Source of the DNA: an uncultured Phycisphaerales bacterium
Lineage (GTDB): Bacteria > Planctomycetota > Phycisphaerae > Phycisphaerales > UBA1924
Length of the DNA stretch: 36,431 nucleotides
Direction: 5' to 3'
Assembly: GCA_937858155.1 (NCBI GenBank)
Contig: CALLYM010000096.1
Location: forward strand, 1 to 36,431
Shown here: positions 1-36,431 of the stretch, in pieces
How positions within the stretch are numbered: the stretch's first letter is position 1
Layout: each line of letters opens with the position of its first letter
Position numbers and translations under genes: made by a program
The notes under the pieces: model-generated
Seen by the model: only the letters and a program-made list of their open reading frames with translations
The model's database searches: none
What the model was told of the DNA's origin: nothing

Positions 1-519
1 CAGATAGCCGGGAAAGAGCCGCTGCGCGTTCATCGCGATCAGCGTTTCGAGCAGCGCCCGGCGTTCGCGCAAGGGTCGGTCGCGCAGATCGATCCCGTCG
101 AGAAGCGCTGCAAACGAAGCAGGGTCCAGATTGTCGGCAAAGAGCACCCGAACCTTGCCGGCGCCGGGCCCCGCCAGGGTCTGCGGTGCGAGGGCGCTGG
201 TGATGGCATGGACACCCAGGGTGGATCCGCCCACCCCCACCAGCATCAAGGTATCGATCCGCGGGCGAATCTCTTCCGCAACGCGCAGGGCCCGCTCCAG
301 GGCCTTCGACTCCCGGGGCAAGTCGAGAAAGGGCCGCATTCCTTGACGACGCTCCTCGCGCAAGCCGTCGACAGCCGCCGCGAGGCGCGGCTCCAGCATC
401 GCCAGCTCAGCCTCTGTGATTCCCGACTCGCCGCCGATGGCGGAGGCCATGACGCCGTTCAGGTCGGCACGGACCCAGGCCTGGTCCGGCTTGCGCTTGC
501 GACGAAAGGCGTTGGACAT
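1..519 (-). CDS. Glucose-6-phosphate isomerase-like protein, N-terminal part, runs off the left edge
   Basis: A frame reading right to left from an ATG at 519 stays open to the window edge (173 codons). The N-terminus is basic and the middle reads '[14 protein letters not shown]' followed by '[14 protein letters not shown]'. That fits the first SIS domain of glucose-6-phosphate isomerase, where a Gly-rich 'GIGGSxLG' motif is followed by 'xxDNxDP'. The enzyme interconverts glucose-6-P and fructose-6-P in the cytoplasm. The expected next motif, 'TLxxVxSKSGxTxET', is absent. After 'LLDGID' (about position 90) the protein continues '[16 protein letters not shown]', which does not look like this family, so the last ~85 nt at the contig end may be foreign or misassembled. 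It is divergent from the heptose adenylyltransferase gene at 578. Family assignment is fairly sure; integrity is not. Confidence 0.6.
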
Positions 520-577
520 CGCCGCACCCCTAGCACTGTCGGTGCAACCGGGCCAAACCCTCGCTATAGGCGCCCAG

Positions 578-1105
578 GTGTCGGATCCCTTCGCCTATCG
601 GAAAAAGCTCGGCTCGCCCGAAACCGTCGCACGTGCCTGTCGGCGAGCGCAGCGCTCTGGCAAGCGGGTGGTCTTCACCAACGGATGCTTCGACCTCCTG
701 CATCCCGGCCATGTCCGCTATCTCGCCGCGGCACGGGCTGCGGGCGACCTGTTGGTGGTTGGCCTGAATAGCGATGGATCGGTCCGGAAGCTGAAGGGGC
801 CTGGCCGTCCCGTCCAGGACGAGGGTTCTCGGGCGGAAGTCCTGGCCGGGCTGGCCGCCGTCGACCTGGTGGTGATTTTCGACGAACCTACCCCCCTGGG
901 ACTCATCCTGAAAGTTCACCCGGACGTCCTAGCCAAAGGAGCCGACTGGGCGGAAGAACAGATCGTGGGCGGGGACGAGGTGAAATCGTGGGGCGGGCGC
1001 GTGCTGCGGCTTGCACTGGTTCCCGGCAAGTCCACCACAGCCCTCGTCAAGCGCTCCAGCCGAGCCGCGTCGAAACCGCCGGTCAAGCGACGATCCAAAA
1101 CCTGA
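578..1105 (+). CDS. rfaE2: D-glycero-beta-D-manno-heptose 1-phosphate adenylyltransferase (stand-alone HldE C-terminal domain / RfaE2)
   Basis: This cytidylyltransferase-fold enzyme makes ADP-heptose from heptose-1-phosphate and ATP for LPS inner-core or other heptose glycans. The nucleotide-binding block '[18 protein letters not shown]' carries the HxGH motif, and '[17 protein letters not shown]' follows. The end has 'KSTTALVKR', corresponding to the family's (S)STTALI motif. The reading frame is open from 416, but I place the start at the GTG at 578 because the domain begins just after it and the preceding 160 nt belong to the divergent isomerase-like gene. The product is about 175 aa, normal for the stand-alone domain; the HldE kinase domain is absent. 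It lies in the first 1.3 kb, which is probably from a different genome than the rest. Confidence 0.85.
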
Positions 1106-1268
1106 GCTGGATCGAGCGTTGGCGCACGCTACACGACCAGCCCGCAATCTGGCCGGAGGATCGCGACTAGGGGATTGGGCGCGCGGGGGAGGGCTACGAT
1201 CTCGGCGTCCCTTCTTTTCAACCGAGCCGAGCCGTTCGGGTTCGCTCAGTGACCGCCTGGCGAGAGGA

Positions 1269-2204
1269 TCATCGATGTCGACTGAAGTCCATATCGAGGT
1301 GGTGTTGGACTACTTCGACGGTTGTAACACTGGTGATCTCGAGCAGCTGGGGCGCACGCTCAATGAACCGCATGTCGTGGAGCAGGAACTTCATGAGCTC
1401 GTTGTGCCCCGGGTAGCGGAGCGTCTTGTACGCCACGTTCGCGGTCGGGGACAGGCGTTTGCCGGCTTCGAGGGTCTCGATCAGGCTGCCGACACCGCCC
1501 GAGGTGTAGAACGCCTCGTACTCGACGCCGCGCAGGCTGAACTTCTCCAGCCCTTCCATCGCGGGCACCTTGACCATCTTGCCGTCGAGCATGACGTTGC
1601 AGGGCTCGCAGTACTCGTTGATGAGGCCGTCGGTTGACCAGGTGATGTTGTACTTGAGGCGGTTGGTGGGGAACTGGGGCAGAGCGCCAACCCGCAGGGT
1701 GAGCGTCTGGACCGTGTCGAATTCCCGCGCCACGTCGTGGGCGGCGATGGCGATGTAGCCGGGCGCGAGGCCGCACTGGGGGACGAGCGCTACCTTGGGA
1801 CGGTTCTTCGCGATCGCACGGACGCGGTCGGTGGTCTTGACGTCCTCGGTCACGTCGAAGTAGTGGACGCCCGCCTTGTTCGCGAGGCCCGCGACGTTCC
1901 GCACGAACTGGTGCGGCAGCATGCAGACGACGTAGTCGTGCCCTTTCAGCGCCGCTTCGATTTCCGAACTGCTGGAGCAGTCGACGCGGCGGGAATCAAA
2001 CTCCACCCCGAACGCGCCCTTGCCCTTCGCGTTGTTCTTGACCCAGCCCGCGAGGCTGGAGAGGTTCTTGGACGCTTCCGCCAGGGAAACTTCCGATGCG
2101 TCCGCGAGCGTCACGCGGTAGTTGCCGCGCCCGAAGGACAGCAGCATCTCCGCGACTGTTTTGCCCACCTTGCCTGTCCCCAGCACCAGCACGCTCTTGG
2201 CCAT
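1269..2204 (-). CDS. Saccharopine dehydrogenase-like NAD(P)-binding protein, C-terminus lost
   Basis: The protein starts 'MAKSVLVLGTGKVGKTVAEM', a Rossmann nucleotide-binding GxGxxG loop. It continues with 'VVCMLPHQFVRNVAGLANKAGVHYFDVTED' (shown in parts) and 'VALVPQCGLAPGYIAIAAHD', the pattern of the saccharopine dehydrogenase / carboxynorspermidine synthase-like family, which are NAD(P)-dependent amino-acid imine reductases. I chose the ATG at 2204 over an upstream in-frame start because the Rossmann strand begins there and a purine-rich AGGA lies just before it. The last ~20 codons ('TSVTTVEVVQ...') do not fit the family, and the protein is 311 aa where homologues usually have ~380. The authentic part therefore ends near 1345 at the suspected junction. 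Substrate is unknown. It is divergent from metK. Confidence 0.7.
   Translation of the reverse strand: MAKSVLVLGTGKVGKTVAEMLLSFGRGNYRVTLADASEVSLAEASKNLSSLAGWVKNNAKGKGAFGVEFDSRRVDCSSSSEIEAALKGHDYVVCMLPHQFVRNVAGLANKAGVHYFDVTEDVKTTDRVRAIAKNRPKVALVPQCGLAPGYIAIAAHDVAREFDTVQTLTLRVGALPQFPTNRLKYNITWSTDGLINEYCEPCNVMLDGKMVKVPAMEGLEKFSLRGVEYEAFYTSGGVGSLIETLEAGKRLSPTANVAYKTLRYPGHNELMKFLLHDMRFIERAPQLLEITSVTTVEVVQHHLDMDFSRHR
1275..1342 (+). CDS. SnoaL/NTF2-like protein, N-terminal fragment cut at the junction
   Basis: An ATG at 1275 is preceded by a good Shine-Dalgarno (GAGAGG, about 7 nt spacing). It opens a frame beginning 'MSTEVHIEVVLDYFDG' and continuing 'CNTGDLEQL'. This matches the usual start of SnoaL-like/NTF2-like small-ligand proteins, where 'vvrxyldaxntGDldal' is the first helix. 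From about 1342 onward the frame is only the antisense of the saccharopine-dehydrogenase-like gene, so the domain is lost after roughly 22 residues. I read it as a real gene start truncated by an assembly or recombination junction. Function beyond the fold cannot be given. Confidence 0.5.
1330..1355. other. Probable chimeric junction between two genomes
   Basis: Two genes on opposite strands both lose their family pattern here. Reading rightward, the SnoaL-like N-terminus stops resembling its family after 'GDLEQL'. Reading leftward, the saccharopine-dehydrogenase-like protein stops resembling its family after 'RFIERAPQLLEI'. Both peptides are encoded by the same ~15 bases (GATCTCGAGCAGCTG, on opposite strands), which is what a join at a short shared sequence would produce. 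The exact point cannot be fixed by eye. Confidence 0.6.
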
Positions 2205-2349
2205 TTCCTCATCCTCTCGTTGGTTCGACCCGTAAGGGGGCACAGGGTAGATCACTCCCGCCCGCGTGGCCCTGAAGTAGCCGCTCCGGCGCCCCTTTTC
2301 TCGACGAATCTCCCCTCGTAAGGCCACTTCCAACGCAGGGGGAGTCCCA

Positions 2350-2355
2350 TATACT
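2350..2355 (+). promoter_or_regulatory. Candidate -10 element for metK
   Basis: TATACT lies 58 nt before the metK ATG in the intergenic region shared with the divergent saccharopine-dehydrogenase-like gene. A recognisable -35 is poor (about TTCCAA at 2328-2333). I looked for a SAM or SAH riboswitch in this 208-nt gap and saw none by eye. Confidence 0.35.
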
Positions 2356-2412
2356 CGCCGCCACGCCCCCGACCGGGCCGGCGTGCGCTGCAACCCAAAT
2401 CAGGAACCGACC

Positions 2413-3612
2413 ATGCCCCGCCAGACCCTTTTCACCTCTGAATCCGTCTCCCTTGGCCACCCCGACAAGGTCGCGGATCAGATCTCCGACGCCGTGCTCG
2501 ATGCCCTTCTCGCGGACGACCCGCGCAGCCGCGTCGCGGTGGAAACGCTGGTGGCCACGGGCTTGGTCGTGGTGGCCGGCGAAGTAACGACCAACACCTA
2601 CGTGGACATCCCGGAGCTGGTCCGCAGCACGGTCCGCGAGATCGGCTATACCACCGCGGAGATGCGGTTTGATTCCGAGTCGTGCGCCGTGCTCGTCGCG
2701 CTCAACAAGCAGAGCAACGACATCGCCATGGGCGTGGACCGCGAGGGCGCGGGCGACCAGGGCATGATGTTCGGTTTTGCCTGCCGAGACACCGATGACC
2801 TCATGCCCCTGCCCATCCAGCTAGCGCACCGCCTGGTGGAGCGTCAGCAGTATGTCCGCGAGCGCAACATCATCCCGGGCCTGCGCCCGGACGCGAAGAG
2901 CCAGGTGACGGTGGTGTACGACGGCTACAAGCCCGTCGCGGTGGACACCTTGGTGTTGTCCACGCAGCACGAGCCCACCTGGAACGAGCGCCAGGACGCC
3001 CTCAAGCGCGAGGTGGTCGAGCACGTGTTCAAGCCCGTCCTCGCCGAGTGGTGGAACCCGTCCATCACGCTGCACGTCAACCCCACCGGGCGGTTCGAGA
3101 TCGGCGGCCCCCACGGCGACACGGGCCTTACCGGTCGCAAGATCATCGTGGACTCGTACGGCGGCATGGGCCGCCACGGTGGTGGTGCGTTCTCCGGCAA
3201 GGACCCGACCAAGGTCGACCGCTCTGCGGCGTACATGGCCCGCTACATTGCCAAGAACGTCGTGGCGGCGGGCCTGGCTGATCGATGCGAGGTGCAACTT
3301 TCCTACGCGATCGGCGTCGCCAACCCCACCAGCGTTCTGGTCGATACGTTCGGCAGTTCCAAGGTCGACGAGGACAAGATCTCCCGGGCCGTGCGGGAGG
3401 TGTTCCCGCTTACCCCCCGCGGGATCATCGAGTCGCTGGCCCTGCGTACGCCGATCTACTCCGCCACGGCGAAGTACGGGCACTTTGGGCGGCGCCCCTT
3501 CGAGGCTCAGTACATGGACAAGGTCAAGCGCGAGCACCGCGGGCCCAAGCTGGGCTTCTTCTCCTGGGAGAAGACGGACAAGGCCGAGGCCCTCAAGAGC
3601 GCTGTGAAGTAA
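2413..3612 (+). CDS. metK: S-adenosylmethionine synthetase
   Basis: Methionine adenosyltransferase makes S-adenosylmethionine from methionine and ATP in the cytoplasm. All family blocks are present in order: '[20 protein letters not shown]' near the N-terminus, the ATP/Mg segment '[12 protein letters not shown]' near residue 115, '[13 protein letters not shown]' around 235 and '[15 protein letters not shown]' around 255. The length of 399 aa is normal (about 380-400). The ATG at 2413 is chosen over an in-frame ATG ten codons upstream because '[12 protein letters not shown]' is the usual family start and an AGGAA lies 5 nt before it. The gene converges with nadD; the 65-nt gap shows only a weak 5-bp stem. 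Confidence 0.97.
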
Positions 3613-3677
3613 GTCCCCCACCGCTTCCGCGATTGACATGATCAACGAGCACCGCGGGGTGCCAGGCGACCGCGCGC

Positions 3678-4448
3678 TCATCGACTCCGGTAGAGCCCTT
3701 TCTTGCGAATAACGCCCGCGACGCCCGATGGCAGCGCCCGGAGGGCTTGGGCACGCCTCGCCCCGGCCAGCTGCTCACGCACGCGCGTCGACGAAACGTG
3801 CACGACCTTTCCGCACGCCAACCGCGGACCCCATGCTTGCAGCTCCTTCTCGCTCCAGAAGCCGTTGGCGTTCCGGCGAACTTCCTGCACGAGGGTCGCT
3901 GCGCTATCCACGCCCTCTCGGGGCATCACGATGGGTTGGGCGAGGCGCAGGAGCATCCGGGCGCTCCGCCAGCGATGGAAGGCCGCCGCCTGGTCGGCAC
4001 CGATGACCAGCCGCACACGCACGCCATTGCCGAGGAGGGCCCGCAGACGCCGCACTGTGTCGATCGTGAAGCTGGCACGACGGGCACCCCGCCTGCGCTG
4101 CCATGCGGCCCGGTCCACCTCGTCCGTCCAGACCGCCGCATCCTTCCGCCCCTTCAGCATTGCCCGCAACATCGCGACGCGGTCGGCATCGCCGGCGATG
4201 GGGCCGGTGTCCTTGAGCGGGCTGCGGGCCGCGGGCACATACAGACAGGGTGCAGGGGCCCCACGGCTTGCAAGCGATTGGCGGGCAAGGCGCGGGGCGG
4301 CAAGGTGGTACTGATGGGGTGGATCGAAGGAACCGCCGAAGAGAAGCAGAGCACCGGCACGCCGCGCCCGCTCCAGCACCACCCGTGGGATCGCCGTCAC
4401 CGGCGCACCGCTGCGTGCAGCAGGGCGTGTCTTTGAGCTCTTTTCCAC
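3678..4448 (-). CDS. nadD: Nicotinate-nucleotide adenylyltransferase
   Basis: NadD adenylates nicotinic acid mononucleotide to deamido-NAD in NAD biosynthesis. The protein shows the signature 'LLFGGSFDPPHQYHL' (nucleotidyltransferase GxFDPxHxxH), then 'RLVIGADQAAAFHRW' and the C-terminal 'VSSTRVREQL' (the SSTxIR motif). At 256 aa it is slightly longer than typical (~190-220) because of a basic N-terminal stretch of about 33 residues before the first beta strand. The start used here is a GTG, and a later GTG closer to the domain is possible. It is divergent from tRNA-Glu. Confidence 0.88.
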   Translation of the reverse strand: MEKSSKTRPAARSGAPVTAIPRVVLERARRAGALLLFGGSFDPPHQYHLAAPRLARQSLASRGAPAPCLYVPAARSPLKDTGPIAGDADRVAMLRAMLKGRKDAAVWTDEVDRAAWQRRRGARRASFTIDTVRRLRALLGNGVRVRLVIGADQAAAFHRWRSARMLLRLAQPIVMPREGVDSAATLVQEVRRNANGFWSEKELQAWGPRLACGKVVHVSSTRVREQLAGARRAQALRALPSGVAGVIRKKGLYRSR

Positions 4449-4499
4449 GCCGGAGCGTAACGCCCCAACCCCGCATCCGCGCTACTATGGGCCACAACC

Positions 4500-4574
4500 G
4501 GCCCCGTCGTCTAGCCTGGTCCAGGACACTACCCTTTCACGGTAGTGACATGGGTTCGAATCCCATCGGGGTCA
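4500..4574 (+). tRNA. tRNA-Glu (anticodon UUC)
   Basis: A full cloverleaf can be folded by eye. The acceptor arm GGCCCCG (4500-4506) pairs with CGGGGTC (4567-4573), with one G-U pair, and the discriminator is A4574. The D-arm sequence is GTCTAGCCTGGTCCAGGAC. The anticodon stem is CTACC/GGTAG with loop CTTTCAC, placing TTC at 4536-4538. The T-arm is ATGGG-TTCGAAT-CCCAT. CCA is not encoded, and the gene is followed by CTTTTT. There is no second copy of its 3' end in the window, so no sign of integration next to it. Confidence 0.96.
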
Positions 4575-4790
4575 CTTTTTCGCTCGGCACACGGCCGCAA
4601 CACGCGGCAAGTGCTTGGTTGTAAGGGCTCTCCGCATGGGGGGCCCGATTCGTTTTTCGGGTTGACTGGTGCGGCGAAAGAGGTCCGACCAGCAAACTCA
4701 TCGGCAAGGTGTAGCGCCCATCGACACCGTTTACGCATTGATGGCATCTTGCTTCAGCTTCCTCTTGCCATCGTCGCCACCCTCGTCGGC

Positions 4791-5030
4791 ATGCTCAGCT
4801 CGCTGTGCATGCTGGTGATGCTGATGGCGGGGCTGGCGAACGCGAAGCCGTCGCACATCCAGCAGGGCAAGTGGATGATGTGGGGAATCGTTCTTGTTCA
4901 GGTGGCTGCGGCCATTCTCGCGGTGTGGCTCATGGTTCATCGACGGCACTGGAGTGCGTGCATCGCAGGGATCGTACCGCTGGTAGTGGTTGTGTTGCTG
5001 GTTGTCATTCTCGTGAAAATCGAGTGGTAG
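4791..5030 (+). CDS. Small hydrophobic membrane protein, unknown function
   Basis: I do not recognise this gene. The frame encodes three hydrophobic segments separated by short basic loops: 'MLSSLCMLVMLMAGLANA', 'MMWGIVLVQVAAAILAVWLM' and 'IAGIVPLVVVVLLVVILV'. That suggests a small inner-membrane protein of 79 aa from the ATG at 4791. Neither this ATG nor a TTG at 4749 has a clear ribosome-binding site; the TTG start would make the first membrane segment longer. The stop lies 12 nt before the next gene, so the two are likely cotranscribed. The 216 nt between the tRNA and this start hold nothing I can identify. Confidence 0.5.
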   Translation: MLSSLCMLVMLMAGLANAKPSHIQQGKWMMWGIVLVQVAAAILAVWLMVHRRHWSACIAGIVPLVVVVLLVVILVKIEW

Positions 5031-5042
5031 CGGGAGTTCAGG

Positions 5043-5981
5043 ATGGGATCGTCACACCAGACCTTCGGGGGCCGGCTCGCGAATCTGGACTTCATCATGA
5101 AGGTCCCCAGAGAGTTCGTCGAAACTGCACTGCCGAAGGAGGATTCCAACTTCGACTCGCCCAGCGTGTGCGCTCCGCTGCTGCACCTGTCGTCCCCCGG
5201 GGCGAAATCGCAAGTCCACGTTGCATACCGCCCCGGGTACAACGAGGGGACGGTGCGCCAGTGGTTCGAGTATCTAACCGGGCAGCACGCCGTGCGGCTG
5301 CTGAGCATTGGTCCGGCGTACGTGGGTGGACTGCGGAAGAACCACCCGGCGATCGTCGCGACGGCTTTGCAAGAGCTGAAGGGTACCGAACTGGTCATGA
5401 GCTATGTCGCGTTTGAAGACGGGGGGCGCCTGGTGATTGCGCACGCCCAGTGCCCGCGCGAACTGGAGCCCCGCTTCATGCGATCAATGGAGCAGGGCAT
5501 TCACTCGATCGAACTGCTCCATCACAAAGGGCCCACGGCGGACCTTGAGGGGGACGGCAGAAAGTGGGACATCGACATCGTGCAGAGCACATGCAAGGAA
5601 GTCACTCCCGAGCAGGAGGCGGCGGCGTGGGCGCGCACTCAGGAGAAAGCGCGCGACGCCGCCCTGCAGAAGGCCGCGGGGTTGATCGCACACGACCAGT
5701 TCGACGAGGCTGCGCGGGTGGTGTTCGCGGCGGATGACAGCGGGAAAGCGCGAGCCGGACTGTCTGAACTCTTCATGGACGCACTGCGTGACCAGGTACG
5801 CCGTGACGGAAAACGCAAGCCGGCCGCGCCACGGGCGCTTGAGCTGTATCGCCGCGCTCTCCAGCACCGCCTGAGCACGTACCCGGACCCGCACACGCAG
5901 GATGAAGCGGACCGGTACGAGGCCGGGATGAACGAGGACCGTGCCGACGTCGCTGCGGTTCTGGGGTACGTGCCGGAGTAA
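5043..5981 (+). CDS. Hypothetical protein, 312 aa
   Basis: Unrecognised. There is no signal peptide and no membrane segment, so it is probably cytoplasmic. The first ~190 residues look like a mixed alpha/beta domain. From about residue 195 the protein is helical and Ala/Arg-rich ('EQEAAAWARTQEKARDAALQ', 'RALELYRRALQHRLSTYPDP'), possibly a TPR-like or coiled-coil part. A GGAG ribosome-binding site sits about 7 nt before the ATG. It follows the small membrane protein by 12 nt and precedes the DUF3592 gene by 5 nt, which argues for one operon. No function is proposed. Confidence 0.75.
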   Translation: MGSSHQTFGGRLANLDFIMKVPREFVETALPKEDSNFDSPSVCAPLLHLSSPGAKSQVHVAYRPGYNEGTVRQWFEYLTGQHAVRLLSIGPAYVGGLRKNHPAIVATALQELKGTELVMSYVAFEDGGRLVIAHAQCPRELEPRFMRSMEQGIHSIELLHHKGPTADLEGDGRKWDIDIVQSTCKEVTPEQEAAAWARTQEKARDAALQKAAGLIAHDQFDEAARVVFAADDSGKARAGLSELFMDALRDQVRRDGKRKPAAPRALELYRRALQHRLSTYPDPHTQDEADRYEAGMNEDRADVAAVLGYVPE

Positions 5982-5986
5982 TCACC

Positions 5987-6523
5987 ATGTTGCGGGATTG
6001 GTTCTCTCGACGCAGGGAAAGGAAGCGCTCCTTCATGGACAAGGTCATGCTTGTGCTGTTTGTTGTCATGTTTGGTGGGCTGGGCGTGATGCTTCTGGTC
6101 GTTGGCGTGAAGGAGTTAGTATTGCAACGGCGCATTGTCGCATCGGCAGTGCCAGTCGAGGCGGTGATTCTTTCGGCTGAGGTGGTATCGAGCACGTCGC
6201 GCGATTCCGACTACCGGCTCCTGCGTGACAACAGCACAACGTCGCACAGGCCGGAGGTGCGGTTCGCATACGCCGTCGACGGCGTGCGCTATGAGAGCGA
6301 CCTTCTGTACCCGACGGTGATCCTTCAGGGGTACGCCTCGCGCGAAAGTGCGGCTGAGGAGATCCGCGAATATGTCGCGGGCGCGGCCGTGCGTGCGTTT
6401 GTGGACCCATCCATCCCGCAGCGGGGTTTTCTGAGGCTCAAGTCTACATCCAACCCGGTGTGGTTCATGGTGGCCGGGCTGCTCACGCTGGTTTTTCTTG
6501 CAGTGGTGAGCAGGTTCCTGTAA
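5987..6523 (+). CDS. DUF3592-like membrane protein
   Basis: There is a basic N-terminus, then a membrane segment at about residues 19-43 ('VMLVLFVVMFGGLGVMLLVV'). A soluble region of about 100 residues follows ('PVEAVILSAEVVSSTS...HRPEVRFAYAVDGVRYESDL'), and a second membrane segment lies at the C-terminus ('FMVAGLLTLVFLAVVSRFL'). This layout, with 'V..F.Y.V.G..Y.S' in the middle and a cysteine-free 'FVDPSIPQRGFLR' near the end, is that of DUF3592 proteins, whose role is unknown. It follows the previous gene by 5 nt. Confidence 0.75.
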   Translation: MLRDWFSRRRERKRSFMDKVMLVLFVVMFGGLGVMLLVVGVKELVLQRRIVASAVPVEAVILSAEVVSSTSRDSDYRLLRDNSTTSHRPEVRFAYAVDGVRYESDLLYPTVILQGYASRESAAEEIREYVAGAAVRAFVDPSIPQRGFLRLKSTSNPVWFMVAGLLTLVFLAVVSRFL

Positions 6524-6686
6524 GGGCTGATTATGCACGTTCTTGGCTGCGAGTACGACAGGCGGTGAGGCAGTGTGGGGCGCGAACACTGCCGCTGGAC
6601 CGTGATTTTCAAGTTGAGTAGCTGGTCGCCGCGCGTTTGACGCATTGAGACCGAAACACCCGCACCCCCCACGAGGAACTTCCATT

Positions 6687-7103
6687 ATGGCAACCGCGCT
6701 CATCGAAGCACCCGCAAGCACTCCCAGCCAGACCATCCAGGTCCTCGCTCAGCTTGAGGCGTATGACGCCGTCCTGAACGACGATTACGCGTTTGTCGCG
6801 TACAAGGAGACGGATACGTCTTCGGGCGCGTGGCGTGTACGGATCAAAGCCCGGCACTTGACAGGGGTCGTCTTCGAGCCGGACGCGATGCGGTCCAACG
6901 CCCGGAGCACGGGCGCCCAGGGCAAAGCGTTCTTCCCCTGGGGGAACTGCATGGACCCAAGCGCGTCAGACCCGCGGAGCGTGCAGTACCGGGTTCATGT
7001 CAAGGACGGCCAGCCAGCGGAGATCGAGGTCTTCGTTCAACTGCGCAAGGCCGATGGCACGGCAGATGCGCCAAAGTCGGTCCGGTTCGCGTGGCCGAAG
7101 TGA
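6687..7103 (+). CDS. Hypothetical protein, 138 aa
   Basis: Unrecognised soluble protein. The start is the ATG at 6687, preceded by GAGGAA, rather than an in-frame ATG 14 codons upstream. It opens 'MATALIEAPASTPSQTIQVL' and contains an acidic/aromatic middle ('NDDYAFVAYKETDTSSGAWR') and a 'FFPWGNCMDPSASDPRS' stretch. No membrane segment or signal peptide is present. A 163-nt gap without visible features separates it from the DUF3592 gene, so it may have its own promoter. Confidence 0.65.
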   Translation: MATALIEAPASTPSQTIQVLAQLEAYDAVLNDDYAFVAYKETDTSSGAWRVRIKARHLTGVVFEPDAMRSNARSTGAQGKAFFPWGNCMDPSASDPRSVQYRVHVKDGQPAEIEVFVQLRKADGTADAPKSVRFAWPK

Positions 7104-7255
7104 CGCCCCAAACACGACCACGCAGACAAAGCACCTCTGTAAGCACTTGCCCGCTGTGGGCCGGAACCTGCACCGTCCGGTTCTGACACACTGGGCCTTC
7201 CCGACCATTCTTGCTTGTGCGGAGCCCGCCGCGGCTGCATGACGCACCACGAAAA

Positions 7256-7276
7256 CACCCCGCGCTATGCGGGGTG
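7256..7276 (-). terminator. Intrinsic terminator of the dockerin-like gene
   Basis: A perfect 8-bp stem CACCCCGC/GCGGGGTG with a 5-nt loop lies 28 nt past the stop of the minus-strand gene at 7304. On that strand it is followed by TTTTC. On the plus strand it is followed only by CTTGT, so it may also act weakly for the gene ending at 7103. Confidence 0.65.
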
Positions 7277-7303
7277 CTTGTAATGGAAATCAAGCATCTT
7301 GCG

Positions 7304-7747
7304 TCAGAGACACGGCCCGCCGTCGAACATGCTCAGGAGCGCATCGATGTCTGCCGTGTCGGGAGCGAAGCCGTCGTTGTTGAAGTCGATGTCACCGCAG
7401 TAAGGGTCGTTGCTGCATGGCCCACCGGAAAGCACGGCGACGAAGTCGTCGATGTCTCGTGTATCAGGGAACTCACCGTCGCGGTTGAAGTCGATGGTGT
7501 CGCAGGCGCTCGCGACGTCGCTTGCCGTGAAGCCGCCTTCGAGCGTGTACCCGCCGCCCGTAAGGGCCCCCGCGCCCGACGCCGTGACGGTTCCTTCCAA
7601 GGCGTACCCGCCGCCGGCAAGCACACCCGACCCGCCTGCGATGAAGGACCAGTCGATCTCATCGGAATGTGCGCCGCCAGTCAGCCCGCAGAACGCCAAC
7701 GCGTACGCGAGAAGCGGACGGGCGTGGGTAAGCACGCCGGGAGTCAT
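7304..7747 (-). CDS. Small secreted protein with GG-Y/F-LEG repeat and C-terminal dockerin-like repeat
   Basis: This 147-aa protein has an N-terminal signal-like segment (about residues 8-27). A duplicated Gly-rich motif follows ('[16 protein letters not shown]' then '[16 protein letters not shown]'), resembling the 'GGxFxLxGTIGQPDAG...GGxYxLxGGFW' motif of planctomycete and verrucomicrobial secreted proteins. The end carries two calcium-loop-like units, '[20 protein letters not shown]' and '[20 protein letters not shown]', each closing with 'GGPC'. This is the dockerin-like type found in Phycisphaerae, probably binding Ca2+ and mediating extracellular attachment; the partner is unknown. Its ATG overlaps the TGA of the collagen-like gene (ATGA, 7744-7747), so translation is probably coupled. 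Confidence 0.8.
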
Positions 7748-9570
7748 TGAAACCCTCCCGCGTCCGCGGTGTGGACCGGTGCGGGCGCGGGCTGGGCCGG
7801 CACCTCCGAAACGGGCCCGTCAGGCAGGTCAAGACCAGCCTGGCCCTGAGCGTCCACACCCTCAAACCTGCTTGCCATGAGGAACGAGTTGGGCAGCACG
7901 CGCGTCGGCGCATCGTCGGGCGAGTTCTGCGACCACTGGAACTGGAGCACGCCCGGTGTCGCCGCGTTTGTCACGATGCCCCGCACGCGGATGACGTCCG
8001 TGCTGCCGGCGGTGATCGCGTTGGTGACGCTCGTGCCGCTCACAGTGACAAGAGCGTTGTGCACAATCGCCGTGCCCTCCTGGAACTCGCTGACCCAATG
8101 GAGGGTCGCTCCCTCGGGCGCGCGGAACGCGAAACGGATATCCGGCGTGCTGCTCGCGCCGGTGCAGAGGATGAACGCTTCAAACTCCCACGCCTCCCCC
8201 GCCCCGATCGCAAGTGAGAGGTGGTCATCGTCCTGCAATGTCGTGTCGTTGCCCACACCCTCGGCCGCGGTCTTGCGGACTAGCGTTGCGCCTGTACCGA
8301 CGGGGCCGCGTGGCCCTGCCGGACCGGGGGGGCCAGCGGGGCCCTGCGGGCCAACATCTCCCTTTGCTCCTGGCTCGCCCCGCGGGCCGTCACGCCCGAC
8401 CGCTCCTTCTGGTCCTTGAGGACCTGCGGGACCCATAGGACCGCGTGCGCCGTCCTTGCCGCTCGCGCCACTTGGACCGGGAGCACCCTGAGGACCAGCA
8501 GGTCCGGCGGGGCCTGGTGGGCCTTGCTCGCCATCTTTTCCGTTTGAGCCTGCGGGCCCTTGCAGACCCGCTGGGCCCGCTTCGCCCCGCGCGCCGACAG
8601 CGCCGGCTGGGCCGATCGGGCCTGCAGGTCCTCGCGGACCCTGAGCACCATCCTTGCCATTGGGCCCTATGGGGCCAACCGGTCCTTGCAGGCCAGGCTT
8701 GCCCTCGGCGCCAGCGGGGCCTTGCGGTCCGGTCGGTCCCTGCGGACCCATCACGCCGTCCTTGCCGGCTGCCCCCGCAGGCCCAACGGGACCAACAGCA
8801 CCTTGCGGTCCTCGCTTGCCTTCTCCACCTGCTGGGCCTGGCAACCCTGGACTGCCCTGCGCACCGTCCTTGCCGTTTGCACCTGCCGGTCCCACCGGGC
8901 CCATCGCTCCAGCAGGCCCCACAGGCCCGCGTTCGCCTTCCTTGCCATCACGGCCGTCCTTGCCTGCTGGACCTTGCGGTCCTGCTGGGCCAATAGGTCC
9001 CATGGAACCGTTGAGTCCTGGAGCTCCATCCTTGCCTGCGGGACCCTGTGGCCCAGCCGGGCCGACCGCACCTGTCGCGCCAGCAGGGCCGATCTGTCCG
9101 GCAGGACCCGTGGCGCCGGTGGCTCCCGTTGGACCTGCAGGACCCTGCGGTCCGGCTGGCCCTTCACTGCCCGTCAGTGCACGCAGCGCGTACGGCGCGG
9201 GCGTCATCGCCTGTCGGGGCGAGAGCGTGGTGTACTGCCCTCCGATCCCCACGTCCACTTCAAGCCAGCGCGCTTCTCCACTGAACGGTGCGGCACCAAA
9301 GTCAAGCAAGACGGCGAACTGACCGTTCACAACCGCCACGTCGGTGGCTTCCAGCTCCTGGCCGACCTGGCGCCCACCGCCGGATGCGTCGTACAAGCGG
9401 AAGCGAACATCGCGCGTGCCATTCACGAGCTCTGCGCCGTGGCGTAGGCGTCCCTGGTATGTGAACGCCGACCCAGCGGGCTCGCCCGCCACGACCGGGC
9501 GTGCAGACCATACAGCACAGGCACCCAGGGCGACCGCAAGGAACAACGACGCGATGCGATCACGGTGCAT
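7744..9570 (-). CDS. Secreted collagen-like (Gly-X-Y) protein
   Basis: The protein has 608 aa. A signal peptide covers roughly residues 1-29. An N-terminal globular domain (about 35-133) begins '[20 protein letters not shown]' and ends '[20 protein letters not shown]', a domain common on planctomycete exported proteins. Residues 134-424 are 97 perfect Gly-X-Y triplets rich in GPA, GPQ and GKD, which should form a collagen-type triple helix. The C-terminal ~180 residues look like a beta-rich globular domain, possibly for trimerisation or binding (inference). There is no anchor or sorting signal, so it is secreted or held by partners. GGAG lies about 7 nt before the ATG. The stop overlaps the start of the dockerin-like gene. 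Confidence 0.9.
8299..9171 (-). repeat. Collagen-type Gly-X-Y repeat region (97 triplets)
   Basis: The codons for 97 consecutive Gly-X-Y triplets, counted by hand, contain no interruption. 'GKD' recurs seven times, at triplets 16, 24, 34, 46, 58, 71 and 80. The low-complexity, GC-rich coding repeat also opens long meaningless frames on the other strand. Confidence 0.9.
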
Positions 9571-9785
9571 GACTCATCTCCGGGGCGGTGACTCCGAGCG
9601 CGGGCGGCACGCACGCGCGGGTGCGCTTGCGGCGCACCCATGCAAGTTCGGCGTTTGGACAGGCGTGCTGGGGAGGCCCGCGAACGATCTCCTGCGTTCG
9701 GACGGTTGGGGTCGGCACATCCCGCGTTGTCTCACGCGGTAAGTACCGAGAACACGGGTGCTCCCCCACTCCCACGTGCAAGCAA

Positions 9786-9813
9786 AGGCCCGGGAACGCA
9801 AGTTCCCGGGCCT
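9786..9813 (-). terminator. Intrinsic terminator after the metallopeptidase gene
   Basis: A perfect 12-bp stem AGGCCCGGGAAC/GTTCCCGGGCCT with a 4-nt loop lies about 30 nt beyond the metallopeptidase stop, followed on the minus strand by TTTGCTTGC. It separates that gene from the collagen-like gene. The remaining 9571-9844 gap holds nothing else I can name. Confidence 0.65.
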
Positions 9814-9844
9814 GGAGTGTGGCTCGAATTCGGCCTGCGTCTAT

Positions 9845-12703
9845 TCAGCAGGGGCCGCCGGAGAACACCCTGAGCAGCGCGTCGATATCGCTGGTATCAG
9901 GGAACAGACTGTCATTGTTGAAGTCCACGTCCCCGCACGCACCGGTAGAGCATGGGCCGCCGCCGAACACGCTGATGAAGTCCGCGATGTCCTGTGTGTC
10001 GGGGAAGAGCGTGTCGTGGTTGAAGTCGATGGTGTCGCAGACAGGGGCAGCACAGATGATCGACCGGATGCGGAGGTTGTCCACCGCCGCCTCGATGAGC
10101 GAGCCCGGATCCGCGTCTTCGGCGATGAACCGGATGCGGAACTGGCTCGTGGGTGTCAGGCCGATGCCGGACACCGAGAACCCGCCCTCCTTCCACGCTT
10201 CACCGACTTCCGAACCGGTAGGTCCCACGGTCTCGGCGGGCACCCAGGTCGTTCCGTTGTTGCTGGACGCCTGCACGCGGAAGACGTCGATGCCGGGCGA
10301 AGCACCGAGTGCGTTGCTGAACCAGCGTGAGTACGCGAACTCGACGTTGGTCTGGCCTGCGAGGTTGAACGCGGGGCTTGTGAGCGTGACGCTGCCGTTG
10401 TCCACGTCCGCTTCGCCATCACCCGCGCCCGTGCCCTGCCCTGTGAACCAGCAGTTGACTCCGACGCTTCCGGCCGCGGGCTGGGCGCCGGTGGCGAGGG
10501 GGTCGCCCCAAGCCCAATCGCCCGTGAGCGTGCCCGAACCATCCGGTGTATTGGAAGTGGTCCAAAGCCCCGCGCCACCCTCGAAGGTGTCGGTGAGGAG
10601 CGCAACCTGACCATCGCCGACGCGCTGGGTGAAGACGGACTGCAGCGTATCGGGCCCAGGAAGCCGTGCAGTACCAGCGGATGTATCGACCGCTACGCGC
10701 CAGTAGATAGTGCTGGTGCAGGCCGCGCCGGGGACCGCGCCGGTGAAGTGGCTGTTTGCACCGGGCGTCAGGGGCACATTGGTAAACGGCCCTGATGCGC
10801 TGGCGGTGCTGTACTCGACACGCACAGAGTTGGGCGTGAGCGTCGTAAGCACATTCGTGGCTGGATTCACGCCTGACGTAATGATGACATCCACCGGGAT
10901 CGGCGCATTCGACGGCTGCAGTGCAGGGAAACTCGCAGGAGAAACGAGTGTCATCCGTGCCCGCAGCTCGGGGTAGGGAATGGAGTGCGCCGCGAACGCC
11001 GCAGTCAGTTGCGGCAGGTTGGGCGTGCCGTTGTACCAGTTCGCGTCGGTATCGTCCACGGTGAGGTAGTCGCGGGTGGTCTGCGGGTGGGCGGAGTTGC
11101 TGCCCAGGCCGCCGCTGGTGAGGAGTGACCACTCGGCGTGGAGCTGGCGGGCGATGTCGAGGCCGGGAGCATTGCCATAGCGGGTGCCAAGGTTCTTCCT
11201 GATCTCCCACGTCATGCCGCCCAGCACTTCGCCGCAGAAGTGGACCTCGCCCGAGCAGGGGTACTGGATGTTGTCGGTGTCGGGGGTCCTGACCGCGCCG
11301 CCGCTTGTAAAGAAGAAGCGGCCCTCGACAGCGTCGTCGTACTGGAGCATTGAGACAGTGTCGCCGTAGCCCTCGCCGAACGCCCCCTGGCCCAGGCCCA
11401 GACGGTTCACGATGTGGTGCCCGTACTCGTGGGCGACGACGCTGGAGAACGCGGTGTTGTTGCAGGACCCGGCGAGATTGAAGAAGTTGGTGGAGACGCC
11501 ATCGTAGTAGGCGTTGCACGACGAGTTGATCATGACGTACGCGGGCAGGGGGTTGGCCAGGCCGGTGAAGGTGGGCGCCCACTGCATGAAGTAGTTGCGG
11601 GTACGCGTCTGCTGCAGGTAGGCGTTGATCTGCGCGTTGGTGTACTCGCTGCTGGCGGGGTTGAGGTTGATGACCGCTGGCGTGCCGGGCGTCGCGCTTT
11701 GGGTCACCGCGATCTCGGGCGCCGGAACGATCGCATCGGGCGACTGGATGACGTCGGTGCGCAGGCCTCCTCCGTTGCCGTCAGCGCCGTTCCGGCGCAG
11801 GCGGACCTCAAGGGAAACGGGCGCGGAGCCCGCCCAGGGAATCGTGAAGTTGCCCGCGTTGTCCGTGTACGCGTTGGTGCCGGGGTTGCCCGAGCCTACC
11901 ACGTGCACCTGCATTTCGGGCATGGGTGTCAGCACGGGCGGGTTGCCGGAATAATCCGCGGTGCTTCCGGGCGTCGCCAGAGCCTGCACGTTGCCGGAGA
12001 TGTCGATGTTGTGGATCTCGTTGCGGGCCGCGAGTAGACTGCCTGTGGCCGCATCCACGAAGAACGTGAACTTGCGTGGGAAACCCGGGTTGTTGTTGTT
12101 GCCGGTGAACTTCCAGGCCCGCACCGCGTCGGTCCACTTGGGCAGGTCGCTCTCGCCGTAGAAGACGACAAGCGTGGGGTCGGTCCATGTAGACAGGTCC
12201 CCGTACTCCTGGCTTGCTTGCACGCGCTTCAAGGCGTCTTCACCCGAAAGAGTGTCCGCGGGGAAAGCCTGCTCCGGGCGCTGTGCAAGCTTCGCCGATG
12301 CCGACGCCACGCGGTGGGTCATCACGCCGTTCTCGTCGGCGTTCAGCACGGTGATCCACACCGCGCCAAGCTCCACCGGCACGCCGTCCATGAACTGGTC
12401 GTAGACGAACACGGTCTTCCTGCCGAAGTCCAGCTCGTCGCTGCGCCGGAGGAGTAGTTCGAGGTTGCCCGCTCCAAACTCACCGCTGTGGGCCAGCAGG
12501 AAGTTCTCCGCGGCGTCGCGGGCGGTCGCACCGCTGGTCATGGGCACGCCGGCAAAGGACAGCACCCGCCCATTCCACTCATACGAACTCACGCCGGGGT
12601 ACCGCGTCGCCAACGGCTCACCCACCACATCCCCCACTGCCACGCCGGCCAACATTGCAAGCACCAGGGCAGCCGACGCTCCGCGATTCAGAAGCACACT
12701 CAT
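9845..12703 (-). CDS. Secreted gluzincin metallopeptidase (M36/M4-like) with C-terminal dockerin-like repeat
   Basis: The start is the ATG at 12703, behind AAAGGTG, which gives a clean signal peptide ('ASAALVLAMLAGVAVG'). Residues ~35-250 resemble a fungalysin/thermolysin propeptide (FTP plus PepSY-like). The catalytic centre is 'VVAHEYGHHIVNRLGLG' at about residues 425-430 (HExxH zinc site), followed by 'GEGYGD', which supplies the third zinc ligand Glu. Downstream are beta-rich regions; one near the end ('VEFAYSRWFSNALG') looks like a MAM/jelly-roll-type domain. Two dockerin-like units follow ('DTIDFNHDTLFPDTQDIADF', 'GDVDFNNDSLFPDTSDIDAL') with 'GGPC' endings. It is probably an extracellular protease; assignment to M36 rather than M4 is not certain. 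Confidence 0.82.
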   Translation of the reverse strand: MSVLLNRGASAALVLAMLAGVAVGDVVGEPLATRYPGVSSYEWNGRVLSFAGVPMTSGATARDAAENFLLAHSGEFGAGNLELLLRRSDELDFGRKTVFVYDQFMDGVPVELGAVWITVLNADENGVMTHRVASASAKLAQRPEQAFPADTLSGEDALKRVQASQEYGDLSTWTDPTLVVFYGESDLPKWTDAVRAWKFTGNNNNPGFPRKFTFFVDAATGSLLAARNEIHNIDISGNVQALATPGSTADYSGNPPVLTPMPEMQVHVVGSGNPGTNAYTDNAGNFTIPWAGSAPVSLEVRLRRNGADGNGGGLRTDVIQSPDAIVPAPEIAVTQSATPGTPAVINLNPASSEYTNAQINAYLQQTRTRNYFMQWAPTFTGLANPLPAYVMINSSCNAYYDGVSTNFFNLAGSCNNTAFSSVVAHEYGHHIVNRLGLGQGAFGEGYGDTVSMLQYDDAVEGRFFFTSGGAVRTPDTDNIQYPCSGEVHFCGEVLGGMTWEIRKNLGTRYGNAPGLDIARQLHAEWSLLTSGGLGSNSAHPQTTRDYLTVDDTDANWYNGTPNLPQLTAAFAAHSIPYPELRARMTLVSPASFPALQPSNAPIPVDVIITSGVNPATNVLTTLTPNSVRVEYSTASASGPFTNVPLTPGANSHFTGAVPGAACTSTIYWRVAVDTSAGTARLPGPDTLQSVFTQRVGDGQVALLTDTFEGGAGLWTTSNTPDGSGTLTGDWAWGDPLATGAQPAAGSVGVNCWFTGQGTGAGDGEADVDNGSVTLTSPAFNLAGQTNVEFAYSRWFSNALGASPGIDVFRVQASSNNGTTWVPAETVGPTGSEVGEAWKEGGFSVSGIGLTPTSQFRIRFIAEDADPGSLIEAAVDNLRIRSIICAAPVCDTIDFNHDTLFPDTQDIADFISVFGGGPCSTGACGDVDFNNDSLFPDTSDIDALLRVFSGGPC

Positions 12704-12888
12704 CGCACACCTTTCCATCAAAGGGCAGCCAAGGCCGGGATCGAAGTGTCGTCTTGTCCCGAACAATCAGCCACAAGTCATGGTGGGAAACCTGCCCAAA
12801 CCGCCGAGCCGCGATGAAAGCGGCACCGAGACAGCCAGGCACGGCCCCTACGCACGCGTGGGACGGTGCGGTTGCAGGGGAACGCCAG

Positions 12889-12897
12889 AGTATCACA
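12889..12897 (-). promoter_or_regulatory. Candidate extended -10 for the metallopeptidase gene
   Basis: On the minus strand TGTGATACT lies about 190 nt before the metallopeptidase start, with GCTTGC 16 nt upstream as a poor -35. It is the only promoter-like element I see in the 280-nt gap. Confidence 0.25.
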
Positions 12898-12983
12898 AAT
12901 CCGGGCGGCCGCAAGCCTGTTTCAACAACCGGCCCGTGCATCGCCCGAGAACAGTTAGGGAAAAAACAAAGGCCACGGCATCT

Positions 12984-14993
12984 TTACGCCAGCCCCGCCT
13001 CCACGCCCGTCTCGGTCGCGAGGCGGCGTTCTCGCACCTTCTGGAGTTTCTGGAGGTACTCCATCACAACGATCACGAAGGTTGCGTGGCTCCATGTGAG
13101 GGGGCTCACGCTCATCGCCTCGCCGGTGTGGGGGTGGAACTGTTCGGCGAGCACGCCGCTCTCTTCCGCACGGTGGCAGGCCCACTCCAGAAGTCCGAGC
13201 GCCTCTTCAAGGTCTTCCTCGCGCTGCGCCTTGGCGATGACGTACTGGGCGCGCCACAATGAGCAGATGACCCACGGGTTGCCGGGCACCTGGTCGATCC
13301 TGTCGCGCTCCACCTGGTGGTAGTAGTCCCGCTCGTAGCGTGCATAGCCGCCCACGCCGGTCTTGACGCTCAGCCGCTGCTGCATGTGGCGCATCTCGCC
13401 CGCCACCATCGGGTCGTCGATCGGGACGCCCGCGAACGCGAAGATCGCGAAACTCGCGGAATCGCAGGTCATGTCAAGGCGGTACTTGCCGCCCCCCTGG
13501 GGCACCGCGAGGCGGCCGAAGCGGCCCTCCTGCGGGTTCCACATGTGGCGGCGGGTGGCGGCGAGCATCTTGTCCGCGCCCTCGCGGTAGCGCTGGGCGC
13601 GGTCCATTTCACCAAAGTCCTGCGCGAAGGCGGCGGCGGCGCGGAGGGCGCCGATCGTCGCCGCGACCGTGAACAGGTGCACGCCGCGGCGTTCCTCCCA
13701 CAGGTCCCAGGACTGGTGGGGCAGGCCGTTCATGTCGCGGTAGGAGAGCGTCCACTCCGCGGGCTTCACGATGAGGCGCTCGTAAACGCTCTTGATGAAC
13801 TCGACGTCGCGGAAGGCCTCAAAGTGGCGGCGGAGCGACCACATCACGAGGCTGGTCTCGTCCTGCTGGATGGGGAGGACCCGCTGCCCCTCGATCATCC
13901 ACGGGTGCCATGAGCTCGCGAGCTCTCCGCTGGGGTTGTACTTGTGGAGGAAGTAGGAACCGCCGTTGATGGCCTTGGCGCAGTAGCGGAAGAAGTTGCG
14001 TGAGAGTTCGGACTGGCCGGTGAGGATCAGTGAATAGGCGACGAGTGCGCCGTCGCGCGGCCAGCAGTAGGAATAATGGTCGCCGCCGAACTGCGTGATG
14101 TCGCTGTCGTTGGCCGCGATGATCGCGCCACCGTTGTCGATCTGCGTACGGGCCACCAGCTGGCTGCGCACAAACAGGTCCACCACGCGGTGGGGAAGCA
14201 CCTCAAGGCCCGGGATGTCCTTGCGGACCCAGAGCCCCCAGTAAGCGCCCGTTCGCGTGATCATGCGGTCGGGGCCGATTTCCTGGATCCGCCTATTCAG
14301 CGTCTTGACGTCTTCGTAGGACCGCCCGCACGCCATCCAGCTCGTGACATACGCGGCCCCGCCGGCGGGCACCTGCAGGTTGAACCCCACGGTGCAGTCC
14401 ACGCTGCCCTGGCTGATGGCGTTGCGCCCGAGCTGTCCGTCCTCGGCGTCGCGCCAGGTGCCCTCGGCCCCGCGGACGCGTTTGGTGCCGATCGCCCAGT
14501 TGTCGATGCCGCACTTGTTCTCGTCGCACGCGTTAAAGAGGAAGTACGCGTCGTCTTTGTAGACCACCACGCTGCTGGTGTTGGGGTCGTAGTTCGCGGT
14601 GTCGCCCACGGGCGTGCCTCGGACCGAAAGGTCCCAGTGGCTGAAGACCCGGACGTCCCGGTCCTTGCCCAGAAGGTCCGTCACCACGCAGCGGCGGAGG
14701 TACACGGGCTCGTGGAAGTCCACGGCGTCGTGGCAGCGCACCTCCAGCCCCAGGCCTTCATGCCGGAGAACGACCTCAGTGACGAGCGTTCCCTCCTGGT
14801 ACTTGATGTGGCGGACCCAGCCCGGGTCTTCGATCCACGCGAACTTCCCGTCGGCCCAGACGCCGAACCGCTGCACGTGCCCGTCCGTATGGTCGTAGCG
14901 GCCCACGTTGGGGTAGTAGATATCCCGCACCCTGTAGAGGCGGTCGAAGGTGATCAGGAGGTCGCCGTTCCCTACGGGGATATCACGCGGCAT
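12984..14993 (-). CDS. GH15-family glycosidase (glucoamylase / glucodextranase type)
   Basis: The N-terminal beta-sandwich begins 'MPRDIPVGNGDLLITFDRLY', followed by an (alpha/alpha)6 barrel with 'DHYSYCWPRDGALVAYSLIL' and 'SWDLWEERRGVHLFTVAATI'. The general acid should be Glu433 or Glu434 in 'WEER', and the base Glu617 in 'LAEQF'. At 669 aa it matches bacterial and archaeal GH15 proteins that hydrolyse alpha-glucans or trehalose-type sugars from the non-reducing end. No signal peptide is seen, so it is probably cytoplasmic and acts on storage glucan (inference). The ATG at 14993 is preferred to a GTG 12 codons upstream on family pattern; neither has a strong ribosome-binding site. It lies 158 nt after fliN. 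Confidence 0.85.
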   Translation of the reverse strand: MPRDIPVGNGDLLITFDRLYRVRDIYYPNVGRYDHTDGHVQRFGVWADGKFAWIEDPGWVRHIKYQEGTLVTEVVLRHEGLGLEVRCHDAVDFHEPVYLRRCVVTDLLGKDRDVRVFSHWDLSVRGTPVGDTANYDPNTSSVVVYKDDAYFLFNACDENKCGIDNWAIGTKRVRGAEGTWRDAEDGQLGRNAISQGSVDCTVGFNLQVPAGGAAYVTSWMACGRSYEDVKTLNRRIQEIGPDRMITRTGAYWGLWVRKDIPGLEVLPHRVVDLFVRSQLVARTQIDNGGAIIAANDSDITQFGGDHYSYCWPRDGALVAYSLILTGQSELSRNFFRYCAKAINGGSYFLHKYNPSGELASSWHPWMIEGQRVLPIQQDETSLVMWSLRRHFEAFRDVEFIKSVYERLIVKPAEWTLSYRDMNGLPHQSWDLWEERRGVHLFTVAATIGALRAAAAFAQDFGEMDRAQRYREGADKMLAATRRHMWNPQEGRFGRLAVPQGGGKYRLDMTCDSASFAIFAFAGVPIDDPMVAGEMRHMQQRLSVKTGVGGYARYERDYYHQVERDRIDQVPGNPWVICSLWRAQYVIAKAQREEDLEEALGLLEWACHRAEESGVLAEQFHPHTGEAMSVSPLTWSHATFVIVVMEYLQKLQKVRERRLATETGVEAGLA

Positions 14994-15151
14994 GGCACAG
15001 CCAGAGTACGACCCGCCCTCCCACGCCACGCGCGCAGGACAACCGCAGGTCTTACCCCTTTATCGGCAAGTTCGGCCTAGTCCGAGATGAATCCGCGCGA
15101 CTTCTCGCCCCCCGCAACCACTGCGCAGGGTGCCGGTGCGGTGCGCAACCT

Positions 15152-15499
15152 CTACGTCTGGCCGGCCAGCAGCTGTGCGGCCAATTCCGCGGCCTCGGCG
15201 TCCTCCGCTGTTTCCTTGGGCGCCGGCGCGGTAACGGCATCGACGCGGGACGCAACATCCCCGATAAACGTGAGGCGGATCCCGAAGTTTTCGCCCACCT
15301 TGACGGCCGTACCGCTGCCCACCTGCTTGTCGTTCACCAGCAGGTCGAGTTCCTTGTCCGCGCTCTTATCCAGCTGGATGATGGCTCCTGGCGCGAGGGA
15401 CAGGATCTCGGAAAGGCGCAGACGACGTTCCGCCAGGCGCACCACAACGGGTACCTCCAGGCGCAACACCTGCCCAAGGTTGGCGGCGCGGTCGCTCAC
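15152..15499 (-). CDS. fliN: Flagellar motor switch protein FliN-like
   Basis: The single SpoA (FliN C-terminal) domain reads 'VLRLEVPVVVRLAERRLRLS', 'LSLAPGAIIQLDKSADKELD' and 'VNDKQVGSGTAVKVGENFGI'. It is part of the C-ring that switches motor direction and docks export cargo. A C-terminal tail rich in Ala/Glu follows the domain. The frame is open to a GTG at 15556, but a sigma-54 -24/-12 motif (15514-15529) lies inside that extension, so I place the start at the GTG at 15499; a GTG at 15469 is also possible. The gene sits alone between fabF and a GH15 gene, 8 kb from the nearest flagellar gene in the window. No fliM is present. Confidence 0.82.
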   Translation of the reverse strand: MSDRAANLGQVLRLEVPVVVRLAERRLRLSEILSLAPGAIIQLDKSADKELDLLVNDKQVGSGTAVKVGENFGIRLTFIGDVASRVDAVTAPAPKETAEDAEAAELAAQLLAGQT

Positions 15500-15513
15500 G
15501 TGCTCGGTATCGA

Positions 15514-15529
15514 CGCAACCCGCGTGCCG
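15514..15529 (-). promoter_or_regulatory. Sigma-54 -24/-12 promoter candidate for fliN
   Basis: The minus strand reads CGGCACGCGGGTTGCG: GGCAC, five bases, TTGC, the canonical spacing. The predicted start of transcription is near 15503, about 4 nt before the GTG at 15499, so the message would be nearly leaderless or use the GTG at 15469. Confidence 0.55.
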
Positions 15530-15580
15530 GGTGAGGGACCAGGCCAGGAAGCCCACAAAGGTCCGCGGAGGAACGGACGG

Positions 15581-16864
15581 TCAGGCGTCGTAGCGACCGC
15601 AGATCAGCGTCACGTTGTGGCCGCCGAAGCCGAATGTGTTGTTCATGGTGTAGCGGGTGCGGCGCTCACGGGCGTGGTTAGGGACAAGGTCTACATCCAT
15701 GCCTTCGTCCACATTCTCGAGGTTGATGGTGGGAGCGATGACGCCGTCGCGCACGGCATGGAGGCAGGCGATCATTTCGACCGCGCCGCTGGCACCCAGG
15801 CAGTGCCCGTGCATGCTCTTGGTGCTGCTCATGAGCAGCTTGCCGCCTGCGCTCTTGCGCGCGTGGTTGCCGAACAGGCGGAGCACTGCCGCGACCTCGG
15901 CCTTGTCTCCCAGGGGGGTGCTGGTCCCGTGGGCGTTGATGTAGTCGATGTCGGCGGGGTTGAGACGGGCGTCGGCCAAGGCCATCTGCATGGCGCGCAT
16001 CGCGCCGCCACCGGCCTCGTCGGGCGCGGTAATGTGCGTGGCGTCGCACGAGTTGCCGAAGCCGAGCAATTCCGCGAGGATGGTCGCGCCGCGTTTTCTT
16101 GCGTGCTCCTCGGTCTCCAGCACCATCGCGGCCGCGCCCTCCGCCAGCACGAAGCCGTCGCGGTCCTTGTCGAACGGGCGGCTCGCCCGGGTGGGCTCGT
16201 TGTTTCGCGTCGACAGGGCCTTCATCACCATGAATGCACCGACGCACAGGGGGGTGCACGCGGCCTCCGCCCCGCCCGCGACCATCACGTCGGCAAGCCC
16301 GCGCCGCAGGTAGTTCATGGCGTCGCCCACCGCGTGCCCGCTGCTCGCGCAGGCAGTGGCGTGGCAGGACGCCGGCCCACGGAGGTTATATCGGATGGAG
16401 ATGTTGCCCGTCGTGGCGTTCGCCATCAGGCGCGGCACGGTGAATGGGTTGATGCGGTCCGGCCCCTTTTCCTTGAGGGTGAGTACGCCGTCCTCGATGG
16501 TCTTGATGCCGCCGATACCCGAACCGATGACAACGCCGCACCGGTCAAGGTTTTCTTTCGTCAAGTCGATGCCCGAATTGGTCACCGCCTCGACCGCAGC
16601 TCCCATCCCCAGGTGGGTACAGCGGTCCACTCGCTTGGCCTCTCGGAACTCCATAACGCTGGTCGGGTCCCAGCCCTTCACCTGCCCACCGATCGTCACG
16701 TCCCACTTGCCGCCGTACTTGGCGAAGTCCTCGCCGTCGATCTGGGAGATGCCGCTACGGCCCTCGCGCATGCCCGCCCACGTGTCGCGGGCGTTATGCC
16801 CGAGGTTGGTGACGGCCCCGATGCCCGTAAGGACGATGCGATGCTCGCCGGTTCGACCTGACAT
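15581..16864 (-). CDS. fabF: 3-oxoacyl-[acyl-carrier-protein] synthase II
   Basis: This condensing enzyme elongates acyl-ACP with malonyl-ACP in fatty-acid synthesis. The thiolase-fold active site is intact: nucleophile Cys172 in 'ATACASSGHAVG', His312 in 'NAHGTSTPLGD', and Lys349/His354 in 'STKSMHGHCLGASG'. The C-terminal 'NNTFGFGGHNVTLI' is also typical. The length of 427 aa is normal (about 410-430). AAAGGAGG lies about 11 nt before the ATG. It is downstream of acpP in the same direction, with a strong hairpin between them. Confidence 0.95.
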   Translation of the reverse strand: MSGRTGEHRIVLTGIGAVTNLGHNARDTWAGMREGRSGISQIDGEDFAKYGGKWDVTIGGQVKGWDPTSVMEFREAKRVDRCTHLGMGAAVEAVTNSGIDLTKENLDRCGVVIGSGIGGIKTIEDGVLTLKEKGPDRINPFTVPRLMANATTGNISIRYNLRGPASCHATACASSGHAVGDAMNYLRRGLADVMVAGGAEAACTPLCVGAFMVMKALSTRNNEPTRASRPFDKDRDGFVLAEGAAAMVLETEEHARKRGATILAELLGFGNSCDATHITAPDEAGGGAMRAMQMALADARLNPADIDYINAHGTSTPLGDKAEVAAVLRLFGNHARKSAGGKLLMSSTKSMHGHCLGASGAVEMIACLHAVRDGVIAPTINLENVDEGMDVDLVPNHARERRTRYTMNNTFGFGGHNVTLICGRYDA

Positions 16865-16959
16865 GCGGAAGGGGCCCTCCTTTGGGGGTCAGCACGTGGA
16901 CGCTGGTACGCACCATTCTTGGCACGCCGATGGCTGGAGCCTATCCCCCCAAAAGCAGC

Positions 16960-16988
16960 CACGCCCGCGCCCAAGGGGCGCGGGCGTG
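16960..16988 (-). terminator. Intrinsic terminator between acpP and fabF
   Basis: A perfect 13-bp stem CACGCCCGCGCCC/GGGCGCGGGCGTG with a 3-nt loop starts 20 nt after the acpP stop. It is followed on the minus strand by GCTGCTTTT. It probably lets acpP be expressed much more strongly than fabF. Confidence 0.75.
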
Positions 16989-17008
16989 CGGGAGAATTCT
17001 CGTCGGGG

Positions 17009-17257
17009 TTACTTGACGCCGTGGTGGGACTTGATGAAGTTAATCGCATCGCCCACAGTCTTGATCTTTTCTGCCTGCTCGTCCGGGATATCCGTTTCGA
17101 AGGCTTCCTCGAGCTCCATGACGAGCTCCACCTGATCGAGGCTGTCGGCGTTGAGGTCCTCGGTAAAGGACATCTGGGGGGTGATCTTCGACTTGTCGTG
17201 CCCCATCTGCTGCGCGACAATCTCGATGACCTTTGCTTCAATCTCTTGTGCCGTCAC
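17009..17257 (-). CDS. acpP: Acyl carrier protein
   Basis: This 82-aa acidic protein has the phosphopantetheine attachment Ser39 in '[17 protein letters not shown]', the invariant DSL motif. It carries the growing acyl chain in fatty-acid synthesis. The reading frame extends far upstream, but the GTG at 17257 is clearly the start: it has GGAGG 7 nt before it and gives the normal ACP beginning '[17 protein letters not shown]'. fabF follows after a terminator-like hairpin. Confidence 0.96.
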
Positions 17258-17315
17258 GATCAACCTCCGTTGTTGTGGAACGCCGCCGGGTCCATCCCGG
17301 GGGCTGGTCGGGGCG

Positions 17316-17321
17316 ATTATA
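17316..17321 (-). promoter_or_regulatory. Candidate -10 element for acpP
   Basis: A perfect TATAAT on the minus strand lies about 60 nt before the acpP start in the 304-nt gap (17258-17561) shared with the divergent DUF1444 gene. A good -35 is not visible (GCGGAC at 17-nt spacing). Nothing else is recognisable in this gap. Confidence 0.5.
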
Positions 17322-17561
17322 CCCGCCGGGGGCGCAGCGTCCGCTCCCCCCGCGTGCACGGGGGGCTCTCGGGGCGTGGCAGGGGTTATCACCCGCCAAC
17401 TTCGGCAGCCCCTGCGCGTGGTTCTCCCCGCCCCTTCCCAGCCCGCACAAGCGGACAGCGAGATCATCAAACTCCTCACACCCCGTGCGGGCGATTGCCG
17501 GGGCGTCCGAAGTTCCCCTCGCCATCGCCACGGACCGGCGGTGCATGAGGAGCGGTGAGTC

Positions 17562-18377
17562 ATGGCCCACATGCCGCATGAGCCGGAGGCGTTCGCCGAG
17601 TGCGTGGCAGACATGCTGCGCAGATTGCAACCCGAGTACGCGATCGACCTGGTCGGTCCTCGGGAACTCCTGGTCAACGGGCGCCGCCTGGACCTTGAGA
17701 ACTTGTTCCGCATGGTGAACCACGAGCCGACGCGCGGCACCGAGATCGTGGAGCATTACCTTGAACAGCTGTTCGCCGGCGAGGCGGTTCAGCTGTCGAC
17801 CATGTCGTTCGACTTTGCACGCCCGCGCATCATGCCGCGCATCCAGCCCGAGACCATCTTCGAGCATCTCTCGCGGGAGCAGGTAGCGCACGTGCCGTGG
17901 GTGAACGACACTGTTGTGGTCTTTGTCACCGACCTGCCCCACATGACCGTGTCCATCACCACCGAGCAGCTCGTGCGGTGGAAGGTCACCGTCGACGCGG
18001 TCGAGGAGATCGCGCGGGAGAACCTGGACAACTACGCACCGGAGCTTGAAATCCAGCTCGTCGAGAGCAAAGAGGGTGGGCGTGCTGCCATCCTCGGTCA
18101 GCACGACGGCTACGACGCGGCCCGGCTCATGCTCAGCGGGCTCTACCAGCGCCTCGCGCCTCAGCTCGGGGGTGACTTCTACGTTGCTGTGCCCGCTCGC
18201 GATATGTTCGTGGCGTTCAGCCGCGGCCCGGAGCCCTTTGTCCGTCGCCTACGCGAGCGCGTGGACGCTGACTATCGCCGGCTGCCCTACCCGATCTGCC
18301 CCGACTTCTTCTTTGTGACCCGCGACGGCGTCGCCGGGACGAAGGAGATCACGATGGAGCACGGGGAAGCGGCCTGA
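17562..18377 (+). CDS. DUF1444 family protein
   Basis: This 271-aa soluble protein has the DUF1444 pattern (Bacillus YtpQ-like): an N-terminal part with '[20 protein letters not shown]', then '[20 protein letters not shown]' and the central '[20 protein letters not shown]'. The C-terminal part is '[20 protein letters not shown]', ending in '[11 protein letters not shown]'. The molecular role of the family is unknown. The ATG has GGTGAG a few bases upstream. It is transcribed divergently from acpP and converges on recG. Confidence 0.8.
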
Positions 18378-18401
18378 CACTCCGATTGCATTCCAAATGG
18401 A

Positions 18402-18425
18402 GCGCCTGGGCAGACGCCCGGGTGC
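18402..18425. terminator. Hairpin between converging DUF1444 and recG genes
   Basis: GCGCCTGGGC/GCCCGGGTGC can form a 10-bp stem (two G-U pairs) with an AGAC loop in the 69-nt gap between the two stops. T-runs are weak on both sides (CTTGTCGTT rightwards), so it is only a likely bidirectional terminator. Confidence 0.45.
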
Positions 18426-18446
18426 CTTGTCGTTCGCAAACCTCCA

Positions 18447-20669
18447 CTATCCCACGTCGGCAAGGCCGAGGAATTGAGCATGCGTGCGCATGAGGCGCCG
18501 GCGGAGCACGGTCTCGTCCGCGCGGTCCAGGCGGGGGCTCCGCGCGATCCACGCCTGCGCATCCCGGCGGGCGAGGTTCAGGAGTTCTCGATCACGTGTG
18601 GGGTCCGCGACCCGGAAGGGGGGCAGCCCGGACTGCTTTAAGCCGAATACCTCTCCCATGCCCCGGATTTCCAGGTCCTTTTCCGCGAGCGCAAAACCGT
18701 CGCTTACCCCTTCCATGACCGCCAGCCGGGCCCTCCCCTCTGGCGTCACGGGATCGGCGATGAGATAGCACACGCTGGATGCCGAGCCTCTCCCAACGCG
18801 CCCACGAAGCTGGTGGAGCTGGGCCAGTCCAAAGCGGTCTGCCTGCTCCACGATCATGATCGAGGCGTTGGGCACGTCGACACCAACTTCGATAACCGTT
18901 GTCGCCACAAGTGCGTCGATCACGCCGCTTCGGAACCGCTCCATCACCGCTTCGCGCACCGATCGTGGGAGCTGGGCGTGAAGCACGGCGGTTCGGCGCC
19001 CGGGGATGTACGCGTTGTCCAACGCGCGCTGAGCAGTTGCGACATCCACCAAGGGAGTGGAGGTCGTCGGGTCCTGCACCGGGTCGACGGCCGGTACAAC
19101 AACATACCCCTGCTGACCCTGCGCGATGCGCGCCGAAAGGTCCGCATAGGCAGCACGCCGCTCCTGGCTGGAGCGTACTGATGTCGTGATCGGCTGCCTC
19201 CCCGGTGGTAAGCCCTGGATGACCGAGATGTCCAGGTCGCCGAACAGCGTGAGCGCGAGCGAACGCGGGATGGGCGTGGCGGTCATGACAAGGACGTGGG
19301 GAGTGACGCCGCCACCCTCGCCGCCACGTGTGGCCTGCGCGCGGAGCGATGCCCGCTGGGACACGCCGAAGCGGTGCTGCTCGTCGATCACCGCAACCGC
19401 GAGCGACTTGAACTGCACCGTGTCGGTCAGCAGGGCGTGCGTGCCGATCAGGATGTCGATCGTCCCCTCGGCGAGCGAGGCGACGATGCGTTCGCGTTCA
19501 GGCTGAGAGGTGCTGCCGGTCAGGAGTTCGACCCGGGTCCGGGAATTCGCCAGAATGCCCCCGATGCTGGCGAAGTGCTGCTCCGCGAGGATTTCCGTCG
19601 GAGCCATAAGGCTGGCCTGCTGCCCGCTCGCGACCGCCAGGAGCATGGCGTAGAGCGCCACGATGGTCTTGCCGCTGCCGACATCGCCCTGGATCAGACG
19701 GTTGGTGGGTGTCGCGCTGGCAAGATCACGCTGCAGGTCCTGTATCACAGACTCCTGGCCCCTGGTCAGCACGTAAGGAAAGCGCGCCCGGATGCGGGCG
19801 TCCACCTCCGGTGTCACCTTGAGTGCCGGGCTCGTGTGCAGCGCCCTCAGCTGCACACGCTTCATTTGCACGCCAAGCTGCAGCAGCAGGAGTTCGTCGT
19901 ACGCCAGACGGCGGCGGGAAGAGAGCACCTCTTGTTCAGCTCCGCCACTGGATTGATCTCTGGGCGCGTGCTGCATGCGGTACGCCTCGGCGAGGCTTGG
20001 AAGGTCACGGTCCCTCCGGAACTGCTCGGGCAGGTGGTCCTCGAGCAACCGCAACGCGCCCGGGAGCACCTTCTGTACCGCACGTTCAACCGCGCCGCTG
20101 TTGACGTGCTCGTTCGCCGAGTACACCGGACGCAGCCGACCCAGGGCCGGGGCGGGCTCCTCGGCTTCAAACGCGAGGAATTCAAGCTTGGGGTTTACCA
20201 TCTGCACGCCCGGGCCGCGACGCTGGGGCTTCCCGTGCACGCGGATGAGGGCGCCCGGCACGACCTTGTCGTGCAGGAACATCATGTTGAACCACACCAC
20301 GTCGAGGCGACCGGTGTGGTCCTGCAACACCGCCTCGAGCCGCGGGCGGGGCCCCCGTGGGACCGGACGCACGGCGGTCACTTCCCCCCGCGCTGAGCCG
20401 AGGGCGCCGACCTTCAGCTTGTCGATGGTGGACTCGTCCGCGATACGCTCATGGCGGATAGGCAGGTGCGCTATCAGCCGTCCGACGTTGGTGAGGCCCA
20501 GGGTCGCCAGCAGGTCCGCTTGCCGCGCGGTTACCACCCCGGTTTCTGCAAGGGGCGTGGTCAAGGAAATGTCGGGGCGGAGCGGCAAGGTGATTCGGCT
20601 GGTCAATGGCAAAGCATTACGGAGCGGATCACTGCAGGCAACAGGATGGTACCGAGTGCGCGGCCACAC
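18447..20669 (-). CDS. recG: ATP-dependent DNA helicase RecG
   Basis: This superfamily 2 helicase remodels stalled forks and Holliday junctions. The N-terminal wedge/OB part ('GSARGEVTAVRP', 'LQDHTGRLDVVWFNMMFLHD') is followed by the motor. The motor has Walker A 'GDVGSGKT' at residues 328-335, motif II 'IDEQHRFG', motif III 'MTATPIPRSL', and motif VI 'QLHQLRGRVGRG'. The length of 740 aa fits (about 680-720, plus an uncertain start). The start shown is a GTG 8 nt after the DUF971 stop with a poor ribosome-binding site; a later TTG near 'LPLRPDISL' is possible. It is the last gene of the long minus-strand run. Confidence 0.93.
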   Translation of the reverse strand: MWPRTRYHPVACSDPLRNALPLTSRITLPLRPDISLTTPLAETGVVTARQADLLATLGLTNVGRLIAHLPIRHERIADESTIDKLKVGALGSARGEVTAVRPVPRGPRPRLEAVLQDHTGRLDVVWFNMMFLHDKVVPGALIRVHGKPQRRGPGVQMVNPKLEFLAFEAEEPAPALGRLRPVYSANEHVNSGAVERAVQKVLPGALRLLEDHLPEQFRRDRDLPSLAEAYRMQHAPRDQSSGGAEQEVLSSRRRLAYDELLLLQLGVQMKRVQLRALHTSPALKVTPEVDARIRARFPYVLTRGQESVIQDLQRDLASATPTNRLIQGDVGSGKTIVALYAMLLAVASGQQASLMAPTEILAEQHFASIGGILANSRTRVELLTGSTSQPERERIVASLAEGTIDILIGTHALLTDTVQFKSLAVAVIDEQHRFGVSQRASLRAQATRGGEGGGVTPHVLVMTATPIPRSLALTLFGDLDISVIQGLPPGRQPITTSVRSSQERRAAYADLSARIAQGQQGYVVVPAVDPVQDPTTSTPLVDVATAQRALDNAYIPGRRTAVLHAQLPRSVREAVMERFRSGVIDALVATTVIEVGVDVPNASIMIVEQADRFGLAQLHQLRGRVGRGSASSVCYLIADPVTPEGRARLAVMEGVSDGFALAEKDLEIRGMGEVFGLKQSGLPPFRVADPTRDRELLNLARRDAQAWIARSPRLDRADETVLRRRLMRTHAQFLGLADVG

Positions 20670-20677
20670 TTGCCACT

Positions 20678-21040
20678 TTACACGTTTTCACCGCCCGGCC
20701 TGGGTGCACTCTCCGGCGTTCCTGGGATGGCCGGATCAATCTCCCGCAGATAGGACCACGAGTAGATTGCCGTGTCATGCCCGTCACTGAACACGATCTT
20801 GAGGGCGTAGTTGCCCACCAGTTCCGCGCTCGCGGCTGTCAACGGTGCTCCGCCCTTTGCGATGGCCGATGCCGGCAGCACGGTAAGAGGGTTCTTGGCC
20901 ATCTCCTCACGCAGCGCCCGCATGTCCGCGCTGGGGGACATTTTGCGAAGGTACGCGACGGGGTAATACGACGTTGCACCGTCCTCCCATTCGATGGTGA
21001 GGCCCCGGTCCTTCTTGAGGTCGATCCGCGCGGGTTGCAC
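20678..21040 (-). CDS. DUF971 domain protein
   Basis: This 120-aa protein begins 'MQPARIDLKKDRGLTIEWED' and has the DUF971 core 'DGATSYYPVAYLRKMSP', ending with 'NYALKIVFSDGHDTAIYSWS'. The family is the small domain also found at the N-terminus of gamma-butyrobetaine hydroxylases; stand-alone copies have been connected to Fe-S protein maturation. The 'CPCAxC' cysteines of many members are not present here. The start is a GTG with a weak ribosome-binding site. It lies 31 nt after the MlaE-like gene and 8 nt before recG. Confidence 0.82.
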   Translation of the reverse strand: MQPARIDLKKDRGLTIEWEDGATSYYPVAYLRKMSPSADMRALREEMAKNPLTVLPASAIAKGGAPLTAASAELVGNYALKIVFSDGHDTAIYSWSYLREIDPAIPGTPESAPRPGGENV

Positions 21041-21071
21041 GCTTCAAGCGTACGGGCCCGCCACGGCCCGC

Positions 21072-21953
21072 TCACACCAGCCCGAGGGCAAAGAACGCGG
21101 CTGTGAACGCCAAGTCCGCGATCACGATCGCCACGACGCATTGAACGACAGTGCCGGTGGTCGCCCTGCCCACACCCGCCGCACCCCCGTCCACTTTCAG
21201 ACCGTTGGTGCAGGCAATGACGCCGATGAGCACCCCGAACACCGCGCCCTTGGACACGCCCGTGGCGAAGTCCACGAGCTTGGCCTGGTCGAGCATGTTG
21301 CTCATGAAGTTGGCGTAGGGGATGGAGAGAGCCGTCACAGAGATCGTGAGCGCAGCGGCGATCGACACCACGCACGAAATGACCGAGAGGCATGTCATGC
21401 TGAGGATGGACGCGATAAGTCGCGGGACAACCAGGAACCGCACGGGGTCCAACGCGTGGGCCTCCAGCGCCTCGACCTCCTCGCTCACCACCATCGTGCC
21501 GATCTCGGCCGCGATGCTCGCGCCAGCGAAGCCCGTGAGGACAATCGCGCCGATGAGGGGCCCCAGTTCCCGCAGCACCGCGACCGAAACAATATTTGCG
21601 ACGAGCGCCTTCTGCCCGAACTGGTCCAATGGGGGTGACAGTTGAAATGCGAGGATGAGTCCGACACACCCGGACACGAGCGACACAATGGCAACGCTGC
21701 GGACCCCGACGCGGACAATCTGCGTCACGATCGCCGCCCGCCCGATCCGGACCTTGGGCTTCATCGTCCCGCGCCCGATCCACGCCAGCGATTCGATGAA
21801 CAGGAACAACGCCGAGCCGATGTGCTCGACGGTGTCGAGCGTGAGCGCCCCGATGCCCTCGACAGGTGCGAGCACTTTATGGAAAAGCCCGCCACCCCCG
21901 CCCACCGCTGGTGTGCCACTGTCCCCGGGAGTGTTCGCTGTTTCCGGCGGCAC
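21072..21953 (-). CDS. MlaE-like ABC transporter permease (lipid transport)
   Basis: This 293-aa membrane protein has the MlaE (DUF140) permease signature: 'LRELGPLIGAIVLTGFAGAS' followed by 'AAEIGTMVVSEEVEALEAHA' and 'LVVPRLIASILSMTCLS'. Five or more hydrophobic segments fit a half-transporter of the Mla type, which moves phospholipids between membranes. The GTG start has GGAGGA 4 nt upstream and lies only 11 nt after the STAS gene stop. The ATPase (MlaF) and MCE protein (MlaD) are not in this window. The first ~30 residues form a Gly/Pro-rich extension before the first helix. Confidence 0.87.
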   Translation of the reverse strand: MPPETANTPGDSGTPAVGGGGGLFHKVLAPVEGIGALTLDTVEHIGSALFLFIESLAWIGRGTMKPKVRIGRAAIVTQIVRVGVRSVAIVSLVSGCVGLILAFQLSPPLDQFGQKALVANIVSVAVLRELGPLIGAIVLTGFAGASIAAEIGTMVVSEEVEALEAHALDPVRFLVVPRLIASILSMTCLSVISCVVSIAAALTISVTALSIPYANFMSNMLDQAKLVDFATGVSKGAVFGVLIGVIACTNGLKVDGGAAGVGRATTGTVVQCVVAIVIADLAFTAAFFALGLV

Positions 21954-21964
21954 GAGTCCTCCCG

Positions 21965-22306
21965 CTAGCGCTTCGCCTCGTCCAGCGTCGTCGCGATTCT
22001 GAAGACCGAAGCCAGGCGTGCAATGTCAAAGACCGCCTTCACCCGCGGCTGCAGGTTGCACAGCACCAGCTCGACCGACGCATCCCGTGAGCCGCGGAGC
22101 GATTCCACAAGGGTCGCGAGGCCTGCCGTGGCCATGTAGCCCACGCCAGCAAGGTCTACCACGACACGCCGCGGTCTCTTCTCGATTGCCCCTCGCAGCG
22201 CCGAACGGAGGACGGGCGACTCGTGGGTGCCCATATCGCCGCTGGGGCTGAGGATGATCATGCCGTCTTCCTCGACCGTTGCCACAGTTGCCGCGTGGTC
22301 AGCCAT
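21965..22306 (-). CDS. STAS-domain protein (anti-anti-sigma / MlaB-like)
   Basis: This 113-aa single STAS domain has the typical course 'GMIILSPSGDMGTHESPVLR', 'RRVVVDLAGVGYMATAGLAT', 'VELVLCNLQPRVKAVFDIAR'. In SpoIIAA/RsbV the motif is Asp-Ser-Ser/Thr-Gly-Leu; here it is 'ATAGL', so the possible phosphoacceptor is Thr60 and the preceding Asp is Ala. The 'TAGL' sequence is closer to the MlaB STAS subunit. The ATG at 22306 is chosen over upstream in-frame starts because GGGAG lies about 6 nt before it. It overlaps the upstream kinase by 8 nt and precedes the MlaE-like permease by 11 nt. It could serve partner switching, lipid transport, or both. Confidence 0.85.
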   Translation of the reverse strand: MADHAATVATVEEDGMIILSPSGDMGTHESPVLRSALRGAIEKRPRRVVVDLAGVGYMATAGLATLVESLRGSRDASVELVLCNLQPRVKAVFDIARLASVFRIATTLDEAKR

Positions 22307-22832
22307 TCCCATCTCCCTTGCGCGTGGCGCACGAACCAATCCCCGTTTGCAGACCCCCGCAGCAGCGCTCAGTCTCCGCCGCGCCGCACACCGCGGGAGA
22401 GGACAGGTACTTGGCCATGGTCAGCCGCATGCCCTGCCCCGGCGGCGTCTCATATGCCGCGCTGTCCATCACCTGCTGGATAATGTGAACGCCCAGCCCG
22501 CCCGGACGGATATCCGCCAGATCACGGCTTCGGATGCTCGATGGATCAACCTGTTTCCCCCAGTCGTCGATCGTGAACGAAAGCCCAGGGCCCTTCACTC
22601 CGTCTGTGACGGGAGTGATCCTGACGGAAATCCGGCCATCCATGCGCCCTGCATAGCCGTGCTTGATGACGTTGGCCAACGCCTCGTCCACTGCTAGGAC
22701 AACCTGAGATGTCTGCATGTCGGCGTAGCCGTGCCGTCGGCATACTTCGCCGACAAACACCCGGACGGCACACAGGTAACGGGGATCACTCGGCAGTTCG
22801 AGCGCCACCTGGGATGAAGGCGTCGTTGTCAC
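22299..22832 (-). CDS. Anti-sigma-type serine kinase (HATPase, RsbW/SpoIIAB-like)
   Basis: This GHKL ATPase fold has the N box 'VVLAVDEALANVIKHGY' (Glu50, Asn54), G1 'IDDWGK' (Asp90, Gly92) and G2 'RPGGLGVHIIQQVMD'. Proteins of this family bind and phosphorylate STAS partners and often bind a sigma factor. The ATPase domain ends near residue 146 and is followed by a 31-residue tail with four cysteines (149, 157, 158, 168), which is unusual. I chose the GTG at 22832 because GGAGG lies about 7 nt upstream; it overlaps the stop of the lipoprotein gene as GTGA. The stop overlaps the STAS start by 8 nt. No sigma-factor gene is adjacent. Confidence 0.88.
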   Translation of the reverse strand: MTTTPSSQVALELPSDPRYLCAVRVFVGEVCRRHGYADMQTSQVVLAVDEALANVIKHGYAGRMDGRISVRITPVTDGVKGPGLSFTIDDWGKQVDPSSIRSRDLADIRPGGLGVHIIQQVMDSAAYETPPGQGMRLTMAKYLSSPAVCGAAETERCCGGLQTGIGSCATRKGDGNG

Positions 22833-23200
22833 GTGCCACCCTCCGATGCGCCCTTTGCGTATTCCACCCATCTCGCGACCGCGGCCTCCCGTTCGTAGGG
22901 CTCCGCATGGGGGTTGTACCCAAGTTCAGTGCCCGTGAGTCGCTCCAGCGTGCGGATAGCCAGCACGCGTGTGGTTGGGTCGTCGCTTTCCAGCATCCGC
23001 ACGAGGTTTGGAACGTCCTGCGTACGCCCTGCCGCCGCGGTGGCCACAATGGCCGCGTTCCGAGCGCCGGGCTCGGGCGAGTCGTACGAAGGAGTGATCG
23101 TCTGGGCACACGCCGCCAAGGAGACCGGCGCACAGAGGATGCAGAGTGCTGGAGCACTGGGCATGAAGAAGAGTAGCGGGCGAATCTTCCGCGTGCGCAC
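22829..23200 (-). CDS. HEAT-repeat-like lipoprotein
   Basis: This 123-aa protein has a basic start (GTG, 'MRTRKIRPLLFF'), a hydrophobic stretch and a lipobox-like 'VSLAAC', so it is probably acylated at Cys31. The body contains one HEAT-like pair of helices: 'GARNAAIVATAAAGRTQDVP' and 'LVRMLESDDPTTRVLAIRTL'. A C-terminal helix reads 'YEREAAVARWVEYAKGA'. It may bind a protein partner in the periplasm (inference). An ATG at 23164 is an alternative start, but it would remove the basic n-region. Its stop overlaps the kinase start (GTGA). It follows flgE by 27 nt. Confidence 0.7.
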   Translation of the reverse strand: MRTRKIRPLLFFMPSAPALCILCAPVSLAACAQTITPSYDSPEPGARNAAIVATAAAGRTQDVPNLVRMLESDDPTTRVLAIRTLERLTGTELGYNPHAEPYEREAAVARWVEYAKGASEGGT

Positions 23201-23227
23201 GAACCCCGTGCGCCGGAACCGGCTGGC

Positions 23228-24985
23228 TCAACGTCCCAGCACCAAGAGCTGTTGCATCAGGTCGTCGGTCGTCTTGATCACACGGGAATTCGCCGAGTAC
23301 CCGGTGCTTGAGAGGATCATCTTGATGAACTCTTCGCCAAGGTCCACATTGGAAAGTTCCAGCGAACCCGCGACGATCCGACCCGCGTTGAAGGTCCCCG
23401 GCCCGATGACGGCCGGCTCACCGCTGTTTGAACCGACCGAGAACAGGTTCCCACCCTCCTCCACCAGCCCCTCGGGGTTGGAGAATGTTGCCAGTGCCAC
23501 CCGTCCCAGCGTGCGCGTTAGGCCGTTTGAGAATGCACCCTCGATAGTTCCGTCCGCGTCGACGCCGAATGCCGTCAATGTACCGATCGGGGACCCGTCG
23601 CGGAACGTGGCGGCGATCTCCGACGATGTGTCGGTCAGCGCCGTGACGTTGTCGGTGGTTGACCCCAGTGAAAGCGCAAACGTGAGGGGAGTCGTGGCGC
23701 CCGTGCCTGAGCGGTCGATCGTGACCGTGATGGGCGCGGTTGTTGTCAGCTGCCCATCGTTATCGAAAGACACCGTTCCGCTCGCGACCTGAAGCCCCCC
23801 CACCATGTTGTCGGGGCTTTCCACGGCGTACCGCCAGGTCGTACCTGTATCCGCCCTTCCCACCAGGGACATCGTGAGGTTGACCTCCACGGGCGTGCCC
23901 AGAGAGTCGTACGCCATGAATGTCGTACGGACCGCTTCCCCGTCCGCGCTGGCTGCCTTGGTGGGTGTCAGCGGATAACCGACCAGGGACCCCGAGGAGG
24001 AGAGCGTGCGAATGTCCGCGGGGTCGATCGTGATGTCGTTCGACGTGCCCGTATTGCCCGTAATCGTAAGAATCCCGGTAGTGGTGTCGAGGCTCAGGCC
24101 AGGCGTGGCAGCGTTGGGATTTGCGCCCGTGGTGGTGTCGATGCCCAGCGATGCCGCGAAGAAGTCCATCAGGTCCTGCACGGTGCTGGTCGCTGTCACG
24201 TCAAAAGCGGCGGTCGGGAGCAGCTTGTTTCCCTTCTGAATGTTCTTGAGTTCGATCTGCTGGCCCGCCGCCCACAAGGGTGTGTCCGACCCAGGCTGCT
24301 GCGGATCCTCGATGTCGGCCAGCAGGCTGGTGAGCTCCATGACATTGCCCGGGCCCGGGGCCGGCGATGCGGACGAGATAACGTTCAGTCCAGTTGTGGC
24401 GCTACCGCTCAGTGCAATGCTGCTTCCGCGCGTGGGCAGAGCGCCGTCCGCGTCCAGGTTGCCGCTCATGCGCACGTTCTTCGTCGCTTCGGCGATTGTC
24501 AGCTGACCGAGCGGGATGCGCAGAGGTACCAAGGAGCCGGTGTTGATGTTGAACTCGTCGTCCACCCCGTAACCCATCAAAAGGTCTCCGCTCACGCTCG
24601 TGAGATCGTTGTTGGCGTTGGGCCGGAATGAGCCATCGCGCGTGTAATAGTCGCGCTCCCCGCGGCGCACGACAAAGAACCCGGAGCCATCCACGGCCAT
24701 GTCGCGCTGGTCCCCGGTCACAGAAATCGTCCCGCTTGTCATGTTCCGCTGTGTGCCGCCAGTATTGACGCCGTAGCCGATCTGGAACGGGTTTGTACCA
24801 CCGTTGATGTCGCCCGGCGGCGTGCCGCCCGAGACGGTTTTACTGTACATCGTGGAGAACAGCAGGCGGCTGCTCTTGAACGCCGTCGTATTGACGTTGG
24901 CGATATTGTTGCCGATGACGTCGAGGTTCCGCGCGTGTGCGTTGAGGCCCGAAAGGCCCGTGTAGAGTGCGGTGGTGGATGCCAT
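23228..24985 (-). CDS. flgE: Flagellar hook protein FlgE
   Basis: The N-terminal rod/hook motif 'TALYTGLSGLNAHARNLDVI' and 'GNNIANVNTTAFKSSRLLFS' are followed by 'MAVDGSGFFVVRRGERDYYT' and 'TRDGSFRPNANN'. The C-terminus has 'LSNVDLGEEFIKMILSSTGY' and 'SANSRVIKTTDDLMQQLLVL', the D0 helix. At 585 aa it is longer than the enteric hook protein (~400), with an enlarged middle domain, as in many planctomycetes. It assembles as the hook outside the cell after export by the flagellar apparatus. GGGAG lies about 8 nt before the ATG. A sigma-54 motif lies 85 nt upstream of the ATG. Confidence 0.95.
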   Translation of the reverse strand: MASTTALYTGLSGLNAHARNLDVIGNNIANVNTTAFKSSRLLFSTMYSKTVSGGTPPGDINGGTNPFQIGYGVNTGGTQRNMTSGTISVTGDQRDMAVDGSGFFVVRRGERDYYTRDGSFRPNANNDLTSVSGDLLMGYGVDDEFNINTGSLVPLRIPLGQLTIAEATKNVRMSGNLDADGALPTRGSSIALSGSATTGLNVISSASPAPGPGNVMELTSLLADIEDPQQPGSDTPLWAAGQQIELKNIQKGNKLLPTAAFDVTATSTVQDLMDFFAASLGIDTTTGANPNAATPGLSLDTTTGILTITGNTGTSNDITIDPADIRTLSSSGSLVGYPLTPTKAASADGEAVRTTFMAYDSLGTPVEVNLTMSLVGRADTGTTWRYAVESPDNMVGGLQVASGTVSFDNDGQLTTTAPITVTIDRSGTGATTPLTFALSLGSTTDNVTALTDTSSEIAATFRDGSPIGTLTAFGVDADGTIEGAFSNGLTRTLGRVALATFSNPEGLVEEGGNLFSVGSNSGEPAVIGPGTFNAGRIVAGSLELSNVDLGEEFIKMILSSTGYSANSRVIKTTDDLMQQLLVLGR

Positions 24986-25069
24986 GGGGATGCTCCCTGG
25001 AACAAAGGTGCGTGAGCTTCCGTGCGAACAACCGCCCGGCTCCGCGGGTGGGTAGATAGCCGCCTGTCA

Positions 25070-25085
25070 CGCAATCCGCGTGCCC
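25070..25085 (-). promoter_or_regulatory. Sigma-54 -24/-12 promoter candidate for flgE
   Basis: The minus strand reads GGGCACGCGGATTGCG: GGCAC, five bases, TTGC. Predicted transcription start is near 25059, giving a leader of about 74 nt, normal for a gene with its own ribosome-binding site. Fourteen of 16 positions match the site before flgB. Confidence 0.65.
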
Positions 25086-25133
25086 TCCGAGGCTGTAGAG
25101 AGCGGCGCATCGAGACTGCTTGCGCATGAAGCG

Positions 25134-25155
25134 ACCGGCCTTTCTGAGGGCCGGT
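25134..25155 (-). terminator. Hairpin downstream of the flgD-side genes
   Basis: ACCGGCC/GGCCGGT can form a 7-bp stem with an 8-nt loop just beyond the stop at 25179 and before the flgE sigma-54 site. There is no T-run on the minus strand, so it may only attenuate read-through or protect the 3' end. Confidence 0.35.
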
Positions 25156-25178
25156 GCTGCCATTTCATGAGTCTGCAT

Positions 25179-25664
25179 TCACGCTCTTTGCGCGAGGGTC
25201 CGCCGAAGCGATGCGTTCATACCCGCCGTGGGAGGAAGGCCGAGCATTTGCGCCGTTGCGCTCTGTCCTGCGCCCGCGACCGTCACGATCGCGTCCACAT
25301 CGTTCATTACTCCTGTGGTAGACATGTCCACCGGCCCCAGTACCGTCCGTGTGCCAACGTCCATGCGCAGGGCCTGCCCATCGATGAGGAAAACAGCCCG
25401 TCCGGCGCCGTTCGCCTCCGCGATGTCCGCGGCCGCACTGAGGCGTTCGACCTGGTCCTGGGTCAGTGTGATGCCGGACTCTTTCGTTGCCTGCACCTGG
25501 ACACCGCTCGCAACACTCCCCGCCCGGGCCTTGTCCAGTATGTTCTGAAAAGTCTCGCTCTGCGCGAGCTGGCGGATGATCGCCTGAGAGGCGACCCGCT
25601 GCGCGTTGCCGCTCCCGATGAGAGCCAGCGCGTCTGCGCCACCGATGAAGGGTGTGCTGGTCAT
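25179..25664 (-). CDS. TIGR02530-like flagellar operon protein
   Basis: This 161-aa protein sits between flgD and flgE, the usual place of the conserved flagellar operon protein TIGR02530. The core matches in outline: 'GITLTQDQVERLSAAADIAE', 'GAGRAVFLIDGQALRMDVGT', 'RTVLGPVDMSTTGVMNDVDA'. The usual 'SKHAxxRL' stretch before it is degenerate here ('VQVQATKESG'). The function of the family is not established; a role in hook assembly is likely from context. GGAG lies about 9 nt before the ATG, in the 12-nt gap to flgD. Confidence 0.7.
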   Translation of the reverse strand: MTSTPFIGGADALALIGSGNAQRVASQAIIRQLAQSETFQNILDKARAGSVASGVQVQATKESGITLTQDQVERLSAAADIAEANGAGRAVFLIDGQALRMDVGTRTVLGPVDMSTTGVMNDVDAIVTVAGAGQSATAQMLGLPPTAGMNASLRRTLAQRA

Positions 25665-25676
25665 GCGCGATCTCCT

Positions 25677-26099
25677 TCAGGGGGTGGTCGTGGTCGCCAC
25701 AGGCTTGGTGATCGTGTCGAGCCAGCCGATGGGGATGCGTTCCCCGGTCTCCAGCGTCAGCACGGGCCCGTTGGCGGTGCGCGACACCGACTTCACCGTC
25801 CCCGCGACGCGCTCGTAGGCGTCGCTCACGCCGGACACCGGCTGGCCGATCAGCGTGGCGGCGGAGGCAAATTCGTTTTGTGTCACCAGGTTCTTGAGGC
25901 TGCCCGACAGGTCTGTGTCACTCTGTATCGAGCGGATTGTGGATATCTGCTGGAGCAGCGCGTTGGTATCGTTGGGACTCATCGGGTCCTGGTGCGTGAG
26001 CTCACTGAAAATGATGCGCGTGAAGTCCTCCGTCGACATCGCGGAGAACCCGCTCGTGGGCGTCGAAGTGGACGTAGACCCAACCGCGTTGACAGCCAT
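25677..26099 (-). CDS. flgD: Flagellar hook-capping protein FlgD (short form)
   Basis: The N-terminal FlgD motif is clear: 'TEDFTRIIFSELTHQDPMSP' and 'NDTNALLQQISTIRSIQSDT', then 'ASAATLIGQPVSGV'. FlgD sits at the tip of the growing hook and guides hook-subunit assembly. At 140 aa it is much shorter than enteric FlgD (~230) and lacks the C-terminal Tudor/FnIII-like domains, a known variation. I use the ATG at 26099, with GAGGAG 9 nt upstream, rather than an in-frame ATG 19 codons earlier. The gap to fliK is 110 nt. Confidence 0.88.
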   Translation of the reverse strand: MAVNAVGSTSTSTPTSGFSAMSTEDFTRIIFSELTHQDPMSPNDTNALLQQISTIRSIQSDTDLSGSLKNLVTQNEFASAATLIGQPVSGVSDAYERVAGTVKSVSRTANGPVLTLETGERIPIGWLDTITKPVATTTTP

Positions 26100-26209
26100 G
26101 GCAAAGCTCCTCTTCTGGTGCCCGCGCGCACTGCACTCGGCCGGTGCGCAAGGCACGGCGGTCCGCCGCGCGCCAAAGCCCGATCCCCATCAGACCGCTG
26201 GTGTTGGTA

Positions 26210-27499
26210 CTACGCGACCCATTCCCATGCGCCGTCGACGCTTGTCATCGACGCGGGAACATCGGCCCACAGCGGCGCCTGGTTTTCCTGTGCATCCGTG
26301 CCGGATTCCGCCCAGTCTCCGCCGGGCGATGCTGTCCCCAGGGCGCTCCGCGCTTCCTGGTCATCGCGCGATGACTGCCCGGATCCGTCCGGTGTCATCG
26401 CCTGGGCTTCCGTGCCCGAAAGAGGTGCATGCCGCGCGTCCTGCGCAGGCGCCGGTGCTCCGCCCGGCTCGACCACAATGCGCTCCACCGTCAGTCCCTG
26501 CGCTTCCAGCGCAGTCTTCAGGAGGGGCAAAGAATCCACCAGCAATCCTCGTGCCGAATCTGTCTGTGCCCGCAGCGAAGCCTCCACGGTGGAGCCTTGC
26601 AGGCGAAGGTCTACCCGCAACTGACCCAGCCCCTCCGGCCGCAACCGCATCGTGACTTCACCGCCGCCCTTCTTGATGGCGATGCCTAGCCCTCGCGCCG
26701 CTGCGTCCGCCACCTGCTTCTGCTGTACCTGCGCCCGTGTGGGAGTTGCTGCGTGCGCCAACTTGTTGATAAATGCCCGGGAAGATGCGGCACGCTGAGC
26801 AGTCACACTCGTGTTCACGGCTGAAGTCTGCTGCTGTCCGGTCGGACCCCTTGCCAGACCGACTGCCGAAACAGGCCCCACGCCCTTCGATTCAGTGCTC
26901 GCGCTCGGATTCTTCGTGATAGGCTGACCGGCGAACGGCGACGCGGACATGGGCGTGTCTGGAGCGTTCTTATGCGCTTGCTCGCCACCACCTCGCGGAT
27001 GAGATGTCGCCTTGTCTTCCCGTTGGATAGGTGCCTGCCCGGCGCTCTTTGACTGCCGCCCATCCGTGTGAACCTCGACCCCACGCTCGTCCTTGTCGTC
27101 CTTTCGTTGCGATTGGCGCTGCTCCACTGATTCTCGCACGCCCTCGCCCTTGTTCGGCGCAGTCCGCAGTTCCTTTTCCGCAAGGTTCGTCGGATTGATC
27201 GCGGCCCCAGCAAGCAGTTCGTCGCCGCTCAGCTGCGCACCGGCCCCCCGCACCTTTGCCTTTGCAAGACGCGAGGGCGTGCCCTCTTCCTTGGCGGATG
27301 TATCCGCGCCAGGAAGAGAGGACGTGCGCATCAGCGCGATGAGCTGGGCAAAGGATGCCGTACCCGCGTCATCCCTCGCCCGCGATTCCTCCGCCTGGAG
27401 TTGATCCAAGTCCTGCGCACTTCCGCGCAGGCCCGGCGCAGGGCGTGCCGCTCCTTGCGCCCTTGAACCTGCAACCGCCGTGCTTTCGCCTGCAATCAT
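26210..27499 (-). CDS. fliK: Flagellar hook-length control protein FliK
   Basis: This 429-aa protein has a long, low-complexity, charged and Ser/Gly-rich N-terminus, the 'ruler' part. The C-terminal Flg_hook domain is seen in 'GGEVTMRLRPEGLGQLRVDL', 'RLQGSTVEASLRAQTDSARG' and 'LLVDSLPLLKTALEAQGLTV'. FliK measures hook length and switches export specificity. After the domain there is a 100-residue tail. The ATG overlaps the TGA of the MotE-like gene (ATGA). A sigma-54 motif lies within the coding sequence at 26542-26557, pointing toward flgD. Confidence 0.88.
   Translation of the reverse strand: MIAGESTAVAGSRAQGAARPAPGLRGSAQDLDQLQAEESRARDDAGTASFAQLIALMRTSSLPGADTSAKEEGTPSRLAKAKVRGAGAQLSGDELLAGAAINPTNLAEKELRTAPNKGEGVRESVEQRQSQRKDDKDERGVEVHTDGRQSKSAGQAPIQREDKATSHPRGGGEQAHKNAPDTPMSASPFAGQPITKNPSASTESKGVGPVSAVGLARGPTGQQQTSAVNTSVTAQRAASSRAFINKLAHAATPTRAQVQQKQVADAAARGLGIAIKKGGGEVTMRLRPEGLGQLRVDLRLQGSTVEASLRAQTDSARGLLVDSLPLLKTALEAQGLTVERIVVEPGGAPAPAQDARHAPLSGTEAQAMTPDGSGQSSRDDQEARSALGTASPGGDWAESGTDAQENQAPLWADVPASMTSVDGAWEWVA
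26542..26557 (-). promoter_or_regulatory. Sigma-54 -24/-12 motif inside fliK, toward flgD
   Basis: The minus strand reads CGGCACGAGGATTGCT: GGCAC, five bases, TTGC. Predicted transcription start is near 26531, about 430 nt before the flgD ATG. It lies in coding sequence and could be chance, but spacing and most bases match the other three sites. Confidence 0.4.
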
Positions 27500-28296
27500 G
27501 GGGTGGTCCCTGCGTCGGCACGGGCAAACTGCCCGCGCTTCCGCAGAGACTCAAGCAACTGGGCTGCCAGCGCGGGGCTGTCCTTCGCGAACTCGGTCAT
27601 GACTTTGGTCCGCGCCCGGTCGTCCATCGCGTTGAGGTACTCCACTGCGATCCGCGCACCGCTCTCCCCGGCGCTCTTGGGAACGCTGGCCTGCTCGAGC
27701 GTCGCGGGCATGTTCGCGCCCACCGGTGCCTCGGTTGACGCTTGCGCAGGCGTAGGGGCCGCGACTCCCGGCCCGATTATCTCCATCAGCAGCGACTTTG
27801 CCGCCGCCGGCTTGAGAGACTGCAGGATGTCGAGGGTCTTCTTGAACTGCTCCGTGCTCGCCAGCGCGGCGACCTGCTTCACCTGCTCGTCGAACGCCTT
27901 CTGGTCCGCCGTCAGCTGCGTGCGCTGGGTGTCCACCTCGGACCGGTCACGGGTCACGGCCTTCTGCAGGTCCTCCACCTCGCGCTTCAGACGCTCCAAC
28001 CTCTGACGGTCAAGCTCCGTCGCCTCCACACGGGCCGCGAGCTTCTCCGCGGCGGTCAGCGGCGGACGGGCCGCCTTCTCCGCTGCCTCTCGGTCCTTGA
28101 TCGCCTGCGCCTCATCCGCCTTCCGCTTCTCGCCCGCCGCGGCATCCTGCGCGATCGTGGGCGAGAGCAAGTTCCGCACCGCGCGTGCACGGTCCGCACT
28201 TAGGCGGTTGGTCGCCTTCAGCCATCCGAAAAAGCCCGCGACCGCCAGGAGGTTTGCAACCGCCACCACCGCGATGATGTTCCAGACTGTCTTCAT
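27496..28296 (-). CDS. MotE-like flagellar protein (membrane anchor, coiled coil, MgtE_N-like C-terminus)
   Basis: This 266-aa protein has a single N-terminal membrane segment ('VWNIIAVVAVANLLAVAGFF'). A long charged coiled coil follows (about residues 60-165, 'LERLKREVEDLQKAVTRDRS'). The C-terminal helical region ('RIAVEYLNAMDDRARTKVMT') resembles the MgtE N-terminal domain and, by the shared fold, FliG-like helices. Such MotE proteins next to fliJ are periplasmic or inner-membrane motor-associated proteins in non-enteric flagella. ATGA overlaps occur on both sides, with fliJ upstream and fliK downstream. The identification rests on topology and context. Confidence 0.7.
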   Translation of the reverse strand: MKTVWNIIAVVAVANLLAVAGFFGWLKATNRLSADRARAVRNLLSPTIAQDAAAGEKRKADEAQAIKDREAAEKAARPPLTAAEKLAARVEATELDRQRLERLKREVEDLQKAVTRDRSEVDTQRTQLTADQKAFDEQVKQVAALASTEQFKKTLDILQSLKPAAAKSLLMEIIGPGVAAPTPAQASTEAPVGANMPATLEQASVPKSAGESGARIAVEYLNAMDDRARTKVMTEFAKDSPALAAQLLESLRKRGQFARADAGTTP

Positions 28297-28787
28297 GCCG
28301 CATCCTCCAAAGAACCGTCATCGGCCGCGTGGTGATGTGCCCGCATCACCATCAGGTCGTCCATGGCCGCACCCTCCCGCCGCTTCTGTTCCGTGGTGAA
28401 TTCCTCGAACTGCCTCTCGCGCAGCAGCTCCACCGCCTTGCGCGCCTTCGCGGCCTCCAGCAGCTGGGCCCGGGCTTGCTCAAGGCGCTTATGCGCGCCC
28501 GCCAGCCGCAGCACGACCTGCTGCGCCCCTGTCGCCAAACGCAGAGACGCTCCCGCCTGGAACCGAACGCCGCGAAGGTCTAGGCGTGCCCGCGCCCCCC
28601 GGACGTTTGGCGCAAGCTGCTCCCGCAACTCTCTCTGTTCCGCGAGGATCGCCCGCTGCGCCGCACGCAGTTCGTTCTCCAGCCCCAGCCGCTCGCGCTC
28701 AAGAGCCGCGACTGCCACCTGCCGCTGACGCTCCACCGCCTGACGGGCACGCAGCAGCGGTTGTAAACGGAAGATAAAGCGTGCCAT
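28293..28787 (-). CDS. fliJ: Flagellar export chaperone FliJ
   Basis: This 164-aa protein is almost entirely helical and coiled coil and begins 'MARFIFRLQPLLRARQAVER', the characteristic FliJ start (F.F.L..lL..R). It connects the FliI ATPase ring with the export gate FlhA. The C-terminus contains a His cluster ('MRAHHHAADD'). GGGAGG lies about 9 nt before the ATG, within the last codons of fliI. The stop overlaps the next gene's start (ATGA). Confidence 0.88.
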   Translation of the reverse strand: MARFIFRLQPLLRARQAVERQRQVAVAALERERLGLENELRAAQRAILAEQRELREQLAPNVRGARARLDLRGVRFQAGASLRLATGAQQVVLRLAGAHKRLEQARAQLLEAAKARKAVELLRERQFEEFTTEQKRREGAAMDDLMVMRAHHHAADDGSLEDAA

Positions 28788-28793
28788 GCGCCG

Positions 28794-30188
28794 CTACCTC
28801 CCGCCTTTCTTGGTCGCCCCGGCCGCCGGAACCCGGCACGCCTCCTGCGTGTCCTTCGCGATCCGCACAAGCGTGCCCAACGACTTCTCGAACGGCTCGG
28901 TGTCGTCCTTGCCCTGCCTCAGCATGTCCACGATCCCGCGCTGCGCATCAATCGCAACGTCCGACTCACGGCTGCTCCCCCGCGCGTACGCACCGATCTG
29001 CACAAGGTCCTCCACGTCCTTGTAGATGGCCATCACCCGCGACACCTGCCGACGTGCCGACTGGTGTTCCGCGCTTGTCACATCGTCCGCCACGCGGCTC
29101 ACCGAGTCGAGGACATCCACCGCGGGGAAGTGCGCCCGCTGCGCCAGCTTCCGTGACAGGATCACGTGCCCATCAAGGATGCCGCGGGCCGCGTCCGCGA
29201 CCGGCTCGGTCATGTCGTCGCCCTCCACCAGGATCGTGTATAGGCCGGTGACGGACCCGCCCCGCGCGCCCGGCACCTCCATGGCCCCGGCACGCTCCAA
29301 GAGCAACGCCATCTGCGCGAACACGCTGGGCGTGTACCCCTTGCTGGTGGGCGGCTCGCCCGCCGACAGGCCGATCTGACGCTGCGCGTGCGCAAACCGG
29401 GTGATCGAATCCATCATGAGAAGCACATCGCGCCCTTCGTCGCGGAAGAACTCCGCCACCGTACACGCCAGCTTCGCCGCATGGATGCGCATCAGCGGCG
29501 ATTCGTCCCCCGTCGCGACCACGACCACGCTCCGCGACAGGCCCTGCGCGCCCAGACTGTGCTCGATGAAGTCCTTGACCTCACGCCCTCGCTCGCCGAT
29601 GAGGGCGATCACGTTGACATCCGCATTCGTCCGCCGTGCGATGGTGCCCAGGAGCGTGCTCTTGCCGACCCCGGGCCCCGCGAAGATCCCAAGACGCTGC
29701 CCCCGCCCCACGGGGGTCATGAGGTCCACCACGCGCAGCCCAGTCAGGAGCTGCTGAGAAATCCGCCGCCGGCGCATCGCCGCCAGAGGTTCAGGTGACA
29801 GTGGTCGGGGGGTGAGATCCCGTGCGCGTGCCGCGCCGTCGATCGGATCGCCCAGACCGTTCACGACCCTCCCCAGCATCGAAGAGCCCACCGGTACCGA
29901 CTGTGCGGCTTGGAGCGCACGCACCCGGTCCCCCGGTCGGATCTCCACCGTCTGCCCCAGCATCATCACGATGCTGTGCTCACGCGAGAACCCGATCACC
30001 TCGCCCAGCCGTCTCGGCGCCGCCCCACCACCGTGCGACGACGAGCCCACAACCTCGACCAGTGTGCCCACGGGCGCCGGCAGTTCTTCCACCAGCAGCG
30101 TCATGCCCCTGAGCGCACCGACGACGCCCTCCACACGCAGCGGCTGGAGCCGGCGAGCAATCTCCATCGCGGGTGCGAGAACGCTCAC
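28794..30188 (-). CDS. fliI: Flagellum-specific ATPase FliI
   Basis: This 464-aa F1-beta-like ATPase energises flagellar type III export at the cytoplasmic face. Walker A 'GPGVGKST' is at residues 171-178, and 'IGERGREVKDFIEHSLG' follows. Walker B is 'VLLMMDSITRFAHAQR'. 'ILSRKLAQRAHFPAVDVLDS' is the FliI/SctN signature. The open frame extends upstream, but the GTG at 30188 is the start: GGAGG lies ~6 nt before it and it overlaps the fliH stop as GTGA. The length is normal for the family (~440-460). Confidence 0.95.
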   Translation of the reverse strand: MSVLAPAMEIARRLQPLRVEGVVGALRGMTLLVEELPAPVGTLVEVVGSSSHGGGAAPRRLGEVIGFSREHSIVMMLGQTVEIRPGDRVRALQAAQSVPVGSSMLGRVVNGLGDPIDGAARARDLTPRPLSPEPLAAMRRRRISQQLLTGLRVVDLMTPVGRGQRLGIFAGPGVGKSTLLGTIARRTNADVNVIALIGERGREVKDFIEHSLGAQGLSRSVVVVATGDESPLMRIHAAKLACTVAEFFRDEGRDVLLMMDSITRFAHAQRQIGLSAGEPPTSKGYTPSVFAQMALLLERAGAMEVPGARGGSVTGLYTILVEGDDMTEPVADAARGILDGHVILSRKLAQRAHFPAVDVLDSVSRVADDVTSAEHQSARRQVSRVMAIYKDVEDLVQIGAYARGSSRESDVAIDAQRGIVDMLRQGKDDTEPFEKSLGTLVRIAKDTQEACRVPAAGATKKGGR

Positions 30189-30907
30189 GATGTGCCTCCA
30201 CTTGCCGAAGCGGCTGCACGCCCCACCAGCGCCTCCGCAATCCTGTCCAGCTGCGTCTCGATGCTCGCGTCCACCGCGCCACCCCCCGCCGTCTGCGCCA
30301 CGCACGATCCACGCGACACGCCCGCGTCCGCCCTCAGCTCCACATGCTCGGATCGGCCCTGTGAGACGAGGGGGAGCGCGTCGCGAACCATCGCCTCGTC
30401 TTCCGGGTGGACGCACAACACCAGCCGTGTCGAACGCGCGGCCGCGGCCGCGGCCGCCGCTGCCTGGTCCACCACCAGCGTCGGGTCCGCCTTGATCGCA
30501 CGCTTGACGACAATCCTCGTCAACAGGAGCGCGAGCGCCAGGACATCCTGCTTCGCCTCCGACACCATCGCGGCCCGTTGCTGCTCGAATGTCGCGAGCG
30601 CCGCACCCCACGCCTTGTTGAGCTGCTCCATCCGGGCCGCGCCCGCGGCACGGGCTTCCGCAGCCCCCACCGCACGCCCCTGCTCCAGACCTTCCGCGTG
30701 CCCGGCGTCGTACCCCTGCTTGTGCCCGATTTCTGCTGCGCCGTCGATGAGCCGTTGACGCTGCGCCAGCCCGTGGTCCACCGCGGCCTGGGCCTTCGCC
30801 CGAGCGCGGGCCATGATCGCCTCCGCCTGCGCATGCAGGTCGCCCAGGTCGAGCGTGACGGCGTGCTCGGCCATTCGGACCGCCTCGGATTGACGGATAA
30901 CTGCCAT
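30185..30907 (-). CDS. fliH: Flagellar assembly protein FliH
   Basis: FliH binds and regulates FliI and tethers it to the C-ring. This 240-aa protein has a charged N-terminal helix with Gly/Ala repeats ('GHKQGYDAGHAEGLEQGRAV', the GxxxG-type FliH repeat). A C-terminal half follows with 'ALALLLTRIVVKRAIKADPT' and 'LRADAGVSRGSCVAQTAGGG', as in FliH/SctL. A run of alanines near residue 150 is encoded by overlapping GCGGCC repeats. The ATG lacks a clear Shine-Dalgarno; a second ATG 11 codons later is possible. The start of fliI overlaps its stop. Confidence 0.88.
   Translation of the reverse strand: MAVIRQSEAVRMAEHAVTLDLGDLHAQAEAIMARARAKAQAAVDHGLAQRQRLIDGAAEIGHKQGYDAGHAEGLEQGRAVGAAEARAAGAARMEQLNKAWGAALATFEQQRAAMVSEAKQDVLALALLLTRIVVKRAIKADPTLVVDQAAAAAAAAARSTRLVLCVHPEDEAMVRDALPLVSQGRSEHVELRADAGVSRGSCVAQTAGGGAVDASIETQLDRIAEALVGRAAASASGGTS
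30438..30463. repeat. GCGGCC microrepeat in fliH (poly-Ala)
   Basis: Overlapping GCGGCC units encode a run of nine alanines. The unit is prone to slippage, but a change by whole codons would keep the frame. Confidence 0.6.
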
Positions 30908-30940
30908 GAGAAAGAACCCGAACCCCCGTACCCGCGACCG

Positions 30941-31984
30941 TTAGACCAGTTGCTCCGCGTCCCCCCCGCGGCCCTCGATAACGACGTCCCCGGACTCCTC
31001 GAGTCGGCGCACGATGTCCACGACCCGCTGCTGGGCCTGCTCCACGTCGCTCACGCGCACCGGGCCCATGTACTGCATGTCCTCCTTGATGAGCTGGGCC
31101 GCACGCTCCGACATGTTCTTGAATATCTTGTTCTTGAGCTCCTCGCTCGCCGTCTTGAGCGCCAGCGCCAGCTCGCTGTTGTCCACTTCCTTGAGCACCG
31201 CCTGGATGCCCTTGTCGTTGACCTTCTTGATGTCCTCGAACACGAACATCAGGCGGCGGATCTGCTCGACGAGGTCCGGGTCCTCGCCCTCGAGCCCGTC
31301 CATGATTGACTTCTCCGTCGAGCGGTCGACCAGGTTCAGGATCTCCGCGACCGTGGGCACGCCGCCCGCCTTTTCCATGCTCTGCATCAGCATGCTGCTG
31401 AGCCGGCTCTCCAGCCCCCGCTCCACCTCCTTGATCACCTCAGGGCTGGTCTGCTCCATGTTCGCCACTCGCTTGATCACCTCGATCTGCTTCTGCATGG
31501 GCAGGCCCGCGATGATCTCACTCGCCTTGTGGTGCGGCAGGTGGCACATGATGAGCGCGATCGTCTGCGGGTGCTCCTCCTGGATGAAGGTCAGCAGGTT
31601 GTCGCTCTCCGCCCGCTGCAGGAACGCGAACGGCGTCTTCTGCACCTGCGTCTGGATCTGGTTCAGCATCCGCTCGGCGGCCTTGCTGTCCGTCATCGAG
31701 TCAAGCAGGATCTTCTTCGCGTAATCAAGGCTCCCCTCATTGGCGTACTGGTTCGCCACCGTGATGTGGTAGAACTCCTCCACCACCTCCGATTGCAGCG
31801 TCCCCGGCACGCGCCCCAGGCTCGCCAATTCCCGCGTCACCTCTTCCACCGCCGCCGGCTCCAGGTTCTTGAGTACCGACGACGCCTTCTCCGGCCCCAC
31901 CGCCAGCAGCAGGATCGCCGCCTTGGTCACGCCCTCAAGGTCGCCGACAGTTGCGGGGAGTTTTTCACCTGGTTTGCGTGGCAT
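30941..31984 (-). CDS. fliG: Flagellar motor switch protein FliG
   Basis: FliG forms the upper C-ring and transmits torque from the stator. The family course is present: 'GVTKAAILLLAVGPEKASSV', 'LPHHKASEIIAGLPMQKQIE' (MgtE-like middle domain), 'EDPDLVEQIRRLMFVFEDIK', and the torque-helix region 'NKIFKNMSERAAQLIKEDMQ'. I place the start at the ATG at 31984; a GTG four codons upstream lies directly on the GGAGGA ribosome-binding site and is unlikely. The product is 347 aa, normal. It follows fliF by 26 nt. Confidence 0.95.
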   Translation of the reverse strand: MPRKPGEKLPATVGDLEGVTKAAILLLAVGPEKASSVLKNLEPAAVEEVTRELASLGRVPGTLQSEVVEEFYHITVANQYANEGSLDYAKKILLDSMTDSKAAERMLNQIQTQVQKTPFAFLQRAESDNLLTFIQEEHPQTIALIMCHLPHHKASEIIAGLPMQKQIEVIKRVANMEQTSPEVIKEVERGLESRLSSMLMQSMEKAGGVPTVAEILNLVDRSTEKSIMDGLEGEDPDLVEQIRRLMFVFEDIKKVNDKGIQAVLKEVDNSELALALKTASEELKNKIFKNMSERAAQLIKEDMQYMGPVRVSDVEQAQQRVVDIVRRLEESGDVVIEGRGGDAEQLV

Positions 31985-32010
31985 GATCGGGCTCACTCCT
32001 CCGGCGGGCG

Positions 32011-33759
32011 CTACTCCTCACGCTCGATCCAGCGGTTCAGCAGACGCGCCACGTTGTCGGGCGACTGACCAACCATCGTGTTGATCTGCTCCAGCATCTT
32101 CTGCGATTCCATGGTGTCGTCCCCCACCTCGATGCCCATCATCGCGCTCTCGCTCTCCTCCGCCTCGCCCACGATGTCGCTCCCACCGTCGATCGCCGGC
32201 GGCAGCCCCACCAGTTCCTCCGCCGTGGGCACCTCCACGCGCTTGCCGGACTTGCGGACTAGCGCGAACATCATCCCCAAGGCGATCAGGCTGATCACGC
32301 CCAGCAGCGCCTTGTCCAGGATGCTTCCCCCGCCACCACCGCCGCCCCCGGCGCTCGTGAGCGTCCCGATGATCCCGGCCGACTGCGGCGCCGGCGCCTC
32401 AAAGTCCATCGGGATCAGCGACACCCCCACCGACTGGTCCACCATCGCGTCGACCGCCTCTGGTTTCGCGTTCCTCATCCCCTGCATCGTGATCGCCCGT
32501 ACCTGCGGCTTGATAGACGCCTCTATCACCGGCCTCACCTTCTTTTCGAACGCGTCAGAAATCTCCTGCTCAGTCGGCTCCGGCGTTTGCCCGCCCGCCG
32601 CCGGCGTCGCAGCCCCCGCCGCAGACTTCACGACCCGCACCACAAAGCTCCGCGGCACATTCACCGAGACCGCGACCATCGTGGGGAAACCCCGCGGATC
32701 GACGACTGTCTCAACCTTGCTTCCGACGTGGTTCTCGCTCTCGACCTTGTTGGTCGTGTTCTGTGTCTTGCCCCCCTGGTTCGTCGTGGTGGAAACCTGC
32801 GCGATGTCCGCGGACTGATTGCTCTGCACGCCCGGCACGTCCGCCTTGGCTCCCCCACCCTCCGTGCTCGTGTCTTCCGTGGTCTCCTCCTTTCGGGGGA
32901 GAGACACCGTGCCCTGGCCTACCGGCAGGTTTGAGTTCGTCGTGCTCGTGACCTTTGTCACGTCGACCTGCGCCGTCACCGCGACCACCACACCCGGGAT
33001 GTAGGACAGCAGATCAGACACCTTCTGCTGGGTCTGACGCTCGACAAGCGCAGCGTGCTCGAGGTACGAGGACGACAAGGAGTCTTCATCACTCCGCGCC
33101 CTGCGCTGGTGCCCTGTCGCACCGTCAATGACACGCACAGACTCCATCGTCAACCCCGCACGGCTCCCGGCGATGAGTGACGCGATCGCGTCCACCGTTG
33201 CCTGCGGCACGGGCTCCCCCGTCTTCATCGCCACAGACACCGCCGCCGTCGGGCGACGCACCGCCTGCCCAAGCCCCTTGGGCTCGGGAACATCCAGGAA
33301 GACGTCCGCGGACGCGACACCCTTGTACCGCTGGATGGTCAATTCCAACTCGTTCTGCAGCGCCTCGTTGTAGAGCTTGTCGTTCTGCTCTCGCGTATTA
33401 GTCCAGCTCTGGTTGAGCAGGATGTTCCGGAACAAGATCGACTTGTCGTCGGGCAGGATGCCCGCCTCGGCCACCACCGCCCGCGCTTGCAGCACGTCCC
33501 CGGGCGCGATCATTAGCCGCCCGCCCTCCATCTTGGTCGAAAATCCATTGCCGGAAAGCAGCGTCTCAAACTGGCGTTGATCGGCGGGAGTGGCGCCCGG
33601 AAAGAGCTCTACAAGCGAAGGCCGCCGCGTCTGCTGGTACACAATCCAGAGCACAAGGCCCAGCGTGATCGCGACAAACACCACCAGCAGGCGGTGCGAA
33701 ACCTTCATCCGCCCGAACTGGGCCTGGATATTCCCAAGGATGTCCCGCAGCTTTCCCAT
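32011..33759 (-). CDS. fliF: Flagellar MS-ring protein FliF
   Basis: This 582-aa inner-membrane ring protein has two membrane segments: 'LLVVFVAITLGLVLWIVYQQ' near residue 25 and 'ALLGVISLIALGMMFALVRK' near residue 490. Between them are the ring-building motifs 'VELFPGATPADQRQFETLLS' and 'NELELTIQRYKGVASADVFL', a long Ser/Thr-rich loop, and just before the second helix a run of eight glycines ('SAGGGGGGGGS'). The C-terminus ends 'DNVARLLNRWI', the FliG-binding tail. I choose the ATG at 33759 (GGAGG 5 nt upstream) over an ATG four codons earlier. Confidence 0.95.
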   Translation of the reverse strand: MGKLRDILGNIQAQFGRMKVSHRLLVVFVAITLGLVLWIVYQQTRRPSLVELFPGATPADQRQFETLLSGNGFSTKMEGGRLMIAPGDVLQARAVVAEAGILPDDKSILFRNILLNQSWTNTREQNDKLYNEALQNELELTIQRYKGVASADVFLDVPEPKGLGQAVRRPTAAVSVAMKTGEPVPQATVDAIASLIAGSRAGLTMESVRVIDGATGHQRRARSDEDSLSSSYLEHAALVERQTQQKVSDLLSYIPGVVVAVTAQVDVTKVTSTTNSNLPVGQGTVSLPRKEETTEDTSTEGGGAKADVPGVQSNQSADIAQVSTTTNQGGKTQNTTNKVESENHVGSKVETVVDPRGFPTMVAVSVNVPRSFVVRVVKSAAGAATPAAGGQTPEPTEQEISDAFEKKVRPVIEASIKPQVRAITMQGMRNAKPEAVDAMVDQSVGVSLIPMDFEAPAPQSAGIIGTLTSAGGGGGGGGSILDKALLGVISLIALGMMFALVRKSGKRVEVPTAEELVGLPPAIDGGSDIVGEAEESESAMMGIEVGDDTMESQKMLEQINTMVGQSPDNVARLLNRWIEREE

Positions 33760-33954
33760 CCGGGCCTCCATGCCCTGCCAGACCAGCGCACTCCTTGCGC
33801 CGGTGCGAACGCCCCTGCGCGAACGCGCAGAGACACGTGCTAGCTTCGGCGTCCGAAGTTGTCAGGCTTGAAAGCGGACAAAGAATCACTGTGCGCGTCC
33901 GAGAACGGACACCCGCCGGTGCAAACCGCGCTCAAACTGCGCACACGCAGACGC

Positions 33955-34296
33955 TCAAACCCGCATCTGCTTCACCTCGTCGTACGCCTCCATCATGCGG
34001 TTGCGCAGCGACTGAAGCATCTTGAAAGCGTTCTCGGCTTTCTGTGTGGCCATGATGACGCCCTCGATGTCATTGCGGTCGCCTGTCATGGCATCCTCCG
34101 CAGCGCGCGTCGCCTCAACCTGCGCGTCGTTGGCCTGACGCAGGTTGTCCATGAGGACGTCCTTGAATGACGCACCGCCTGCCCCCGCGGCGCCAGCCGC
34201 GTCGCCGGTTCCGATCGGACGGAAAACGCCCCCCGCCGCCGGCTGGGGTGGCCTCAATGAACTTGGCTGACTGATGAATCCAAGCGGGTCTGCCAT
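33955..34296 (-). CDS. fliE: Flagellar rod/basal-body adaptor FliE
   Basis: This 113-aa protein has a disordered Pro/Gly-rich N-terminus. The conserved FliE helical C-terminus is 'SFKDVLMDNLRQANDAQVEA' and 'IMATQKAENAFKMLQSLRNR', ending 'MMEAYDEVKQMRV'. It joins the MS ring to the rod. The ATG at 34296 is chosen; a GTG two codons upstream is also close to the GGGAG ribosome-binding site. It is followed by a 195-nt gap before fliF that contains two short palindromes (33815-33830, 33844-33858) and no clear promoter. Confidence 0.92.
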   Translation of the reverse strand: MADPLGFISQPSSLRPPQPAAGGVFRPIGTGDAAGAAGAGGASFKDVLMDNLRQANDAQVEATRAAEDAMTGDRNDIEGVIMATQKAENAFKMLQSLRNRMMEAYDEVKQMRV

Positions 34297-34324
34297 GACC
34301 ACGATTCTCCCAATGACTCTAGGC

Positions 34325-34744
34325 CTATGCGATCAGACGCAGGGCCTGTGCGATCATCGCCTTGGTGGTCTCCGCCGCCGCCGCGTTTGCTTCGTACGCC
34401 CGGGTCGCCTCCAGCATGTTCACCTGCTCGACAACCGGGTTGACGTTAGATTCCTGCACATACCCCTCGTAGGGACCGCTCTTGAGCGCAAACGGATGCC
34501 CGGGCTCCCACCGAAGGTTGAACGGCGACCTGTCCATCTCCACGGAGACCACGTGAACACCCATTTCCTTCCCCTCGGGGGTGTCGGCGTCCGGATTCCC
34601 CGCGCCCAGGCTCACCATGCGGGCGCGGTAGGGCGTGCCATCAGGCATCACAGAGTTGCGGTTCGCGATATTCGCGGAAATGGCGGTGAGGCGCATCCGC
34701 TGCGCCTGCATGCCGCTGGTCGATATGTCGAGTGCTCCAAACAT
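34325..34744 (-). CDS. flgC: Flagellar basal-body rod protein FlgC
   Basis: This 139-aa protein begins 'MFGALDISTSGMQAQRMRLT' with 'ISANIANRNSVM', and ends 'VVEQVNMLEATRAYEANAAA', the paired N- and C-terminal rod helices of FlgC. It forms the proximal rod in the periplasm. The length is typical (~135). GAGG lies about 7 nt before the ATG. It follows flgB by 54 nt and precedes fliE by 28 nt. Confidence 0.95.
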   Translation of the reverse strand: MFGALDISTSGMQAQRMRLTAISANIANRNSVMPDGTPYRARMVSLGAGNPDADTPEGKEMGVHVVSVEMDRSPFNLRWEPGHPFALKSGPYEGYVQESNVNPVVEQVNMLEATRAYEANAAAAETTKAMIAQALRLIA

Positions 34745-34798
34745 GTGTGCCTCACGAGCGATGCTCGAAAGCCCGCCTGCTGCTTACTTCAACAACCG

Positions 34799-35236
34799 CT
34801 ACACCCTGCCGCTGATCGCGGATTTCAGAATCCCCTGCTGCTGCCGGATCAGGTCTGTCGCGACCCTGTACGCCAGTTGGTTCTCCGCAAGGTCTTTCAT
34901 CAGCGTCTCCAGGTCGGCGTCGTTGCGGTCGTGCCCGAGGGCCCCCCTGGAAGGTGTCTTGGGATTGAGGGAGATCGCCCCGGTGCTTGAGAGTTCCACT
35001 TCATCCGTTGACACAGCCGTAAACCGCCCAGATTCGCCCCCGGTCTCTTCCCGGCGGTCTTTGACCGCTTCCTGCAACGCCTTCTGAAACGCCCCCACGT
35101 CCACATCCATGGCCCTGAAGTTGGGGGTCTCCAGGTTGGCGATGTTGTGGGTGATGACCTTGTGCCGCGCGGCGGTAAAACGCACCATCTCCTCGAGGGC
35201 AGGCATGGCGCCGGTATTGGACAGTTCGCCGAGCAT
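34799..35236 (-). CDS. flgB: Flagellar basal-body rod protein FlgB
   Basis: This 145-aa protein has the FlgB N-terminus 'MPALEEMVRFTAARHKVITH' followed by 'NIANLETPNFRAMDVDVGAF' and the C-terminal helix 'DLAENQLAYRVATDLIRQQQ'. It is a proximal rod subunit. The frame is open further upstream, but the ATG at 35236 (GGAAGG about 7 nt before) gives the family start. It is the first gene after the sigma-54 activator. The -24/-12 motif upstream would start transcription at about 35237, exactly at the ATG. Confidence 0.92.
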   Translation of the reverse strand: MLGELSNTGAMPALEEMVRFTAARHKVITHNIANLETPNFRAMDVDVGAFQKALQEAVKDRREETGGESGRFTAVSTDEVELSSTGAISLNPKTPSRGALGHDRNDADLETLMKDLAENQLAYRVATDLIRQQQGILKSAISGRV

Positions 35237-35247
35237 GCCGAACCTTC

Positions 35248-35263
35248 CGCAATCCGAGTGCCG
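35248..35263 (-). promoter_or_regulatory. Sigma-54 -24/-12 promoter candidate for the flgB operon
   Basis: The minus strand reads CGGCACTCGGATTGCG: GGCAC, five bases, TTGC, sharing 14 of 16 positions with the flgE site. It lies in the ~97-nt gap between the activator gene and flgB, but its predicted transcription start falls on the flgB ATG. Confidence 0.6.
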
Positions 35264-35333
35264 GACCTCCGATCCACAAACTGCCGAGGTGCGCAAGGAA
35301 CTGCACCCCGGCCGCGCGGCTCCAGCAACGCTG

Positions 35334-36431
35334 CTACAGGCTCTCCGCGACAAGCCCCGTCTGCTTCCACTTCTTGAGCTTCAGCCCCAGCGTGCGGACA
35401 CCGATTCCTAGGGCGTGAGCGGTCTTCTGGCGGTGACCTTTGAAGTGGACCAGGGCATTGATGATCGCCTCGCGCTCGATATCTTCCAACTGCTTGAGGG
35501 TGCCGGATATCCCGTCCGTGTAGTTGGGCGCGTGGAACACGCCGTTGCTGGGCTTGAACTCGATCGCCTGCCCGCCCATCGCGCCGGTGCCGGATGCCGC
35601 TGCCCGGGGCTGACCCGTAAGCCACGGTTCGATCAGGTTCCGGGAGATCACCGCGGACTCTCCATTGTGCAGGCCCGCCAGCACCACCGCACGCTCGCAG
35701 ATGTTCTGAAGCTCACGCACGTTGCCCGGCCAGGAGTAGTCCTGCATCAGCATGATCGCGTCGCTCTCGACCGTCGGCACGCTCCGCCCCTCGCGGGAGC
35801 AGATATCACTGATGAAGTACGTCACGAGGTCCGGCACGTCCTCCAAGCGCTGGCGGAGCGGGGGAACCGCTACCGGGAGCACATTCAGCCGGTAGTACAG
35901 GTCCTGGCGGAACTCGTTCTTCCCGCAGGACGTAGGCAGGTCGCGGTTGCTCGTCGCGATCACACGCACATCAACGCCGATGGAAAGACTGCTGCCAACC
36001 CGCTCAAAGCTCCGCTCCTGCAGGACGCGCAGGAGTTTCGCCTGGATCGCCTGGGACACCTCGCTCACCTCGTCCAGCAGCAGCGTGCCCTGGTCCGCCA
36101 GTTCAAAGCGGCCCTTGCGCAGCCGCTCGGCGCCCGTGAACGCGCCCTTCTCATGCCCGAACAGCTCGCTCTCGAGCAGGTTCTCCGGGATGGCGCCGCA
36201 GTTGATCGCGACGAACGGCGCGTTCTTGCGCGCGCCGCGCGTGTGGATCGCGCGGGCGACGAGCTCCTTGCCGACGCCGCTCTCGCCGTGGATGAGCACC
36301 GTCGTCTTGAAGTCGGCGATCTTGGAGATGGTGCGGAAGATCTCCGCCATCGGCGGGCTCTTCGCGAGGATGTTCTCGAACTGGCTCCCCTCGCGGATCT
36401 GCTCGCGCAGCGCGCGGTTCTCGCGCCGCAG
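35334..36431 (-). CDS. Sigma-54-dependent transcriptional activator (NtrC/FlrC type), partial at the right edge
   Basis: The 365 residues in the window hold a complete AAA+ domain and the DNA-binding end. Walker A is 'IHGESGVGKELVARAIH', then 'ELFGHEKGAFTGAERLRKGR' with the GAFTGA loop that contacts sigma-54. Walker B is 'GTLLLDEVSEV' and the arginine-finger region 'YYRLNVLPVAVPPLRQR' follows. The C-terminal Fis-type helix-turn-helix is 'EREAIINALVHFKGHRQKTA' and 'HALGIGVRTLGLKLKKW'. The receiver or sensor N-terminus lies beyond the window; 'LRRENRALREQI' before the AAA+ domain looks like a linker helix. Its place directly before flgB suggests it controls the flagellar genes. Confidence 0.92.
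   Translation of the reverse strand: MRRENRALREQIREGSQFENILAKSPPMAEIFRTISKIADFKTTVLIHGESGVGKELVARAIHTRGARKNAPFVAINCGAIPENLLESELFGHEKGAFTGAERLRKGRFELADQGTLLLDEVSEVSQAIQAKLLRVLQERSFERVGSSLSIGVDVRVIATSNRDLPTSCGKNEFRQDLYYRLNVLPVAVPPLRQRLEDVPDLVTYFISDICSREGRSVPTVESDAIMLMQDYSWPGNVRELQNICERAVVLAGLHNGESAVISRNLIEPWLTGQPRAAASGTGAMGGQAIEFKPSNGVFHAPNYTDGISGTLKQLEDIEREAIINALVHFKGHRQKTAHALGIGVRTLGLKLKKWKQTGLVAESL

Follow-up and report, generated by a model that had tools for sequence, protein, structure and literature searches.

A module of four genes, encoding a small lipoprotein, an RsbW/SpoIIAB-type serine kinase (KIN), a STAS protein and an MlaE-family lipid permease, was found in the window, i.e., the whole stretch of 36,431 nucleotides that was analysed, which is one entire contig (G000:C96) of an 83% complete genome consisting of 296 contigs. 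The STAS protein is quite probably an MlaB-like subunit of an Mla lipid ABC transporter, with the kinase as its dedicated switch. More broadly, the module probably represents an old and widespread operon type of Planctomycetota and some other phyla, in which an RsbW-type kinase dedicated to an MlaB-like subunit allows partner switching to gate a lipid ABC transporter directly, at the protein level. The linkage of the genes, the catalytic and acceptor residues of the kinase and STAS proteins, and the co-occurrence of the module with a C-terminal extension of the ATPase MlaF are observed directly in the genomes compared. Synteny and the matching extension of MlaF give strong support, at the sequence level, to the proposal made in the initial annotation that the kinase could act on the STAS subunit and so control lipid transport.

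Organisation of the module

The genes of the module overlap or abut one another (Table 1), and the ORFs and the Pfam matches (HATPase_c_2 and STAS) place the STAS gene directly after the RsbW-type kinase gene. The gene junctions are as initially annotated: the GTG start of the kinase overlaps the stop codon of the lipoprotein gene (GTGA), the kinase and STAS genes share 8 nt, and the permease gene begins 11 nt after the STAS gene. A longer reading frame of the kinase, starting from an ATG at 22871, is also open. On the other side of the module, flagellar genes encoding FlgE, FlgD and FliK (window positions 23228–27499) run into it with a gap of 27 nt. A functional link to the flagellum was rejected, since these flagellar genes were not found beside the module in any of the relatives examined; the RecG and GBBH-like genes of the window were likewise not found at the module loci of order-level relatives.

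Table 1. Coordinates of the module genes in the window and of the second Mla set in the same genome
Feature	Position	Strand	Details
Whole module, lipoprotein to kinase to STAS to MlaE	23200-21072	(-)	Genes overlapping or abutting
Small lipoprotein, 123 aa, one HEAT-like helical unit	22829..23200	(-)	ORF; first gene of the module
RsbW/SpoIIAB-type serine kinase (KIN)	22299..22832	(-)	GTG start at 22832, stop at 22299
STAS protein, 113 aa	21965..22306	(-)	ATG at 22306, stop at 21965; putative phosphoacceptor Thr60 in YMATAGL
Codon ACG of putatively phosphorylated Thr60 of STAS (ATG numbering)	22127..22129	(-)	Sequence and alignments
MlaE-family lipid ABC permease (MlaE-A)	21072..21953	(-)	GTG start at 21953; PF02405
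Second Mla set (MlaE-B; MlaF-B with MlaD-B)	G000:C66:7591-8547; G000:C261 ~17952-19829		

The lipoprotein carries the lipobox LAAC, whose cysteine is nearly invariant among 44 relatives, and gave a single weak Pfam match to HEAT_2 (E 3e-4), which is below the cut-off. Its structural model consists of four helices in a HEAT-like arrangement (pLDDT 87), and a fold search with this model returned no match below E 0.001. Among the best 80 of at least 464 kinase relatives, the lipoprotein gene lies upstream of the kinase in 69 loci. A role as an envelope-side sensor could be proposed for this protein, speculatively.

Kinase and STAS protein

The kinase matches HATPase_c_2 (Pfam, E 1.9e-24), and its best solved relative in a family-profile search is Bacillus subtilis RsbW (6m36, E 1.4e-17). 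Its scores fall under the curated NCBIfam equivalog cut-offs for RsbW (67 vs 145 bits and 64 vs 155 bits), and it is therefore a relative of RsbW rather than RsbW itself. The Glu and Asn of the N-box, the G1 Asp and the PGGLG motif (G2 GGLG) are invariant in 111 of 111 aligned kinases, a set biased towards motif conservation, since the search patterns behind it include parts of the kinase motifs; the same residues are also invariant in an alignment of 24 sequences drawn by synteny around MlaE, which is free of this bias. Kinases linked to MlaE form a group separate from 13 further RsbW-like paralogues found in the same genomes, with weak node support (0.54). Orphan kinases of the family, with intact motifs and with no adjoining STAS or MlaE-A gene, are located beside guaA at L262/L238 (G012:C12) and at L147.

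The STAS protein was recognised by the Pfam STAS model (E 2.2e-19) and scored above the cut-off of TIGR00377 (75.9 vs 53.45 bits). Among proteins of solved structure, TM1442 and SpoIIAA are closest to it in sequence. The structural model (pLDDT 92) includes the final strand (residues 103–105) and helix (residues 108–112), and in fold comparison it reached Z 18–19 against RsbV/SpoIIAA-type chains versus 13.4 against Pseudomonas aeruginosa MlaB. The initial annotation had considered the ATAGL site to resemble MlaB more than RsbV. This view had to be abandoned: the RsbV/SpoIIAA motif MDSSG stands at the phosphosite in about 94 of the 112 related proteins, which rules out ATAGL as an MlaB signature and makes ATAG of the window a local variant, and the sequence, the family model and the predicted fold are all nearer RsbV/SpoIIAA. 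By sequence and predicted fold, the protein thus belongs with RsbV/SpoIIAA and not with E. coli-type MlaB. The acceptor position is occupied by Ser or Thr in all 112 aligned proteins (Ser in 96, Thr in 16), and in the alignment it matches Thr52 of MlaB. An anti-anti-sigma-type STAS protein appears to be doing the job of MlaB.

Conservation of the gene order

The permease MlaE-A was assigned by PF02405 (E 3.4e-62, 210 bits vs a cut-off of 22.5) and lies under the cut-off of the narrower model TIGR00056 (183 vs 212). Its orthologues, with 51–79% identity, are present in 35 of 40 order-level relatives, giving 36 genomes with that of the window. In 31 of these 36, the window included, the KIN-STAS pair is found upstream of MlaE. 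In three others (G014, G021 and G022) the pair is kept and located away from MlaE, and in the remaining two (G030, locus L071, and G033, locus L075) the kinase has been lost, with the lipoprotein, STAS and MlaE genes still together; the latter loci are natural kinase-free versions for comparison. At L043, in a genome of the same genus (G001), about 3.9 kb of other sequence lies between STAS and MlaE (~4204–8129).

Named genome contigs were scanned with the kinase alignment only; this yielded at least 464 relatives, of which the 80 closest matches were analysed. Among these 80, STAS is next door in 79, MlaE likewise in 72, and MlaE is followed by MlaF in 7, including contigs of Sedimentisphaerales, Caldithrix and KSB1. 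The usual neighbour of the module is guaA, seen at 25 of 37 order-level loci and 55 of 80 named-contig loci.

An evenly drawn sample of the phylum served as a check on the closest-match bias of the 80-locus set. Of the 19 best kinases whose neighbourhood was read in this sample, 17 have STAS and MlaE directly adjoining; one of the other two (G086) has the same genes in a different order, and one has STAS only. MlaE adjoins two of nine weaker kinases, and the MlaE-linked kinases cover 12 families. A single KIN-STAS-MlaE-MlaF-MlaD operon was found in 12 of 16 loci taken at full length. At L304, L305 and L306 (family f54), MlaD comes next after KIN-STAS-MlaE, and no match to MlaF separates them.

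Related genomes are non-independent samples, which applies to all these counts. The order is nevertheless conserved in other Phycisphaerae (31 of 36 genomes of the order), in 12 families and in other phyla, and hence is not unique to the contig. Its recurrence over families, classes and phyla rules out a chance operon.

Mla sets and the C-terminal extension of MlaF

In the order to which the window belongs, the operon is split: in most genomes the MlaF-A gene is followed immediately by that of a long MlaD-A, and MlaE does not come between the two. In the genome of the window, MlaF-A and MlaD-A lie on G000:C84 and G000:C93, respectively, and MlaF is thus on another contig than the module. In G022 (L053, G022:C40) MlaE-A adjoins MlaD-A, which supports one common transporter.

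Two types of MlaF occur in the order: MlaF-A, which is found in 36 genomes and forms one clade (support 0.89), and MlaF-B, paired with another MlaD. A distinct MlaE paralogue, MlaE-B, of about 31% identity, is also present in many order-level relatives. The genome of the window carries such a second Mla set (Table 1), near which no STAS gene was seen. A complete mla operon with its own mlaB elsewhere in the genome had been named as an outcome that would speak against the module; the second Mla set does exist, but the curated MlaB model NF033618 gave no match over the cut-off in any of the 41 genomes, and MlaF-B is without the C-terminal extension.

In E. coli, Tyr261, Leu265 and Leu266 of the C-terminal extension of MlaF pack into the MlaF-MlaB groove (PMC7367683). 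An extension of this type was identified in the alignment in 36 of 36 MlaF-A and in 0 of 24 MlaF-B sequences, 22–23 of the latter stopping before the interface positions. At the equivalents of these three residues, MlaF-A has Tyr or Phe (33/36), Leu (35/36) and a hydrophobic residue (36/36); G250-P251 is present in all 36, and R-Q-F is also kept in essentially all of them. The sets of genomes with MlaE-A and with MlaF-A are identical (36/36 vs 0/5 among 41 genomes), with a Fisher p of 1e-6 that is too optimistic because the genomes share descent. Across the phylum, MlaF of the one-piece operons ends much like E. coli MlaF, e.g., GKAEGPIPLRLSSRDFAEDLLGG. G036, which lacks MlaE-A and MlaF-A, carries an operon of its own, in one piece, that includes kinase, STAS and an extension-bearing MlaF.

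Proposed mechanism and alternative explanations

The module probably provides half of an Mla-type phospholipid ABC transporter, namely its regulatory and membrane components. MlaE-A would operate with MlaF-A as ATPase and MlaD-A as MCE protein, the genes of which lie elsewhere in the genome. STAS would bind MlaF-A at a site formed by the helical subdomain and the C-terminal extension and, being MlaB-like, would be required for assembly and activity of the transporter. The RsbW-type kinase is predicted to bind STAS and to phosphorylate Thr60 (Ser in most relatives). By analogy with E. coli MlaB, phosphorylated STAS would be kept off MlaF, and transport would be turned down. A PP2C phosphatase encoded elsewhere could reset STAS; the genome of the window encodes eight such phosphatases of the SpoIIE type. 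Overall, partner switching would operate on an ABC transporter in place of a sigma factor.

In E. coli, MlaF does not enter the complex without MlaB, the T52E substitution in MlaB lowers MlaF binding, and T52A greatly lowers ATPase activity (PMC7367683, PMC5016091). The T52A protein is inactive though it is not phosphorylatable (PMC7367683), and Thr52 thus matters for catalysis too, apart from phosphorylation. The partner of STAS in the module is likely to be MlaF, from its separate locus, and not MlaE; action on MlaE alone is less likely, because in E. coli it is MlaF that MlaB binds (PMC7367683) and because the module and the MlaF extension occur together. Several observations count against a kinase switch: the location of MlaF on another contig in the genome of the window, the retention of STAS-MlaE in G030 and G033 without a kinase, the orphan kinases of G012 and L147, the former genome lacking MlaE-A and MlaF-A, and the RsbV/SpoIIAA architecture of the STAS protein, which is longer than E. 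coli MlaB.

The resemblance of the kinase and STAS proteins to RsbW and RsbV/SpoIIAA would also fit a classical anti-sigma/anti-anti-sigma pair, in which the kinase holds a distant sigma factor, STAS frees it, and MlaE only shares the transcript, perhaps as part of an envelope-stress regulon. At least two sigma-70-type factors matching the SigBFG model weakly are encoded in each of the 41 genomes, but in the strict test no SigB/F/G-family factor exceeded the cut-off in any of them. The absence of an adjacent sigma factor, remarked on in the initial annotation, extends to all 117 module neighbourhoods (37 order-level and 80 from named contigs) searched by tblastn with three query types. In addition, MlaF and MlaD follow directly within the operon in many families, and the genome set coincides exactly with the MlaF extension, which makes such a pair unlikely. 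A different role of the kinase could be proposed if STAS is a working MlaB-like subunit and the kinase sequesters it stoichiometrically or senses nucleotide charge, with phosphorylation being minor. RsbW/SpoIIAB-type proteins of B. subtilis form a tight complex with the STAS protein they pair with and sense ATP/ADP, and the overlap of the KIN and STAS genes implies a coupled dose; however, sequestration alone would not need the invariant acceptor Ser/Thr and catalytic Glu, and we regard this possibility as quite unlikely.

The same gene linkage could be expected if STAS interacted both with MlaF, as part of the transporter, and with the kinase, as part of unrelated signalling, so that the status of transport would be reported, not controlled, and the lipoprotein encoded by the first gene could relay envelope information. 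Apart from Mla parts, however, no output gene was seen repeatedly downstream of KIN-STAS, and this scenario is very improbable. Finally, the flagellar neighbours in the window, missing in relatives, are themselves incidental, and one could suppose that the module genes are also functionally unlinked operon neighbours; since their linkage holds over 12 families of the phylum and in other phyla, in several rearranged backgrounds, there is hardly any room for this explanation.

Relation to known systems

The module shares with E. coli MlaFEDB the MlaE permease, an MCE protein and an MlaF with the same C-terminal extension motif, and with E. coli MlaB a small STAS protein having Ser/Thr at the Thr52 position. 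Unlike the module, E. coli MlaFEDB includes no kinase and has mlaC in the operon, whereas in the module the STAS gene precedes mlaE and comes after the kinase and lipoprotein genes. E. coli MlaB is also shorter, being without the last strand and helix (PMC7367683), while the STAS protein of the module is RsbV-like. In the B. subtilis pairs RsbW-RsbV and SpoIIAB-SpoIIAA, as in the module, a HATPase_c_2 kinase is paired with a STAS protein bearing a DSSG-type phosphosite; the module differs from these partner switches in having no adjacent sigma factor, the next gene encoding a lipid ABC permease, often together with its ATPase and MCE partner.

According to a survey (PMC10665443), MlaABC is found mostly in Proteobacteria, and minimal MlaEFD systems occur in most diderm bacteria, e.g., Veillonella. 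The module resembles these minimal systems in its MlaE, MlaF and long MlaD, but the section of the survey consulted describes no STAS protein or kinase with them. STAS-MlaE fusion proteins of the PF13466 type have been noted (PMC5016091), in which, as in the module, STAS is tied to MlaE; unlike in the module, the two are fused and no kinase is in the neighbourhood. One such fusion was observed at L256 (G012:C40), with Gly at the phosphosite (CDGAG), and is followed by an MlaF without the extension. Hence, the parts are known, and their combination appears to be undescribed; no paper dealing with both RsbW and MlaE, or with both MlaB and RsbV, was found in the literature searched, which comprised few subscription papers and no preprints.

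Control of MlaB through phosphorylation of Thr52 has been proposed in two eLife papers (PMC5016091, PMC7367683), neither of which had a kinase or direct evidence to offer. In the loci compared here, a kinase of precisely the type required repeatedly adjoins the matching STAS and transporter genes. If the proposed mechanism is true, partner switching acts on an ABC transporter and not on transcription, and the way in which lipid traffic towards and away from the outer membrane is raised or lowered would become directly accessible. The occurrence of this gene block in planctomycetes and some other bacteria suggests that phosphorylation of a small subunit switches inter-membrane lipid transport, a mode of control that has long been suspected and never tied to a kinase.
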